Assembly: GCF_024359545.1 (NCBI RefSeq)
Contig: NZ_JAKQZG010000001.1
Coordinates: 620,001-684,000, forward strand
From: Jiella marina
Lineage (GTDB): Bacteria > Pseudomonadota > Alphaproteobacteria > Rhizobiales > Rhizobiaceae
Direction of reading: 5' to 3'
DNA: 64,000 nucleotides
This document shows, piece by piece, positions 1 through 64,000 of the stretch; the stretch's first letter is position 1, and every line of letters begins with the position of its first letter. The position numbers were made by a program, and so were the translations under genes. The notes under the pieces were generated by a model. It did not search any database, was not told the origin of the DNA, and saw only the letters and a program-made list of their open reading frames with translations.

Positions 1-528
1 AAGGGCCGGATGACCTGGCAGGTCTTCGAGGTCTCGGTGCGCCAGACGCTCGGCATCACCTGCATGTTCATGTGGATCATCCTGGCAGCACTTGCCTTCG
101 GCGCGGTGTTCGACGGCCTCGGCGCGGTCCGCGCGATCGAGAGCCTGTTCACCGAACAGCTCGGCCTGTCGCCGCTGATGATCCTGATCCTGATGCAGCT
201 GTCCTTCATCGTGATGGGGACGTTCCTCGACGATACGGCGATGCTCGTCATCGTCGCGCCGCTCTACGTGCCGCTGGTCGGCGCGCTGGGCTACGATCTC
301 GTCTGGTACGGCGTGCTCTACACGATCACCACCCAGATCGCCTACATGACGCCGCCCTTCGGCTACAACCTCTTCCTGATGCGCGCCATGTCGCCGCCCG
401 AGATCGCCATCGGCGACATCTACCGATCGATCATCCCCTTCGTCGCGGTCATGGTCGTCGCGCTCGCGATCATCATCGCCTTTCCGGAAATCGCATTGTG
501 GCTGCCGCACGCTGTCTACGGACAATGA
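1..528 (+). CDS. TRAP transporter large permease (DctM family), C-terminal part
   Basis: The 5' end lies outside the window; the frame is open from base 1 and about 175 residues are seen. The protein is strongly hydrophobic with several membrane segments. It carries the ending expected of DctM-type permeases of tripartite ATP-independent periplasmic transporters, including a segment around YMTPPFGYNLFLMRAMSPPE before the last helix. DctM forms the ion-driven channel that receives substrate from the periplasmic binding protein. The next gene, 52 bp downstream on the same strand, encodes that binding protein, so the two form an operon. The substrate cannot be told from this fragment. Confidence 0.9.
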   Translation, partial: KGRMTWQVFEVSVRQTLGITCMFMWIILAALAFGAVFDGLGAVRAIESLFTEQLGLSPLMILILMQLSFIVMGTFLDDTAMLVIVAPLYVPLVGALGYDLVWYGVLYTITTQIAYMTPPFGYNLFLMRAMSPPEIAIGDIYRSIIPFVAVMVVALAIIIAFPEIALWLPHAVYGQ

Positions 529-580
529 GCCCGGCGCCGAAAGCCCTTGTTTTCCCGCCCCCGACCAGAAGGAGAGAGGC

Positions 581-1624
581 ATGACGACCGACAGACGCAA
601 ATTCCTCATCGGAGCCGCGGCAGCGGCCCCTGCAGCGGCACTGGCAAAGCCGGCGATCGCCCAGAGCACCATCCGCTGGCGGCTGCAGACCTATGCCGGG
701 CCGGCGCTCGCCGAACACGTGATCAAGCCCGCGATCGATTCGTTCAACATGATCGCCGGCGATCGCATGCAGATCGAGCTGTTCTTTGCCGATCAGCTCG
801 TCCCGACCGGCGAACTCTTCCAGGCCATGCAACGTGGCACGATCGACGCCGTCCAGTCGGACGACGATTCCATGGCCTCGCCGACCGAAGTCACCGTGTT
901 CGGCGGCTATTTCCCGTTCGGCTGCCGCTATTCGCTCGACGTGCCCGTGCTTTTCGAGCGCTACGGGCTCAAGGAAATCTGGGAAGCCGAATACGAAAAG
1001 GTCGGCGTCAAGCACATCTCGGCCGGCGCCTGGGATCCCTGCCACTTCGCCACCAAGGAACCGATCCGCAGCCTCGCGGACCTTCAGGGCAAGCGGGTCT
1101 TCACCTTCCCGACGGCCGGCCGCTTCATGTCGCAATTTGGTGTCGTGCCGGTCACGCTCCCTTGGGAAGATGTGGAAGTCGCCCTCCAGACCGGCGAACT
1201 CGACGGCATCGCCTGGTCCGGCATCACCGAGGACTACACGGTCGGCTGGGCCGACGTGACCAACTACTTCCTGACCAACAACATTTCCGGCGCCTGGATC
1301 GGCCATTTCTTCGCGAATATGGAGCGCTGGAACGAAGTGCCGGAAGACCTTCAGGAGCTACTGAAGCTCGCCTTCGCCCAGTCCCACTACTACCGCCAGT
1401 ACTGGTACTGGGGCGGCGAAGCCTATTTGCGTGTCAATGGCGACAAGCTCGAACTCACCTCCATTCCCGACGCCGAATGGGACACGGTCGAGGAAAAGGC
1501 ACGCACTTTCTGGGACGAGATCGCCCAGGAATCGGAAACCAAGGCGAAGGTCGTCGAGATCTTCAAGAAATACAATGAGGACATGCAGAAGGCCGGACGG
1601 CCTTATCGCTACGGCCAGACCTGA
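581..1624 (+). CDS. TRAP transporter substrate-binding protein (DctP family)
   Basis: 347 residues, a normal length for a DctP-family periplasmic binding protein. The N-terminus has a twin-arginine signal (RRKFLIG at residues 5-11) followed by an alanine-rich hydrophobic stretch and cleavage near AIAQ, so export is probably by the Tat route. The mature part begins with the family's TIRWRLQTY strand and has the later LQGKRVFTFPTAGRF region that normally carries the carboxylate-binding arginine. An AGGAGAGAG-like ribosome site lies just before the ATG. It follows the large permease gene in an operon. Substrate unknown, probably an organic or keto acid. Confidence 0.92.
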   Translation: MTTDRRKFLIGAAAAAPAAALAKPAIAQSTIRWRLQTYAGPALAEHVIKPAIDSFNMIAGDRMQIELFFADQLVPTGELFQAMQRGTIDAVQSDDDSMASPTEVTVFGGYFPFGCRYSLDVPVLFERYGLKEIWEAEYEKVGVKHISAGAWDPCHFATKEPIRSLADLQGKRVFTFPTAGRFMSQFGVVPVTLPWEDVEVALQTGELDGIAWSGITEDYTVGWADVTNYFLTNNISGAWIGHFFANMERWNEVPEDLQELLKLAFAQSHYYRQYWYWGGEAYLRVNGDKLELTSIPDAEWDTVEEKARTFWDEIAQESETKAKVVEIFKKYNEDMQKAGRPYRYGQT

Positions 1625-1647
1625 CAGGTCGGCGCGCGCAGGGTGGC

Positions 1648-1678
1648 GAGCGGTGCCCGGTCCAGCCGGGCGCCGCTC
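1648..1678 (+). terminator. Strong hairpin between convergent genes, probable terminator
   Basis: A 13-bp stem (1648-1660 with 1666-1678, one G-T pair) closes a 5-base loop. It lies 24 bp after the dctP stop and is followed by AGTTTGT, a weak T-run. It overlaps the last two bases of the convergent epimerase gene, so it may end transcription from both sides. Confidence 0.6.
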
Positions 1679-2633
1679 AGTTTGTCAGGCTCGACCGAAA
1701 GTAGGCGATCGTTTCCTTCAGCCCGTCCTCCAGACCGACCTTCGGCTCCCAGCCGAGCACGTCGCGTGCCTTCGTGATGTCAGGCTGGCGCTGGCGCGGG
1801 TCGTCCGCCGGCAGGGGCCGGTAGACGATCCGCGACCCGGAATCCGTGAGGCGGAGGATTGTCTCGGCCAGTTCGGTCACCGTGCATTCGGCCGGATTGC
1901 CGAGATTGATCGGCCCGGGCACGTCCCGGCCCGTTGCCATGAACCGGACGATCGCCTCGATCAGGTCCGAAACATAGCAGAAGGAACGGGTCTGCTCGCC
2001 ATCGCCATAGATGGTGATCTCCTCGCCCTTCAGCGCCTGGACGATGAAGTTCGAGACCACGCGGCCGTCATTCGGATGCATGCGCGGCCCGTAGGTGTTG
2101 AAGATCCGCGCGACCTTCACGTCGAGACGGTGCTGGCGGTGATAATCGAAGAACAGTGTCTCGGCGCAGCGCTTGCCCTCGTCATAGCAGGAGCGCGGAC
2201 CGATCGGATTGACGTTGCCCCAATAGTCTTCCGGCTGTGGGTGGACAGTCGGATCGCCGTAGACTTCGGAAGTGGACGCCTGGAAGATCCGGGCGCGGCA
2301 GCGCTTGGCGAGCCCCAGCATGTTGATCGCGCCGTGAACGCTGGTCTTGGTCGTCTGGACGGGATCGTGCTGGTAGTGGATCGGCGAGGCGGGACAGGCG
2401 AGATTGTAGATCTGGTCCACCTCGACATAGATCGGAAAGGTCACGTCGTGACGCATCAGCTCGAAGCGCGGATCGGCGATGAGATGGGCGACGTTGCGCC
2501 GGCGGCCGGTGAAGTAGTTGTCGAGGCACAAGACCTCGCCATCTTCCTTGAGAAGGCGCTCGCAGAGATGCGAGCCAAGGAAGCCTGCACCGCCCGTCAC
2601 CAGGATCCGGCTGTCGCTCATGGGGTTTCTCAA
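1677..2633 (-). CDS. NAD-dependent SDR, UDP-glucuronate decarboxylase (UDP-xylose synthase) type
   Basis: 318 residues, an extended short-chain dehydrogenase. The NAD-binding motif GGAGFLGSH is near residue 11, the catalytic triad region contains STSEVYGDP, and the YDEGKR block gives the Tyr-x3-Lys pair. The [11 protein letters not shown] and YDEGKRCAE signatures are those of UDP-glucuronic acid decarboxylases, which convert UDP-glucuronate to UDP-xylose. It is the last gene of a tight minus-strand operon; its ATG is 6 bp after the stop of the neighbouring epimerase. In context it probably supplies an activated pentose for the large glycosyltransferase at the head of the operon. Substrate specificity is inferred. 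Confidence 0.88.
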
Positions 2634-2639
2634 CGGGCT

Positions 2640-3716
2640 CTACCGACCTTCTGACGACCACCGGCGACCTGCCGTGTCGCGGATTTCGTTCAAGGTCCAT
2701 TCGACGTCGCGCGTGACAGAAAATGTCGGATAATCCGCACGAAACCGCCCGGTGTCGCTGATCCACCAGATGTGGTCGCCGACGCGGTTCTCGTCGGAAT
2801 AGCGCCAGGCGAGATTCCGGCCGGCGATCTGCTCGGAAAGCGCGATCGCTTCGAGGATCGAACAGCTCGCGCCGCACCCGCCCCCCATATTGTAGACCTT
2901 CGCCGGAGCCGGCTTTTCCGCATAGGCCCAGATCGCCTGCATGAGATCGCCGACATGCAGATTGTCGCGCACCTGCTTGCCCTTGTAGCCGTGAACCACA
3001 TAGGGCTTTCCCGACAGGGTGCAGCGCATGAGATAGGACAGGAAGCCGTGCTGCTCGGCACCGGCATGGGCACCGCCGGTAAGGCAGCCGCAACGCAGGC
3101 ACACCGTGTTCATGCCGAAATAGCGGCCATATTCCTGCACCATTAGATCGGCCGCCAGTTTCGAAACCCCGAACAGGCTGTGGGTGGTCTGGTCGATCGA
3201 CATGGACTCGTCGATGCCATGGGCGGCGAAGGGATGATCGTCCGCGACTTCCCATCGCGTTTCGCGCTCGACGAGCGGCAGACGGTTCGGCGTGTCGCCA
3301 TAAAGCTTGTTGGTCGAGAGATAAACGAAAGCCGCCTCGGGCGCATGGTGCCTTACCGCCTCGAGAAGGTTCTGGGTCCCGCCGGCGTTGACCGCGAAAT
3401 CCGTCGCCGGATCGCTGGCTGCCCAGTCATGGGAAGGCTGTGCCGCGGCATGGACGACGAGGCTGAGATCCTGCCCCAGATCCTTGACCAGCCGGTCGAT
3501 GCCGTCCCGGTCCCTTATGTCGAGGGAAAGGCAGCGGAAGCCCTGGCGCGATCGCTCGAGCTCGCCGACCCGCCACGCGACGGAAGCCTCCGCCCCGAAA
3601 TAGCTCGCGCGCATGTCGTTCTCGATGCCGACCACATTGAGACCCTGCCTGGACAAGAATTCGACCGCTTCCGATCCGACGAGGCCGCCGCCACCCGTTA
3701 CCAGAGCAATGGACAT
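2640..3716 (-). CDS. NAD-dependent epimerase, CDP-tyvelose/paratose 2-epimerase-like
   Basis: 358 residues. The Rossmann motif TGGGGLVGSEAVEF lies at the start, and DMRASYFG follows the second strand as in CDP-tyvelose-type epimerases. STNKLYGDTPNRLPL and the SMSIDQTTHSLFGVSK block mark the active-site region. The usual SDR catalytic tyrosine of Y-x3-K is a phenylalanine here (FGVSK). I recall close relatives with the same F, so this may be a subfamily trait and not decay. The gene is 7 bp after an FGE-like gene and 6 bp before the UDP-xylose-synthase-like gene, so it is part of the operon. It probably makes a nucleotide-linked sugar for a surface glycan. Confidence 0.8.
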   Translation of the reverse strand: MSIALVTGGGGLVGSEAVEFLSRQGLNVVGIENDMRASYFGAEASVAWRVGELERSRQGFRCLSLDIRDRDGIDRLVKDLGQDLSLVVHAAAQPSHDWAASDPATDFAVNAGGTQNLLEAVRHHAPEAAFVYLSTNKLYGDTPNRLPLVERETRWEVADDHPFAAHGIDESMSIDQTTHSLFGVSKLAADLMVQEYGRYFGMNTVCLRCGCLTGGAHAGAEQHGFLSYLMRCTLSGKPYVVHGYKGKQVRDNLHVGDLMQAIWAYAEKPAPAKVYNMGGGCGASCSILEAIALSEQIAGRNLAWRYSDENRVGDHIWWISDTGRFRADYPTFSVTRDVEWTLNEIRDTAGRRWSSEGR

Positions 3717-3723
3717 CGCGTCG

Positions 3724-4518
3724 TCAATCGCGAACGACGCGGAAACCGAGCCCGCCGCTGCGCACGACGATCCGGTCGCCGAAGCTGTAGCCGACCTCGA
3801 ACTGGTTCTGCCAGATGTCGTTCCAGGCTCCGCCCCGGAAGATGGCGTTGGCGCAATCGCCTTTCAGACATGAATTCGTCCATTCCCAGCTGTTGCCATA
3901 GACGTCATAGAGGCCAAGCGCGTTGGGCTTGAAGGAACCGACAGGCGCGGTGTGCACATAGCCGTCGTCACAGCCAATATACTGCTTGGCCTGCGGATAC
4001 GGTCCCTTGAGCGACTGGTCCCCGACATTGGCGTAGAGGCAGGCCCCGTCAGCGTCGTCGCCCCAGATATATTTCGTCGTGGCGCCGGCCGAGGCGGCCG
4101 CGATCGATTCCTCGACGGATGGGAGGCGATAGAGCTGACCGGTCTTTTCCGATAGCCATTCGGCATAGGCCGTCGCATCGAGCCAGCTGACGCAGACAAC
4201 CGGATGGTCGCCGGTCTGCTCGAAACCGGGCTGGTCCCAGGTCGCTTCCTCATCCCTGAACCAGCCGGTGTCGCGCCAGCGGAAGCAGCCCTTTTCATAT
4301 GGATCCTGTGTCGCGGCGAATTCCGCGAACTGATCGCGCGTCACGGCAAATTTGGCAAAGTCCGGCCCCGAGTCCATCTTCACCATGACCGGGCAGGTTG
4401 GACAGTCCTGGTACTCTTCCACAGCATGCGCCGCCGGCAAGCCGAAGAGGAGAGCCACAAGCGCAAACGGAACCGCGCCGAAGATCCGAGCTGTCGATGC
4501 GATGTAGGGGGCAATCAT
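3724..4518 (-). CDS. Secreted FGE/SUMF1-fold protein (second copy), likely non-catalytic
   Basis: 264 residues. An N-terminal membrane-targeting segment ends near PAAHAVEEY and suggests export. The mature protein starts with a CPTCPVMV cysteine pair typical of SUMF1/EgtB/PvdO-type proteins. It continues with family landmarks: AVTRDQFAEF, HPVVCVSWLDATAYAEWLS, YRLPSVEE, GLYDVYGNSWEW, FRGGAW and a final GLGFRVVRD. The two copper-binding cysteines that true formylglycine-generating enzymes carry after the GGS/AW motif are absent. A role as sulfatase activator is therefore unlikely; ligand binding or a different activity is more probable. It is 38 bp downstream of the first FGE-like gene. Confidence 0.85.
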   Translation of the reverse strand: MIAPYIASTARIFGAVPFALVALLFGLPAAHAVEEYQDCPTCPVMVKMDSGPDFAKFAVTRDQFAEFAATQDPYEKGCFRWRDTGWFRDEEATWDQPGFEQTGDHPVVCVSWLDATAYAEWLSEKTGQLYRLPSVEESIAAASAGATTKYIWGDDADGACLYANVGDQSLKGPYPQAKQYIGCDDGYVHTAPVGSFKPNALGLYDVYGNSWEWTNSCLKGDCANAIFRGGAWNDIWQNQFEVGYSFGDRIVVRSGGLGFRVVRD

Positions 4519-4556
4519 GATCCGCTCCGGGCGATCCGCCAGTGATGTTGAGGTCG

Positions 4557-5294
4557 CTATTCGGGCCTGACGACCCGCATTCCGTAGTTGTTATAGGGCA
4601 CGTTGGCGGTGTTCGAGATCGTCTTGGAAACCCGCAGATCGGCCGGCGGGCTCGACCAACCACCCCCGACGAGAAAATGCTCCGAGCAATCGTCTTCGGC
4701 AACGCATGTGCCGGTCCAGATCCAGGCATTTCCGACCGCGTCGTAGAGGCCGAAATCGTTTGGCGGGAAGGTCGAGACAGGAGACGTGCCCTTGCCGTCG
4801 TATGGCGAGCCGCAGACCACGCAATTGGCGCGGTTCTTGCCGACGCTGCGGCCCCACCAATAGCTGTCCGGGCTGTTGGCGAGCGCCGCATAGCGCATCT
4901 CGCTCAAGCTGGGCAGGCGGTAGGCCCGGCCGGTCTTCTTCGCCAGCCAGTCGGCGTAGGCGGACGCATCCTCGAAGGTCAGGCAGACGGCAGGATGGTC
5001 CGGCTCCTGCTCGATATGGGCGTAATCCCAGTTGCAACCCCAGCCGCCACGCCCGTAGCCGGTTTCGGCCGCGAAGACGCGAAACTCCTCAAGCGTGATC
5101 GGAGCGCGGCTGATGAACAGCCCGCTCGGCAGCTGCACGAGTTCGGGACATTCGGCGCAGTCGCGGGCTTCGACGGTTTCGGGTGCGGGGAGGATGAGTT
5201 GGGAGTGAGCGACATCGCTGTCGGCAATAGTGCCGAGCAGCGCGGCGATGAAAACGCACGCAAACACGCGGATATTCTCGGGCAACGCCGTCAT
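4557..5294 (-). CDS. Secreted FGE/SUMF1-fold protein (first copy), likely non-catalytic
   Basis: 245 residues from the ATG at 5294, which lies 13 bp after the caspase gene's stop. A longer reading frame to 5495 overlaps that gene and encodes arginine-rich sequence, so I reject it. A signal peptide (residues 1 to about 31, ending near DVAHSQ) precedes the ARDCAECPELVQLPSGLF start that parallels the second copy. Landmarks are HPAVCLTFEDASAYADWLA, YRLPSLSE, GLYDAVGNAWIW, GGGW and YGMRVVRPE. As in its neighbour, the catalytic cysteines of formylglycine-generating enzymes are missing. Proteins of this fold are often fused to or encoded beside caspase-like proteases, as seen here. Confidence 0.85.
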   Translation of the reverse strand: MTALPENIRVFACVFIAALLGTIADSDVAHSQLILPAPETVEARDCAECPELVQLPSGLFISRAPITLEEFRVFAAETGYGRGGWGCNWDYAHIEQEPDHPAVCLTFEDASAYADWLAKKTGRAYRLPSLSEMRYAALANSPDSYWWGRSVGKNRANCVVCGSPYDGKGTSPVSTFPPNDFGLYDAVGNAWIWTGTCVAEDDCSEHFLVGGGWSSPPADLRVSKTISNTANVPYNNYGMRVVRPE

Positions 5295-5307
5295 GCGTCC
5301 CCTGCCC

Positions 5308-7443
5308 TCACAAGGCCCGCAGCGCCCGCGCGGCCGGCTCGATCCCGGCTGCCGCGGCCTCGCGGAGAAGCCCCCGCGCCTTCTCGACATCCTTTCCGCC
5401 GCCGAGGCCATCGCGATACAGAAGTCCGAGATTGGCCTTGGCGTAGGGGTTACCCTGCCCGGCCGCCAGTTCCAACCAGAGCCGCGCAAGCCCATAATCC
5501 TGCTCGATGCCGAAACCTTCCGCCAGCATGGTGCCGATGCCCGTCTGGGCGAAATCGTCCCCCGCGGAGGCCGCTTCGAACAGAAGGTTCAAGGTCTGCT
5601 GGGCCGTCAGCACGCCACTTTGCTCGGAACTGATCGAGGCCTGATACTGGCGGATGGCGCGCCGCGTGCGCCCGTCGAGAATGCCGTTGACCTCGCCGAC
5701 AGGGAACCCCAGCGACACCAGCCCGTACTGGACGAACTGGACCGGGAGCCGGTCATATTGCGCCATGGCCTTGGCGCGAAGCTGCGCGCGGGTCAGGAAT
5801 TCGTTCTTGTCGGCCCCGAAATAATCCTTCACCTCACCGGAGCGCTCCAGGGCCTGCAGGCGTTCGGAGGCGAGATCGGTGTATTTGCCCCGGGGATAGA
5901 GCCGCTGATAGGTTGCAAAATCGGCAGCCATCGTGCTGTCGCGGATCGTCTGCCAGTAGAGCGTCTCGAAATCCGGAGGCGCTGCCGGCGTATTATCGGC
6001 AATCGCTGCCGGTACGGGGGCATCGAGCTTTGCCAAAAGCTCGTCCGCGAGTTCGCCATAGGCGCTGGCAGGGTGAGCGCGCTTGAACGCCTCGAAAGCC
6101 CCGCTCGTGCCTTGGCGGAGAGCCGCCTCGAAGGCCTGGCGTTCTGCCGAAACCCTAAGGGCGTCCGCGTTCACGACGGCAGCCTTGTCGATCGTCTCGA
6201 GATAAGTCTCGGCAAGTTCGGCGAACTGACCGCCGGGATAATCGCGAAGGTAGCCGTTCAGCGCCTCCTTCGAGCCCAGGCGCAGCGCTTCCTGCCAAGA
6301 GGCCAGTTCCTGGTCACCCAGCGCGCGAGCCGTCGACTGGCGCTTCATCTCCTCGATCGACGCGATGCGAGCGGCGGCGATGTCGTCGAAGGCGCTGCCC
6401 GGAAAGCGCTGGCGGAAGGCCTCGATCGCAGCCACGTCGCGGCTCTGGCTGAGTTCGTTCCATGCCCGCAGCGCCTGGTTCTCGGCCTCGATCGCCGCGG
6501 CAATCCGCTGCTGGCGTTCGCGGTCGGCATCATCGCGCACGAAGAAGAAGCGGCCGATCAGCGAATTGCGCTCCCAGGGAAGCTGCGAGCCCTTGGTGGT
6601 CACGTAGACGTCCTCGCGCACGTCGTCCATCATCAGGCGGATGTCCGTGTTGGGCGTGCCGATGTGCTTGAGGAGCGCCGTGGTGAACGGGCTGTTCCGA
6701 CCCGTTCCATCGAGCGCGACATGGCCGGGCGCGGTCGAATAGGCGAGATAGGTCCCGGTCGCGATCTCCTGCGGCGCGAGCCCTTGCTCGCCGCCCGTCG
6801 AACGCGTCTTGCCGCCGCGGACGGCGAAGCGGCGCGACAGCGGATTGTCACGGCAGGCGTCGAGAAAGACGATGCTCGTCTCCGTCATCCGCTCCATGAG
6901 TTCGAGAACGCGCTCGATGGCAATCGCTTCGATGTCGAGATCCGATGTCCGCTCGATATCGGCGTCGATCGGGATCGCATAGTTCTCGTCATTCGCCTGG
7001 ATGCCATGGCCGGCATAGAAAAATAGCGAGACCTTCGCATTCTCCATGTTGCGCACGAACTCGCGCATCTTGTCGCGAAACGCGCTGTGGCCGACATCAA
7101 TCCCGAGCGTCACCTCGAAACCGATCGATTCGAGCTTGGCGGCAAGGTCACGCGCATCATTGGCGGGATTGGGAAGTGCATTGATATCTGAATAGGCGCC
7201 ATTGCCGATCACGAGAGCGACACGCCGCTGCCCCTCCGAGGCCAGCGAGGTCTGCGCCACGGCAAGCACCACTAAAACGCCGGTGCAAAGAGCCGCCACG
7301 TGCTTCAGAGCCGCCCGCGGCAGAACGGGCGAGCGGCTTGGGAACAACGACCGGAAGCCGCCGCGAAGCCGCGGCCAGAGCGAAGAGGTTGCGGCCCTGA
7401 TCGGGGCGATGACTTTGTGCATGGCAGCAGAACTATCAGTCAT
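5308..7443 (-). CDS. Secreted caspase-like (C14) protease with peptidoglycan-binding and SEL1 modules
   Basis: 711 residues. A hydrophobic export segment lies around residues 49-69, ending near SLASEG. The caspase p20 fold follows at about 73-310, with catalytic His146 in FFYAGHG and Cys197 in FLDACRDNP, both intact. A long alpha-helical middle contains repeated motifs of the type ‘AFRQRFPGSAFDDIA’, ‘YLRDYPGGQFAELAE’ and ‘YQRLYPRGKYTDLASE’. At about 562-627 there is a peptidoglycan-binding-like domain (GEVNGILDGRTRRAIRQYQ), then SEL1 repeats at about 628-700. The protein probably works at the cell envelope. It begins 18 bp after the giant transferase gene and is followed at 13 bp by an FGE-fold gene, so it is the centre of the operon. 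Its substrate is unknown. Confidence 0.88.
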   Translation of the reverse strand: MTDSSAAMHKVIAPIRAATSSLWPRLRGGFRSLFPSRSPVLPRAALKHVAALCTGVLVVLAVAQTSLASEGQRRVALVIGNGAYSDINALPNPANDARDLAAKLESIGFEVTLGIDVGHSAFRDKMREFVRNMENAKVSLFFYAGHGIQANDENYAIPIDADIERTSDLDIEAIAIERVLELMERMTETSIVFLDACRDNPLSRRFAVRGGKTRSTGGEQGLAPQEIATGTYLAYSTAPGHVALDGTGRNSPFTTALLKHIGTPNTDIRLMMDDVREDVYVTTKGSQLPWERNSLIGRFFFVRDDADRERQQRIAAAIEAENQALRAWNELSQSRDVAAIEAFRQRFPGSAFDDIAAARIASIEEMKRQSTARALGDQELASWQEALRLGSKEALNGYLRDYPGGQFAELAETYLETIDKAAVVNADALRVSAERQAFEAALRQGTSGAFEAFKRAHPASAYGELADELLAKLDAPVPAAIADNTPAAPPDFETLYWQTIRDSTMAADFATYQRLYPRGKYTDLASERLQALERSGEVKDYFGADKNEFLTRAQLRAKAMAQYDRLPVQFVQYGLVSLGFPVGEVNGILDGRTRRAIRQYQASISSEQSGVLTAQQTLNLLFEAASAGDDFAQTGIGTMLAEGFGIEQDYGLARLWLELAAGQGNPYAKANLGLLYRDGLGGGKDVEKARGLLREAAAAGIEPAARALRAL

Positions 7444-7461
7444 CGAGTAAAACTCCTCCCG

Positions 7462-10400
7462 TTACCGACGAGCTTTCGAAAGGAGGCGGTCGAGTTTCGA
7501 ACTTACGAAGCGGTATATTTCATAGTCAAGAGCATGATTTTGTGCAAACACCGTGATCGCTTCATCGCAAGAGACTTCATCACGCAGCGAAACATTGGCG
7601 CGCGGCAAGACATCTGGAAGTTGAAGCCCCATGACCTTCGCCAGATGTATCAGGCATTCGTCCAGACGCTCCTGGGTTCCGATGAACCAGTACCGGTCCA
7701 GCGCCTCGCGCCAATCGGTCTCGGCACAACCGAAGTGGTCGGCCAGGCCTCCCTCGTACACCCGGAGATAATCCGAAAGGCTTTCAGCCCGAAACGCCGG
7801 ATCCTGACGGCGGTGATGCTTCTGGTAGAAATAATCCGAGATCGCGCGCTCGAGCGGGTCGCGAACGAAGGTGAAAACGCGCCAGTCCGGACTGGCCAGA
7901 ATTTCAGGATAGCGCCGCCAGAGTCGCATCTCCTCTGGCGCGTCGAAATGCCCGCATAGAAGCTGGCGAGGAGTGAGCATGTCCAGGTCCTTCCGCTCGG
8001 GCGCCACATCGGACCAAGGCTCGCGATAATCATAGACGATCTCGAAGCCACTCTTCAGCGCTTGTGTGACGCTCGTTCCACCCGTCTTGGGAAGATGATG
8101 GAAAAGGTAGAGCGGTTGGCGTTGTCGCGGCGCAGGTCTTCGTTGCCGTGCCGGAACGCCGGCTTCTTCGGCAATGGTCTCCAGCCACCAACCGAAGCGC
8201 TTGCCAAAAACCCTGGGATCGTGGAGCGCTTCGTGAGATGCGACTGCATCGGCAACCTCGCGCCGCGCATTGTCGCGCGCCTCCGCCGAGGAGAGCAGCA
8301 TGCAGGCGGTTTCGACATAGGCTTCGGCCGTTTCCGCCGCATAGGACGAAAGCCCGTGGGCGTCGAGCCATCCCGCACCCTGCAGACCCCTCTGCGTCGT
8401 CCCGCGCAACGCCACGACCGGAAGGCTCGCGCGCAAAGCCTCGACCACCGTCGTCGCGCCCGCATAAGCGAAGCTGTCGAGATAGAGATCGGCAGCCAGC
8501 AGCAGCCGGATCACGTCGGCATGGGAGATCGTGTCGAGGATGAGTATGCGGTCTTCGCCAAGCCCGGCACCTGCAAGATGCCGCGAGACATCGGCGCGGA
8601 ATTCGTCACTCCACCGCGTCCCGGCCCAGTTCGCTGCGAAGGGATAGAGGACGAGAACCGCGCCGGGCGTTCGGCTCAGGATTTCGATCCAGCTTGAGAG
8701 AAGCGGCTCGCCGATCTTCTCCGCCATCGCACCGCTGACGGCGAGCGTTCGATCGAGCGGCACGCCGAGCCGGCGCCGCAGGATCGCCCGGTTGGTGCCG
8801 GGGTCTGTGAGGATGCTTTCGGTCTCGGGGCTGAAGGCGAAGCACTGGGCCGGTTCGTCCCAGAGCGTCAGGCGCTCGGTGTAGTGCTCGGCCGCGTCCG
8901 GCGGCTCGCAGAGGCGGGAGGAAAGCGCGTGAGCGACCGAGGGCAGACCGCTGCTCGCCGGGCTGACCCCGCTCGTGATCAACTGCACAGGCGCCAGTCG
9001 ATGGGCGAAGACATGGTTGATGTCACTGTATCCGCAGGTGAAGCTGCCGAGCGCCACGATGTGATGCCGGGCATTCTGGATCGCGACCGGCAGATGGTCG
9101 ATCGGCATGCCGGAGATGTCGACCACGCGCGCGAAGGTCTGGCTGGCTTCCTCCAGTCGAGGGCCCGACGCGTCAGTGTAGACGGTGACGGCGAATCTGT
9201 CGGGATCGAGACCACCAAACATGCCGAAAAGCAGAGCTGCTTCCGGCGAATCCGCGAGATTGCGAAGAATGACTCCCACGCTCAAGCGGCCATCATTGCC
9301 CGCCCGCCGCAGTTCAGGCAGCGGAGGAGTGAAGACGTCGACGCCCGACATCAGAAGCAACGTCGCTTCCGCACGTCCATAGGCCGCAACGAAAGGCCGG
9401 AGATTGGCGTCTCCGAACAGCAAAGGACGCCCCGCCATGTGCCGGAGCACGGATCTGACAAACCGGAACCCGGCACTATCGGGCGGACAGGCCAGCAGTC
9501 GGGCTCGGACAGCTTCGACCAGAGCCAGCAGATAGTCCATGAAGGCCCGTTGATCGGCGGGCGCACGGAGGATGCCGCCAGGCGCCGTGAGATAGGCGGC
9601 GAAGGGATCGGGTTCGAGAATGAGGATCTCGGGAATGCCCGCGAGCGCGCTTGGATCGAAGCACCGCCAGGCGGGACCGGAGAGGATGGCCGAAAACAGC
9701 ATGCGCAGACGGAGCTCTACCGGGTCGTCCGGTGAGTGCGAAAACCAGCGCCCCCCCGCCGCGGCGCGTTCACTCGAAGCTGATGCGAGCGCCAGTAAGC
9801 GTCGGATGATCTGCGCATCGCTGGCGAGAGCCCGGATCGCCCCTGCGCTCAACCCGGCCAATTCAGCCTGGTAATCCCCTGCGGCCGATCCATGCGCCGG
9901 GTCTGACAATTCGTCCTGGCCCACCGCCCCCAGGGTCACCAATAGAGAGCCGCTCGACGAAGTCTGGCGAACATGGGCGCCTGCCAGTTCGACAGACCCG
10001 AGAGGTGCATTTCCCTTCGGGCGCATCCCAGCAGATGCCAGCTCCGCGCGTTGTCCCTCCTCGATCAGCACAGGTTGCAGTTCGAGCCAGTTGAAGATGA
10101 GGCCCGACGGAAACGGCTCGGCTTCCGGCCCTGCGATGATTAGCCCGGCGAAGAGTTCGATCTGGATTTCGCGCCCATGAACCGTCTCGGGCATGTCGAG
10201 AGAAAGCTCGACATGCTCGCCGACAAAATCCTCGAAGACACGCTCGTCGCCGATCTCAATGGCCAGAAGAGGCCGGCCCGCCGCCAGGCGCTCGGGCGGA
10301 ATGTCGACGGAGAGGTGAACGCGCACGTGTCCGGTTTCGCCGAGTGCCCGCCGCAGGACGATCGCGCCCATCAATCCGGCCAACGTGACGGCCCCATCCT

Positions 10401-12453
10401 CGGCCCGCAGCCAGCCCTCGATGAAGTGGCGCTCGAACTGCCGCTCATCCTTTCCGGTCAGCCGGGCGCCGAGAGCAAGCGGCCAGGCCCCCTCCTCGTC
10501 CGACCAGCCGACGAACATCCGGCCGCCATAGGCCGCGCCGGCAAAGCCGAGGGAGTCGATCGCGAGCGTCTGCTTTGATGCAGCCGGCGCGTCGATTTCC
10601 TGGAAATTCACGAGAAGGTCGATGGCGAGCGGCGTTTCGCGGGCTCGGTCTGCAGGCAGAAGCGCGAAGCGGATCGTGCCACCAGGTAGCGCCGTCCCGT
10701 CGAACACGAGATCGCCTTCCTGGAAGATGTTGAGCCAGGCCGGCGGCTGATCCTGCCTGAAGCGGATGGCGAGATCCGGCGGCCTCGCCATGTCGGGCGG
10801 CACCACCGAAAGCGTGGCAGGCGAGGACGAAAGCACACAGCCGCCAGAGCCGGTATCGTCGGCTTCGGCAGAGATCGAAGGGCCGATCGCGTCGAAGGGC
10901 ACCATCGCGTTCATGGAAAGCGTCTTGGCGGGCTGGGGCTTTGCGGCCGGAAGCACTTCCAGCGCATCGAGCGTCACGATCCCTGGCTGCTGGCCGAGAC
11001 GTTTCAGCGATCTGGCAAATGAACCGAAGAGCGGCTCCACCCGCAATTCGAGATCAAGGCTCCGGGGCTCGAGCAGCATCGAGGACGGCACCGTCATTTC
11101 GATCGCGGTGCGGCCGGAGAACTCGCGAGACGCCATCGCGACGCCGTCCTGCAAGAGGATCGCGCGCAGACCCTCCTCCTTGGCCCAGGCCAGTGCTCGC
11201 AGTTCCAATCGGACGAGCAGCGGTTGATGGCTGGCCGGAAGGGCGATCGTGATCGCCGCGTCGCGGCCGCGTGTGACGAAGCCGCTTTCATAGGCCGAGA
11301 AATGCCAATCCACAGCGGGAAGCAAACGGTAAAGCCGCACCTGGTCCCGCTCGGCTTCCAGCCGTCCGATGACCGGCTCGGCTTGGCGCAGTCGTTCAGC
11401 GCTTCGCATCAGCCCCCTGAGCCGCCGCCCCAGAACCGCATGGACGAAATCGTCAAGGAACGCGCTGCGCGACTCGCGGAAACGCACCCGCTCGGCCAGT
11501 CTGCGGTTCACCCGGTCGCTGATCCCGAGCGGCGCCAGGGCCGTCAGAACCCGCCATCGCACTGGTGGAAGACCGCGTCGCTCGGACAGACCTCGGAGAA
11601 TGGCGCGAACGGCCTGCGCCGATCCGCCGAAATTGTCGGCGACCAAGGCCCGCCACAAGGTGAGTTTTACCGCCTGGATCGCAAAGGCAAGCCTCACGGA
11701 TGCCGGATCGGGATGCGTGGCCGGGGGCGCGTCGAAGGCGAGGTAGCGCGATGCGAGCGCCATGTGCCGAAGCGCTCGCTCCTCCACGAGCCGATCCGAG
11801 AGACCCGAAGTGAAATAGTTGTTGGCGCCGTGAACCCGGTACGCGCCGAGTTCTTGGGGCAGGACCCGCGTCTTGCCCGAAAGGGTCGCCAGCCGGATGA
11901 GCAGGGCATCGGTGGAGATCGGCCAGTCCGCCGCCGGGATCGGGAACGCAGGCGCGATCGCCGACCGGCGAAACGCGTTGCCCGAGGTCGGATAGTGCGC
12001 GATCGTTCCGCGCGCGATCAGCGGCGGAAGGTTGTCGCCATCGATCGTCACCTCGCGATAGGCGCCGACGGTCTTGCCGAAGCTGTCGATCAGGCTCAGC
12101 GGGAAAGAGAGCATGGCAAGGTCGTGCGACCATGCCAGCGCCAGTGTCTCCAGTGCGTGGGGATAGAGCCTGTCGTCGGCGTCGAGGAAGAGCACGACCT
12201 CGCCGGTCGTAGCTGCGAAGCCGACATTGATCGCGCCCGTCTGCCCCCAATTCGAGAGCCGAATGACCTTGAGCGAACCATTGCGCTCATAACCATCAAG
12301 CACTGCACCGGAACTATCCGTCGAACCGTCATCGACGACGATCAGTTCTGCAGCGGGCACCGTCTGCCCGAGAACGCTCTCGATGCACTCCGAAAGAAAA
12401 TGCCCGTAATTATAGTTCGTGACAACGACAGAAAACTGCAGGCGCGTACTCAA
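7462..12453 (-). CDS. Trifunctional GT2 glycosyltransferase / SPINDLY-type GT41 / sulfotransferase fusion
   Basis: 1663 residues. Residues 1 to about 300 are a family 2 glycosyltransferase: VVVTNYNYGHFL, DDGSTD at 41-46 and the metal-site DADD at 91-94. About 370-1050 is poorly conserved sequence with beta-rich, possibly carbohydrate-binding segments. About 1058-1430 resembles the C-terminal catalytic part of SPINDLY/O-GlcNAc transferases, including YLDSFAYAGATTVVEALRAS. The C-terminus (1447-1663) is a sulfotransferase with the 5' PAPS loop PKTGGTS (1455-1461) and the 3'-phosphate motif FVRDPLERAISDYF (1529-1542). One polypeptide could thus elongate a glycan and sulfate it. It leads the operon with the caspase, FGE-fold and nucleotide-sugar genes. 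No signal peptide is seen, so it is likely cytoplasmic. Confidence 0.87.
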   Translation of the reverse strand: MSTRLQFSVVVTNYNYGHFLSECIESVLGQTVPAAELIVVDDGSTDSSGAVLDGYERNGSLKVIRLSNWGQTGAINVGFAATTGEVVLFLDADDRLYPHALETLALAWSHDLAMLSFPLSLIDSFGKTVGAYREVTIDGDNLPPLIARGTIAHYPTSGNAFRRSAIAPAFPIPAADWPISTDALLIRLATLSGKTRVLPQELGAYRVHGANNYFTSGLSDRLVEERALRHMALASRYLAFDAPPATHPDPASVRLAFAIQAVKLTLWRALVADNFGGSAQAVRAILRGLSERRGLPPVRWRVLTALAPLGISDRVNRRLAERVRFRESRSAFLDDFVHAVLGRRLRGLMRSAERLRQAEPVIGRLEAERDQVRLYRLLPAVDWHFSAYESGFVTRGRDAAITIALPASHQPLLVRLELRALAWAKEEGLRAILLQDGVAMASREFSGRTAIEMTVPSSMLLEPRSLDLELRVEPLFGSFARSLKRLGQQPGIVTLDALEVLPAAKPQPAKTLSMNAMVPFDAIGPSISAEADDTGSGGCVLSSSPATLSVVPPDMARPPDLAIRFRQDQPPAWLNIFQEGDLVFDGTALPGGTIRFALLPADRARETPLAIDLLVNFQEIDAPAASKQTLAIDSLGFAGAAYGGRMFVGWSDEEGAWPLALGARLTGKDERQFERHFIEGWLRAEDGAVTLAGLMGAIVLRRALGETGHVRVHLSVDIPPERLAAGRPLLAIEIGDERVFEDFVGEHVELSLDMPETVHGREIQIELFAGLIIAGPEAEPFPSGLIFNWLELQPVLIEEGQRAELASAGMRPKGNAPLGSVELAGAHVRQTSSSGSLLVTLGAVGQDELSDPAHGSAAGDYQAELAGLSAGAIRALASDAQIIRRLLALASASSERAAAGGRWFSHSPDDPVELRLRMLFSAILSGPAWRCFDPSALAGIPEILILEPDPFAAYLTAPGGILRAPADQRAFMDYLLALVEAVRARLLACPPDSAGFRFVRSVLRHMAGRPLLFGDANLRPFVAAYGRAEATLLLMSGVDVFTPPLPELRRAGNDGRLSVGVILRNLADSPEAALLFGMFGGLDPDRFAVTVYTDASGPRLEEASQTFARVVDISGMPIDHLPVAIQNARHHIVALGSFTCGYSDINHVFAHRLAPVQLITSGVSPASSGLPSVAHALSSRLCEPPDAAEHYTERLTLWDEPAQCFAFSPETESILTDPGTNRAILRRRLGVPLDRTLAVSGAMAEKIGEPLLSSWIEILSRTPGAVLVLYPFAANWAGTRWSDEFRADVSRHLAGAGLGEDRILILDTISHADVIRLLLAADLYLDSFAYAGATTVVEALRASLPVVALRGTTQRGLQGAGWLDAHGLSSYAAETAEAYVETACMLLSSAEARDNARREVADAVASHEALHDPRVFGKRFGWWLETIAEEAGVPARQRRPAPRQRQPLYLFHHLPKTGGTSVTQALKSGFEIVYDYREPWSDVAPERKDLDMLTPRQLLCGHFDAPEEMRLWRRYPEILASPDWRVFTFVRDPLERAISDYFYQKHHRRQDPAFRAESLSDYLRVYEGGLADHFGCAETDWREALDRYWFIGTQERLDECLIHLAKVMGLQLPDVLPRANVSLRDEVSCDEAITVFAQNHALDYEIYRFVSSKLDRLLSKARR

Positions 12454-12487
12454 GACACAGAAGCTGGAATATCGATATTGCCTCCAC

Positions 12488-12697
12488 TCAGTATTGCGAG
12501 CGGAAACGCTCCATCACATTCTGTCTCTGGTTTGCCCTCTTTCGCGACTGCTCCTCGAAATCCTCGCGCGGCGTCTGAATGCGATAGGGCTGGCGAACCT
12601 CCTCCTGTTGCTCAGCCGTTGTCGTGCAGGCGCTTCCCGCCAGCAGCGAGGTACAGGCGGCCAGCAGTACTTTGGCATTGCGCGATTTCGGCGGCAT
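12488..12697 (-). CDS. Small putative lipoprotein
   Basis: 69 residues with a basic start, a short hydrophobic stretch and a lipobox-like LLAGSAC, giving a predicted acylated cysteine near residue 23. The remaining 45 residues are charged and rich in Q, E and R, and end in MERFRSQY. It lies 34 bp upstream of the giant transferase gene on the same strand, so it may be the first gene of the operon or an independent gene. The family is not recognised. Confidence rests on the lipobox and the position. Confidence 0.55.
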   Translation of the reverse strand: MPPKSRNAKVLLAACTSLLAGSACTTTAEQQEEVRQPYRIQTPREDFEEQSRKRANQRQNVMERFRSQY

Positions 12698-12964
12698 GGA
12701 GAACTCCCAGATAGCCGGCGAAAAATACGGCTAACCCAACGGAAGTGTCAATGCTCTTTAGTCCACGCGTGAAGGACTGATCGTGGCGCACAGTCCGCGC
12801 CCTCGCCGACTCGCACACCTCGAGAGTGAAGACGCGAAAAAAGTGTTTCAAGAAAAGACGCTGCGGGCGATGCCGCTATCAAAATCCGAACTCGAAGCTC
12901 GAACCTGCTCCCATTCGCCCGCAAGACGAGGCTGGCAAACGTTCGGTCCTTCCCTCAGGAAGAC

Positions 12965-13039
12965 TGGAGCGGGCGATGGGGATCGAACCCACGACATCAA
13001 GCTTGGGAAGCTTGCGTTCTACCACTGAACTACACCCGC
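12965..13039 (-). tRNA. tRNA-Gly (anticodon CCC)
   Basis: The 75-nt minus-strand sequence folds as a full cloverleaf: acceptor GCGGGTG with CGCCCGC (one G-T pair), D-loop AGTGGTA, anticodon stem CAAGC/GCTTG around loop TTCCCAA (anticodon CCC), T-loop TTCGATC, and an encoded 3' CCA. It reads GGG codons as glycine. Confidence 0.96.
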
Positions 13040-13119
13040 GACCGAACCGGACATTGCCGCCGGACGGCGCGAGCGTCAAGCGCTATTCTCCGGGCACGGG
13101 CGTTATTGCCCCGACCCCA

Positions 13120-13761
13120 TTACGCCTTGCCGAGAGCAGCCGCTTCGCGGGCCAGCGCCTCGATGCCTGCCCAGTCTTCGGCCGCGACCTTGTCCTTCGG
13201 CGCGAGCCACGAGCCGCCAACGCAGAGCACGTTCGGCAGCGCCAGGTAGTCGCCGACATTCTTTGTCGAGATGCCGCCGGTCGGACAGAACTTCAGGGAG
13301 GGGATGACCGGCGCGAGGGACTTGAGGAGCGCCGCTCCGCCGATCTGCTCGGCGGGGAAGAATTTCAGGATCTCGTAGCCTTCCTGCAGCATCGCCATCA
13401 TCTCGCTCGGCGTCGCCGAACCGGGAAGAAGCGGGATATCGCTGTCGCGCGCCGCGTCGAGAATCTCCACCGTCGCGCCCGGCGAGACGATGAACTGCGC
13501 TCCGGCTGTCTCGGCGGCCTCGAACTGCTTCGGCGAGAGGATCGTGCCAGCCCCGCAGATCGCCTCGGGGACCTCGCTTCGGATGGCCTTGATGGCCTCG
13601 AGGGCGGCCGGCGTCCTGAGCGTCACCTCGATCGAGCGGATCCCACCGGCCGCAAGCGCCCGGGCAAGCGAAACACCCGCGGCCGCGCTTTCGACGGCGA
13701 CCACGGGCACGACCGGCTGCGCCGTCAGGATCTGATGGAGTTTCTTGGTGTCTTGAGCCAT
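13120..13761 (-). CDS. eda: 2-dehydro-3-deoxyphosphogluconate (KDPG) aldolase
   Basis: 213 residues, the normal family length. It cleaves KDPG to pyruvate and glyceraldehyde-3-phosphate in the Entner-Doudoroff pathway and often also handles 4-hydroxy-2-oxoglutarate. Key residues fall at the same numbers as in the E. coli enzyme: Glu45 and Arg49 in IEVTLRT and the Schiff-base Lys133 in ILKFFPAEQ. The phosphate-binding CPTGGIS segment follows. The gene stands alone between tRNA-Gly and the SleB hydrolase; edd is not in the window. Confidence 0.95.
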   Translation of the reverse strand: MAQDTKKLHQILTAQPVVPVVAVESAAAGVSLARALAAGGIRSIEVTLRTPAALEAIKAIRSEVPEAICGAGTILSPKQFEAAETAGAQFIVSPGATVEILDAARDSDIPLLPGSATPSEMMAMLQEGYEILKFFPAEQIGGAALLKSLAPVIPSLKFCPTGGISTKNVGDYLALPNVLCVGGSWLAPKDKVAAEDWAGIEALAREAAALGKA

Positions 13762-13954
13762 GGTCCCTGCCCGCCGCGATTTCTCGATTCGGGCAAAGAC
13801 TTAGACGATCGCGTACCGGGCTGGAAAGCCGTTCGGAGAAAATTCCGCCGCCACTTGCCGCTCAAGGGGCAAGTTCCAAGCACGGCCTCGCCGGATATCC
13901 GCCGAGACCCCATGAACTCCGCACCGATGGCGGGCAGAGGCCGTTTCTACAGCC

Positions 13955-15154
13955 TCACATTCCGCCGTTGTAGGTGCGGTAGAAGATGTGGCGGCCGATC
14001 TTGTCGACCCGCTCCATCGCCCGTGCCCAGCGGGGGCTCACGTAATTGGCGTGGTAATGCGTAGCCGATCCGACTTCGGCGAGCCAGATTTCACCGTTTG
14101 TGACCTTGTCGGCGATCTTCTTGGCCCGTGAATAGGACCCAGCGTCGCGGATGCGGTCCTTCGCGCCGTCGCAGGCGAAGGAGAACTGACAGCGATTGCG
14201 CCAATTCTTGTTCTGATAGACGACGCCGCAGATCGTATTCGGATAGGCGGGATTGCGGACCCGGTTCAGGATGACCTGGGCAACCGCCGCCTGCCCTTCC
14301 GAGGACTCGCCGCGTGCCTCGAAATAGATGCCATTGGCGAGGCATTTCTGTTCGGCCTTGCTGTAGGCTTTTTCCGGCAGAGGCGTCGCGGCCCAGGCGT
14401 GATCCTTCTCCGAAATCGGCGGAATGAAGACTTCCGGCTGATCCTTCAGCACCCGCTCGAACATCGAGGAGGCACGCCCGGTCGCAGAGGATTCCGACGG
14501 CGCGTAGCCGAGGGCATTCGTGTCGTCGACCGAAGGCTTCAGGGATGCAAGCATCACCTTGTCTTCAACCTTGAGCTTGCGGTTCTTCGGCGTCTCGAAC
14601 CTCGGCGGTCCCTGGAGCTGAAAGCTCATCGCCAGTGCGACGGAGTCCTTGGTCGATTGCTCGACCTTGGAGAAGGCGTTGCGAATGCGCGCCTCGCCAC
14701 CCGCGACCCGCGACCCGAGAAGGCTTTGCCGATCGAGGATCGAACCCGCCGAGAAGCCGCGCGGGGGCATGCTTCCATTCAGGCGTTCGGCGACCACGCG
14801 TCCAGACTTGGCCGTGCGGACGATCCGCGGCTCGTCGCCTTCGGCGATCTGAGCCATGCGCTTGGCAAACCGTTCGGCCGCCTCGCGAGCGGCGATCTTC
14901 TTCGCACCCTCGTCTGCCGAATAGGCAAGATCGGCGATCGTGATGCCGCCCGAAGAGGCCGGAACGAGGAAGGCATGCCAACGCTCGATCTTGTGAACCC
15001 CACCAACGAAGCTCGTCATGTCCTGATAGGCGGCCCGCGTGGCGCTTGTCCCCACAAGCACCGTGCCCGCCAACATGATCACCCCTATCCGACCGGCCAT
15101 ACGACCTAGACGACGTCGCCCACGGCCGACAGCCGCTCGCCCCTCATCCGTCAT
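13955..15154 (-). CDS. Cell wall hydrolase, SleB (Hydrolase_2) family
   Basis: About 399 residues from the ATG at 15154 (a GTG lies one codon earlier). A hydrophobic segment around residues 20-40 suggests export or anchoring. The C-terminal 130 residues are a SleB-type catalytic domain: KCLANGIYFEARGES with the catalytic Glu, then GQAAVAQVILNRVRNPAYP, NRCQFSFACDG and ATHYHANYVSPRW. Enzymes of this family cut peptidoglycan; in alphaproteobacteria, which do not sporulate, they are thought to act in wall remodelling. The long middle part is low in recognisable domains. The preceding gene on the same strand is der. Confidence 0.9.
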   Translation of the reverse strand: MTDEGRAAVGRGRRRLGRMAGRIGVIMLAGTVLVGTSATRAAYQDMTSFVGGVHKIERWHAFLVPASSGGITIADLAYSADEGAKKIAAREAAERFAKRMAQIAEGDEPRIVRTAKSGRVVAERLNGSMPPRGFSAGSILDRQSLLGSRVAGGEARIRNAFSKVEQSTKDSVALAMSFQLQGPPRFETPKNRKLKVEDKVMLASLKPSVDDTNALGYAPSESSATGRASSMFERVLKDQPEVFIPPISEKDHAWAATPLPEKAYSKAEQKCLANGIYFEARGESSEGQAAVAQVILNRVRNPAYPNTICGVVYQNKNWRNRCQFSFACDGAKDRIRDAGSYSRAKKIADKVTNGEIWLAEVGSATHYHANYVSPRWARAMERVDKIGRHIFYRTYNGGM

Positions 15155-15210
15155 CACGCCCCCAATTGCGTGTTACAAACTTTCCACAGATGCCTAGAAA
15201 ACATCCCCCA

Positions 15211-15231
15211 TTAACCTTGTCTTTTGGTTAA
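15211..15231. promoter_or_regulatory. TTAACC/GGTTAA inverted repeat upstream of the SleB gene
   Basis: TTAACC at 15211-15216 and GGTTAA at 15226-15231 form an inverted repeat in the 90-bp gap between der and the hydrolase gene. The arms resemble half-sites of the alphaproteobacterial cell-cycle regulator CtrA, but the spacing is not the standard TTAA-N7-TTAA. It could instead be a weak der terminator. Confidence 0.3.
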
Positions 15232-15246
15232 GGAATTTTGGTGATT

Positions 15247-16689
15247 TCAAGACGACCGCTTGCGTTTTCCGGCAAATGGGTTCTGAGGCTTGCGCAGGGC
15301 TAACCTGATCGGCACGCCGAAGAACCCGAATTGCTCGCGTAAACCGTTGACGAGGTAGCGCGTATAGCTTGCGCCAAGCGCTTCGGGACGCGCCGTGGAG
15401 ATGATGAAAGTCGGTGGTCGCGACTTGATTTGCGTCATATACTTGACGTTAACCCGTCGTCCGGCGACCGCCGGCGGCGGATGTTTTGCCACCATCCCCT
15501 CAAGCCATTGATTCAATTTGGCGGTGGCGATTCGGCGGTTCCATACCTCATGGGTCTCGGTCACCGCGCGCATCAGGCGGTCGATCCCCTCGCCCGTCTC
15601 GCCCGACACCGTGATCGCCTTGATGCCACGTACCTGCGGCAGGAGACGGTCGGTCTTTTCGCGCAGATCCGCCAGAAGCTGCTGGCGATCCTCGACGAGG
15701 TCCCATTTGTTGAAGGCGATGACCGGCGCCCGGCCTTCTCGGACGATCAGATCGACGATCGACAGGTCCTGACGTTCGAACGGTATGGTGACGTCGAAGA
15801 TGATGACCACCACCTCGGCAAAGCGGATGGCCCGCAGACCATCGGCGACCGAGAGCTTTTCGAGCTTCTCCTGAACGCGGGATTTCCGGCGCATGCCGGC
15901 CGTGTCGAACACCTTGATCAACCGGTCCCGCCACTGCCATTCGACCGAGATCGAATCCCGTGTGATGCCGGCCTCCGGCCCCGTCAGCAGGCGGTCTTCA
16001 CCGAGGAAGCGGTTGATGAGGGTGGACTTGCCGGCGTTGGGCCGGCCGACGATCGCCATGCGTAGCGGTTTCGTCGGGTCGTAGGCCGGTTCTTCCTCCT
16101 CCTCGTCAGCAGGCGGCAGGGCTGACAATTCGGCGTCGGTTTCCTCCGACCCATCTTCGCCGCCGCGTCGCGGCCGGGGCTCGGGACGGAAGGCGTTCCG
16201 GCCAAGAGCCTCGACCATGGCATCGCGCAGTTCGCCCATCCCCTCGCCATGCTCGGCGGAAATCCCCACAGGCTCGCCGAGACCGATTGCATAGGCATCG
16301 AGAAGCCCCGCGTCGGAACCCCGCGCCTCCGCTTTGTTGGCAACGAGGACGACGTGCCGGGCCGACTTGCGCAGCAGATCCGCAAAGTCGTGATCCTGGG
16401 GCGTCAGGCCGCTCTTCACGTCGATCATGAAGAGACAGAGATCGGCTTCTTTGATCGCGGCCTCCGTCTGGGCCCGCATGCGACCTTCCAGAGTATCGGC
16501 GCCGGCCTCCTCCAGGCCCGCCGTATCGACGATGGAAAAGGTCAGGTCCATGAGCCGGCCGTCGCCGAGCCGCCGGTCGCGGGTCACGCCCGGCTGGTCG
16601 TCGACGAGGGCAAGCCGACGCCCGACCAGCCGGTTGAACAGGGTCGATTTTCCGACATTCGGTCGACCGATGATAGCGATGGTGACCAT
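15247..16689 (-). CDS. der: Ribosome-assembly GTPase Der (EngA)
   Basis: 480 residues with the tandem GTPase domains that define Der. The first has [20 protein letters not shown] and NKAE. The second has [21 protein letters not shown] and NKWD. A KH-like C-terminal domain follows and ends in a basic KRKRSS tail. The linker between the domains is unusually acidic (a run of E and D around residues 180-205). Der acts in 50S subunit maturation and is normally essential. It lies 38 bp after the TPR gene, probably co-transcribed. Confidence 0.97.
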
Positions 16690-16727
16690 GTCGGCGAAAA
16701 CTCCTGGCTTGGTATCGAGCCTCCGGC

Positions 16728-17762
16728 TCAGTTCGCGGGTTCCGCGGGGCCGGGCTGCGGGTCGGATGCGTCCGGTGCAGCGTCGTCCGGCGAGGTGGAA
16801 GCGTCAGCGGCCTCGCCCGACCCGGGGTTCGCGGTCGGGTCCTCTGCCGCCTCATCCCCGGTACTGGCTGCCCCCCCATCCATGGCCGGCGCGGCGACGC
16901 CATCCGGGTCCGTCGGAGCGTCACCGGAAATTCCCAGATTGGTGGTCGGCATCTGCGGAACGCCGATTGCACCGCCCTCTGCCTGAGCCGGCGCATCGGT
17001 CGAGATCGCCGGCGAGACCTCATCGGATCCCTCCGCCACGCCGGTCGGGGCGACCGCCTGGCCCTGCGCCGCGGCGCCTTCGCCAGATGCGGCCACGTCC
17101 GGACTGTCGGCACCCCCATCGATCAGGTCCAGAAGAATGCGCGCCCGGCTGGACATGGCGGAAGGCGTGCCCCCATCGTTGACGAGAGATTCGAGAAGCG
17201 GTCGCGCCGTCTGGGCGTCTCCGGCTTTCCAGGCAGCGAGGGCGATCGCTTCGCGCGCCGGAAAGCGCAAGGGTTCGCTGTCGCCGGACAAGCGCTCGAC
17301 CCGCGAACGGACCTCCTCCAAGCTACCCGAGTCGACAAGAACGTAGGCTGCACGGATTGCGGCCATATCGCGCATGGTCTGAGGCGCGCCGCTGTCGGAA
17401 GCCACGGCGTCGAAAGCCGAGACCGCGGCCGCCGCATCTCCCATCTCGGCCTCGATCCCGCCAATGCTCATCCGGGCGAGCGCGGGATAGGCGCCGACGC
17501 CCTCGGCGACGATCGCTTCAAGAGCGGCGATAGCTTCCTCGTTCTGGCCCTCTTCGGCCAGAGTGAGGGCGGCGGCGTAGCGATCTCCCGCCGCATTCGC
17601 CTGGGAGGTCGTATAGCGCTCATAGGACACATAGCCGATCGTCACGGCCAGAACGAGCACTACACCGCCGAGGAGATAGGCGCCAAAGCGGGTCCAGAGC
17701 GCTTTCACCCTGTCCTGGCGAAGCTCTTCATCGACTTCGCGAATAAAACTGTCGTCGCTCAT
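16728..17762 (-). CDS. Membrane-anchored TPR protein, YfgM-like
   Basis: 344 residues. The N-terminus [23 protein letters not shown] followed by one membrane helix (about residues 27-45) is characteristic of YfgM/TPR_21 proteins, which face the periplasm and assist outer-membrane protein biogenesis. Helical TPR-like repeats cover about 50-220. The last 110 residues are a low-complexity tail rich in A, P, G, D and S, probably disordered. In related genomes a bamB gene often sits between this gene and der; here der follows directly after 38 bp. Confidence 0.8.
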
Positions 17763-17876
17763 GCCTTCGCTTTCCTCCTCTTTCGTCGGCGCGGCACCGG
17801 AATAGCCAAACCGGCGAAAATCAAGGCGTCTTCTAACGATTTTTCACGCCGTTGAAAGGGCAGAGCGACAAGCGCG

Positions 17877-18452
17877 TCACGGAAGAGGCGAGACGCCGAA
17901 CAGCCAGGCGTGGAGTCCGCCAATGAAAACGGCGCTCGACGCCAGGCCGATCACGATGGCCACGATATCCCCGCGAAACGCTGGCACGGCTCCAGCAGAA
18001 GTCTCCGGCCGGCCGAGGGCGTTGACATAATCGACCACCGCCCAGACGCCGAACGCGCCGAACAGGACGACATCGGCCGTTCCGCCATTCGCGAGAAGAT
18101 GCGCGAAAGCCCAGATGGCAACGCCGAGCACCATCGGATGATGCACGCTTTGCTTGATCCGGCCGGCCGGCGCATAGGCCGCACCGACGAGGATGAGCGA
18201 AACCGGCACAAGAACCAGCGCCAGATGCCGCAACCCGGCTGGTGGGGTGTAGAGAGCGGACTGCTCCATGCGGGCCAGGCCATAGCCGTGGACGACCATC
18301 ACCACGCCGATCAGGGACAGAATCGAGTAGATGCCCTTGAAACGCGCTTCGCCGAAGCGCTCGAGCATGGCGTTGCGGCCCTTTTCGGAAAAAATGCGTA
18401 GGGAATGCAGCCCGAGAAAGATCACGAGCCCCAGAACCAGTGCGACCACGTT
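17877..18452 (-). CDS. NnrU family membrane protein
   Basis: 191 residues from a GTG at 18452 (a TTG at 18458 is closer to the AGGAAGG ribosome site at 18463-18469). The longest frame begins at 18602, but its extra 50 residues lack family character and would overlap the divergent MAPEG gene. The protein has about five to six membrane segments and the NnrU pattern: LGLHSLRIFSEKGRNAMLERFGEARFKGIYSILS, then HPMVLGVAIWAFAHLLANG. NnrU was named in denitrification clusters, but many family members lie outside them, as here. Exact role unknown. Confidence 0.88.
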   Translation of the reverse strand, partial: NVVALVLGLVIFLGLHSLRIFSEKGRNAMLERFGEARFKGIYSILSLIGVVMVVHGYGLARMEQSALYTPPAGLRHLALVLVPVSLILVGAAYAPAGRIKQSVHHPMVLGVAIWAFAHLLANGGTADVVLFGAFGVWAVVDYVNALGRPETSAGAVPAFRGDIVAIVIGLASSAVFIGGLHAWLFGVSPLP

Positions 18453-18601
18453 CAAACCCCTTCCTGGGCGCACGCCCGCCGATGGCCGGCACCAGACCGG
18501 CTTTTGCAATCGGCTCCAGTCAGCCGGCGCAATTGACCATCGCCGCGATTTTGCTACGAGACAGCCGGCAAAGGAAGTATGCGGAAGGGCTTGGCAGCAC
18601 A

Positions 18602-19006
18602 ATGAATACGGATGCGGTGGCAGCGGTCGCCCTCTATGCGGGCCTCAACACGTTCATCCTGATCTGGCTCGCCGTCCAGACCGGCCGGATCCGTCAGCAG
18701 GAGAAGGTCTTCATGGGCGATGGCGGCAACCCGCGCATGATCCGCGTGATGCGGGGCCACGCCAACGCCATCGAGTTCATTCCCATGACGCTGATCGCGA
18801 TGCTCGGCGCGGCGCTTCTTGGGACGCCGGCGCTCATTCTCCACGCTCTGGGCGTCCTGCTCACCATCGGTCGCTTCGTTCACGCCCTGCATTTCACGGC
18901 CGCCGATGCGCCCGCCTGGCAACGGTTCGCTGGCACGAGCCTGTCCCTGCTCGCCATGGCGGGAGCCGCTCTGGCAGCTTTGGTGGCGGGCGCGTTGTCC
19001 CTGTAA
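18602..19006 (+). CDS. MAPEG family membrane protein
   Basis: 134 residues from the ATG at 18602; the longer frame from 18440 lies over the divergent NnrU start. Four hydrophobic helices are visible. The family pattern is clear: RIRQQEKVFMGDGGNPRMIRVMRGHANAIEFIPMTL, with the glutathione-binding-type R-x3-N-x2-E segment (RGHANAIEF). MAPEG proteins include microsomal glutathione transferases; bacterial members are mostly uncharacterised. Confidence 0.9.
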   Translation: MNTDAVAAVALYAGLNTFILIWLAVQTGRIRQQEKVFMGDGGNPRMIRVMRGHANAIEFIPMTLIAMLGAALLGTPALILHALGVLLTIGRFVHALHFTAADAPAWQRFAGTSLSLLAMAGAALAALVAGALSL

Positions 19007-19055
19007 GACACGAGCCACAAGGCGGGCGGCGCCGCTGGAACTGAGGAGGAGAGCG

Positions 19056-19289
19056 ATGCCGAAGCACTATCCCCTGCCCAGACGCTTCAACGCCGCCCTG
19101 AGCGAAGCTGCCTATGATCGGCTCCGGGCGCTCAATGAAAAATGGTCGCTCTCCAACAATTATCTGCTGACGGTCCTGCTCGAAAATCTCGACTCCCTGG
19201 CCGACGCCGAAAAACTCGACGCGGCCTTTGCGGAATTTGTCGAGACCTATGGAGCGCCGAACGGGGGAATGACCGCTCGATCGGGTTGA
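19056..19289 (+). CDS. Small conserved hypothetical protein
   Basis: 77 residues. The start follows a GAGGAGG ribosome site at good spacing, 49 bp after the MAPEG stop, so it may be co-transcribed. The sequence is soluble and helical (LSEAAYDRLRALNEKWSLSNNYLLTVLLENLD). The layout RRFNAALSEAAYDRLRALNEK...NNYLLTVLLENL recalls ribbon-helix-helix DNA-binding proteins, but I cannot confirm this. It is not part of the nearby toxin-antitoxin pair, which is on the other strand. Confidence 0.6.
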   Translation: MPKHYPLPRRFNAALSEAAYDRLRALNEKWSLSNNYLLTVLLENLDSLADAEKLDAAFAEFVETYGAPNGGMTARSG

Positions 19290-19404
19290 GACACAGTGGA
19301 TTCGGCTCTGGTTGTGTATGCACTGAAACGCGGCCTTTCGAGCAATCGAGGCCAGTCAATAGCCGCTTGAAACGACCGCCGTGGTTTGACCTCCTTCCGC
19401 GAGA

Positions 19405-19737
19405 TCAAAAAATCTCCAGGCATGACAATTCGTCATCGAGGAAAAAGCGCTCGATCACATCACGATGACGACGCAAGCTCTGGTGAATGCTCGCTGTCGG
19501 TTGGTTACCCATCCGCAGCCATATCACTTTTGGGGGCGATCCATAGTATGTCGCCATCTCGGCCATATCGGCGTCCTGTGAGACGAGGATGTATCCGTTC
19601 AATCCGGCGAATTCCCACACGTCTCGATCGCTTGCCTGATCCAGGCCGATCAACCGCACCTGGGTCGAATGCGGGAAGACGTCAGCCAGATGACTGCAGA
19701 GCTTGAAGCTCAAGTTCTGATCGAACAGGAGCTTCAT
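19405..19737 (-). CDS. DUF5615 PIN-like putative toxin
   Basis: 110 residues. The start KLLFDQNLSFKL holds the first acidic residue of the PIN-like fold, and SDRDVWEFAGLNGYILVSQDADMAEM holds the others. This is the pattern of DUF5615 proteins (Mut7-C-like PIN domain), which are usually encoded after a DUF433 protein as a putative toxin-antitoxin module. Its ATG overlaps the DUF433 stop (ATGA), so translation is coupled. RNase activity is predicted from the family only. Confidence 0.85.
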   Translation of the reverse strand: MKLLFDQNLSFKLCSHLADVFPHSTQVRLIGLDQASDRDVWEFAGLNGYILVSQDADMAEMATYYGSPPKVIWLRMGNQPTASIHQSLRRHRDVIERFFLDDELSCLEIF

Positions 19738-19964
19738 TCGGCAGCGGATAGGATTTGCCGTTCGCGATCCGCAGCAAAAGCGAGGGCGGCACGAATGTCC
19801 GCTTCCTTGATCTCCGGAAAGTCGGACATGATCTCCTGCTCCGTCATACCACAGGAGAGCCAGCCGAGAATGTCGGCGACAGAGATGCGAGTGCCCCGGA
19901 TGATCGGCCGACCACCACGCTTGCCTGCTTCAAGCACGATGACGCCATGGTTGTGTCTGATCAT
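19734..19964 (-). CDS. DUF433 putative antitoxin
   Basis: 76 residues with the DUF433 core GRPIIRGTRISVADILGWLSCGMTEQEIMSDFPEIKEADIRAALAFA shown here in parts: GGRPIIRGTRISV, then GMTEQEIMSDFP, then ADIRAALAFA. This is a small helix-turn-helix-like domain, the usual partner of DUF5615. The gene overlaps by 4 bp both its toxin partner downstream and the molybdopterin oxidoreductase upstream. The pair therefore seems to be expressed from the oxidoreductase transcript unless an internal promoter exists. Confidence 0.85.
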   Translation of the reverse strand: MIRHNHGVIVLEAGKRGGRPIIRGTRISVADILGWLSCGMTEQEIMSDFPEIKEADIRAALAFAADRERQILSAAE

Positions 19965-22117
19965 TCCACCCGTCCCGTCTTCAGATGGCTCTCGGTCATA
20001 GATGGATCAGAGTCTGCCCTGAGCCAAACCCGGTTGTCGTGAAACGCCGCGCCGCCGAAAGGCGCGACGGGATCGGCGCCGGTGAGAGTGTTGATGCCCT
20101 CGCCGTCGAGGAAATCGGAATTCGCCCAAAGACCTTCATGGACCAGGACACCGGGGCGGACCGTCTCGCTCAGCTTGAGTTTCAGCCGCACTTCGCCGCG
20201 GTCATTGCCGATCGTGATGATCGCGCCCTCGTCCAGCCCCTCGCGCGCAGCGTCATCGGGATGGATCATCAGTTCAGGCCCGCCTTCGCGGCTTCGTGAG
20301 CCGGGCGTTTCGGCAAAGGTCGAGTTCAGAAACTGCCGCGCCGGCGAGGTCGCCAGACGATAGGGATGCGCCTCGTCGACGGTCTCGATCAGATCCACAT
20401 GGTCGGGAAAAGCCGGAAGCCTCGTATGCGGCCCTTGCGGGCCGAGGCTTTCCGGCGGCCGGTTCGGCGCCATCGCCCCGGTCCAGTCCGGCTTGAAGCG
20501 GAACTTGCCGTCGGGCCAGGCAAAGCCTCGCACGAAATGTGCGGTCTCGAAATCCGGCTGTTTGTCGATCCAGCGATCCCCTTTCAGCCCGTCGAAACCG
20601 GCCGTATAGCCGGCCTTCTTCAACATGTTGTCAATCAGCGCGCGCTCGGTGAGCCCGAAGCCCGGCCGATCCGCCACGCCGAGTCGCTTGGCGAGTTCCT
20701 CGATGACGAAATGGTTGGTCCGCACCGCTGCCGGCGGCTCGACCAGCTTCGGCCCGAGCACGATGTGGTTCTGCCCGCCGCCGCGATAGATGTCGTCATG
20801 CTCCAGAAACATGCTCGCGGGGATGACGAGATCGGCGAGCTTGGCCGTATCGGTCATGAACTGCTCATGCACCGCGACGAAGAGATCGTCACGCATGAAG
20901 CCCTGCCTCACCAACCGCTGCTCGGGACAGACATTCACCGGATTGGTGTTCTGGATCAGCATCGCCGTCACCGGTGGGCCATTCGGGAGAGCCGCGGCAT
21001 CGCCAGTCAGGACAGCGCCGATCCTCGACTGATCGAGAAACCGGATCGACGGGTCGCGATTGGCCGCTCCCATGATCTCGGACTTGTCGAGGCCGAAGAT
21101 GTCGGAATTGGAGTGAAACGCGCCGCCGCCCTCATGCTGCCAATGACCGTAGACGACCGGAACCGACGAGGCGGCATGCATGGCCAGAACGCCGTTCCTC
21201 TGCCGGGTGAAGCCGTAGCCGAGACGGAAATAGGTCTTCGGCGTCTTGCCGATCAGCGCCGCGAAGGCCTCGATCGCCTCGACCGAAAGGCCGGTGATCG
21301 AAGCCGCCCATTCCGGTCCCCGCGTCTTCAAATGCGCTTCGAGCCCGGCCGGATCGTCGCCATAGCGAGCGAGATAGTCACGGTCGGCGGTGCCATCGCG
21401 AAAGGCGATGTGCATCAGCGCGCAAGCCAATGCCGCATCGGTGCCCGGCCGAAGCTTCAGGGCCATGTCGGCCTGCTTCATCGTGGCGTTGTCATAGATG
21501 TCGATAACGACGATCTTCGCGCCGCGCTCCTTCCGGGCCCTGGCCGCATGAGTCATCACATTGACCTGCGTCGCCACCGCATTGGTGCCCCAGATCACCA
21601 CGCAGTCGGATTTGGCGATCTCGCGCGGATCGGAGCCGCGCATCGCCCCCGCCCCGGCGAACCATCCGGTCCATGCCATGTTGGTGCAGATCGTGTCGAA
21701 CTGGCCGGAATAGCGCTTGGCATGGCGCAGACGGTGGATGCCGTCGCGCTGTACGAGACCCATGGTCCCGGCATATTGATAGGGCCATACGGTTTCCGAG
21801 CCGTGCCGCGCCTCGGCCTGCACGAATTTCTCGGCAATCAGGTCGAGCGCATCGTCCCAGCCGATCTCGCGCCATTCGCCGGCGCCCTTTTCGCCAACGC
21901 GCTGAAGCGGTTTCAGCAATCTGTTCGCGTGATGGATCCGCTCGGCATAGCGCGCCACCTTGGCGCAGATGACCCCCGCCGTATAATCGTTCTCGGCCGC
22001 GCCGCGCAGGCGCCCGATCTGCCCTCCTTCCAGTATCTCCACGTCCAGCGCGCAGGTCGACGGACAGTCATGGGGACAGGCACTATGGCCGGTGGCAATG
22101 GGAAGCGGCTTGTTCAT
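19961..22117 (-). CDS. Molybdopterin oxidoreductase family protein
   Basis: 718 residues. The N-terminus has a 4Fe-4S binding pattern CPHDCPSTCALD with a fourth cysteine in GVICAK. It continues with WREIGWDDALDLIAEKF, the molybdopterin-domain signature, and later VPVVYGHWQHEGGGAFHS, DLVIPASMFLEHDD and the C-terminal MopB-type barrel (MIHPDDAAREG). This places it with formate dehydrogenase/DMSO reductase-type bis-MGD enzymes of the soluble, single-subunit kind. No partner subunit or MGD synthesis gene lies nearby. The substrate cannot be read from the sequence. The stop overlaps the DUF433 start (ATGA). Confidence 0.9.
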   Translation of the reverse strand: MNKPLPIATGHSACPHDCPSTCALDVEILEGGQIGRLRGAAENDYTAGVICAKVARYAERIHHANRLLKPLQRVGEKGAGEWREIGWDDALDLIAEKFVQAEARHGSETVWPYQYAGTMGLVQRDGIHRLRHAKRYSGQFDTICTNMAWTGWFAGAGAMRGSDPREIAKSDCVVIWGTNAVATQVNVMTHAARARKERGAKIVVIDIYDNATMKQADMALKLRPGTDAALACALMHIAFRDGTADRDYLARYGDDPAGLEAHLKTRGPEWAASITGLSVEAIEAFAALIGKTPKTYFRLGYGFTRQRNGVLAMHAASSVPVVYGHWQHEGGGAFHSNSDIFGLDKSEIMGAANRDPSIRFLDQSRIGAVLTGDAAALPNGPPVTAMLIQNTNPVNVCPEQRLVRQGFMRDDLFVAVHEQFMTDTAKLADLVIPASMFLEHDDIYRGGGQNHIVLGPKLVEPPAAVRTNHFVIEELAKRLGVADRPGFGLTERALIDNMLKKAGYTAGFDGLKGDRWIDKQPDFETAHFVRGFAWPDGKFRFKPDWTGAMAPNRPPESLGPQGPHTRLPAFPDHVDLIETVDEAHPYRLATSPARQFLNSTFAETPGSRSREGGPELMIHPDDAAREGLDEGAIITIGNDRGEVRLKLKLSETVRPGVLVHEGLWANSDFLDGEGINTLTGADPVAPFGGAAFHDNRVWLRADSDPSMTESHLKTGRVE

Positions 22118-22265
22118 GAGCCAGCTTTAGCAAAATTTACGTCCGACGCGCCACGTTTTCGAACCCTTGCGACTCCGGGATTCTCTATTGGGCAAGCCCG
22201 AAAAGCGCTGCATTTCGCCACAGTTGGTGTTCCTGCGACCGCTTGACTCAGGGAGCGATTTTATA

Positions 22266-22280
22266 GAACAAAATAGGAAC
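22266..22280 (+). promoter_or_regulatory. LexA (SOS) box, GAAC-N7-GAAC
   Basis: GAAC at 22266-22269 and GAAC at 22277-22280 are separated by exactly seven bases. This direct repeat (GTTC-N7-GTTC on the other strand) is the established LexA operator of alphaproteobacteria. It ends 29 bp before the imuA start, so the whole mutagenesis cassette is probably DNA-damage inducible. Confidence 0.88.
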
Positions 22281-22309
22281 ATTCATTTCGTCGAAGGGTC
22301 GAGCCGAAG

Positions 22310-23068
22310 GTGTCGCCGGAAGCTGCCATAGAGTCGTTGCGTGCCCGTATCCAGGCGATCGAAAGCGGCAACAGACATGAGAAGTCGACGCTGCCCTTCG
22401 GCGTCGCCAGCCTCGATTCGAAGCTGCCGGAGGGCGGCCTGGCGCTGGGTGCGCTGCACGAGATCGCGGGTGGTGGCAGCGGGGCCGGTGATGGCCCGGC
22501 GGCGGCGCTGTTTGCCGCCGGCATCGCGGCGCGCACGAAGGGCAAGGTGCTGTGGTGCCTGTCGCGGCCGGATCTCTTCGCGCCGGCGCTCGCCCAGGCG
22601 GGGCTGCACCCCGACCGGGTGATCTATGTCGAGGCGAGGAACGACAAGACGGTTCTCGCCTGCATGGAGGAAGGGCTCGCCCATGGCGGCCCGGCCGTGG
22701 TGGTGGCGGAGGTCGCGCGGCTTTCCATGGTGGCCTCGCGCCGGCTCAATCTCGCGGCGGAAAAGACCGGTTGCCTCGCGATCGCGCTCCGGCGCTGGTC
22801 GCGGGCGAAGGATGCGGCCGAATTCGGCCAGCCGACCGCCGCCGCCACCCGCTGGAAGATCACCGCCCTGCCCTCGGCGCCCTTGCCGACACCGGGTATC
22901 GGGCGCCCGCGCTGGCGGGTGGAATTGTTGCGTTGTCGCGGCGGAGAGACCGCCGTCCACGAATTGGAGGCCTGCGATGCCAAGGGTCGTCTCGCTCTTC
23001 CTTCCCACCTGGCCGACGGATCGGCTGCGGCGCGAACTGGCCGACCCAAACGCCGCGCCAGCGGATGA
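22310..23068 (+). CDS. imuA: ImuA, SOS mutagenesis accessory protein
   Basis: 252 residues, GTG start. The LPFGVASLDSKLPEGGLALGALHEIAGG start and the RecA-like core without a full Walker A loop are typical of ImuA. ImuA works with ImuB and DnaE2 in damage-induced mutagenesis. The C-terminal 90 bases overlap the start of imuB in another frame, which is common for this cassette. A LexA box lies just upstream. Confidence 0.92.
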   Translation: MSPEAAIESLRARIQAIESGNRHEKSTLPFGVASLDSKLPEGGLALGALHEIAGGGSGAGDGPAAALFAAGIAARTKGKVLWCLSRPDLFAPALAQAGLHPDRVIYVEARNDKTVLACMEEGLAHGGPAVVVAEVARLSMVASRRLNLAAEKTGCLAIALRRWSRAKDAAEFGQPTAAATRWKITALPSAPLPTPGIGRPRWRVELLRCRGGETAVHELEACDAKGRLALPSHLADGSAAARTGRPKRRASG

Positions 23069-24533
23069 TCCGGGCACCGGGAGCACGGGGACAGACGAAC
23101 CGCTCGTCCTGGTCGGGCGGGAGAAGAACACCCGTGTGGTGATGGCCGCCGATCGCGCGGCTCAGGCGCAAGGCGTTCGCATCGGCATGCCGGCGGCAAA
23201 GGCCGAGGCGATGATGACGGGCCTTGCCCTTCGCCCTTTCGACGCGGCGGGTGACGGCCAGGCGCTCGAGCGCCTCGCGATCTGGATTTGCGAACGCTTC
23301 GCTCCGATCGTCGCCGTCGACGGGCGGGACGGGATCGTCATCGATTCCACCGGTGCCGACCATCTTCATGGCGGCGAGGCGGCGATGCTCGACACGCTGG
23401 TCACCCGGCTTGCGGCAGCCGGCATAACGGCCCGCGCGGCGATCGCGGATAATCGTGCCACAGCCTATGCGCTCGCCCGTTACAGGGCCGATCCCTGCCT
23501 CGTCGCGCCCCCCGGCCACGGATCGGCGATCCTTGCCCCCCTGCCTGTCGAAGCTCTGCGCCTTCCCGGCGAAACGGCGGGAGCGCTACGCGATCTCGGC
23601 TTTCAGACGGTCGGCGACTGCCTTGCCCAGCCCCGCGCACCGCTCGTCAAGCGTTTCGGCGAAACCTTCGGCAGAAGGCTGGGCCAGGCAGCCGGCTGGC
23701 TCGCCGAGCCGATCACGCCGCTGAGCCCGCCCGAGACGGTTTCGGCCCTGCGGAATTTCGCCGAACCGATCGGCGCCGCCGAAACCATCGCCCGCTATGT
23801 CGGCAAGCTGGTCGTGACGCTTTGCGCGGATCTGGAACGAAAGTCCCTCGGCGTCCGCCGGCTCGATCTGATCTGCCGGCGCGTCGACAATCGCAACGAG
23901 GCGGTGCGCGTCACCACCGCGCGGCCGGTGCGCGATGTCGGGCGGCTCACCCGGCTGCTTTGCGACAAGATCGAGACGATCGCGCCTGGCTTTGGCATCG
24001 AGACGATGTCACTCGTGGCCACGCTGGCAGAACCGCTGGCGCCCGAACAGAAGCTCGCGCCGCTTGCCGATGCGATCCATCCCGATGTCGACAGCCTGAT
24101 CGACACGCTCGCCAACCGGGTGGGCGAAGAGCGGCTCTATCGTCTGGCGCCGGTGGAAAGCGACGTGCCCGAGCGCGCGGTTCGGCGCGTTCCGGCACTG
24201 GCACCGGAAACCGGGCAAAGCTGGCGCATGGACTGGCCCCGTCCCTCGCGCCTTCTCGGCCGACCCGAGCCCATTGAGACCATGGCGCTCCTGCCCGACC
24301 ATCCGCCGGCCTTCTTCACCTGGCGCGGCGTTAGGCGGCGGGTGCGCGTCGCCGACGGGCCGGAACGCATTTTCGGCGAATGGTGGAAGCGCGACGCCGA
24401 ACTCGCCGCCGTGCGCGACTATTTCCATGTCGAAGACGAAGGCGGCGAGCGCTTCTGGATCTTTCGCTCCGGCAATGGCGAAGATCAGGTGACCGGCTCG
24501 CAGCGCTGGTTTCTGCATGGCCTCTTCGCATGA
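22977..24533 (+). CDS. imuB: ImuB, Y-family polymerase-like protein
   Basis: 518 residues from the ATG at 22977, which follows a GGAGG site by six bases; the N-terminus [17 protein letters not shown] is the usual ImuB start. It has the Y-family fold, but as in other ImuB proteins the acidic catalytic residues are not conserved, so it acts as an adaptor linking DnaE2 to the beta clamp. HhH segment around [22 protein letters not shown]. The gene overlaps imuA by 92 bp and its stop overlaps the dnaE2 start (ATGA). Confidence 0.93.
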
Positions 24534-27500
24534 TCGCACCTTCGCGGCGTCAACCGGCTTACGCGGAATTGCAGGTCACCTCGCATTTCAGCTTTCTGCG
24601 CGGCGCCTCCTCGGCGGAGGAACTCTTCGCCACCGCCGCGCTGATGGGGATCGGGGCGCTCGGAATCACCGATCGCAATTCGCTCGCCGGCATCGTGCGC
24701 GCCCATCAGGCGGCGAAGGACACCGGGGTGCGCCTCGTCGTCGGCTGCCGGCTCGATCTGGCGGACAGCCTGCCGCTCCTCGTCTACCCAACCGATCTCG
24801 CCGCCTATGCCCGGCTTTGCCGGCTCTTGTCGCTGGGCAAGAAACGCGCCGGCAAGGGCGCGTGCCATCTCGAATGGGAGGATCTTGCGCGTTTCGAGAG
24901 CGGGCTCCTCGCCGTGCTCCTACCCGACGCGGCGAATGAGACTTGCATACGCGAACTCGACCGCCTGTCGGAAACGTTCGGCGACCGGGCCTATCTCGCG
25001 CTGACGCTCCGCCGGCGACCGGGCGACCGGCTGCGGCTTCATCGCCTGTCCAATCTGGCAGCCCAAAGGCGGGTGAGAACGATCGTCACCAACGACGTTC
25101 TCTTTCACGCGCCCTCAAGGCGCATCCTGCAGGATGTCGTCACCGCGATCCGCCACAATGTCACGATCGACGAGTTGGGCTTTCGCCGCGAGCGCCATGC
25201 CGACCGGCATCTGAAGCCGCCGGAAGAGATGCACCGGCTGTTTTCTCAGCATCCGGAGGCCCTCAACCGCACGATGGAGATCGTCGAGCGCTGCCGGTTC
25301 ACGCTAAACGACATTGCCTATCAATACCCGGAGGAGCGCGAAGACCCGGCGCTCACGCCCCAAGAAACGCTGGAAAAGCTCACCTGGGCGGGAGCGGCCG
25401 AGCATTATGTGGAGGGGGTGCCGGACGAGGTCCGCAAGAGCCTCGAACACGAGCTCGCGCTGATCGCCAAGCTCGAATACGCCCCCTATTTCCTGACGGT
25501 GCACTCCATCGTCCGCTTCGCACGGTCGCAGCAGATCCTGTGCCAAGGGCGCGGCTCGGCGGCGAACTCCGCCGTCTGCTTCGTGCTCGGCATCACCGCG
25601 ATCGACCCCAAGAGCATCAATCTCCTGTTCGAGCGCTTCGTCTCGGAGGAACGGCGCGAGCCGCCTGATATCGACGTCGACTTCGAACACCAGCGGCGCG
25701 AGGAGGTCATCCAGTGGATCTACGACACCTATGGGCGGGACCGGGCCGCCCTGTGCGCGACCGTCATCCGCTACCGCACCAAGGGGGCGCTACGCGATGT
25801 CGGCAAGGCGCTCGGCCTGCCGGAGGACGTGATTTCGACGATCTCCGCCCAGGTCTGGGGCTGGTCCGAGGGGCCCATCGACCCGAAGCACCTGAAGGAG
25901 GTCAACCTCAATCTCGACGATCGCCGGCTCCGGCTGGCGCTCGAGCTTGCGGGCGAACTTCGCGGCGCCCCGCGCCACCTGTCGCAGCATCCCGGAGGCT
26001 TCGTACTCACCCGCGACCGCCTCGACGATCTGGTGCCGATCGAGCCGGCGGCGATGGACGATCGCCAGGTGATCGAATGGGACAAGGACGACATCGATAT
26101 CCTGAAGTTCATGAAGGTCGACGTCCTGGCGCTGGGCATGCTCTCCTGCATGCGGCGCGGGCTCGATCTTCTAGCCGAGCACAAGGACGTCGAGCTTAGC
26201 CTCGCCTCGATCCCGGACGAGGACAAGAAGACCTATGCGATGATCCGGAAGGCCGACACGCTCGGCACCTTCCAGATCGAATCGCGGGCGCAAATGTCGA
26301 TGCTGCCGCGTCTCAAGCCCGACACCTATTACGACCTCGTCATCCAGGTCGCGATCGTGCGGCCGGGGCCGATCCAGGGCGACATGGTCCATCCCTATCT
26401 GCGTCGCCGCGAGGGCCTGGAACAGCCGGACTATCCGAAGCCGGAATTGCGGAAGGTTCTCGAAAAGACGCTCGGCGTGCCGCTTTTTCAGGAGCAGGCG
26501 ATGCGGGTGGCGATCGAATGCGCCGGCTTCACCCCGTCCGAAGCCGACAGTCTGCGCCGCTCCATGGCGACCTTCAAGATGACCGGCGGCGTTTCGGCCT
26601 TTCGCGACAAGCTCGTCGCCGGCATGGTCGAAAACGGCTACGAGCGGGACTTCGCAGAGCGCACCTTCCGCCAGCTCGAAGGCTTCGGCTCCTATGGCTT
26701 TCCCGAAAGCCACGCCGCCTCCTTCGCCAAGATCGCCTATGCCTCGGCCTGGCTGAAATGCCGACACCCGGACGTCTTCTGCACGGCCCTCCTCAATTCG
26801 CAGCCCATGGGCTTCTACGCCCCCGCCCAGATCGTCCGCGATGCGAAGGAGCATGGCGTGGAAATCCGGCCGGTCTGCGTGGTGAATTCGCAATGGGACT
26901 GCACTTTGGAGCCCTGTGAGCAGCTCGGTAACGGTCAAGGCGACTGCTTGAGGGTAGGAGCCGGCAGCGACGCTTCGATCTCCCCCCTTGCGGGGGAGAT
27001 GGGTGGCAACCCAGAGGGGGGTGCAGCGCCATCGGTTGGAGACCTGCCACTAGGGTACCCCCCTCTGCCCTGCCGGGCATCTCCCCCGCAAGGGGGGAGA
27101 TCAGGCCAATCGCCTAGCGCTGCTCTCTTCAACCAATCACCTGACGGAGACGATCATCGCCTAGCCGTCCGGCTCGGCCTGCGCATGGTGAAAGGGCTGT
27201 CCGAACGAGACGCGGCAGCGCTGGTCGCGGCGCGTGAGACCGCGCCGTTTTCATCGCCCGAAGCTCTCTGGCGTCGCACCCGCATTCCCGTCGCCGCCCT
27301 GACGAAAATCGCCGAAGCGGATGGCTTTTCGGCGCTCGGGCTCAATCGCCGCGAGGCGCTCTGGGCGGTCAAGGCGCTGCGCGATGCGCCGCTGCCGCTC
27401 TTTGCCGCGGCGGCGGAGCGGGAGGAGCGAGAGAGCGCGGAAACCCGAACCGACGAGTTCGCCGAACCCACCGTCAGCCTCCGCCCGATGACCAAAGGGG

Positions 27501-28072
27501 CGGAGGTCGTCGGCGACTACCGCCATGTCGGCCTGTCGCTCCGCGAACATCCGGTGAGCTTCCTGCGCCAGGATCTGAAGAAGCGCCGGATGATCCCCTG
27601 TGCCGAGGCGATGGCCGCGCCGGGCGGGCGCTGGGTGGAGGCGGCGGGGCTGGTGCTGGTGCGCCAGCGGCCCGGCAGCGCCAAGGGCGTGATGTTCATC
27701 ACCATGGAGGACGAGAGCGGCATCGCCAATCTGGTGATCTGGCCGAAAGTGTTCGAGAAGTACCGCCGCATCGTCCTGACCGCCAGCATGATCGCGGCGA
27801 CCGGGCGCATTCAGCGCGAGGGCGATGTGGTGCATCTCGTGGTGCACAGGCTCGCCGATCTCTCACGAGACCTCGCCTCTGTCGGCGATCGCGGCGGCGT
27901 CGCGCCGCCACCGGCCTTTCCCCTGCCACATGGGCGCGGCGACGAGTTCCACCACGGCTCGCCGACGCCGGATCCGCGCGACAAGGCGCAAAAGGCAACG
28001 CGCACCCGCGATATCTATATCCGTGACCTGCCTCTCAACACGATCCGGGTGAAATCGCGGAATTTTCACTGA
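24530..28072 (+). CDS. dnaE2: Error-prone DNA polymerase DnaE2 with in-frame palindromic insert
   Basis: 1180 residues from the ATG at 24530 that overlaps the imuB stop. The PHP domain starts at [13 protein letters not shown]. The C-family polymerase core includes [19 protein letters not shown] and [16 protein letters not shown] with the catalytic aspartates. OB-fold and C-terminal [14 protein letters not shown] and VKSRNFH follow. DnaE2 carries out translesion synthesis in the SOS response. It is about 90 residues longer than usual. About 77 extra residues (roughly 795-871) lie between the [10 protein letters not shown] and [17 protein letters not shown] segments and are encoded by a palindromic repeat (separate entry). 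Frame and downstream motifs are intact, so the protein may be functional. Confidence 0.93.
26977..27102. repeat. Palindromic repeat element inside dnaE2
   Basis: A 25-bp perfect inverted repeat (26977-27001 and 27078-27102) encloses 76 bp that contain a second complementary pair (CAGAGGGGGGT with ACCCCCCTCTG). The arms have the CTCCCCC...GGGGGAGAT character of intergenic palindromic repeats common in Hyphomicrobiales genomes. Here the element is translated in frame within dnaE2. The extra non-family coding sequence extends somewhat beyond the arms, to about 26913-27143. Confidence 0.9.
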
Positions 28073-28098
28073 TCATGGCAATTCCGACGGCCCGAGAA

Positions 28099-29931
28099 TT
28101 ATCGCCAGAGCGCCACCTTCATTGCCTTCTCCCGACCACGAATCGAGACCACCTCCCAGCGCTCGGGTTCTCGGCCCTTGAGCGGGCCGGCCGCAGCCCA
28201 CAGCTCCTCCGAAATCGCCATGCTCGCGCCGCCATGCTCCTTGGCCACCTCCATCAGACGACTTGCGACATTCACGCTGTCGCCGGTGGCGGTGATGTGC
28301 TGCTGCTCGTCATGGCCGAGCCGCGACATCACCACGGGGCCGTAATGCGCGCCGACACGCACGCCGGTGAGGCGCGTCTCGCTGCCCCGCTCGGCGATCC
28401 ATTTGCGCACGGTCTCGATCATGCCGAAGCTCGCGGCGACTGCGTTGGCGGCGTCCGTGTCATGGGCTTCTGGCAAGCCGAAGACGACCATCGCACCATC
28501 GCCCATGAAGCTCAGGACCACGCCGTCCCGCGGCACGATCTCCTCGACGACGAGCGTGTGGAATTCCTTCAGGAGTTCTCGTGTGCCCGACGCGCCGAGC
28601 CGCTCGCTCATGCCGGTAAAGCCTGCCAGATCGATGAACACGATCGCCGCGTTTCGCTCTTCCGGTACCATCAGAAAATCAGGATTGGCCGCAATATGGA
28701 CCGCCAGCGCCCGCGGCTGGAACCGGCGCAAGGCCGCTTCGGATTCGGCGAGCGCCCTCGCGACACGCCGGTCCTGAAACTGCCGGATCGACCCGGCCAG
28801 CGCGACCGGCGGAACAAAGGCCGCGACCGGCAGGACGGCGGCGAACCAGACGCCCTGAAAAAACTGCAAGATGACGAAGCCCAGCCAGACCAGCAACAGC
28901 CCGATCGCCGCCAGAAGGCCGTAAGGCAAGGGAACGAGACCAACGATCAGCACCCCGATCACAGCCAGGCAAAGGGCCGCGACGGCATCGACCTTGCGCA
29001 CGAAGTTCGTACGAAGCGGTGACGTGCCTTCGAGCAGATTGGCCGCAGCCGTGGCCAAAACCTCGACACCCGGCAGGCCTGGGTCGAACGGAGTCGAAAA
29101 GCTGTCGCCAACGGCCGTGGCGGTAACGCCCAGAAAGACCAGCTTGCCGGAAAGCTCGGGCACATTTGCGTCGAACAGTCGAGTCGCGCTGACCGTCTTG
29201 ATCTGCCCGCTCGGGCCGTAAAAGCGCAGCGGCAAGTGCCATCCGAGGTCGAGAGCCCGAGCGGTTTCCCCGAGCCGAACCGATTCACGCGAAAGGACAG
29301 GATCGCTGCCCACGAAGAGCCCGGCAGCCTGCAAGACCAGTGACGGCGTCGGCCCCTCCGCGGTCAGGACGAACAGAGGAATGTGGCGCGGCGTGCCGGC
29401 CCGGTCGCTGGAAAGATTGACGAGGCCGGTTCTGGCCGACTGGCTGAACATCGGCAGAGGCGACAGGACACTGGCCGCGCGTGGCACCAGCCTGGCAGCA
29501 CCGCGCGGAAAGGAGGCGGCTTGGGCAACGACGGCGTTCGATCCCGCCAGTGCCTGAGCCAGAGCCGCATCCGCAGGGGATTCGCCCGCTTCGAGGAACA
29601 GCATGTCGATCGCCACCGCCCGCGCACCGCTCGCGCCGACATTGTCTATGATCCGGGCGAGACGGCCGCGATCGATCGGGTAACGCCCCTCCTGATGGAC
29701 GGTCGCATCGTCGATCGCCACGACGACGATATTCTGGGGCGGCGGCAACTCCCCTGCCATCAAGAGCCGCCAATCGAAACTGGTCGCCTCCAGCCGATCG
29801 AGCTGTCCTCCCACCCCTTCGACATGACCGAGCACCAGCCAGCCGGCCCAACCCCCCGCCACTAGGGCAAGGAGCAGGGTGATCAGCCAGGGCAGTCTTG
29901 CGGTCTGCCGGCTCGGTCGCCTAGCGGGCAA
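28099..29931 (-). CDS. CHASE2-domain adenylate/guanylate cyclase
   Basis: 610 residues. An N-terminal membrane helix (about 13-33) is followed by an extracytoplasmic CHASE2 sensor domain (VVAIDDATVHQEGRYPIDRGRLARII, FLGVTATAVGDSFSTPFD). Three helices follow at about 310-380. The C-terminus is a class III cyclase domain with both metal aspartates, in FIDLAGFT and FMGDGAMVVFG, and the SVNVASRLME helix. It probably makes cAMP in response to an envelope signal. Its start overlaps the end of the FecR-domain gene by 11 bp, a pairing found repeatedly with CHASE2 cyclases. Confidence 0.93.
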   Translation of the reverse strand: MPARRPSRQTARLPWLITLLLALVAGGWAGWLVLGHVEGVGGQLDRLEATSFDWRLLMAGELPPPQNIVVVAIDDATVHQEGRYPIDRGRLARIIDNVGASGARAVAIDMLFLEAGESPADAALAQALAGSNAVVAQAASFPRGAARLVPRAASVLSPLPMFSQSARTGLVNLSSDRAGTPRHIPLFVLTAEGPTPSLVLQAAGLFVGSDPVLSRESVRLGETARALDLGWHLPLRFYGPSGQIKTVSATRLFDANVPELSGKLVFLGVTATAVGDSFSTPFDPGLPGVEVLATAAANLLEGTSPLRTNFVRKVDAVAALCLAVIGVLIVGLVPLPYGLLAAIGLLLVWLGFVILQFFQGVWFAAVLPVAAFVPPVALAGSIRQFQDRRVARALAESEAALRRFQPRALAVHIAANPDFLMVPEERNAAIVFIDLAGFTGMSERLGASGTRELLKEFHTLVVEEIVPRDGVVLSFMGDGAMVVFGLPEAHDTDAANAVAASFGMIETVRKWIAERGSETRLTGVRVGAHYGPVVMSRLGHDEQQHITATGDSVNVASRLMEVAKEHGGASMAISEELWAAAGPLKGREPERWEVVSIRGREKAMKVALWR

Positions 29932-30472
29932 AGCGAGCCAGGAGCGCGTCGACCCGCTGCTGGGGCCATTGCCGCACCGTCATCGGCTCGCCGGGCGCGA
30001 CGTCGACCCCCTCGCCTGGATTCAAGACGACCGTATCCGAGCCGTCGAGCCGCGAAACGTCGACCGACCCTTCAACGACGAACACCGAGGTTGAGCCTTC
30101 GTCCACATCCACGAGAAAAGTCGTGCCGCGCACGGTCGCGATCGCATGCGGCGTCAGAATCTGAAAGGAGGAACGCGGTTCGACATCGATCAGAATCGCC
30201 TGATCTGTCACCGTCACCGACTGGGAGGGGTCCGACCCCGAAACGGCTTCCGCCGCCTCGGCCTCGATGATCAGGCCGTTCCCGCAGTCGAACACCTGCC
30301 GCTCCGGGTCGGATGCGGTGGTCAAGGAGCATCCCGGCATCTCCTGGGCGCGAACCGGAGCCGAAAACGACGACGCGGCCAAAAGCGCGCCCGCGATCGC
30401 CACCATCACAGCAGGTCGCGCCATGAGGCGGCGAATCTTCAAAAGCCTCGCGTACCAGATCCCAGACACCAT
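29921..30472 (-). CDS. Secreted FecR-domain protein
   Basis: 183 residues from the ATG at 30472, which has a GGAG site five bases upstream. A far longer open frame runs on to 32317 but is antisense to the polyprenyl glycosylphosphotransferase and I reject it. A basic start plus hydrophobic stretch ends near PVRAQE, a clear signal peptide. The FecR-type core is seen in SSFQILTPHAIATVRGTTFLVDV and TSVFVVEGSVDVSR, ending with NPGEGVDVAPGEP. It is probably a periplasmic partner of the CHASE2 cyclase that it overlaps. Confidence 0.87.
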   Translation of the reverse strand: MVSGIWYARLLKIRRLMARPAVMVAIAGALLAASSFSAPVRAQEMPGCSLTTASDPERQVFDCGNGLIIEAEAAEAVSGSDPSQSVTVTDQAILIDVEPRSSFQILTPHAIATVRGTTFLVDVDEGSTSVFVVEGSVDVSRLDGSDTVVLNPGEGVDVAPGEPMTVRQWPQQRVDALLARFAR

Positions 30473-30721
30473 CAATTCTCCAGAGCCGTTGGCGCCCCGC
30501 CATGCACATCGAATGTGCGCTGACCTTACGACAGATGAGGGTTGAAAGCCATGCGTGAGGCGGCATGCACGGCGCCTGATCTTTTGCGGCAACCGATTCT
30601 TAGAGCCTTCGGCGTAGGATTGGGCCTGTCCGGTCCGATCATCCGGCCCGCCTGCCCCCTGGCGGACCCCAGAAACGGCCGGGCACCAACGACACCTTGG
30701 CCCGGCTTGGACGTGAGGCAC

Positions 30722-32260
30722 ATGAGCGATATCGATCACGCCCTGCCCTTTTCCAAAGACGCGATCAGACGGTTTCAGTCGGAAACGCCGATGGCTGCCG
30801 AGACCGTGGAACTGAATTCCCAGGCTTTGAGCGCGATCGCGCATCTGCGCGACGACTTCGTCAGCCCCCGAATGCTCTGCGGCATCTGGCGGGGGGTGGA
30901 ACTCGGCCTTTTTCTGATCGCGGGCCTTGTGACGCTTGTTCTGGGCGAAGCCGATCTGAGCGATGTCCGGCTGAGCCAGATCGGCGTCGTGCTTCTGGGT
31001 TCCATCCTGGGTGTCGCCGCGATCGAAGGCGTTCACGGATATGAGCTGACATTCCTTCGCGGGCCGATCTCCAAATTCTGGCGCATCGTGCTCGGCTGGG
31101 GCCTCACGGTCGGCCTTCTGACGACCGCACTTGCCCTGTTCGGGGCCGAACTGCTTGCCGGAGGCGAGTTCTTCGCATGGTTCGCCCTCGCGCTCGCGGC
31201 CATCGCCCTTGGCCGGCTCGTTCTGAAATGGAAGCTGCGGGAGTGGGCACGCAACGGCCGCATGGAGCGCCGGGCGCTGATCGTGGGCGGCGGAACCAAT
31301 GCGGAAAAGCTGATCCGCGGCCTGGAGATGCAGCCCGGGAACGACATCCGAATCTGCGGCATCTTCGACGACCGCGATGACCGGCGCTCTCCGCCGCTGG
31401 TCGCCGGCTATCCGAAACTCGGCACGATCGCCGAGCTCGTCGAATTCGCCCGTCGCACCCGCATCGACATGCTGATCGTGACGCTGCCGCTGTCGGCGGA
31501 AAAGCGACTGCTGACGCTGTTGAAGCAGCTCTGGATCCTGCCCCTCGACATCCGCCTGTCGGCGCATTCGACCGAAATGAAGTTTCGGCCGCGCAGCTAT
31601 TCCGCCCTGGGCGATCTGCCGCTGATCAACGTGTTCGACCGGCCGCTGGCCGATTGGGACGCCATCGCCAAGCGCGTCCTCGACCTGGTTGTGGCCACGG
31701 TGGCCATCGTGCTCTTGTCGCCCCTGCTTCTGGCGACCGCGATCGCCGTACGGCTCGACTCGCCTGGCCCGGTCATCTTTCGGCAGAAGCGGCACGGCTT
31801 CAACAATCAGGTGGTCGAGGTCTTCAAGTTTCGATCGCTCTATCACGAGATGAGCGATCCGGACGCGAGGCAGGTCGTGACCAAGAACGACAAGCGCGTG
31901 ACCCGGGTCGGCGGCTTCATCCGCAAGACCTCGATCGACGAACTCCCCCAGCTCTTCAACGTTCTGCGCGGCGATCTGTCGATCGTCGGACCCCGTCCCC
32001 ATGCGGTCCATGCGCTGTCGAGCCGCAACGAGACCTTCACCGAGATCGTCGACGGCTATTTCGGCCGTCACAAGGTGAAGCCCGGCATCACCGGCTGGGC
32101 GCAGGTCAATGGCTGGCGCGGCGAGATCGACGATCCGGCGAAGCTCACCAAACGATTCGAATACGACCTCGAATATATCGAGAACTGGTCGCTGCTCTTC
32201 GACCTTTACATCATCGCGATGACCCCGATCAGCCTGCTCAAGACCGAAGCGGCGTACTGA
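30722..32260 (+). CDS. Exopolysaccharide priming polyprenyl glycosylphosphotransferase
   Basis: 512 residues from the ATG at 30722 (GAGG five bases upstream). About four N-terminal membrane helices, a nucleotide-binding-like middle (RRALIVGGGTNAEKLIRGLE), a further helix at about 320-345, and a C-terminal bacterial sugar transferase domain: SPGPVIFRQKRHGFNNQVVEVFKFRSL, KTSIDELPQLFNVLRGDLSIVGPRPH and KPGITGWAQVNGWRGE are all conserved. It transfers a sugar phosphate, often glucose-1-phosphate, to undecaprenyl phosphate to begin exopolysaccharide units. No other polysaccharide genes are adjacent. It is divergent from the FecR/cyclase pair. Confidence 0.94.
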   Translation: MSDIDHALPFSKDAIRRFQSETPMAAETVELNSQALSAIAHLRDDFVSPRMLCGIWRGVELGLFLIAGLVTLVLGEADLSDVRLSQIGVVLLGSILGVAAIEGVHGYELTFLRGPISKFWRIVLGWGLTVGLLTTALALFGAELLAGGEFFAWFALALAAIALGRLVLKWKLREWARNGRMERRALIVGGGTNAEKLIRGLEMQPGNDIRICGIFDDRDDRRSPPLVAGYPKLGTIAELVEFARRTRIDMLIVTLPLSAEKRLLTLLKQLWILPLDIRLSAHSTEMKFRPRSYSALGDLPLINVFDRPLADWDAIAKRVLDLVVATVAIVLLSPLLLATAIAVRLDSPGPVIFRQKRHGFNNQVVEVFKFRSLYHEMSDPDARQVVTKNDKRVTRVGGFIRKTSIDELPQLFNVLRGDLSIVGPRPHAVHALSSRNETFTEIVDGYFGRHKVKPGITGWAQVNGWRGEIDDPAKLTKRFEYDLEYIENWSLLFDLYIIAMTPISLLKTEAAY

Positions 32261-32397
32261 CCACGCCTTCCCCTCTCTGCCTCGTTCCTGACCCATCGGG
32301 GCTGTGACGGGGAACACAGCTCTAAGCCTTCCACTGCCTTAGCGTCTCCTCATCGAAGAACGGCCGCGGCCACGAGGGGCACAAGGGAGGCAGGGAG

Positions 32398-32595
32398 ATG
32401 AAGGGACATTTCAGCAATTTCCACCGGATCTTTCTCTCGGTGTTCCTGCTTGCCCAGATCGGCGGCTTCCACGGCGAACCCGTCAACGGCGTCCGCCGCG
32501 CGGTCGAGATCCTCTCCGGTCAGAAATCCGTCGCACTGATCCCGGCCCCCGAAGGCATCGCCATCATCTGGAGCGACACGGTCGACGCGCATTGA
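32398..32595 (+). CDS. Small hypothetical protein
   Basis: 65 residues. A strong GGGAGG site at 32385-32390 precedes the ATG. A hydrophobic segment (RIFLSVFLLAQIGGF) at about residues 10-24 could be a signal or anchor. No family recognised. It lies 137 bp after the glycosylphosphotransferase gene and ends 40 bp before the convergent dusA stop. The evidence is the ribosome site and length only. Confidence 0.5.
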   Translation: MKGHFSNFHRIFLSVFLLAQIGGFHGEPVNGVRRAVEILSGQKSVALIPAPEGIAIIWSDTVDAH

Positions 32596-32635
32596 GAATT
32601 CATCCGCAGGGGTGTTCTTGGAGAGAAGCCCCCGA

Positions 32636-33655
32636 TCAGGCCGCTTCGACCTTCGACTCGTCGAGCCTGACAGCCTGGAACGCCTCGCGAATGAGGTCCG
32701 GCCGCGCGTCCGGGCGGGTGGAATTTTCCGACAGGATCTGGCGCCAGCGCCGGGCGCCGGGCTTTCCCGAGAACAGTCCGGTCATGTGGCGCGTCACCTG
32801 ATTGAGGCGCCCGCCTTTCGCCATGTGCCCGGCCGCATAGTCGATCATGGTCTCGATCAAGGCGGCATGATCGATCGGACGCGCCTCGTCGCCATGAAAG
32901 GCCGCGTCCACTTCGGCAAGGATGTCCGGCGTCTGGTAGGCGGCCCGCCCAAGCATCACGCCATCGAGGCCGTGCGATTGCGACAGGGCGTCATCGATGG
33001 TGCGCAGACCCCCGTTCAATCCGACGAACATGCCGCCCAACCGAGCTTTCAGCCGGTGGACACGGTCATAGTCGAGTGGCGGGATATCGCGATTCTCGCG
33101 GGGACTCAGCCCTTCGAGCCAGGCCTTGCGGGCGTGCACCCAGATGCCGGCGACGCCGGCCGAGACCGCCGCATCAGCGAGCGCATCAAGCGCCGTTTCG
33201 ATGTCCTGATCGTCAACGCCGAGACGACATTTGACCGTCACCGGGACGGCACCAGCGCTCTCGACCATCGCGGCCAGACACTCGCCCACGAGGTTGGGCT
33301 CGCGCATCAGACAGGCGCCGAACGTGCCGGACTGTACGCGATCCGACGGGCAGCCGACATTGAGATTGATCTCGTCATAGCCCCACGCCGCCGCCATCGC
33401 CGTGGCCTTTGCAAGCCGCTCCGGGTCCGAGCCGCCGATCTGGATCACGACGGGATACTCGACCGGATCGAAGCCGAGCAGACGCTCACGATCGCCATGG
33501 AGAATCGCCTGATCGACGATCATTTCCGTGAACAGCCGGGCATGCCGGCTGAGTTGCCGGTGGAAGAACCGGCAATGACGATCGGTCCAGTCGATCATCG
33601 GCGCAACGGCGAAAAGCCGGTGTCCTTCAGATTCGTACGGGTCCTGCGTCGTCAT
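32636..33655 (-). CDS. dusA: tRNA-dihydrouridine synthase A
   Basis: 339 residues. It reduces uridines in the D-loop of tRNAs (U20/U20a in the DusA group) using FMN. The start APMIDWTDRHCRFFHRQLSRHA is DusA-specific. The catalytic cysteine lies in NLNVGCPSDRVQSGTFGACLM, the FMN contact motifs TVKCRLGVDD and GLNGGL follow, and GVMLGRAAYQTP is near the end of the barrel. It stands alone between a small gene and tRNA-Cys. Confidence 0.95.
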   Translation of the reverse strand: MTTQDPYESEGHRLFAVAPMIDWTDRHCRFFHRQLSRHARLFTEMIVDQAILHGDRERLLGFDPVEYPVVIQIGGSDPERLAKATAMAAAWGYDEINLNVGCPSDRVQSGTFGACLMREPNLVGECLAAMVESAGAVPVTVKCRLGVDDQDIETALDALADAAVSAGVAGIWVHARKAWLEGLSPRENRDIPPLDYDRVHRLKARLGGMFVGLNGGLRTIDDALSQSHGLDGVMLGRAAYQTPDILAEVDAAFHGDEARPIDHAALIETMIDYAAGHMAKGGRLNQVTRHMTGLFSGKPGARRWRQILSENSTRPDARPDLIREAFQAVRLDESKVEAA

Positions 33656-33846
33656 GATGGATGCCGGATCTCAGGGATGTCTGGTCTTCGAATTCGGCCC
33701 GCGTGGATGGGTCTGCCGGATCTCACGCTGCGCTAATGAGATTTCGCGGAAAGAACCACCATAGTGCTCATGGATCACGGCACTTCCCCAGTGATCCGGA
33801 AATCGTGCCGAGCACCTGCTCGAGCCGGCATGAGCTGGCAGTGAAT

Positions 33847-33920
33847 TGGAGGCCTCGGCCGGAATCGAACCGGCGTGCAAGGATTTGCAGTCCTCTGCGT
33901 AACCACTCCGCCACGAGGCC
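33847..33920 (-). tRNA. tRNA-Cys (anticodon GCA)
   Basis: A 74-nt cloverleaf on the minus strand: acceptor GGCCTCG/CGAGGCC, anticodon loop CTGCAAA with GCA, T-loop TTCGATT, encoded CCA at 33847-33849. Confidence 0.96.
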
Positions 33921-34013
33921 CCGTGGGCGCTCTACCTACTGACTTGCCTCAGCCTTCGCAAGGGGGAGAACGCCGCCGGTGGAAATTGTTGTGAACCGGC
34001 TGAGGGGATGCGG

Positions 34014-34319
34014 TCAGAGTGCGCCCATGACCTTGGCGTTGAAGCCGAAAACCTTGCGGTCGCCGCGCAGGGGCACGAGGTTCACCTCCCGGGTCTGGCC
34101 GGGCTCGAAGCGGACCGCCGTTCCGGCAGCGATGTCGAGGCGCATGCCGTGGGCGGTCTCCCGATCGAACTGAAGAGCCGGATTGGTCTCGGCGAAATGA
34201 TAGTGACTGCCGACCTGAATGGGCCGGTCGCCGGTATTGCTGACGGTCACCGTCTGAGCTGTCTGACCCTCGTTGAGCGTGATGTCGCCGTCGACCGTGA
34301 TGATTTCACCGGGGATCAT
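34014..34319 (-). CDS. ureB: Urease beta subunit, orphan
   Basis: 101 residues from the ATG at 34319, which has a GGAGG ribosome site. The family pattern is complete: [64 protein letters not shown] and [10 protein letters not shown]. UreB packs with UreA and the catalytic UreC in urease. Neither ureA nor ureC is adjacent: the next feature downstream is tRNA-Cys. The only urease-linked neighbour is ureJ, 105 bp upstream. It may serve a urease encoded elsewhere or be left over from a broken cluster. Confidence 0.93.
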
Positions 34320-34424
34320 GAGCAACCTCCTCTGGGGGCCGACAACCGAAAAGCCGTGCATTGCGCTCTGTCTCGAGCGTGATTCACCCGGCAGAGCAAA
34401 CCGCCGGGTGAATGAACCTGCCTG

Positions 34425-35003
34425 TCAGGCAGCCGCGTAGAGAGCCGCGCCGGCAAGCGCCGTGGCGACCCCAACGATGCGCAGGGCCAGCGGATGGGCG
34501 TGGCGCATGGCGAACGTCGCCAGCCACAAGCCGAGCCCGTGCAGGAGTGCGGTTGCCACAGCGAATCCGCCAGCGAAAGCGAGCGCGCCGGCAGCGCCGA
34601 GTTCCGAACCGTGGGCGTAGCCATGGAACAGGGCGAAGGCGCCGACCAAGCCGACCGCCGCACCGGCCGGAACGCGCACCGCCGTCGCCAGGAGCAGGCC
34701 GACGGCCACGACCGAGGCGAGGATCGCCGGTTCGACGAACGGCAGGGCGACAGCTGCCATGGCGAGCCCGAAGCCTGCCAGCATCGTCACGACGAAAGCC
34801 GCCGGGATGACAAAGCGCGTCGTGCCGCGAAAAGTGGCCGCCCAGACACCGACCATCACCATCACCAGGAGATGATCGAGCCCCGTCAGCGGATGGGTGG
34901 CACCGGCAAGTGTGGAGCCATGGGCAGCGGGATCGAGGTGGGCGAAGGCGGGAGCAGCACTTGCAAGGAGCGTCGCGGCGGCAATGAGTGAGCGTTTCGG
35001 CAT
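34425..35003 (-). CDS. ureJ: HupE/UreJ family membrane protein
   Basis: 192 residues. A signal peptide (ending APAFAH) exposes a mature histidine at the N-terminus. About six membrane helices follow. The family motif HPLTGLDHLLVMVMVGVWA is conserved, as is FHGYAHGSE. HupE/UreJ proteins are nickel permeases or related transporters that accompany hydrogenase and urease genes. It is upstream of ureB on the same strand, which supports UreJ over HupE. Confidence 0.9.
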   Translation of the reverse strand: MPKRSLIAAATLLASAAPAFAHLDPAAHGSTLAGATHPLTGLDHLLVMVMVGVWAATFRGTTRFVIPAAFVVTMLAGFGLAMAAVALPFVEPAILASVVAVGLLLATAVRVPAGAAVGLVGAFALFHGYAHGSELGAAGALAFAGGFAVATALLHGLGLWLATFAMRHAHPLALRIVGVATALAGAALYAAA

Positions 35004-35376
35004 CTTGTCCCTTCAGAATCTGGTCGACCGGCACCCCGGATTGGGTCGCACCTCAGCCGTTCATGAATGTTGCAGCGCGAAGGCCTCGGGCTCAGCCGCC
35101 GCCAGCGCGTGGCCGAGATCATGTTGACCGCCTCCCCTCCTGTCAAAGGGTTTTTCGCAGCAGCACAAGGACCTCGCCGCATCACTCCCGCCCGGGTTTT
35201 AAGCAGTCTCGTTTACCCTCACGAAAAATTAAGCATAACGTGCAACCTCTTTCCAGATATTCCATTCTAGTATCGATGGCCTACGTCTAAGGACGTTTCA
35301 CGGTAGGGAAGTTCACAAGTCTCGGCGCCCCATGATCGAGACAGGCTTCCCGACAGGCAGGTTGGAGTGGACGAGG
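35004..35376. other. Intergenic region between divergent ureJ and a small secreted-protein gene
   Basis: A 373-bp gap. It includes an A/T-rich patch around 35200-35270 that likely carries promoters for one or both flanking genes. I see no convincing -35/-10 pair, no RNA gene and no conserved reading frame. Confidence 0.5.
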
Positions 35377-35643
35377 ATGCGCAGGACTCTGCTTGGAGTG
35401 GCATGCATTGCCACGGTTTGCGCCATGGCGCTGCCGGCCGGACCGCCGGCGCCGCTGATGATTCGTGTCGTCACCATGCAGGGTGAGACGGGCCCAGCCT
35501 ATTACTCGACAACCGAACAAGGCTTCCGCTTCGTGGGCGGAGCCCCGATCGGACATGGCGAGCGGATCGCCATCAATGCGACTGCTGCCGACGACTTGGA
35601 CCGGCTCGGCGGCGAGCGCGGAGGCCGGGTGATCAGCCAGTAG
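35377..35643 (+). CDS. Small secreted hypothetical protein
   Basis: 88 residues from the ATG at 35377, preceded by GAGG at close spacing. Basic RRTLLG start and hydrophobic stretch ending near ALPAG, consistent with a signal peptide. The mature part (LMIRVVTMQGETGPAYYSTTEQGFRFVGG) matches no family I know. Its 3' end overlaps the convergent aminotransferase gene by 11 bp. Confidence 0.55.
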   Translation: MRRTLLGVACIATVCAMALPAGPPAPLMIRVVTMQGETGPAYYSTTEQGFRFVGGAPIGHGERIAINATAADDLDRLGGERGGRVISQ

Positions 35644-37015
35644 CGGCTGACCCCAGTTCGGCCGCGAGCTCGTCGAGCCCCTTGCGGGTCGCCGCAACGA
35701 TCGTCTCGATATGTTCCCGCTCGACGATGAGCGGAGGACAGAACGCCAGGCAGTCACCGATCGCGCGCGAAATCACCCCCTGCTGCTGCACCAACCCGAA
35801 AGCCCGGGCCGCCATGGCGCCGGGCGGCTGCATTGCCGTCTTGGAGGGCTTGTCGGTCACCAGTTCGACGGCCGCAATCAGCCCCACGCCCCGAACCTCG
35901 CCCACCAGCGGATGATCAGCCAGGGTGCTGAGCGAATCCTGGAAATACGGCGCCATCGCACGGGCATGATCGACCAGCCCCTTCTCTTCGATGATCGACA
36001 GGTTTTCGAGCGCCACCGCAGCGGCCACCGGATGGCCGGAGGCCGTAAACCCGTGACCGAAGGTGCCGATCTCGGCCGATTCGTCGGCCACGGGCTGATA
36101 GACGCGGTCGTTGATGAGAAGCGCCGAGATCGGCAGATAGGATGAAGACAGCGCTTTCGAGACCGCCATGATGTCGGGCTCGATCCCGAAGGTTTCGCAG
36201 CCGAAGGTCGACCCGGTCCGGCCGAACCCACAGATCACCTCGTCGGCGACGAGAAGAATGTCGTAATTCTTGAGAACCGCCTGGATCTTCTCCCAATAGG
36301 TCTTCGGCGGCACGATCACGCCCCCTGCCCCCATCACCGGCTCGCCGATGAAGGCGGCGATCGTGTCCGGTCCCTCGGCTTGGATCAGGGCATCGAGATC
36401 GGCCGCGCAGCGGGTCGCGAACTCTTCCTCGCTCTCGCCCTCGCGTCCCTCCCGCCAATAATGCGGGCAGGTCGTGTGCAGAACGCCCTCCATCGGCAGG
36501 TCGAAGGACCGGTGATTGTTCGGCAATCCGGTCAAGCTGGCGGAGGCGAGCGTCACGCCGTGATAGCCCTTGATGCGGCTGATGATCTTCTTCTTCTCGG
36601 GCTTGCCGAGCGCATTGGAGCGATAGCGCACGAGCTTGATCATCGTGTCGTTCGCTTCCGAACCGGAATTGGTGAAATAGACCTTCGACATGGGTACGGG
36701 CGCCATGCCGATCAGCTTCTCAGCGAGCTCGATCGCCGGTCCGTGCGATTTGTGTGTGAAGGTGTGATAGAAGCTCAGCTTCTGCATCTGCCGGGCCGCG
36801 GCCTCGGCCAGGCGCTTCTCGCCAAAGCCGACGGCCACCGACCAGAGCCCCGCCATCGCCTCGACATAGCGGCGCCCATCCGTATCGGTGACGAACATGC
36901 CCTCGCCGCTCTCGATGACGATCGGGCCGACCTCCTCGTGCTTGCGGGCATTGGTGTAGCTGTGGAGGTGATAGGCGATGTCCCGCCCTTCGATCGAGTT
37001 GGGATGCACGGTCAT
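35633..37015 (-). CDS. Class III omega-aminotransferase (PLP)
   Basis: 460 residues from the ATG at 37015; the ATG four codons earlier supplies only the GGAG ribosome site. Fold-type I aminotransferase of class III: YVEAMAGLWSVAVGFG, YFTNSGSEANDTMIKL, KGYHGVTLASASLTG, LVADEVICGFGRTGS with the cofactor Asp, and the PLP lysine in AVSKALSSSYLPISA. The sequence resembles pyruvate-dependent omega-aminotransferases acting on beta-alanine, putrescine or related amines. The acetamidase-like gene lies 160 bp upstream on the same strand, so a joint role in amide/amine nitrogen use is possible but unproven. Confidence 0.9.
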   Translation of the reverse strand: MTVHPNSIEGRDIAYHLHSYTNARKHEEVGPIVIESGEGMFVTDTDGRRYVEAMAGLWSVAVGFGEKRLAEAAARQMQKLSFYHTFTHKSHGPAIELAEKLIGMAPVPMSKVYFTNSGSEANDTMIKLVRYRSNALGKPEKKKIISRIKGYHGVTLASASLTGLPNNHRSFDLPMEGVLHTTCPHYWREGREGESEEEFATRCAADLDALIQAEGPDTIAAFIGEPVMGAGGVIVPPKTYWEKIQAVLKNYDILLVADEVICGFGRTGSTFGCETFGIEPDIMAVSKALSSSYLPISALLINDRVYQPVADESAEIGTFGHGFTASGHPVAAAVALENLSIIEEKGLVDHARAMAPYFQDSLSTLADHPLVGEVRGVGLIAAVELVTDKPSKTAMQPPGAMAARAFGLVQQQGVISRAIGDCLAFCPPLIVEREHIETIVAATRKGLDELAAELGSAATG

Positions 37016-37176
37016 GGGACGCTCCATTTGCGCGTGACGGGGAATGCGAGGAGCTCGACCTCCTTGCCCGGCGCCCGCTTGTTGTCGCGCCGGGACATCA
37101 TGCGGTCAATCGCCCTCGGAGACGATCCGAATGCGAGGCGCGGTGGTCGGGGACGGACCGCTGTCGAATTGACGGG

Positions 37177-38121
37177 CTATTCGAAGATGCAGCGCGGAAA
37201 GTAGAAGGAAACGACCCAGTTTGGAGCGTCGACGATCTCCGAGATCCGAAGGTCGCCACAGGTCGAAACCAGCATATAGGCCTCGACCGGGTCCATCTGG
37301 TAGCGGCACGAGAGAAGCTCGATCATCTGACGGACGGCGGTCTTCGCACCCTCCATCAGATCCGAGCCGACGCCCGTCGTGACCTCGTAGCCCTTGGCGT
37401 CCAGATGGCGGGTCACTGGTCCCGGGGTCGTGAAACGCGGCATGGCGAGCCGGGCATCCTTCACCAGATCGAGCGTCAGGACGACGTCCATCGGGCTTTC
37501 GATGGCCGTGCCGCAGACCTCGCCGTCGCCCTGAGCGGCATGGGTGTCGCCGACGGAAAACAGCGCGCCCGCCACTTCGACCGGCAGATAGAGCTCCGTT
37601 CCGGCGGCCAGATCGCGAATGTCGAGATTGCCGCCCACCCGACGCGGCGGCACGATCGAATGGTGGCCCGGCTCTCCCGGCGCGCAGCCGAGGGTGCCGG
37701 CGAAGGGCTTGAGCGGCACCTTGCCGGCCTCGCCGAAGAGCGCCGGCTCCAGCGTGGCCGCGTCGTATTTCCAAAGGGTCAGTGCAGGATCGCGAAAATC
37801 CTCGGCCAAGAGGCCGAAGCCTGGAATATTGGCCGTCCAGCCGAAGCCGGACGGCTTGAAGCTCTCGATCGTGACCTTCAGCGCGTCGCCCGGTTCCGCG
37901 CCCTCGACGAAGATCGGCCCGGTCACGGGATTGATCCGCTCGAAGGGAACGCTTCCCACGTCGTTCACCGTCGACTCCGGCGTCAGCTGCCCGCCCGAGG
38001 AGTCCAGGCACTCGAATTCGATGGTCGATCCGGGTGCCACGCGCTCGACCGGCGCGAAGCTGTTGTCCCAGCCGAAATGATGCCGGTGGCGGTGGATCGT
38101 GTAGTCGCAGTTGCGGCACAT
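37177..38121 (-). CDS. Acetamidase/formamidase family protein
   Basis: 314 residues from the ATG at 38121 (the longer frame uses a TTG at 38154). The FmdA/AmdA family pattern is seen in RHHFGWDNSFAPVERVAPGSTIEFECLDSSGGQL, here as RHHFGWDNSF and IEFECLDSSGG, then EPGDALKVTIESF, LGCAPGEPGHHSIVPPR and GDTHAAQGDGEVCGTAIE, which carries metal-site residues. These enzymes release ammonia from short amides. The C-terminal YMLVSTCGDLRISEIVDAPNW is also conserved. Substrate inferred only at family level. Confidence 0.92.
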   Translation of the reverse strand: MCRNCDYTIHRHRHHFGWDNSFAPVERVAPGSTIEFECLDSSGGQLTPESTVNDVGSVPFERINPVTGPIFVEGAEPGDALKVTIESFKPSGFGWTANIPGFGLLAEDFRDPALTLWKYDAATLEPALFGEAGKVPLKPFAGTLGCAPGEPGHHSIVPPRRVGGNLDIRDLAAGTELYLPVEVAGALFSVGDTHAAQGDGEVCGTAIESPMDVVLTLDLVKDARLAMPRFTTPGPVTRHLDAKGYEVTTGVGSDLMEGAKTAVRQMIELLSCRYQMDPVEAYMLVSTCGDLRISEIVDAPNWVVSFYFPRCIFE

Positions 38122-38436
38122 GCTTAGTTCGCCTCGCTCTCCGAATTGCTTCAAGTGACTCGCACCCGGCCCATGCGAACGGTATGCACGCGCAGGTCTC
38201 CCTATGGCGCGTTCAAAACTGAAAAAGACCGCTCGAAAGCAGGGACCTCCATGACCGATACACTCTATGAAAAGGTTCTCACTGACCTGACGATATTTCC
38301 ACTATCTTCGGGGCAAAATTGACAAGCTAACAACTTTCGCTTGAAACAAGCCTCCACCCTGATATGTTTTAGTAGTTTTTTGACACTCTGAGCCGTCCGC
38401 TGACTATCCCCCGGGATTGGATAGGGAGAATTTGCG
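38122..38436. other. A/T-rich intergenic region preceding an unknown low-GC gene
   Basis: A 315-bp gap with clearly lower GC than the surroundings from about 38220. A TTGACA hexamer at 38380-38385 has a weak -10-like ACTATC after 17 bases, a possible promoter for the next gene. No RNA or mobile-element ends were seen. Confidence 0.4.
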
Positions 38437-39054
38437 ATGACTAGGCAGTTCGTTCATACGCGCGAGACTGTTTATAATAGAGGGCGCGCTCCTGAATCCT
38501 TTCTTGACTTCATTATCGATTGGGCAAAACAAGCGCCCGACGCCTTGTTCGAATATAACGATAATCCAGATGTCTACTCCTGGGTTCGATACAAACTCGG
38601 TCCGTGGAAAGAAGGATCGGATTTTCTTCGTCATCGCAAAGCCGTAATGCTCGAAGTTCTCAGAACGTTATGTGGCTTTGAGAGCTCGTGGGATTGGGAA
38701 GAAGGAATTGATCAAAGTGCCAACGATGGCAAGCCATACGAACGTGACGAGGACGAATGGGAGGCTGGCATCCTCCAGGCATCATCCAATACGCTCAGAC
38801 AATATGCCCCATGCAGGATTTATGCCCAATCTTTTGGCATCGGAGTGGAGGATCACACAAAATTTCGAGAATTTTCTATGAAAAAAGGAATTTTTCCGAT
38901 TCAATATGGCGCCATTATTCTGAGGCAAACATATCGACACCACGGTCCACTGAAAAGAACTGAGAACAACACCAGAAATCCGCTCAAATCAAGCATCCAT
39001 CCCTATCTATCGGTCGATGCAGTCGACGAATTCGAGCGTTTTCTTCAGATTTAG
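38437..39054 (+). CDS. Unknown protein in a low-GC island
   Basis: 205 residues, soluble, rich in aromatic residues and charge. A GGGAG site lies 8 bases before the ATG. No family is recognised. The C-terminal half (YAQSFGIGVEDHTKFREF, then IHPYLSVDAVDEFERFL) looks like a folded domain. Base content is far below the flanks: one 60-base line at 38881-38940 is 37% GC against about 60-65% in neighbours. Codons ending in A/T dominate. These facts suggest recent transfer. There is no integrase or insertion sequence beside it. Confidence 0.7.
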   Translation: MTRQFVHTRETVYNRGRAPESFLDFIIDWAKQAPDALFEYNDNPDVYSWVRYKLGPWKEGSDFLRHRKAVMLEVLRTLCGFESSWDWEEGIDQSANDGKPYERDEDEWEAGILQASSNTLRQYAPCRIYAQSFGIGVEDHTKFREFSMKKGIFPIQYGAIILRQTYRHHGPLKRTENNTRNPLKSSIHPYLSVDAVDEFERFLQI

Positions 39055-39117
39055 ATTTTTAAAACGAAGCAATTATTACATGCTGCAGTATGATTTTTAA
39101 GCCCCAAGACGTATCTA

Positions 39118-40818
39118 CTACCGCCCGCGCTTCAAGCTTCCCAGAATCCCGCGGACGATTGCGCGGGTGACGGTCGACGCGACGGTGCGGCCCACCTGTT
39201 TCATCACGGTCTCGGTGACGGACTGGCGCTTGTAGCTGGTGGAGCGCGAGGCACGGCGACGGGGTGCTCTGCGGCGCGGGGTGTCGTAATCCTCGGCATA
39301 GTCGGCCGCGTCGTCGCGCCCGGTCCCGCCGGAGCCGAAATCCGGGATCTGAAACCCGGTGCGGGTGCGCCGTGAACCGGCGCGTTCCGCCTCCTCCGCC
39401 CGATGCCGCGCGGCTTCGGCCCGCGCCTCCTGCTGGGCCCGTTCGGCGGCCTCGCGCCTTGCCGCCTCTTCGGCTTCGCGGGCGCGCTCTTCCTCCTCGC
39501 GCTTCAACTCGTCCTCGGCCCGCTGAACGAGCATTTCATAGGCGGATTCGGAATCGATCGCATGATCGTAGAGACCGGCGACCGGGCTCCGGCGCATGCT
39601 CTCGGCGCGTTCCTCGTCCGTGATCGTGCCGAGACGTGCGGACGGCGGTCGGATCAGCGTGCGTTCCACCACCGACGGCACACCGCCCTTGCCCAGCGTC
39701 GAGACCAGCGCCTCGCCGACGCCGAGCCGAGTGATCGCCTCGAAGCAGTCGAACTCCGGATTGGGCCGAAACGTCTCGGCCGCCGTCCGCACAGCCTTCT
39801 GTTCCCGCGGCGTATAGGCTCGCAGCGCGTGCTGCACGCGATTACCAAGCTGGGCGAGGACGCCCTCCGGCACGTCGAGCGGGTTCTGGGTGACGAAATA
39901 GACGCCCACGCCCTTGGAGCGGATCAGCTTCACCACCTGCTCGACCCGGTCGATCAGGACGTCCGGAGCGTCGTCGAACAGGAGATGCGCCTCGTCGAAG
40001 AAGAAGACCAGCTTCGGCTTGTCCGGATCGCCGACCTCCGGCAGTTCCTCGAACAGTTCCGAGAGGAGCCAGAGCAGGAAGGTCGCGTAGAGCCGCGGGC
40101 TCATCATCAGCTTGTCGGCGGCAAGCACGTTGATCACGCCGCGCCCGTCACGATCGGTCCGCATCAGATCTTCGATCTTGAGCGCCGGCTCGCCTAAGAA
40201 ATGCGCCGCGCCCTGCTGCTCGAGGACGAGCAGCGAACGCTGGATCGCGCCGACGGAGGATTTCGCGACATTGCCGTAGAGCTGAGAGATCTCGCCGGCG
40301 TTCTCGGCAAGATGCGCGAGCATCGCCTGAAGATCCTTCAGATCGAGAAGAAGCAGGCCCTCGTCGTCGGCGATCTTGAAGGCGATGTTGAGAACACCTT
40401 CCTGAACGTCGGTGAGATTCATCAGCCGCGCCAGGAGAAGCGGTCCCATCTCGGTGATCGTCGCGCGGACGGGATGGCCCTTCTCGCCGAAAATGTCCCA
40501 GAAGACGGTCGGGTAGAAATCGTTGTAGTAGGGCTCGAGACCGATATCGGCGGCGCGCTTGACCAGAAAGTCCTTCGGCTCGCCCCGCTGGGAGATGCCG
40601 GCGAGATCGCCCTTGATGTCGGCGCAGAAGACCGGAACGCCGGCCTCCGAGAAACCCTCGGCCATGATCTGCAGCGTCACCGTCTTGCCGGTGCCGGTCG
40701 CTCCCGTCACGAGACCATGGCGATTGGCGAGCTTGAGGTTGAGATGCTCCTGCTTCTTGAGCACATCGGACGGATCGCGGCTCGCGCCCAGCAAGATCCT
40801 GTTCGTTCCAACCATCAC
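39118..40818 (-). CDS. HerA-like ATPase, DUF853 (YjgR) family
   Basis: 566 residues. Walker A GATGTGKT near residue 40 and Walker [10 protein letters not shown] near 270 mark a P-loop ATPase of the HerA/FtsK class. [10 protein letters not shown] and [30 protein letters not shown] (in parts) are characteristic of DUF853 proteins. Residues about 430-490 form a highly charged E/A/R coiled coil. The C-terminus is basic and arginine-rich. The family's function is not established; DNA translocation or repair is inferred from HerA. Confidence 0.9.
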
Positions 40819-40980
40819 CGCACCTCTCGCCTACCCCACCGGTTATACGGCACGCAGCGGGCCAAACAAGCGATGCGGGATCCGGCCGAAGCGCGGCAGA
40901 TTCGCTCCGCCCGACCCGGCCGAGTCGATCGCACGTTTCTCTCCCGCCACTTATGGTAAAAATCCCGCTTCTGGCGTAAG

Positions 40981-42795
40981 ATGGCGTCGGAGTGGGGAAA
41001 TCGACAAAATCGGGGGCCGGCGCGCCGATCCGCAAGGGTCGCAACCGCGTACGGTATGCAGGACGTGATCATCCACGCAGAGACACACGGAGGCGCAGCG
41101 CGTCCTTCGGAATGGTCCGCTGGAAAGCGAAGCGGCAGGCTGACGCGCCTTTGGCGGCGTCCGCCCCTGCTCGTGCACCTCGTCATCTTCGCGTTGACCG
41201 TTCTGATCCCCGCGCTCCTGTTCAGCGCCTTCCTGATCCTGCAGTTCTCCCAGCAGCAGCAGGAGATTGCCGCGGCCCAGGTCAATGACACGGCGGAGAT
41301 CGTGTCGAACGCCATCGACCGGGAAATCTACGGACTTCTGACCGCCGGCCGCGTGTTGGCGGCCTCCCCGACATTGCGCACCGACCGGCTCGAGCAGTTC
41401 AACGAACGCAGCATCGCCGCCCTGGTCGGGACGCGAACGGAGGCGGAACTCGTCGATCCCTCGATGCGAGTGCTCGTGGCGACCCGCCCGGACTATCCGC
41501 CGCCGGGCACGCAGTTTGCCGATACCGAAACGATCCAGCGCGTGATCGACACCCAGCGCGCCTCCATCTCCGGCGTGAGCTTCCGGGACGAGCGCGGTCA
41601 GTTCGTCTATCATGTCGCGGTGCCGGTGAAGGTCGGCGACGCGATCCGCTACGTGCTCGTCCTGTCGAAGGCGACGACCTCGTTCGAGGCGGTGATCGCG
41701 GACCGCAACCTGCCGCGCGAATGGTCGGCGATCATCCAGGATGCCAATGGCAAACGGGTCTTCGCCGCGGTCACCAGCGAGGGCCGGATGCGGGCGCGCC
41801 AGAGCGTGTCCTACGACAATCCCTCGATCATCGAGACCATCGGCGACACGCGCATGAGCGCCGATCTGATCGAGGCGTCGACCGTGTCGAACCTCACCGG
41901 CTGGACCACGACCGTCGCCGTGCCGAGTGCGGTTATCGACCGGCCGGTGACACGCTCCTGGCTCCTGCTGCTGGGCGCCGGGGCGCTGCTCCTGGCCTTC
42001 TCGATCGCGCTCGGCATCACCTTCGGACGGCGCCTCGCCGATCCGATCCTCAAACTCGCCGAGCAGGCCGAGCGGATTGGCAAGGGCAAGCCCGCGACCG
42101 TGATCGGCACCGACATCGCCGAGATCGGCCAGGTCTCGAAGGTTCTCGCACAAGCCTCGCGCGAGCGGCGGGAAGCCGAGGAGCAGAACCACTTCCTGAT
42201 GCGCGAAATGTCGCACCGCACCAAGAACCAGTACGCCCTGATCGCGGCGATCGCCCGGCGCGCGGCCAAGGAAAGCGCGGATACGACGGAATTTCTGGAC
42301 ACCTTGTCCGAAGCGCTGAACTCGCTGGCGCGTTCGGCCGAACTCCTGGCAGGCGGCAACTGGGAAAGCGCGACCTTGAGCGACCTGCTCAAGAGCCAGC
42401 TCAAGGCGTTCGGCGTGGAAACGGACCAGATCGTCCTCGCGGGCGAGCAGGTGCCGCTGAACCCCGCTGCGGCCCAGACGATCGGCCTCGCCCTGCATGA
42501 GTTGGCGACCAATGCGGCAAAGTACGGCGCACTGTCGAGGCCCGAAGGACAGGTGTCGATTTCCTGGAGCATCGATGAGAACCTCGTCCTCACCTGGCGG
42601 GAAAGTGGCGGTCCGCCGGTGACGCCGCCGAGCCGTTCCGGCTTCGGAACGCTGGTGACGCAGAAGATGACGGCCCGCGGCCTCGGCGGCAACGTCGACA
42701 TGGACTATGCGGAAACCGGCGTGGTCTGGACGCTGACGGCGCCCGCCGAGGCGGTGACACCACGACCCGATCCGAGCGCCGATGTTTCGGCTTGA
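40981..42795 (+). CDS. Sensor histidine kinase, HWE family
   Basis: 604 residues from the first ATG; an ATG at 41056 would give 579 and neither has a strong ribosome site. One N-terminal membrane helix (about 60-85), an extracytoplasmic Cache-like sensor domain, a second helix (about 320-345) and a HAMP-like linker are followed by the kinase core. The phospho-acceptor His lies in MREMSHRTKNQYAL, and the N-box LALHELATNAAKYGALS is typical of HWE/HisKA_2 kinases abundant in Hyphomicrobiales. No response regulator is adjacent, so its partner is unknown. Confidence 0.9.
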   Translation: MASEWGNRQNRGPARRSARVATAYGMQDVIIHAETHGGAARPSEWSAGKRSGRLTRLWRRPPLLVHLVIFALTVLIPALLFSAFLILQFSQQQQEIAAAQVNDTAEIVSNAIDREIYGLLTAGRVLAASPTLRTDRLEQFNERSIAALVGTRTEAELVDPSMRVLVATRPDYPPPGTQFADTETIQRVIDTQRASISGVSFRDERGQFVYHVAVPVKVGDAIRYVLVLSKATTSFEAVIADRNLPREWSAIIQDANGKRVFAAVTSEGRMRARQSVSYDNPSIIETIGDTRMSADLIEASTVSNLTGWTTTVAVPSAVIDRPVTRSWLLLLGAGALLLAFSIALGITFGRRLADPILKLAEQAERIGKGKPATVIGTDIAEIGQVSKVLAQASRERREAEEQNHFLMREMSHRTKNQYALIAAIARRAAKESADTTEFLDTLSEALNSLARSAELLAGGNWESATLSDLLKSQLKAFGVETDQIVLAGEQVPLNPAAAQTIGLALHELATNAAKYGALSRPEGQVSISWSIDENLVLTWRESGGPPVTPPSRSGFGTLVTQKMTARGLGGNVDMDYAETGVVWTLTAPAEAVTPRPDPSADVSA

Positions 42796-42840
42796 TCCTT
42801 ATGCCCTCGGCGGCCCGGCAGCTGGATTGAAGACGCCTCG

Positions 42841-43878
42841 ATGATCGAAACCTACGCTTTCGACAGCAAGAAGATCGTCCAGCGCGCGGAAGATGCCTCC
42901 GATCTTGCCGAGGACTCGATCTGGATCGACCTCCACTCGCCAAGCCCGGAGGAGGTCAAGGCGGTCGAGCGGCTGTGTGCCATTGCGATCCCGACGCGTG
43001 AGGAGATGAGCGAGATCGAGGTCTCGAGCCGGCTCTATTCGGAGCCCGGCGCCGACGTCATGACGGCAAGCGTCGTCCACGGCATGCACGAGGGCAAACC
43101 GGGCTTCGCGCCGATCACCTTCATCCTGACGCGCGGACGCCTGATCACCGTCCGCTACAGCGAGCCGCGGAGCTTCAAGATCTTCGTTGCGAAGCTCTGC
43201 CGGGATCCCGCGACCATTCCGCCCCAGCATGTCGACACCCCTGCCGACGAGGTGATCCGCGCGGCCGGCAAGCGCCCCACGGCGGAAACGCTGCTCGTCG
43301 GCCTGCTGGAGACGGTTGTGGACCGGATGGCGGACCTTCTGGAAACCATCTCGGCAGATCTCGACCGGATCGGCGAGGACATCTTCTCCTCCTCCGCCAG
43401 GAAGAAGCCGACCGGCACGGCGGATTTCAAGAAGCTGCTGCAGCGGATCGGCGCGGCCGGCGATCTCACCTCTCGGGTCCGCGAAAGCCTGGCGACGCTG
43501 GACCGGCTGCTGCCGTTCCTCCAGCTCGTGCTCGACAATCGCAAGGGCGGCATGAAGGACGGCCGGGCGCGGGTGAAGGTCATGGCCCGCGACATTCACT
43601 CGCTCAACGACTTCGTCTCGTTTCTGTCGAACAAGACGACCTTCCTGCTCGACACGACGGTCGGCATGATCTCGATCGAGCAGAACGCGATCATCAAGAT
43701 CTTTTCCGTCGCCGCGGTGGCGTTCCTGCCGCCGACACTGATCGCATCCGTCTACGGCATGAATTTCCAGCACATTCCGGAGCTCGGCTGGGAGCTCGGC
43801 TATCCTTATGCGCTGATCGTGATGATCGTCTCTGCCGTCGTGCCGCTGGCCTTCTTCCGCTACAAGAATTGGTTGTGA
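42841..43878 (+). CDS. CorA family magnesium/divalent cation transporter
   Basis: 345 residues. A long cytoplasmic N-terminal domain is followed by two C-terminal helices, with the selectivity motif YGMN between them (ASVYGMNFQHIPELGWELGYP). The C-terminus ends in the basic FFRYKNWL typical of the family. It forms pentameric channels that import magnesium, sometimes cobalt or nickel. It starts 45 bp after the histidine kinase and may share its transcript. Confidence 0.94.
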   Translation: MIETYAFDSKKIVQRAEDASDLAEDSIWIDLHSPSPEEVKAVERLCAIAIPTREEMSEIEVSSRLYSEPGADVMTASVVHGMHEGKPGFAPITFILTRGRLITVRYSEPRSFKIFVAKLCRDPATIPPQHVDTPADEVIRAAGKRPTAETLLVGLLETVVDRMADLLETISADLDRIGEDIFSSSARKKPTGTADFKKLLQRIGAAGDLTSRVRESLATLDRLLPFLQLVLDNRKGGMKDGRARVKVMARDIHSLNDFVSFLSNKTTFLLDTTVGMISIEQNAIIKIFSVAAVAFLPPTLIASVYGMNFQHIPELGWELGYPYALIVMIVSAVVPLAFFRYKNWL

Positions 43879-43890
43879 GCGCCGCCCGGA

Positions 43891-45051
43891 TCACCGGGCC
43901 AGATGCGCCTCCATCCGCCTCACCGCTTCGACCAGATCGGCATGGTCGCAGGCATAGGATAGGCGGACGAAGCCTTCGCCCCTCGTGAGGTCGAAATCGA
44001 TGCCGGGCGTCATCGCCACATGGCACTCGGCAAGGAGCGTGCGGGCGAACTCGCTCGCGCTTGCATGACCCTCAGGAATGGCTGCATAGGCATAGAAGGC
44101 GCCGTCGATCGGCGCGATGTCACGAAATCCGAGGCGCGGCAATGCTTCGACCAGGAGATCGCGGTTTTTCGCATAGCCGTCGCGAACCCGGTCGAGTTCG
44201 TCGGTCGCGTCGAACACCGCCTTCGCGGCGACCTGCGAGAGTTCCGGCGCGGAAATGTAGAGGCTCTGGCCGATCCGCTCGGCCACGCGCACCATCTCCG
44301 GCGGCAGAACCAGCCAGCCGACGCGCCACCCGGTCATGCAGTAGTATTTGGAGAAGGAATTCACCACGAAGGGCGCGTCGGAAAAGGCGAGCGCCGTCGC
44401 CTCCCCGCCCGTATAGGCCAGCCGGTGATAGATCTCGTCGGAAATGAAGCGGATGCCATGTTCGTCGGCATAGTCGATCAGGCGCTTCAGTTCCTCGGGC
44501 GGCGTGACGGTGCCCGTCGGATTGGCCGGACTGGCGACCAGCACGCCGTCGACTGGCCGCTCCTCATGGGCCGCCGCCAGATGATCCGCGGTGAAGACGT
44601 AACGGCTTTCCACGCCGACCGGGATTTCCACCGGCTCAAGGCCGAGAACCCGGATGATGTTGCGATAGGCCGGGTAGCCGGGTGACGCGATGGCGATCCG
44701 CGCGCCCGGATCGAAAGCGGCGAGGAAGATCAGGTTGAAGCCGGCAGACGAACCGGTCGTGACCATGACCCGCGCGGGATCGAGATCGACGCCGTAGGCT
44801 TCTTCATAGTGGCGGGCGATCCGCTCGCGCAGATCCATCCGGCCGAGAGCGTCCGTGTAGGCAATGCGGCCGCGGGTGAGGTGCGCGTCGGCCGCCATCC
44901 GCGCGGCCCGCGGCGCCGGTGCCGCGGGTTGGCCGACCGCCAGCGAGATCACCGGCTCGCCGCGCTCGATCATGCGATTGGCTTCGGCCAGAACGTCCAT
45001 GGCGCGGAACGGATCGACGTCGGATCGGCGGGAGGCTTTCATGCTCACCAT
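43891..45051 (-). CDS. Class I/II pyridoxal-phosphate aminotransferase
   Basis: 386 residues from the ATG at 45051; the frame is open to 45246 but the extra part has no family match and would overlap the divergent M48 protease gene. Fold-type I motifs: VISLAVGQPAAPAP, TTGSSAGFNLIF, VASPANPTGTV, FISDEIYHRLAY, and the PLP lysine in VNSFSKYYCMTGWRVGW. The GWRVGW-type arginine and the C-terminal VRLSYACD arginine bind the substrate carboxylate. Amino-acid specificity cannot be told. Confidence 0.9.
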   Translation of the reverse strand: MVSMKASRRSDVDPFRAMDVLAEANRMIERGEPVISLAVGQPAAPAPRAARMAADAHLTRGRIAYTDALGRMDLRERIARHYEEAYGVDLDPARVMVTTGSSAGFNLIFLAAFDPGARIAIASPGYPAYRNIIRVLGLEPVEIPVGVESRYVFTADHLAAAHEERPVDGVLVASPANPTGTVTPPEELKRLIDYADEHGIRFISDEIYHRLAYTGGEATALAFSDAPFVVNSFSKYYCMTGWRVGWLVLPPEMVRVAERIGQSLYISAPELSQVAAKAVFDATDELDRVRDGYAKNRDLLVEALPRLGFRDIAPIDGAFYAYAAIPEGHASASEFARTLLAECHVAMTPGIDFDLTRGEGFVRLSYACDHADLVEAVRRMEAHLAR

Positions 45052-45191
45052 ATTTGCGCTTCGTTTTTCCACTTGTGTTTCGAAATCCACGCCGCGCCGA
45101 TTGGCGGCGAACGCTGACGAAAGATTGAAATCGCGTGCTTGATACGAAACGCCGTTCCGGTCCACTAGCGGGTGAGAAAAAAGGACCGAAC

Positions 45192-46571
45192 ATGCAATCT
45201 TTCCTGCTCTCCCTGTTTGGAAAACTGGTCTGCCTGACGGCCGCAATCAGCCTTGCGGTACCATCCAGCGCCTTTGCGGCGGGCCGCGAGAAGGCCAGCC
45301 TTCCCATCGTCCGCGATGCCGAGATCGAGAGCCTCGTCCGCGAATACGCCCAGCCGATCCTGAACGCGGCGGGGCTTTCCCGCTCCGGCATCGAAACCGT
45401 TCTCGTCAACTCGGGGGATTTCAACGCCTTCGTCCTGGGTCGGCGCATCTTCGTCAACACCGGCGCCATCACCGCCACCGAAACCCCGAACCAGCTGATC
45501 GGCATTCTCGCCCACGAGATAGGCCATCTGGCCGGCGGCCATCAGCAGAGGCTGCGCGAGAAGCTCGAAGGGGCGCAGGCGATCGCGATCGTCGCTGCGC
45601 TTCTCGGCGCAGGTGTCGCCGCTGCTGGTGCCGCGTCCGGCGTCGACGGCGCTCCGGGCGTTGGCGCAGGCATCTTCAGCGGCGGCGCCAACATGGCGCA
45701 GCGATCGATCCTCGCCTATCAGCGCGGCGAAGAGGCAACGGCCGACCGCGCGGCGATCTCCTATCTGAACAAGACCGGGCAATCCGCCCGCGGGCTGATC
45801 GAAACGTTCCAGATCCTCGACCGCAGCAATCTCTTCTCCGGGTCGCAGGGTCGCACCTATCTGTCGTCGCATCCCATGCCGCGTGATCGCATCGCCGCCA
45901 TCGAGGAGGCGGCCCGCAAGAGCCCGAGCTTCGGGCGGGCCGATCCGCCCGCGCTGGTCGAGCGCCACGACATGGCGCGCGCCAAGATCGCCGCCTACAA
46001 TGGCGGCATGGGCGCGGTTCGGCGCATGTTCGCCAAGGACCCGCGCGGCCTGCCTGCCGCCTATGGCGACGCCATCGCGACGTTTCTCGCCGGCTCCACG
46101 GCCAGCGCGCTCCAGAAGATCGACCGGCTGATCGCCGCCCGACCGAACAATCCCTGGTTCCACGAAATGCGCGGCGAAATCCTGATGGCGGCCGGACGCG
46201 GCGGGGAAGCAGCGCGCGCCTACAGCCAGGCGATGCGCCTCGACCGGTCGAATTCCGGCATCCTGAAGGCAGAGGTGGGCCAGGCCCTCGTGTCGAGCGG
46301 CAATCCGGCCGACCTCGACAAGGCGGTGGAACTCATCCAGGCCGGCCTGAAGGACGACCCGATGAACGCACTCGCCTACCGCTTCCTCGCGATGGCCTAT
46401 GGGCGGATGGGCGATGTCGGGCGGGCCGAACTCGCCACCGCCGAAGGCTACTGGCACGGCGGTGCGTTCCGCGACGCCAAGATCTTCGCCGCCCGCGCCC
46501 AGCAGAAGCTCAAGCCGGGCACGCCGGCCTGGCGCAAGGCGCAGGACATTCTCTCAACCAAGACCCGCTAA
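45192..46571 (+). CDS. Secreted M48 family metalloprotease with TPR domain (BepA-like)
   Basis: 459 residues from the ATG at 45192. A signal peptide ends near AFAAG. The zinc motif HEIGH at residues 108-112 (ILAHEIGHLAGGH) is intact, with the third ligand in RGEEATADRAAISYL. The C-terminal 180 residues contain TPR repeats. This layout matches BepA/YfgC-like periplasmic proteases that monitor outer-membrane protein assembly. A DsbA-type protein gene follows at 21 bp, in keeping with an envelope protein quality unit. Confidence 0.93.
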   Translation: MQSFLLSLFGKLVCLTAAISLAVPSSAFAAGREKASLPIVRDAEIESLVREYAQPILNAAGLSRSGIETVLVNSGDFNAFVLGRRIFVNTGAITATETPNQLIGILAHEIGHLAGGHQQRLREKLEGAQAIAIVAALLGAGVAAAGAASGVDGAPGVGAGIFSGGANMAQRSILAYQRGEEATADRAAISYLNKTGQSARGLIETFQILDRSNLFSGSQGRTYLSSHPMPRDRIAAIEEAARKSPSFGRADPPALVERHDMARAKIAAYNGGMGAVRRMFAKDPRGLPAAYGDAIATFLAGSTASALQKIDRLIAARPNNPWFHEMRGEILMAAGRGGEAARAYSQAMRLDRSNSGILKAEVGQALVSSGNPADLDKAVELIQAGLKDDPMNALAYRFLAMAYGRMGDVGRAELATAEGYWHGGAFRDAKIFAARAQQKLKPGTPAWRKAQDILSTKTR

Positions 46572-46592
46572 GCCCACGAAGGACAGTTCCCG

Positions 46593-47363
46593 ATGGCCCT
46601 GAAACGATCGATCGCCGCCGCCCTCACCCTGGTCTTCACGGCCAGCGTCGCCATGCCGGCCGCGGTGGCGCAATCGCGCTTCGACGCCGCCGAAACCCAG
46701 GAAATCGAAAAGATCGTCCGCGAGTATCTGCTCGCCAACCCGGAGATCCTGGTCGAGACGATCGACGCGCTGGAGGCCAAGCGCGCCGAAGCGCTTGTCG
46801 CGTCTCAGGAGCAAGCGCTGGAGAAATATTCCGACGCTCTGTTCAGCGCGCCCGAGGGCACGGTCATCGGCAATCCGGACGGGAACGTCACGGTGGTCGA
46901 GTTCTTCGACTACAATTGCGGCTACTGCAAGCAGGCTCTGAGCGACATGGACGCGCTCGTGGAAAGCGATTCCGACGTGCGGTTCATCCTGAAGGAAATT
47001 CCGGTTCTCGGGCCCCAATCCCTCGGAGCGTCGCGTGTCAGCCTTGCCTTTCGTCAGGTGAAGCCGGACCTCTATCCCGAATTTCATCGCAAGCTTCTGA
47101 GCGCACGCGGCATGGTGGACGCGGACAAGGCGCTTGCCGTCGCCGAGGAGTTCGGCGTCGAAGAAGGGACACTGCGGCCGCTCATGGATTCCAAGGAGGT
47201 CGTGGCGGAACTCAGCAAGGACAGCGAAATCGCCGAAGCGCTCGGCATCAGCGGCACGCCGAGCTACGTGATCAGCAATCAGGTGATGCCGGGTGCGATC
47301 GGGCTTGAAAACCTCGCCAGCGCCGTTTCCAACGTCCGCACCTGCGGCACCGCCGTCTGCTGA
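46593..47363 (+). CDS. DsbA family thiol-disulfide oxidoreductase
   Basis: 256 residues. Signal peptide ending near AVAQ, then an N-terminal helical segment (residues 30-85) found in copper-resistance ScsC-like and alphaproteobacterial DsbA proteins. The thioredoxin-fold part has the active-site CGYC at 109-112 (FFDYNCGYCKQ) and the cis-proline motif GTPSYVI. It probably acts in the periplasm as oxidase or isomerase. It follows the M48 protease gene by 21 bp. Confidence 0.93.
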   Translation: MALKRSIAAALTLVFTASVAMPAAVAQSRFDAAETQEIEKIVREYLLANPEILVETIDALEAKRAEALVASQEQALEKYSDALFSAPEGTVIGNPDGNVTVVEFFDYNCGYCKQALSDMDALVESDSDVRFILKEIPVLGPQSLGASRVSLAFRQVKPDLYPEFHRKLLSARGMVDADKALAVAEEFGVEEGTLRPLMDSKEVVAELSKDSEIAEALGISGTPSYVISNQVMPGAIGLENLASAVSNVRTCGTAVC

Positions 47364-47710
47364 GACACGCCAAGGAAACGGGTATTTTTCCAATTAGCGC
47401 TTTGCGAGACGGCGTATGCGCCCTATAGGCGTTTGCGAATGTCGCGGTGCGAGGAACCGGGACCGGCCATGGACGGCAGACCGGAATGGCTCCGGCGCTT
47501 CCTGCGGTGGCAATGATAGAGGGTCGCGTTCAAGCGTCTGTCCCTAGCGGCCAGGCGCAAGAAACCACGATCACGACGGATCGCAGGGCGTCGGCAGACG
47601 TTTTACGGCTTGAATTCGGGCCGCATTCAGGTTTCGAGTTCCCGCATCATGGCAGCGGTCTGCCGCTGCCCCTGTTGCCAATGTCTGGCCGAATCGGCCT
47701 AAGGAAGACG
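47364..47710. other. Intergenic region between dsbA-like gene and accB
   Basis: A 347-bp gap with no supported gene. In many relatives aroQ (3-dehydroquinate dehydratase) sits here; I see no trace of it. The region probably carries the accBC promoter; a hairpin of CGCC...GGCG lies near 47418-47433 but no sure -35/-10 boxes were found. Confidence 0.45.
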
Positions 47711-48199
47711 ATGCCCAAGGAAGACACGACCGTCGATCCGATCTTCGTACGCGAACTCGCATCGATTCTGAACGAAACCGACCTCACCGAGATCGAGGTC
47801 GAGCACGGCCCGATGAAGGTGCGCGTGTCGCGCCAGAGAGAGGCGGCCGCCATGCAGGCGCCGGCCTATTATCAGCAGGCGCCGATGCACCAGCCGGCGC
47901 ATGCCGCGCCGCCGCCGCCGCAACCCGCTTCGGCGCCCGCTCCGGCAGCTGCCACCGGACCGGAGCCCGGCACGGTCCCCTCGCCCATGGTGGGAACGGT
48001 CTATCTCTCACCCGCGCCGGGGGCCCGTCCCTTCGTCGAGGTGGGCCAGAGCGTTCAGGAAGGCGAGACCCTGCTGATCATCGAAGCCATGAAGACGATG
48101 AACCAGATCCCGGCGCCGCGATCCGGCAAGGTCACGAAGGTCCTGGTGGAAAACGCCCAGCCCGTCGAATACGGCGAGCCTCTCGTCGTCATCGCGTAA
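47711..48199 (+). CDS. accB: Biotin carboxyl carrier protein of acetyl-CoA carboxylase
   Basis: 162 residues from the ATG at 47711 (AAGGAAG just upstream). The N-terminal [27 protein letters not shown] is standard, a P/A-rich flexible linker follows at about 50-88, and the biotinyl domain has EAMKTMN with the biotin-acceptor Lys128. It carries carboxybiotin between AccC and AccAD in fatty acid synthesis. accC starts 13 bp downstream. Confidence 0.97.
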
Positions 48200-48212
48200 G
48201 AAGGGCTGAACC

Positions 48213-49562
48213 ATGGTGAAGAAGGTCCTCATCGCCAATCGCGGCGAGATCGCCCTTCGAGTCCTGCGCGCCTGCAAGGAGCTCGGAATCTCGACGGTGG
48301 CCGTCCATTCCACCGCAGACAACGCGGCCATGCACGTCCGCCTCGCCGACGAGAGCGTTTGCATCGGCCCGCCGCCCTCGCGCGACAGCTATCTCAACAT
48401 CCCCTCGATCCTGGCGGCCTGCGAGATCTCCGGTGCCGACGCCGTCCATCCCGGCTACGGGTTTCTTTCCGAGAACGCCCGATTCGCCGATATCCTCGCG
48501 GCCCACGGCGTCACCTTCATCGGCCCTACCGCCGAGCATATCCGTGTGATGGGTGACAAGATCGAGGCCAAGCGCACGGCCAAGCGCCTCGGCATCCCGG
48601 TCGTCCCCGGCTCGCCCGGCGCCGTCACGGACGACGACGAGGCAGCGCGCATCGCCGACGACATCGGCTTTCCCGTTCTGGTCAAGGCGTCGGCCGGCGG
48701 CGGCGGGCGCGGCATGAAGGTCGCCCGCAGCCGCGCGGAGTTGCCTGTCGCACTGCAGACGGCCCGCGCCGAAGCTGGCGCCGCGTTCGGCGATGACGCG
48801 GTCTATATCGAGAAATATCTCGGCAAGCCGCGCCATATCGAAATCCAGGTGTTCGGCGACGGTGCCGGGAATGCGATCCATCTGGGCGAGCGCGACTGCT
48901 CGCTGCAGCGCCGCCACCAGAAGGTCTGGGAAGAGGCGAATTCGCCCGCCCTCACGCCGCAGCAGCGTGCCGAGATCGGCGAGATCTGCGCCAATGCGGT
49001 CGCCGAGCTCGGCTATCGCGGCGCCGGCACGATCGAATTCCTGTATGAAGACGGCCAGTTCTATTTCATCGAGATGAATACGCGGCTGCAGGTCGAACAC
49101 CCGGTCACCGAAGCGATCACCGGCCTCGACCTGGTGCATGAGCAGATCCGGGTCGCCTCGGGCCAGGGATTGTCGGCCAAGCAGAGCGAAATCGTGTTTT
49201 CCGGCCATGCGATCGAATGCCGGATCAATGCCGAAGACCCGAAGACCTTTGCGCCGTCGCCGGGAACGATCAGCCACTACCACACGCCGGGCGGCCTCGG
49301 CGTGCGCGTCGATTCGGGCGTCTATCAGGGCTACAAGATCCCGCCCTTCTACGACAGCCTGATCGGCAAGCTGATCGTTCATGGCCGCAACCGAACCGAA
49401 TGCATGATGCGGCTTCGTCGGGCGTTGGACGAGATCGTCGTCGACGGTGTGAAGACGACATTGCCCCTGTTCCGCGACCTCGTGGACAATGCCGATGTCG
49501 GAGCGGGCAATTACGATATCCACTGGCTGGAGCATTATCTCGCAGGCGACGCCCAGGGGTGA
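48213..49562 (+). CDS. accC: Biotin carboxylase of acetyl-CoA carboxylase
   Basis: 449 residues, the usual length. ATP-grasp enzyme: [19 protein letters not shown] start, the glycine-rich [12 protein letters not shown] loop, [14 protein letters not shown], and [18 protein letters not shown] with metal-binding Glu and catalytic residues. It carboxylates the biotin on AccB with bicarbonate and ATP. It is in operon with accB and followed by aat 4 bp later. Confidence 0.98.
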
Positions 49563-49566
49563 GACC

Positions 49567-50235
49567 ATGGCGTCGCGCGGAGGTGAAGGAGCGGAAATTT
49601 CGCCGGCGCTGCTTCTCAAGGCTTACGCTTGCGGCATCTTCCCGATGGCCGAATCGGCCGACGATCCGGAGATCTTCTGGGTCGACCCGACCGAACGTGG
49701 CATCCTCCCGCTCGACGGGGTTCATCTTCCAAGGAGCCTGCGCAAGGTGATCCGGCGCCGCCGGTTCGAGGTTCGGGTGGATACGGCTTTCGCCGCCGTG
49801 GTCGACGGTTGCGCCGAGCCCGCTCCCGGCCGCGACCAGACCTGGATCAACGAACCGATCCGCTCCCTCTATCTTTCGCTGTTTCGCAACGGCTTCGCCC
49901 ATTCGGTCGAGACCTGGATGGACGATCGCCTCGTCGGCGGGCTCTACGGGGTGTCCTTGCAGGGGGCGTTTTTCGGCGAGAGCATGTTCTCGCGACAGAC
50001 CGACGCTTCGAAGGTTGCGCTCGTCTATCTCTGCGAGAGGCTTACGCGCGGCGGTTACACCCTGCTGGACACGCAGTTCCTGACCGATCATCTGGAGCGC
50101 TTCGGGGCGATCGAAATCGATCGGGAGAGCTACCAGTCGCGCCTCGCAGAGGCGCTGTCCGTGGACGCGACCTTCTATCCCTCGGGGGCGGGCACGGCGG
50201 ATTCGGTCTTGCAGCTTTTCAGCCAGACGTCATAG
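49567..50235 (+). CDS. aat: Leucyl/phenylalanyl-tRNA-protein transferase
   Basis: 222 residues from the ATG at 49567; the longer frame overlaps accC. Motifs: [54 protein letters not shown] and [17 protein letters not shown]. The enzyme adds Leu or Phe to proteins starting with Arg or Lys and marks them for ClpAP degradation (N-degron pathway). Linkage to accBC is a conserved arrangement in Hyphomicrobiales. Confidence 0.96.
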
Positions 50236-50627
50236 ACGGGGTGTTCCACCGCATTGAGGCCGGGTGAATCGGCGAACATCCAGCCGGAGAAGATCCGCTG
50301 GATCTTGCGATCGAGGGTGATCTCGTCGACCTGCACGAAGGCGTCTGTGCTTTCCGCCTCGCCCTCGGCGCTGGTCAGGCAGACCTTGGGTGTGACTTGC
50401 AGCGAGCCGAACTGGACCGTCTCGTCCACATAGACGTCGAACGTGGTGATCCGGCCGGTGATCTTGTCGAGACCGGAGAACACGGCGACCGGATTGCGGA
50501 CGCGATCCTGCGTCGCCGTCGCGCCGTCGAGCGAGAAATCCTCCTGCGACAAGGCGGGCAAGGTCCATGTCCACGCGCCAAGCGCCAAGGCCGCCAGCAG
50601 GCTCAAATTTCGCTTCATCCGGATCAT
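50175..50627 (-). CDS. Secreted DUF2155 protein
   Basis: 150 residues from the ATG at 50627. A signal peptide ends near LPALSQ. The mature part has the DUF2155 pattern: [36 protein letters not shown] (seen in parts), [25 protein letters not shown]. Two cysteines may pair. The function of the family is unknown, but the gene travels with aat and the NDUFA12-type gene. Its 3' end overlaps the convergent aat gene by 61 bp. Confidence 0.9.
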
Positions 50628-50719
50628 GCCAACATTATGCCGCCGCACCTCAATCCCGCACTGCAAGACTGACGTGCCGGGGCGGGCAACAGAAGGCCGC
50701 TTTGACAGGGCATCGGCCC

Positions 50720-51103
50720 TCACGGCGTCCAGGCGTCGTATTCGCCGGTGACCCTGGGGCGTTCCTTGCCCGGACGCAGCAACGATCCCGAGGGGCGATA
50801 CGCCTTGGCCGTGCCGGTATGGTTGGGCTGGAACGGTTTCTGCCAGTCGCGCGGGACGTATTTCTCGCCACTCGGCGGCGTGTCGACGCGGTGATGCATC
50901 CAGCCGTGCCACCCCGACGGAATGGCGGACGCCTCGACCGGACCATTGAAGATCACCCAGCGCTTCGAGCCGTCGGCATTGGTGTAATAGACGTTGCCGA
51001 ACTCATCCTCACCGACCTTCTTGCCATGCCGCCAGGTGGAAAAGCGGGTGCCGATCGTCTGACCGTTCCACCAGGTGAAGATCTGCAGAAGCCATTCCTT
51101 CAT
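50720..51103 (-). CDS. Complex I accessory subunit, NDUFA12 (17.2 kDa) type
   Basis: 127 residues from the ATG at 51103. The pattern GKKVGEDEFGNVYYTNADGSKRWVIFNG, then HGWMHHRVD and WQKPFQPNHTGTAKAYRP, is that of the NDUFA12 accessory subunit of NADH:ubiquinone oxidoreductase, found in mitochondria and alphaproteobacteria. It stabilises the joint between the peripheral arm and the membrane arm. DUF2155 follows 92 bp downstream. Confidence 0.95.
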   Translation of the reverse strand: MKEWLLQIFTWWNGQTIGTRFSTWRHGKKVGEDEFGNVYYTNADGSKRWVIFNGPVEASAIPSGWHGWMHHRVDTPPSGEKYVPRDWQKPFQPNHTGTAKAYRPSGSLLRPGKERPRVTGEYDAWTP

Positions 51104-51216
51104 GGAGATTCCGATCCATTCAAAACCGGGCTCGTTATGCGTCCGCTGCCGGCAAATGTCCACCCGGAACCGACCCCGGCCGATCCTCCAGGAGAGGGCC
51201 AGGCAACCTCCTCGCT

Positions 51217-51690
51217 TCAGTCCGAATTGCGCGGGTCATGCTCGCCGCCGGTGATCGTTCCCGTCTTTCCGCTCTGCTCGCGCTGATCCACCCAGTGAAC
51301 CATCATCAGCAACAGACCGAGGGCGATCATCGCACCGGCAAGCCCGATGAGGAAAGAACCCGTCGTGTCATCGACCTCCAGCAGGATGAGTTTCCGCACG
51401 ACGGCAAGCACACCGATGACGATCACCGTCTTCACCTGGGCCAGCCGATGATCGCCTGTCGCCATCTGATGGATCGAGTGTGCAAGTTCCAGGGCGATGA
51501 CGACGGCCAGCACGCGGTCGAAAAGCGTCTGAAAAGACGTGTATTCCAGCTGTTGATCGAAATCGAGGATAGCCAGTCCGGTGGCCCGCAAGAAGCTCCA
51601 GAGCGCCAGAAGCACGACGCCCACCATGCCAATCAGCAACAGATGGGCAATCAGACGTTCGAATCGGAAATAGAGCTTCACAAACTGCAT
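51217..51690 (-). CDS. PsiE-type membrane protein
   Basis: 157 residues from the ATG at 51690, with GGGAGCGG upstream; a start at 51729 is possible. Four membrane helices. The pattern LAVVIALELAHSIHQM and VKTVIVIGVLAVVRKLILLEVD matches the phosphate-starvation-inducible PsiE family. The function of PsiE is not known and no Pho box was identified here. It stands between NDUFA12 and a GNAT gene on the same strand. Confidence 0.85.
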   Translation of the reverse strand: MQFVKLYFRFERLIAHLLLIGMVGVVLLALWSFLRATGLAILDFDQQLEYTSFQTLFDRVLAVVIALELAHSIHQMATGDHRLAQVKTVIVIGVLAVVRKLILLEVDDTTGSFLIGLAGAMIALGLLLMMVHWVDQREQSGKTGTITGGEHDPRNSD

Positions 51691-51799
51691 GACAGCACCG
51701 CTCCCGGTTCGGCCGTCCATGGACGCCACGGACCATCAGGAAGCTGGAGTAGCCAGAACGGCTTTCCATCTTGCAGCGCACATGGCGCATGCCGGAATG

Positions 51800-52300
51800 T
51801 CAGGCGGACAGCCTGCGTTCGTAGACGGCGGCCGGAATGCCGCTGTCGCCGCCGCAATCCTCGGTGCGGCCAATGGCCTCGAAGCCGTGCGCGCGATAGA
51901 ACTCCACGGCACCGCTATTGGCTTCTTCCACTTCCAGCCGGATCGTCGTGGCGTCAGGAAAGGCCGCGATGACTTCCTCGAGCAGCGCTGTCCCGATCCC
52001 CTGCCCCTGCAGATCCGGATGGACATAGAGCTGGTGCAGCATGACGAGCTTGCGTTCCGGGTCGGAGGATGCGGCAAACGCCACACCGCCGATGCGCTCG
52101 GCATCGTCGGCGACGATAAATTCCGACTCGGGCCGCGTCAGCCGCGTTTCCAGCGCCTTCACGCTGTGCCAGGAGGTGGTGATCTCCGAGACCTTCTCGG
52201 GTCCGTAAATCGCGTCATAGGTCGCATGCCAGGTCTCACCTAGCAGCGAGCTGATCGCCTCGAGATCGTTCCGGCTGGCGGTGCGAACGAAAAAGGTCAT
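51800..52300 (-). CDS. GNAT acetyltransferase coupled to gatB
   Basis: 166 residues. GNAT fold with the acetyl-CoA loop [20 protein letters not shown] (Q/R-x2-G-x-G/A form: QGQGIG) and the C-terminal [15 protein letters not shown]. Its ATG overlaps the gatB stop (ATGA at 52297-52300), so it is translationally coupled to the amidotransferase subunit. Substrate unknown; small molecules or protein N-termini are both possible. Confidence 0.92.
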
Positions 52301-53844
52301 TCCACCCCGAGCTTCTGTTTGACCAGCGCATTCACCGCCTGCGGGTTGGCCTTGCCGCCCGTCGCTTTCATCACCTGGCCGACGAACCAGCCGGCAAGCG
52401 AGGGCTTGGCCTTGGCCTGTTCGACCTTGTCCGGATTGGCTGCGATGACCTCGTCGACGGCCTTTTCGATGGCGCCGGTGTCGGTCACCTGCTTCATGCC
52501 GCGCTCTTCGACGATCGCCTTCGGGTCGCCCCCTTCGTTCCAGACGATCTCGAAGAGATCCTTGGCAATCTTGCCGGAGATCGTGCCTTCGCGGACAAGA
52601 GAAACAATGGAGGCCAACTGAGCAGGTGTTACCGGACACTCGGCAATACTAAGGTTAGCACCCCTTAGCGCCCCAAAAAGTTCGTTTACTACCATGTTGG
52701 AGATGCCATGCGCTACAGTATGCCCACTGCTTTGCTTGTCAGCTAACCCCAACCCTTCTTGTTCAGCGGCTTTCAAACATTCTTCAAAATAAATGGCTTC
52801 TTTTAGATCAGCAGTTAAAACAGCGGCATTGTATTCTGAAAGACCAAATTTCTCCATAAATCGCGCCTTCTTGTCGTCCGGCAATTCGGGCAGTTTCTCG
52901 AGGAGCGCGTCGATATAGGCTTGGTCGAATTCGAGCGGCAGAAGGTCCGGATCGGGGAAATAGCGATAGTCGTGCGCATCTTCCTTGCTGCGCATCGCCC
53001 GCGTCTCGCCCTTCACCGGGTCGAACAGCCGGGTCTCCTGATCGATGACGCCGCCATCCTCGATGACGGCGATCTGTCGCCGGGCCTCCGATTCGATCGC
53101 CTGACCGACGAAGCGGATCGAGTTGACGTTCTTGATCTCGCAGCGCGTGCCGAACGGGCCGCCCGGACGACGCACCGAGACGTTGACGTCGGCGCGCATG
53201 GAGCCCTCGTCCATGTTGCCGTCGCAGGTGCCGAGATAGCGCAGGATCGTCCTCAGCTTGGTGAGATAGGCCTTGGCCTCGTCGGCCGAGCGCATGTCGG
53301 GCTTCGAGACGATCTCCATCAGCGCGACGCCGGAGCGGTTCAGATCGACGAAGGACATGGTCGGATGCTGGTCGTGCATCGACTTGCCGGCATCCTGTTC
53401 GAGATGCAGCCGCTCGATGCCGACTTCGATATCCTCGAACTCGCCCTGCTTGTTCGGCCCGACCGAGACGATCACCGTGCCCTCGCCGACGATCGGATCC
53501 TTGTACTGGGAGATCTGATAGCCCTGGGGCAGATCGGGATAGAAATAGTTCTTCCGGTCGAAGACCGAGCGGTGGTTGATCGCCGCCTTCAGCCCGAGGC
53601 CGGTGCGGATCGCCTGGCGCACGCATTCCTCATTGATGACCGGCAGCATGCCAGGCATGGCGGCATCCACGAGGCTCACATGGGAGTTCGGCTCGGCACC
53701 GAAGCTGGTGGCGGCGCCGGAAAACAGCTTCGCCTCCGACTTGACCTGGGCATGCACCTCCATGCCGATGATGATCTCCCAGTCACCGGTCGCGCCGGAA
53801 AGGAAGTTTTTCGGGTCGGGCGTACGGGTGTCGACGATGGTCAT
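52297..53844 (-). CDS. gatB: Asp-tRNA(Asn)/Glu-tRNA(Gln) amidotransferase subunit B, with a low-GC internal segment
   Basis: 515 residues from the ATG at 53844. The GatB core is complete: [24 protein letters not shown] (in parts), [35 protein letters not shown], and the tail domain [18 protein letters not shown] that contacts tRNA. GatB phosphorylates the misacylated tRNA during transamidation. The segment 52625-52862 (about residues 328-407) has base content far below its surroundings (20 of 60 bases GC at 52801-52860, 25 of 60 at 52741-52800) and different codon use, and appears about ten residues longer than in close relatives. It is in frame and keeps GatB features. Confidence 0.95.
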
Positions 53845-54047
53845 GAAAGGGCGTCCGGACTTTTTCGATTCAGCGATTTCGCTAACGGAATGATGGCGAG
53901 GGTTCAAGCGGAACCGCACGTGCCGACATGAGCCGTCGGTAGCCACCTCAGCCGAGGTGGCCCTCGGGCACCTGGACGTTACCCTGCCGCTCGCCGAGAT
54001 CTTTCGCGGAGTCCACGAGCTCGTGGCGGAAAACCGATCGCCCCCGC

Positions 54048-55151
54048 CTAACGAAACCGGTAGGCCTCCACACTGTCATAGAGCTGGACGATCAAACCGG
54101 CACTGGTGGCCGCCAGGAAATCAGCCGCCTTCGGCAGAAGATTGCGGGCCGTCACGCGGCCAGACGCCGTGTCGATCTCGTAGAGATAGTCCTTCTCGCA
54201 ACTCCCGCCGCTCGTGGAATAGACGCGATCGCCGTGGAGGATGACGTTGGTGTCCGAGACGTTGAACGGACTCACCCAGACGACGCGGGAGAATGTGCGG
54301 TCGGTCTTGACGAGAATGCCGGCCTGTCGCGGCCGATCCTGACACCGCCAGGGCCCGTCGATGGTCAGATAGGCGCCGTCGCCGCCCAGTGTGGCGGAAA
54401 GCACGGCGATGCGCGCGCTTTCGATCCCCAGGTCGACGCCGTGAAACCTGCGCGAGATCGGGATCTCGAAGATCTTCTCGATCCGCGCGTCCCCGTCGAT
54501 GACAGCGTTGAGAATGGAAAGCTCCCCGTCTCCGAAATAGGTCTCCCGGGAGAGCAGGTACCGATCGTCGGAGGACAGTCGCGAGAGGTAATAGCGCTGC
54601 GCCTGCGCACGGGCGTCGAGGCCCTTCCCTGCGGTGTCGAGTTCCCGCCGCACTCTCAAGACGAACAGGCGCGGCAGATTCTCGCATCGCCCCCTCAAAT
54701 CCAGCCGGCAGGGCTGGTCGGCCGACCGATCGACTGTGAGCGTCGGGACTTCACTGGCGAGCGCCGCCAGGCTGGGGACACTGGCAATCCTGGTAATCGC
54801 GATATCGCGTTGTGGCCCCGGGTTGGGCAGCGGCTTCGGCAGGTTCAGGACCGAAGCGCTCGATCCAAGGTCCTGAGAAATGGATCGAAGTGACTCCAGC
54901 GACATGAACTGCCGATACGAGATGCCTCTCTGAGCGGCATCGCTTGGAAGGGTCGGAGAAGTTGGAGGTTCCGAGGGTAAAGGCTCACCGTCGCGGCCGT
55001 TCAGGGCTGCCGGTGGGTCGATCGGGATCGAGTATTCGGTGTCCTCGCCGACTTCCTCGTCGACTTCCAGATTTTCTTCCAGCTCTTGCGCAACGACGAG
55101 GCGGACACCGAAGAGACACAGAACCAGAAGAGTGCCGATATATCGAAGCAT
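54048..55151 (-). CDS. Secreted hypothetical protein, paralogue of the neighbouring gene
   Basis: 367 residues. A signal peptide (ending VVAQ) is followed by an acidic stretch (residues 24-45). From about residue 105 it aligns with the upstream gene across the whole length: [14 protein letters not shown], a [10 protein letters not shown] cysteine pair, [75 protein letters not shown], and a final EAYRFR. Four or more cysteines suggest disulfides and a periplasmic fold. The repeated YLTID and YLYEID strands would suit a beta-propeller-like structure. No family is recognised. Confidence 0.8.
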
Positions 55152-55307
55152 TGGTCAGGTCTATAATGACGTTGCGGTATCCTTACGTGACCGTAAAATG
55201 CGGCTTGGCGCAACCGTGTTGTAAGCTGCCCAATTGTGCCGATGCAAAATGTGCGTGATGGCGCCGCCCGCCGCCGCGCCAGCAGGCGCGGCAGACCCTC
55301 GCCGGCC

Positions 55308-56300
55308 CTAGCGGAAGCGATAGGCCTCGGCACCCTCGTAGAGATCGACAAGCAGGACCTCGTCGGTGGCGACGAGGAAATCGGCTGCGGTCGACAAGAC
55401 GTTGCGGGCGGTCACGCGGCCGCTTTGCCGGTCGAGTTCGTAAAGATAGTCCTTCTCGCAGCTTCCCCCGCTCGCCGCATAGATCCTGTCGCCGCGAAAG
55501 ACGACGTTCGTGTCGGAGACATTGAAGGGGCTGACCCAGGCGACGCTCGTCAGATCGCTGTCGGCCTTGACGAGAAGACCCGCCTTGCGGCTGCGATTGC
55601 TGCAGCGTGATGGCGTGTCGATGGTCAGGTAAACCGCACCGGTGTCGTCCTCTGCCGCCGAAAGGACCGCGACATTGGCATCCGCGCTGCCCGCCTCGAA
55701 GCCATGCCGAGACCTTGAAAACGGGACTTCGAAGATCTTGAGGACGTTTCCCTCGCGATCGGCGAGAGCGTTGACAAGCGAAACGCCCCCCTCGCCGAAA
55801 GCTTCCGTGCGCGAGATGATCAGCCGGTCCTGCGGACCGAAGCGCGACAGATAATAATAAGGCTCGCTATGGGCGCTCGGTTCGCTTCCCACCCGACGAA
55901 AAGCCTCGTAGAGCGTGTCGGCCAGCTTCTCGCTCACCCAGGCGCACCGCTCGATCCAGTCGATACGGCAGGGCTCGCCGAGAGCAATGGCCGGAGCGAG
56001 CGCGGGATTGTCCGCCGCGAGGCTCGCCAGACTGTCGCCCGCGCCGATCTTCGTGATGGCGATGTCCGGCTGCGGCCCGGGATTGGCACGAGGCTTCGGA
56101 ACCTCAAGCACCTCGACCGGCAAAGTATTCCCCGATGCCGCTTCGAACCCCGGATCGACGAGTTGGCGAAAGCCGATCGGGGAACTGGCCGTGGCCGAAT
56201 TTTGCGGTGCGGCGCTCGGGGCCGATGTCGGCCCGGCGCGTGCGGCACCAGCTGTCGACAGCAGGGCCGCGAGAAGCAGTGCCAGACACGGGCGCAACAT
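55308..56300 (-). CDS. Secreted hypothetical protein, paralogue of the neighbouring gene
   Basis: 330 residues with a GGGAGGG ribosome site and a clear signal peptide (ending AARAGP). It shares with the downstream gene [114 protein letters not shown] and EAYRFR. The two genes are in tandem, 156 bp apart, from a duplication older than recent. Function unknown. Export and cysteine pairs place it in the periplasm or outside the cell. Confidence 0.8.
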   Translation of the reverse strand: MLRPCLALLLAALLSTAGAARAGPTSAPSAAPQNSATASSPIGFRQLVDPGFEAASGNTLPVEVLEVPKPRANPGPQPDIAITKIGAGDSLASLAADNPALAPAIALGEPCRIDWIERCAWVSEKLADTLYEAFRRVGSEPSAHSEPYYYLSRFGPQDRLIISRTEAFGEGGVSLVNALADREGNVLKIFEVPFSRSRHGFEAGSADANVAVLSAAEDDTGAVYLTIDTPSRCSNRSRKAGLLVKADSDLTSVAWVSPFNVSDTNVVFRGDRIYAASGGSCEKDYLYELDRQSGRVTARNVLSTAADFLVATDEVLLVDLYEGAEAYRFR

Positions 56301-56416
56301 CGCATATCCCTCCCGATCGACCGGTTCGTTGTCGAGGGAAACGTAGCGGATGGGAGCCGGCGCGCCAAACCCCCGGGAAGCCCCGCGGGTCTACCCGACG
56401 AGTCACTCTGCCTTTC

Positions 56417-57835
56417 TCAGGCGACGCTCACATAGGTGATGCTGCCGCTGTCGATGAGCCCCTTCAAAACCTCCAGCGCATTGGCGAGGATGTCCCGTTC
56501 CCCGACTGCCGACAGGCCGAAGCGGACGCAATGATGGGCGCGGTCGCCCCGCACGCTCTGAAACTCGTCTTCGCCATCGATCCGGATTCCATGGTTGCGG
56601 GCCGCCAGTTGGAAGGCCGGAGACGTCCAGGGCGCCGGCAGGGAGACCCAGCGATAGGGAACTGCCGCAGCCTGTCCTGTGGTCGTCACGTTGAAGATCC
56701 GGTCAAACAATGCGCTGCGCTCGGCGATTTCCGCCATGACAGCCTGCCGGATCGCCTCGGCCCGGCCCGAGAGCACCAGCCGGGCGGCGACTTCCATGTT
56801 GAGATAGGGGCGCCCGCCGGTCAGCTGATTGTGCGCGACCGTCACGCGAATGGCCTGCCCGCGGGGACAAGCGGCCCAGCCTACGCGAAGGCCCGCCGCA
56901 ACGCTCTTCGACAATCCGCTCACGAAGAAGGTCCGTTCCGGCGCCAATGCAGCGATGGGCGGCACGTCGACATCGGTGATCTTGCCGTAGATATTGTCCT
57001 CGATGATCAGAAGATTGTACTGTCGTGCAATCGACACAATCTCCTCGCGCCGCTTCAAGGGCATGGTCCGCCCGGTCGGGTTGTTGACGGCTGGCATGAG
57101 GAAGATCATGCGCGGATGCTGCCGCGCTGCGCAGCGTTCGAGCTCTTCCGGCAGCATGCCGTCCTCGTCCATGGCGACCACGAGCGGCGCCCGGCCGATC
57201 ATCGTTGCCGCCCGCGCGACGGCCGCGTAGGAAAGATCCTCGAAGACGATCCGGTCGCCCGGACGAGTGGCGGTGGCAATGATCCCCTGAATGGCGGCAT
57301 TGACCCCGAGCGTCGGCACCACGTTCTCGTTGACCGGGCGCCATCCGCCGGTCGCGAGCCATTCGGCCCCCGCCTCGACCCAGCTCTCGGGAACCCCGCG
57401 CACATAATCGAGTGCCTTGGCCGGCGAATCCCGCAAGACCGCAGCGTAGACCGAGGCAATCTCGTCGGCCTGGCCCACAAGCGGGGCGGACGTCGAGTCG
57501 AGTTTGGCATCACCGCTTTCGGGGCCGGGGATCGAGTCGACGGTCGAGTTGCGCAGGAGCGCCGGTCCGTCAGATTTCGCGGTCTCCGGCTCGTGCTTGC
57601 GCACATAGGTGCCGCGCCCGACCTCACCCGTCGTCAGACCGCGCTCGCGGGCGATCTGGTAGGCCCGGCCGATGGTCCCGACCGTCACTTTCAGGTCGAA
57701 GGCGATGTCTCGCTGCGCGGGCAGCTTGTCGCCGGGCTTGAGCACGCCGTCGATGATCGCCCGCTCGATGGCGTCGGCGAGCCGCAGATAGAAAGGCGTC
57801 CGCTGGTCGTCGGAAACGTCGAACCGAATTGTCAC
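56417..57835 (-). CDS. MocR-type regulator (GntR wHTH fused to aminotransferase fold)
   Basis: 472 residues from the GTG at 57835, which has a GAGAGG site 8 bases upstream; the frame is open to 57958, but the added part reads poorly and crosses the promoter. Residues about 1-80 form a GntR winged helix (PFYLRLADAIERAIIDGVLKPGDKLPAQRDIA). About 120-470 have the fold-type I aminotransferase domain (VPTLGVNAAIQGIIAT, MPAVNNPTGRTMP, EDNIYGKI, and the PLP Lys in VSGLSKSVAAGLRVGW). MocR proteins control PLP, amino acid or GABA-type genes, usually acting on their own promoter. The divergent neighbour is DUF1127. Confidence 0.93.
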   Translation of the reverse strand: MTIRFDVSDDQRTPFYLRLADAIERAIIDGVLKPGDKLPAQRDIAFDLKVTVGTIGRAYQIARERGLTTGEVGRGTYVRKHEPETAKSDGPALLRNSTVDSIPGPESGDAKLDSTSAPLVGQADEIASVYAAVLRDSPAKALDYVRGVPESWVEAGAEWLATGGWRPVNENVVPTLGVNAAIQGIIATATRPGDRIVFEDLSYAAVARAATMIGRAPLVVAMDEDGMLPEELERCAARQHPRMIFLMPAVNNPTGRTMPLKRREEIVSIARQYNLLIIEDNIYGKITDVDVPPIAALAPERTFFVSGLSKSVAAGLRVGWAACPRGQAIRVTVAHNQLTGGRPYLNMEVAARLVLSGRAEAIRQAVMAEIAERSALFDRIFNVTTTGQAAAVPYRWVSLPAPWTSPAFQLAARNHGIRIDGEDEFQSVRGDRAHHCVRFGLSAVGERDILANALEVLKGLIDSGSITYVSVA

Positions 57836-57859
57836 CCTGACACCTCTCTTTGTCACCCT
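57829..57859 (-). promoter_or_regulatory. Direct repeat, probable MocR operator
   Basis: TTGTCACCCT occurs twice on the plus strand, at 57829-57838 and 57850-57859, with a period of 21 bp (two helical turns). It lies between the promoter and start of the MocR gene and partly covers the GTG. MocR/GntR regulators such as GabR bind direct repeats near their own promoters, so autoregulation is likely. Confidence 0.6.
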
Positions 57860-57871
57860 CACTCCTTTTCG

Positions 57872-57899
57872 ATTGTAGCAGTGAAAAATCGAGATACAA
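57872..57899 (-). promoter_or_regulatory. Probable MocR gene promoter
   Basis: On the minus strand TTGTAT (57894-57899) is followed after 16 bases by TACAAT (57872-57877), a good sigma-70-like pair 36 bp upstream of the GTG start. The operator-like repeats lie just downstream. Confidence 0.5.
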
Positions 57900-57943
57900 G
57901 GGACACAATGGTGCAATCGATGCAATGAAAGGAGAATGTCACC

Positions 57944-58222
57944 ATGACAATGCATCATGCGAGGGTCGCGATGATCGAAGACGGACCTGTCAAGGGACTG
58001 AGCCGCGCTCGGCCCCGCACCGAAGCCCTGCCGACCCTGTCCGAAGCCGTTCGCGGCCTTGTCGCGAGCGTCATGTTCGTCATCGGCAGCTTCGGTCGCC
58101 GGGAACGCATGCGCAACGACATGCTCGGCCTCACCGACGATCAGCTCAAGGATATCGGCGTCACGCGCGACGAAGCGCTGCGCGCCGCCGAGCGCATCGA
58201 GTGGCGTTCCGACTGGAAGTGA
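57944..58222 (+). CDS. DUF1127 (YjiS-like) small protein
   Basis: 92 residues, with AAAGGAG upstream. The C-terminal part RRERMRNDMLGLTDDQLKDIGVTRDEALRAAER (seen in parts) is the DUF1127 signature, a short arginine-rich helix pair. In alphaproteobacteria such proteins bind RNA and affect phosphate, nitrogen or carbon metabolism. It is divergent from the MocR regulator, sharing its intergenic region, which makes it a possible target. Confidence 0.88.
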   Translation: MTMHHARVAMIEDGPVKGLSRARPRTEALPTLSEAVRGLVASVMFVIGSFGRRERMRNDMLGLTDDQLKDIGVTRDEALRAAERIEWRSDWK

Positions 58223-58332
58223 TTTCCGGCGCAGCAGAAACAGCGATATCAGCCGCAGGAATCGGAAACGATCGCAGGTCCACAGATGGACGGCGCACGG
58301 CGGCCAATATCGAGGAAAGTCAGTATCGATGA

Positions 58333-58364
58333 GGCGTCGCGGGATTGAACCTGCGGCGCCTTTT
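58333..58364 (+). terminator. Rho-independent terminator after the DUF1127 gene
   Basis: An 11-bp stem (58333-58343 with 58350-58360, two G-T pairs), 6-base loop, then TTTT. It lies 111 bp after the DUF1127 stop. Confidence 0.75.
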
Positions 58365-58396
58365 CCGTTGCGTATTCAATGGGGCAGCGAGCGGCC

Positions 58397-58633
58397 TCAC
58401 CCGCCCAATTCGCGCGTGATCGTGGCGCGTTCATCCTCCAGGCTTTCCGTCGCCACCGGCCGGCCGGCTCGGCGATACCAGTAGGCGGCATTGCCGAGGT
58501 CGCCCTCGATCCGGTGAAGATGGGCATGGATCCAGGCGGCTTCCGGCGAAGGATCGTCCTGGACGATCCCGTGGGCAGCGTCCCAGTTTCCCTCGGCGAG
58601 TTCGTCGAGCGCCATGCGCAACGTGTCGGCCAT
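58397..58633 (-). CDS. Small hypothetical protein
   Basis: 78 residues from the ATG at 58633. The sequence MADTLRMALDELAEGNWDAAH followed by WIHAHLHRIEGDLGNAAYWYRRAGR is conserved among Hyphomicrobiales as far as I recall and has a helical TPR-like look (N-W-D-A-A-H, then D-L-G-N-A-A-Y-W-Y). Function unknown. It lies 40 bp after the LprI-like gene on the same strand, and the stop is 32 bp beyond the convergent DUF1127 terminator. Confidence 0.75.
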   Translation of the reverse strand: MADTLRMALDELAEGNWDAAHGIVQDDPSPEAAWIHAHLHRIEGDLGNAAYWYRRAGRPVATESLEDERATITRELGG

Positions 58634-58673
58634 GGGCTTTCTCATCCTCTGGTGCGACGGCCAGCGTAAACCG

Positions 58674-59381
58674 TCAGGCACCACCGCACATATGCTGCGA
58701 GTCCGGCAGCGTCCAGGTCCCGCCGGTCCGGCTGTTGGTGGCGGTGTAGAACCGGCCGCGATCGTCGCCCGGCGGGCAGTTGCGGGGGATCGATATCAGG
58801 CAGAGGGTCACGCTGTCGCCCGGCTTCGAGCGAATGATCTCGTCTTCGCGCTCATAGGAGACACCAACCCCGCCATTGGAATATTCGACGCCCGTGCCGA
58901 AGTCGTAATCCTCGTCCGTTGGCGGTCCGTCTCCGGCGAGGCGCGGATGGACGCTTTCGATCTGCGTCGTCACGCACTCGCCGATCCTGTTCGGCAAGTC
59001 ATTCGATCGCGGTGCATCGCCGTCCGCGATCAGGTCCGCAGAGACGAGAGACGGCAGCGGGTCCGGTTTTCCCATGCTCCCGAAGTTCTGGAGCACTGCG
59101 ATATAGGTGGCGAGGATGCAGCCCTTGTCCGTCCCGCAACTCGCCCGGTTGGACTGGAAGTCACGCGCTGTCTGCCGCACCTCCTCGGAGAACTCGCCAG
59201 CTTTTCTTGCGGCCGCGTAGGCCTTGCCCAACCGGCCATCGAGAGCCGACAGGAGCATGTCGCCGCAGACGGTTTCTTCGGCCGGCGTCGAGGCCTTGTC
59301 GCAGTCGAAGCTTGCCGCCGCAGCGGGTACGGACACGAGAGCCGCCCCCAGCAGGAAACCACTCAAAGGCCAAAGACGCAT
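58674..59381 (-). CDS. Secreted protein with LprI-like (DUF1311) domain
   Basis: 235 residues. A signal peptide ends near PAAAAS. The FDCDKASTPAEETVCGDMLLSALDGRLGKAY segment (in parts) with paired cysteines is the lysozyme-inhibitor LprI N-terminal-type domain. A further Cys pair lies in NRASCGTDKGCILATY. The C-terminal half, about residues 110-235, has beta strands and cysteines and no clear family. Lysozyme inhibition is a family-level guess. It starts 69 bp after gatA. Confidence 0.82.
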   Translation of the reverse strand: MRLWPLSGFLLGAALVSVPAAAASFDCDKASTPAEETVCGDMLLSALDGRLGKAYAAARKAGEFSEEVRQTARDFQSNRASCGTDKGCILATYIAVLQNFGSMGKPDPLPSLVSADLIADGDAPRSNDLPNRIGECVTTQIESVHPRLAGDGPPTDEDYDFGTGVEYSNGGVGVSYEREDEIIRSKPGDSVTLCLISIPRNCPPGDDRGRFYTATNSRTGGTWTLPDSQHMCGGA

Positions 59382-59450
59382 CGGGTGCCCTCTCCCTCAC
59401 GACAATATGCCTGCAGCGCCCGCGTCAGCGCTCGTTGGCGCCTGCCGCCA

Positions 59451-60932
59451 TCACCACCATTTCGCCGGCGTGAAGCGACCTGCGGCCTTCTCGATGACCG
59501 AGCCCAGCGAGAACAGCGTTTCCTCGTCGAAGGGGCGCCCGATGAGCTGCAGTCCGAGCGGCAGTCCGCCTGCGTCGAGTCCCGCGGGAACCGCGATGCC
59601 GGGCAGGCCGGCCATGTTCACCGTCACGGTGAAGACGTCGTTCAGATACATCTTCACGGGATCCGAGGCCATTTCCTGATCGGCAATGCCGAATGCGGCC
59701 GAAGGCGTCGCCGGCGTCAGAAGCGCGTCGACACCTTCGCCATAGACGGTTTCGAAGTCGCGCTTGATCAGGGTGCGGACCTTCTGGGCCTGCAGGTAAT
59801 AGGCGTCGTAATAGCCGGCCGACAGCACATAGGTGCCGATCATGATTCGGCGCTTGACCTCGCGGCCGAAGCCTTCGGCGCGGGTCTTTTCGTACATGTC
59901 GACGATGTCCTTGCCCGGCACGCGCAGGCCGTAGCGCACGCCGTCATAGCGCGCGAGGTTCGACGAGGCTTCGGCGGGAGCGACGATGTAATAGGCCGGC
60001 AGGGCGTATTTCGTGTGGGGCAGCGAGACGTCGACGATCTCGGCGCCGGCCTCCTTCAGCCACTCGATCCCCTTCTGCCACAGGGTTTCGATCTCCTGGG
60101 GCATACCGTCCATGCGGTATTCTTTCGGCACGCCGATCTTCAGACCCTTGATCGAACGGCCGACGGCCGCCTCGTAGTCCGGCACTTCGCGGTCGACCGA
60201 GGTCGTGTCCTTCGGATCGACGGAGGCCATGGACTTCAGCAGGATCGCGGAGTCGCGGACGTCCCTCGCGATCGGCCCGGCCTGATCGAGGGACGAGGCA
60301 AAGGCGACGATGCCCCAGCGCGAGCAACGGCCATAGGTCGGCTTGATGCCGACGGTGCCGGTCAGCGCTGCGGGCTGGCGGATCGAACCGCCGGTGTCCG
60401 TCGCCGTCGCGCCAGCGCACAGATGCGCGGCGACCGCAGCCGCCGAACCGCCGGAAGAGCCGCCGGGCACGAGATCGACATTCGATCCCTCCTTGCGCCA
60501 CGGGTTCTTCACGGGGCCGTAATAGGAGGTCTCGTTGGACGAGCCCATGGCGAACTCGTCCATGTTCAGCTTGCCGAGCATCACCGCGCCGTCGGCCCAG
60601 AGATTGGACGTCACGGTGGATTCGTAGCGCGGCTCGAAGCCGTCGAGAATGTGGCTGCAGGCCTGGGTGTGGACGCCCTCGGTCGCATAGAGATCCTTGA
60701 TGCCGAGCGGAATGCCGTCCAGCGCGCCCGCCTCGCCCTTGGCGATCCGATCGTCGGAGGCCTTGGCCATCGCCTTCGCCTTGTCGGGCGTCACCGCGAC
60801 ATAGGCATTCAGCATCGGGTTAGCCGCGTCGATGGCGGACAGATAGGCGTCGGTCAGTTCGACGGCGCTCGTCTCTTTCGACGCCAGCTTGTCGCGCGCC
60901 TCGGCGATGGTGAGGGAAAGAAGGTCGCTCAT
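59451..60932 (-). CDS. gatA: Asp-tRNA(Asn)/Glu-tRNA(Gln) amidotransferase subunit A
   Basis: 493 residues. Amidase-signature enzyme that releases ammonia from glutamine for transamidation. The Ser-cisSer-Lys triad is intact: Lys in [12 protein letters not shown], the cis-Ser and nucleophile Ser in [12 protein letters not shown] and [12 protein letters not shown]. Its start overlaps the upstream GNAT gene by ATGA, and gatC is the gene before that. gatB is 5.6 kb further downstream, on the same strand, split off by an accessory block. Confidence 0.97.
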
Positions 60933-61399
60933 CGGGAAAGGCTCTTTTCGTAAAAGCGGCTATATTCGGAATCGGGATAGTCGAGGACGGCGGCGCAGCG
61001 GCGGAAGCCAGCGCCTTCGTAGAGTGCCCAGGCCGGCTCGAAGCCGGGCGTGTTGCCGGTTTCGAGCACGAGGCGATCGAGGCCCTTCTCGCGGGCCTGG
61101 CTCTCGATCTCGGTGACGATCTGCCGTCCGAGCCCCTGGCCCCGCAAGCGCGGCTCGCAGAACATGCGTTTGACCTCGCCGGTCTCGCCGTCATGCACCT
61201 TGAGCGCGCCCATCCCGACCGCCGTTCCCGCCGCATCGCGCGCGACGATCACGGTGGAATCGGCACCCGCCATCTGTTCCACGGTCAACTGGAACTGGAA
61301 TTCCGGCGGTGACAGCGGCTTCAGATAGGCGTTGAGGCTTGCGACCATCACGCGGAGCTCGTCTTGGAGAGGAGATTCGACGGCGAGCGACCAGATCAT
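60929..61399 (-). CDS. GNAT acetyltransferase between gatC and gatA
   Basis: 156 residues. GNAT fold with [19 protein letters not shown] holding the RGQGLG acetyl-CoA loop, and [13 protein letters not shown] near the end. It begins 3 bp after the gatC stop and its own stop overlaps the gatA start (ATGA), so the three are co-expressed. Substrate unknown. It differs from the GNAT gene downstream of gatB. Confidence 0.92.
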
Positions 61400-61402
61400 C
61401 GC

Positions 61403-61690
61403 CTATTCGACGACCTTGGGCACCATGAAGAAGTGATCCTCGCTCGCGGGCGCATTGGCGACGATGTCGTCGGCCTTGTCGCCATCGGCGATCACGTCGG
61501 CGCGCTTCTTCATCTCCATCGGAATGACCGACGTCATCGGCTCGACACCGGTCACGTCGACCTCGGAAAGCTGTTCGACAAAGCCCAGAATGGCGTTGAG
61601 TTCGGCCTCCATCGCCGTGACGTCATTGTCGCTGACGGCAATGCGGGCGAGCTTGGCCACGCGGCGGACGGTGGCGGAATCGACGGACAT
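61403..61690 (-). CDS. gatC: Asp-tRNA(Asn)/Glu-tRNA(Gln) amidotransferase subunit C
   Basis: 95 residues, normal length. [37 protein letters not shown] and the C-terminal [16 protein letters not shown] are GatC signatures. It wraps around GatA and GatB to hold the complex together. It is the first gene of gatC-GNAT-gatA. Confidence 0.96.
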
Positions 61691-61810
61691 CTTGAACCTG
61701 ACGGCTGGTTTTCGCGTTTCCCGCTCTCATAACGACGGCGGCGCCGCGAGGCAACGCCGGCCAGGTCTTAGCGCGACGTTGACTCACGGATCGGATGCGA
61801 CGCGGGCTGC

Positions 61811-62515
61811 TTACATGTCGAAAGGCTCGCCAACCGCCGGCGTCATCACCTTGCCCGCATCGCCTTCCATCGCTTCCTTGAACTTGTCCGGCGTCTTGTC
61901 GAGGATCGGCAAGGTGCCCCAATGGATCGGGATGATCTTGTCGAAGTTGAAATAGCGGCGGCAGGCAATCGCGGCCACCGCCGCACCCATGGTCAACCGG
62001 TCGCCGACGGGCACCATCGCGACTTTCGGCGCATGCAGCTCCTCGATAAGCGCCATGTCCCCAAAGATGTCGGTATCGCCCATGTGATAGACTGTCGGCC
62101 CGTCATTGGCGTGGATGACCAGGCCGTTCGGCATGCCGAGATAGGTGACGGTGCCGTCCTCTTCGACGGATCCCGACGAATGGAAAGCCTGGGTCAGCGT
62201 GACAGAGAAGTCGTCGAAGACCACCGTGCCGCCCGTATTGGCCGGCTCTCCCGCCTCGACACCCTTCTTGCCGAGCCAGCTGACCAGTTCGAAATTGCCG
62301 ACAACCTTGCATCCGGTCGATTTGGCGATATCGACCGTGTCGCCGACATGGTCGAAATGGCCGTGGCTGAGAAGGATATGGGTCACACCGCTCATGGCGG
62401 CGGCAACGTCCTTGCCCTCGAAATGCGGGTTGCCGCTCAGGAACGGGTCGATCAGGATGATCGACGAGCCCGTCTCGATCCGAAACGCCGAATGGCCGAA
62501 ATAGGTGATCTTCAT
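61811..62515 (-). CDS. Metal-dependent hydrolase, UPF0173 (MBL-fold)
   Basis: 234 residues from the ATG at 62515. Starts with MKITYFGHSAFRIE and has the metal-binding LLSHGHFDHVGD motif; further ligands are in GDTDIFGDM and IPIHWGTLP. This is the UPF0173 metallo-beta-lactamase-like group of unknown substrate. Located between gatC and ruvX as in many relatives. Confidence 0.93.
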   Translation of the reverse strand: MKITYFGHSAFRIETGSSIILIDPFLSGNPHFEGKDVAAAMSGVTHILLSHGHFDHVGDTVDIAKSTGCKVVGNFELVSWLGKKGVEAGEPANTGGTVVFDDFSVTLTQAFHSSGSVEEDGTVTYLGMPNGLVIHANDGPTVYHMGDTDIFGDMALIEELHAPKVAMVPVGDRLTMGAAVAAIACRRYFNFDKIIPIHWGTLPILDKTPDKFKEAMEGDAGKVMTPAVGEPFDM

Positions 62516-62648
62516 GGAATCTGCTTTCGATGCCTTGGGTTGAACGAGGCGATGGGAGGATCCGGCGAACCGCGGCGGCGCCGGGCTCGCAATCATCCCT
62601 CTCGAATCCGGTAACTGCGCGGCCGGCAAAGGTGGTCAAGGTTCTCTC

Positions 62649-63131
62649 ATGGCCGTGATGTCGCTCGAGGCGTTCCTTGCCGCTCTCGCCCCCGGCCTAC
62701 CGATCGCCGGGCTCGATCTCGGCACGAAGACGATCGGGCTCGCTCTGTCCGATCGCGGTCGCCGATTCGCCACGCCGCGACCGGTGATTCGGCGCAAGAA
62801 GTTCACGCTCGATGCCGCGGTGCTCAAGAAGGCGCTGGACGACGAGATGGTCGCCGGGCTCGTGGTAGGCCTCCCGCTCAATATGGATGGCAGCGAAGGG
62901 CCCCGCGCCCAGTCCGCCCGCGCCTTCATGCGCAATTACGCGCCGCTGGACGAGCGCCCGGCGCTGCTCTGGGACGAGCGCCTGTCGACGGTTGCGGCGG
63001 AGCGAGCGATGATCTCGGCAGACGTTTCACGGGCGCAACGCGCGGAACGGATCGATTCGGCGGCCGCCGCTTTCATTCTGCAGGGCGCGCTCGACCGGAT
63101 GCTCCGGGCCGATCCGCCCCCCGGGAGCTGA
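62649..63131 (+). CDS. ruvX: RuvX/YqgF family Holliday junction resolvase homologue
   Basis: 160 residues. RNase H-like fold: [17 protein letters not shown] with the first catalytic Asp, [16 protein letters not shown], and [13 protein letters not shown] with a further acid. The family is implicated in pre-16S rRNA processing and in Holliday junction cleavage. Confidence 0.94.
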
Positions 63132-63223
63132 GGCCGCGACTGCGATATCGCAGCCCGGCACGCGAGGGAACATCTCGTCTTACCAAGGATTTACCGAAAA
63201 ATTTCGGATCCAAGGAGACGACG

Positions 63224-63454
63224 ATGAGAAAGCCCGAACCGCAACCCGGCAAGCTGACTCCACAGCCAGGCCAGACCATGCCCGATCTGAACAAACCGGG
63301 CGAGAAACACGACACGCCGATGGGCCGGATCGACCGCTCCGGCAACATGCAGGATGAAAGCAGCCAGCAGGACGACCTGCCGCCGGAGGTCGACCATGAA
63401 ACGGCGATGAACCGCTCGGTGACGGACAAGCCGCTGCCCGGCAGCGGTGGCTGA
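63224..63454 (+). CDS. Small proline-rich hypothetical protein
   Basis: 76 residues after a good AAGGAG ribosome site. The sequence is hydrophilic and likely disordered, rich in P, Q, D and K (EPQPGKLTPQPGQTMPD). Similar short proteins occur in Hyphomicrobiales. No function known. Confidence 0.7.
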   Translation: MRKPEPQPGKLTPQPGQTMPDLNKPGEKHDTPMGRIDRSGNMQDESSQQDDLPPEVDHETAMNRSVTDKPLPGSGG

Positions 63455-63455
63455 C

Positions 63456-63484
63456 GAAAAAAGACGCCCGGCGGATGCCGGGCG
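63456..63484 (-). terminator. Rho-independent terminator for the minus-strand gene at 63506
   Basis: An 8-bp perfect stem (63465-63472 with 63477-63484) closes a GGAT loop. Read on the minus strand it is followed by six T (complement of 63457-63462). It lies 22 bp after the stop of the small membrane protein gene. Confidence 0.8.
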
Positions 63485-63505
63485 ATATCTGAGACCGAGC
63501 CAGTG

Positions 63506-63820
63506 TCAGGCGTCGGGAGCAATCACGCTTGCCGGCGCCGCCTTGCGTTCCCGCCACCATGCGGCGATCTTGCGACGGCGGCGAAACGCCAGAATGGCCA
63601 GAAGAAGCAGGCTGTCGAGAAGAATAGCCTCTGCGATGAGCCCCGGAATGGCTGCGGGATCCATGCCCAGGAGATTGCCGTAGATTGCGAAGACGTGGTC
63701 GTTGAGTTGGCGGGAGAGGAATACGCCGCCGACCTGGCTGCCGACGTCGAGGAGCGAGAGGTAATACCAGCCCCAGAAAAAGGCGAGCGGCGCAAACCAG
63801 AGGATGACGAGAGTCCGCAT
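63506..63820 (-). CDS. Small membrane protein, DUF6105-like
   Basis: 104 residues from the ATG at 63820, which has GGAG 7 bases upstream (GTG at 63823 is possible). Two membrane helices, LVILWFAPLAFFWGWYYLSL and a second around ILLDSLLLLAILAF, flank VFAIYGNLLGMDPAAIPGL. I recognise this as a small Hyphomicrobiales family (DUF6105) from memory. Its ATG overlaps the stop of the upstream gene (TGATG). Confidence 0.75.
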   Translation of the reverse strand: MRTLVILWFAPLAFFWGWYYLSLLDVGSQVGGVFLSRQLNDHVFAIYGNLLGMDPAAIPGLIAEAILLDSLLLLAILAFRRRRKIAAWWRERKAAPASVIAPDA

Positions 63821-64000
63821 CACGAGTCTCCTTCATCCCGGTCGCGTCTCGACCGCCGATCAGCCATGGCGGCCCGCTTGGCTTCCTCAAGATGCGCCAT
63901 CACCGCCTCGAACGCTTCATCATCCGAGCCATCTCCTCTGTCTTCGACCATATGATCGAAGAGCAGCGCCCCAAAGCTCATGGCAACGAGCATGGTGACG
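63820..64000 (-). CDS. Partial gene at the window end, hypothetical
   Basis: The frame is open from the window edge to a TGA at 63820-63822 that overlaps the start of the DUF6105-like gene. The visible C-terminal 59 residues include FGALLFDHMVEDRGDGSDDE and a helical, charged end (HLEEAKRAAMADRRSRRDRDEG, in parts). An ATG lies 7 bases inside the window, but a start beyond the window is also possible. Function unknown. Confidence 0.5.
   Translation of the reverse strand, partial: VTMLVAMSFGALLFDHMVEDRGDGSDDEAFEAVMAHLEEAKRAAMADRRSRRDRDEGDS

Follow-up and report, generated by a model that had tools for sequence, protein, structure and literature searches.

What does a compact locus do that encodes a caspase-like protease together with two proteins of the formylglycine-generating enzyme (FGE) fold, a glycosyltransferase-sulfotransferase fusion and enzymes of nucleotide-sugar metabolism? 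Bacterial caspases that are secreted and have partners of the FGE fold occur widely, and we know of no settled substrate for any of them. We analyzed a locus of this kind in a stretch of 64,000 nucleotides of Jiella marina DNA (the window).

Layout of the locus

The following features were placed at the locus; the abbreviations are used below.

12722..12751, minus strand: sigma-70-like site (TTGACA, 18 nt, TATTTT), a candidate operon promoter directly upstream of the small ORF
12488..12697, minus strand: LP, seventh gene, a 69-aa small secreted lipoprotein-like ORF (ORF reading)
7462..12453, minus strand: fusion of GT2, beta-rich middle, GT41 and sulfotransferase parts, 1663 aa, TTG start (ORF, Pfam and structure comparison)
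11464..12453, minus strand: GT2 part of the fusion, about residues 1-330, boundary approximate (Pfam 3.9e-28 over residues 8-115)
8221..9750, minus strand: GT41 part of the fusion (Pfam 3.1e-14; OGT structures 1.4e-33 by profile)
7465..8220, minus strand: sulfotransferase part of the fusion (Pfam Sulfotransfer_2, predicted structure, Foldseek)
5308..7443, minus strand: caspase (C14) with PG_binding_1 and Sel1 and a secretion-type N-terminus (Pfam Peptidase_C14 9.7e-41)
4557..5294, minus strand: FGE1, FGE-fold protein without C-terminal cysteines (Pfam FGE-sulfatase 1.1e-30)
3724..4518, minus strand: FGE2, second FGE-fold protein without C-terminal cysteines (Pfam FGE-sulfatase 1.9e-37)
2640..3716, minus strand: SDR1, CDP-tyvelose-2-epimerase-like (PDB match)
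1677..2633, minus strand: SDR2, UDP-glucuronate decarboxylase (UDP-xylose synthase) type (PDB match)

Six ORFs on the minus strand span 1677-12453 with intergenic gaps of 18, 13, 38, 7 and 6 bp, exactly as an earlier note on this DNA had described; with the internal ATG at 2621 as the start of SDR2, the last gap would be 18 bp. FGE1 is given here from the ATG at 5294, and its longest ORF reaches 5495. The six ORFs of that note stood and its gene count did not, as LP, 34 nt upstream of the fusion, had been overlooked. The promoter candidate is weak, because a search of 1300-13100 found one sigma-70-like site where 2.0 were expected by chance.

Recurrence and distribution of the gene set

The caspase, FGE1, FGE2 and a GT2-type or GT41-sulfotransferase protein occur together in six genomes, namely the window genome, G032, G043, G235, G423 and an Actibacterium genome, with gene order and strand differing among the clusters. 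Since the set recurs in five other genomes, the association of these genes exceeds chance, and the co-occurrence that the earlier note had named as a check on its proposal was found. A search with FGE2 alone led to the G235 and G423 clusters, in which an SDR, a GT2 protein, FGE1 and the caspase were then found as well. Four of the six clusters have the GT41-sulfotransferase part (G032 and G235 lack it); at least one SDR is present in five, with neither SDR in the stretch read of the Actibacterium cluster, and both SDRs together in the window only. Of the single pathway with sulfation proposed by the earlier note, the belonging together of the genes was upheld by the six genomes; the uneven occurrence of the GT41-sulfotransferase part and of the SDRs, and the APS kinase result given below, weaken the remainder.

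The gene set is rare and patchily distributed, FGE1 being present in 3 of 374 genomes of the family and in one of eight in the genus. Across clusters, the sequence identity of one component does not track that of another (GT2 versus FGE1, r = -0.75, over alignments of unequal length). Actibacterium locus L009 holds a fusion and a small ORF without caspase or FGE; the 305-aa protein after this fusion is unrelated to the GT2-beta region (E 1.3) and has no Pfam family at 0.001. No caspase or FGE was found at the GT2-only loci L010, L012 and L013, and none of the cluster genes lies near seven lower-scoring FGE2 relatives, two of whose contigs are short.

Plasmid, phage and viral relatives were considered and set aside. 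The best identity of plasmid relatives was 34.9% for FGE1 (16 records), below the 41-58% found within the FGE1 set, and 43.0% over 54% of the query for FGE2 (21 records); the phage relatives (10 records) were distant FGE proteins of Microcystis phages, and the 27 loci on viral contigs had a best identity of 37%. An island at tRNA-Gly was also rejected: the tRNA 3' end is not duplicated in the window or in L022, and a repeat search over 1-14000 found no repeat at tRNA-Gly. Sequence beyond tRNA-Gly differs in same-genus relatives.

Predicted properties of the encoded proteins

Judged from its sequence, the caspase appears to be of the orthocaspase (peptidase C14) type, with a p20-type domain and catalytic dyad. 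In five of five readable cluster caspases, the Pfam caspase domain scored over the cut-off and the His/Cys dyad (GHG and DACR) was intact; the G043 sequence is cut before the catalytic domain, leaving the C-terminal part only. The reading frames of the caspase and FGE1 overlap at stop/start in G032, G423 and the Actibacterium cluster (L011), and the caspase, FGE1 and FGE2 have, by eye, secretion-type N-termini. PMC6426788 gives cleavage behind Arg or Lys as the specificity of the orthocaspase family.

In a tree, FGE1 (100/99) and FGE2 (100/97) form separate supported clades, and every cluster has one protein of each. A cysteine after the last GGxW-type motif is present in none of the 12 cluster FGE proteins, and the earlier description of a degenerate FGE fold was therefore apt. 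The catalytic cysteine pair of formylglycine-generating enzyme is placed in this C-terminal segment; because these cysteines are missing in all 12 proteins, canonical formylglycine catalysis by the cluster FGE proteins is unlikely.

The sulfotransferase part of the fusion escaped a whole-protein Pfam scan. When cut out, it scored 23.3 bits with Sulfotransfer_2 against a 22-bit cut-off, and its predicted structure (pLDDT 83.1) gave Foldseek matches of which the 50 listed were sulfotransferases or else retinol dehydratases, with query-based TM scores of 0.34-0.52. Its conserved K, R and S, which lie in K and R/S segments that presumably bind PAPS, are invariant in five of five fusions, and the fold, as modeled, is genuine. 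Sulfation in the window genome is less supported, because APS kinase, which is needed for the sulfate donor, was unmatched in this 99% complete draft by the one model used (TIGR00455, over the cut-off in just 6 of 14 control genomes); the model was matched in G032, G235 and G423. The GT-B domain of the fusion matched OGT and, at 2.4e-33, SPINDLY by profile search, and the equivalent of OGT Lys842 is kept in three of five fusions (window, G043 and G423) and lost in both Actibacterium fusions. A functional role of this lysine is described in PMC3660302. The predicted structure of the GT2-beta region had a mean pLDDT of 54.6.

Pfam assigned both SDR1 and SDR2 to SDR families. The best PDB matches of SDR1 were to CDP-tyvelose 2-epimerase (3.8e-37 and 6.9e-36, sequence match only), and that of SDR2 was to UDP-glucuronate decarboxylase 1 (6.4e-126; 423 bits to 2b69, aligned over the SEVYGD and YxxxK segments), which backs the earlier naming of the two as tyvelose-epimerase-like and UDP-xylose-synthase-like. 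SDR2 is thus probably of the UDP-xylose-synthase type, and a supply of UDP-glucuronate is plausible from two nucleotide-sugar dehydrogenases that scored over the cut-off.

Small secreted ORFs precede the GT2 gene in G032, G235, G423 and the Actibacterium cluster, positioned as LP is in the window (G043 is unreadable there). Sequence similarity between LP and the small ORFs of the other clusters was undetectable; the C-terminal tail behind the last Arg/Lys holds tyrosine in all five short forms of the small ORF. A relationship of the small ORF to the caspase repeats was dropped (best E 0.006).

Candidate function and alternatives

From these parts, we infer an accessory cluster that makes and processes one glycosylated envelope component (a glycan or glycoprotein) and includes a periplasmic caspase-FGE module for processing or sensing; we put the probability of this reading at roughly 0.4. 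In the cytoplasm, the GT2 protein, extended here by the GT41 and sulfotransferase-fold domains, would build or attach sugar, and the linked SDRs would supply activated sugars. In the periplasm, the dyad-intact caspase with its peptidoglycan-binding domain would partner the two FGE-fold proteins, which may bind instead of catalyzing, and would cleave or survey the exported product. LP, at the operon head, would be the leading candidate for the client or anchor. In favor of this reading are the recurrence of the set, the separate FGE clades, the lack of the set near the lower-scoring FGE2 relatives, the intact dyad, the overlap of the caspase and FGE1 frames, the plausible UDP-glucuronate supply and the Wzy_C, Poly_export and Wzz genes adjoining the G032 cluster. 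Against it are the APS kinase result, the uneven GT41-sulfotransferase and SDR content, locus L009, the lysine lost from both Actibacterium fusions, the dissimilarity of LP to the other small ORFs and the unlinked component identities. More specifically, and improbably, LP would be a precursor: the linked transferases would modify its tail, the caspase would cut that tail free in the periplasm, and the FGE proteins would serve as docking subunits. The product would then be a modified surface or signal peptide that arises by caspase processing.

The gene set suggests an unrecognized route by which a component of the cell surface is modified and processed, and the cluster would connect surface glycosylation in bacteria with a protease of the caspase type. 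Being compact and recurring, it makes the substrate, localization and partners of the caspase testable in one strain.

Alternatively, the caspase and FGE proteins may form a stress or cell-death module that senses envelope damage or attack and triggers proteolysis, the glycosyltransferases merely decorating these proteins or the surface. The intact dyad and the patchy distribution fit such a module, as does the association of bacterial caspases with stress and death in PMC4933709. However, the sugar enzymes recur across clusters, Pfam found no nucleotide-sensing or effector domain, and PADLOC, with eight proteins scanned, returned only a generic caspase match (PDLC02987, 3.8e-10) and none for the other seven; we consider the module unlikely, and a known anti-phage defense system was rejected on the same scan.

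A siderophore- or cofactor-like maturation, in which FGE1 and FGE2 would act like PvdO of pyoverdine maturation, with a small product in the periplasm as their target, and the caspase would mature either the FGE proteins or that product, is very unlikely. A PDB search with the FGE1 profile gave PvdO as the best match (3.5e-33); it is the nearest solved relative of FGE1, with a DCxxCPE segment in common, and both FGE proteins have PvdO as their top NCBIfam family; however, their scores (97.4 and 95.0 bits) lie far under the cut-off of 500, and the cluster genes include no NRPS or other pyoverdine-type gene. That this is an ordinary surface-polysaccharide locus, its transferases and SDRs contributing to an exopolysaccharide and its caspase and FGE genes being neighbors by chance, as the Wzy_C, Poly_export and Wzz genes adjoining the G032 cluster and the commonness of GT2 and UDP-xylose-synthase genes in surface-polysaccharide loci might suggest, is highly doubtful and already disfavored by the recurrence, the caspase (C-terminal part only in G043), FGE1 and FGE2 accompanying the transferase in six of six clusters and the two FGE proteins forming separate clades.

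A literature search that lay outside most subscription journals found no account of a system with these genes, and the set is apparently undescribed. Known systems resemble it in part. PorK/GldK of the type IX secretion ring is a secreted FGE-fold protein, as FGE1 is predicted to be (PDB match 4.1e-14), but the window FGE proteins, at 35.5 and 53.9 bits, fall short of the cut-off of 350. The fusion is like OGT and SPINDLY among the GT41 protein glycosyltransferases (OGT, SPINDLY, HMW1C-like); unlike these, it has no TPR family (Pfam, E 0.001) and joins GT41 to GT2 and sulfotransferase parts. Orthocaspase-FGE fusions (for example G452, L090:7538-9739) likewise bring caspase and FGE-fold domains together, and the survey PMC3501461 reports that 33 prokaryotic metacaspase sequences (4.9%) contain FGE-sulfatase. 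In contrast to such fusions, the locus encodes FGE apart from the caspase, as two proteins of different clades, and additionally carries the GT2/GT41/sulfotransferase protein, the SDRs and a small secreted ORF.

A recurring gene cluster

An earlier note had described six minus-strand genes as an operon joining a caspase, FGE-fold proteins, a transferase fusion and sugar enzymes, and all six ORFs were confirmed where it placed them, with intergenic gaps of 18, 13, 38, 7 and 6 bp (FGE1 starts at 5294). We added a seventh gene, a small secreted, lipoprotein-like ORF (LP). Pfam and NCBIfam identified the GT2 and GT41 parts of the fusion and the PG_binding_1 and Sel1 domains beside the C14 caspase domain, and backed both FGE-fold proteins and both SDRs.

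Cluster genes in the window
12488-12697, minus: LP, 69 aa, its stop 34 nt ahead of the fusion start
7462-12453, minus: GT2-GT41-sulfotransferase fusion
5308-7443, minus: caspase
4557-5294, minus: FGE1, secreted-type FGE-fold protein
3724-4518, minus: FGE2, secreted-type FGE-fold protein
2640-3716, minus: SDR1
1677-2633, minus: SDR2

The fusion search was positive in 3/151 family genomes (G032, G043 and the window genome itself, G000), and a search of genome contigs gave five related loci, of which two were full-length (L009 and L011, from one Actibacterium genome) and three matched the GT2 part only. With FGE2 alone as query, two more genomes, G235 and G423, were recovered alongside that of the window (3/297 order genomes). 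The co-occurrence that the earlier note had proposed to look for was found: caspase, FGE1 and FGE2 were present in 6/6 clusters, each with a GT2 or GT41-sulfotransferase protein (6/6). GT41-sulfotransferase occurred in 4/6, at least one SDR in 5/6 and both SDRs in 1/6.

Gene order in the six clusters and at the second Actibacterium fusion locus
Window: LP-fusion-caspase-FGE1-FGE2-SDR1-SDR2
G032: SDR2-caspase-FGE1-FGE2-LP-GT2 protein (1190 aa; without GT41 C-half and sulfotransferase)
G043: caspase (only its C-terminal part)-FGE1; opposite-strand FGE2; SDR1; fusion end with GT41-sulfotransferase
G235: SDR2 divergent; then LP-GT2 protein-caspase-FGE1-FGE2
G423: SDR1-caspase-FGE1-FGE2-LP-GT2 protein (1227 aa)-full fusion (1632 aa)
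L011 (Actibacterium): LP-fusion-caspase-FGE1-FGE2; without an SDR in the region read
L009 (Actibacterium): LP and fusion only

The G032 GT2 protein (L017:13057-16629) terminates within the GT41 region. The L009 fusion (9941-14734), the second of that genome, lacks caspase and FGE, and a 305-aa protein of unknown family (L009:14786-15703) lies 3' of it. TRAP transporter genes (10-1624) are convergent to the window cluster; in G423, a DctP-type protein of weak similarity (L029:9480-10523; 1e-17) is found some 6 kb away from SDR1, probably by chance.

Rarity, site and spread

At 1e-60, FGE1 was found in 3/374 family genomes, 1/8 in the genus, 1/385 in the class and 1/299 in the phylum, and at 1e-45 in 1/5 genomes of the family of G235 and 1/20 of that of G423; these counts are lower bounds, as the larger searches scored only the best candidates per genome, and the samples overlap, each containing the genome at its centre. 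Fetched stretches of seven same-genus relatives held KDPG aldolase (7/7) and tRNA-Gly (6/7) and cluster genes in 0/7. The window DNA beyond tRNA-Gly(CCC) (12965-13039) is unlike that of these relatives (L079-L085). The tRNA flank is therefore possibly a variable site; an attachment repeat was looked for and not found in the searched stretches. Cluster GC (0.59-0.67) is comparable to much of the window.

A tree built from 20 FGE proteins separated FGE1 and FGE2 into distinct clades (six rows each; 100/99 and 100/97). Window and Actibacterium FGE1 grouped together (support 80/94), a hint of horizontal spread that is not decisive; Actibacterium belongs to Rhodobacterales, and its cluster is likely in another order than the window host, which the earlier note presumed to lie in Hyphomicrobiales.

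As controls, we read the neighbourhoods of FGE2 matches (6.6e-41 to 9.9e-50) in a further seven genomes of the class: the GT2 protein, an FGE1-clade protein or the cluster was found in 0/7, a negative that is partial on the short contigs of G444 (9.1 kb) and G539 (6.7 kb). One control, G452, carried a caspase-FGE fusion. Both remaining caspase-domain matches in the window genome had no cluster-type neighbours within 16-17 kb, and the GT2-part-only loci (L010, L012, L013) had neither caspase nor FGE. G607 has two adjacent FGE-fold proteins (L092:8987-11235), with no caspase or GT2 fusion close by.

Enzyme parts and sugar supply

The caspase His/Cys were present in 5/5 readable copies; C14 and Sel1 exceeded cut-offs in 5/5 and PG_binding_1 in 4/5, falling under in G032. 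The closest solved relative of FGE1 was PvdO (3.5e-33). The catalytic Cys pair of formylglycine formation presumably sits after a GGxW-type motif, where Cys was found in 0/12 FGE1 and FGE2 proteins; canonical formylglycine formation is therefore unlikely. A second CxxC, possibly a metal or disulfide site, occurred in FGE1 (6/6) and in 0/6 FGE2.

The GT41 part matched OGT (profile, 1.4e-33). The equivalent of OGT Lys842, whose role is covered in PMC3660302, was retained in the window, G043 and G423 and missing from both Actibacterium fusions. The sulfotransferase model (pLDDT 83.1) gave sulfotransferases or retinol dehydratases in the 50 Foldseek matches listed, at modest TM-scores (0.34-0.52); the beta-rich middle modelled poorly (pLDDT 54.6). 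Despite the sulfotransferase fold of the fusion, APS kinase TIGR00455 was not detected in the window genome, and sulfation in this host is doubtful, the genome being a draft and the model a single one. TIGR00455 was detected in G032, G235 and G423, among which only G423 has the sulfotransferase part. SDR1 was similar to CDP-tyvelose 2-epimerase and SDR2 near UDP-glucuronate decarboxylase 1, for which two nucleotide-sugar dehydrogenases over cut-off in the window genome are a possible UDP-glucuronate source.

Proposed mechanism and the small secreted ORF

With localisation predicted from N-termini inspected by eye, the transferases would work in the cytoplasm, and the caspase and FGE proteins, the latter as binders and not catalysts, would act in the periplasm on an exported product, with LP as client or anchor. 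An envelope-glycan setting is favoured because O-antigen-ligase, Poly_export and Wzz genes adjoin the G032 cluster, the only one with flanks so annotated. Caspase and FGE within one protein have been described (PMC3501461, PMC5756287, PMC6426788); here, in contrast, FGE is separate and doubled, and accompanied by SDRs, the small ORF LP and the GT2/GT41/sulfotransferase parts, a combination of which our literature search found no report. As a recurring gene cluster, we call it a variant of the caspase-FGE kind.

The window LP has a hydrophobic N-terminus with cysteines, and GGAG ahead of its ATG; the sigma-70-like site directly upstream is weak (2.0 such sites expected by chance in 1300-13100). 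Small secreted-type ORFs precede the GT2 gene in G032 (85 aa), G235 (143 aa), G423 (132 aa) and L011 (138 aa), giving 5/5 readable clusters (the 6.3-kb contig of G043 truncates the fusion and is not judgeable), and one of 308 aa precedes the L009 fusion. The LPs of G235, G423, L011 and L009 were mutually similar (E 1e-8 to 1e-26 in 5/6 pairs; G423-L009, 0.019), and for the G032 LP the only match was a 20-aa signal segment in common with L011 (6e-5). Similarity of the window LP to the other small ORFs was not detectable, and it is therefore assigned by position and type, not homology. Tyr, at the C-terminal end in the window LP, lies within the last three residues of all five short forms, C-terminal to the last Arg/Lys, a pattern spotted post hoc.
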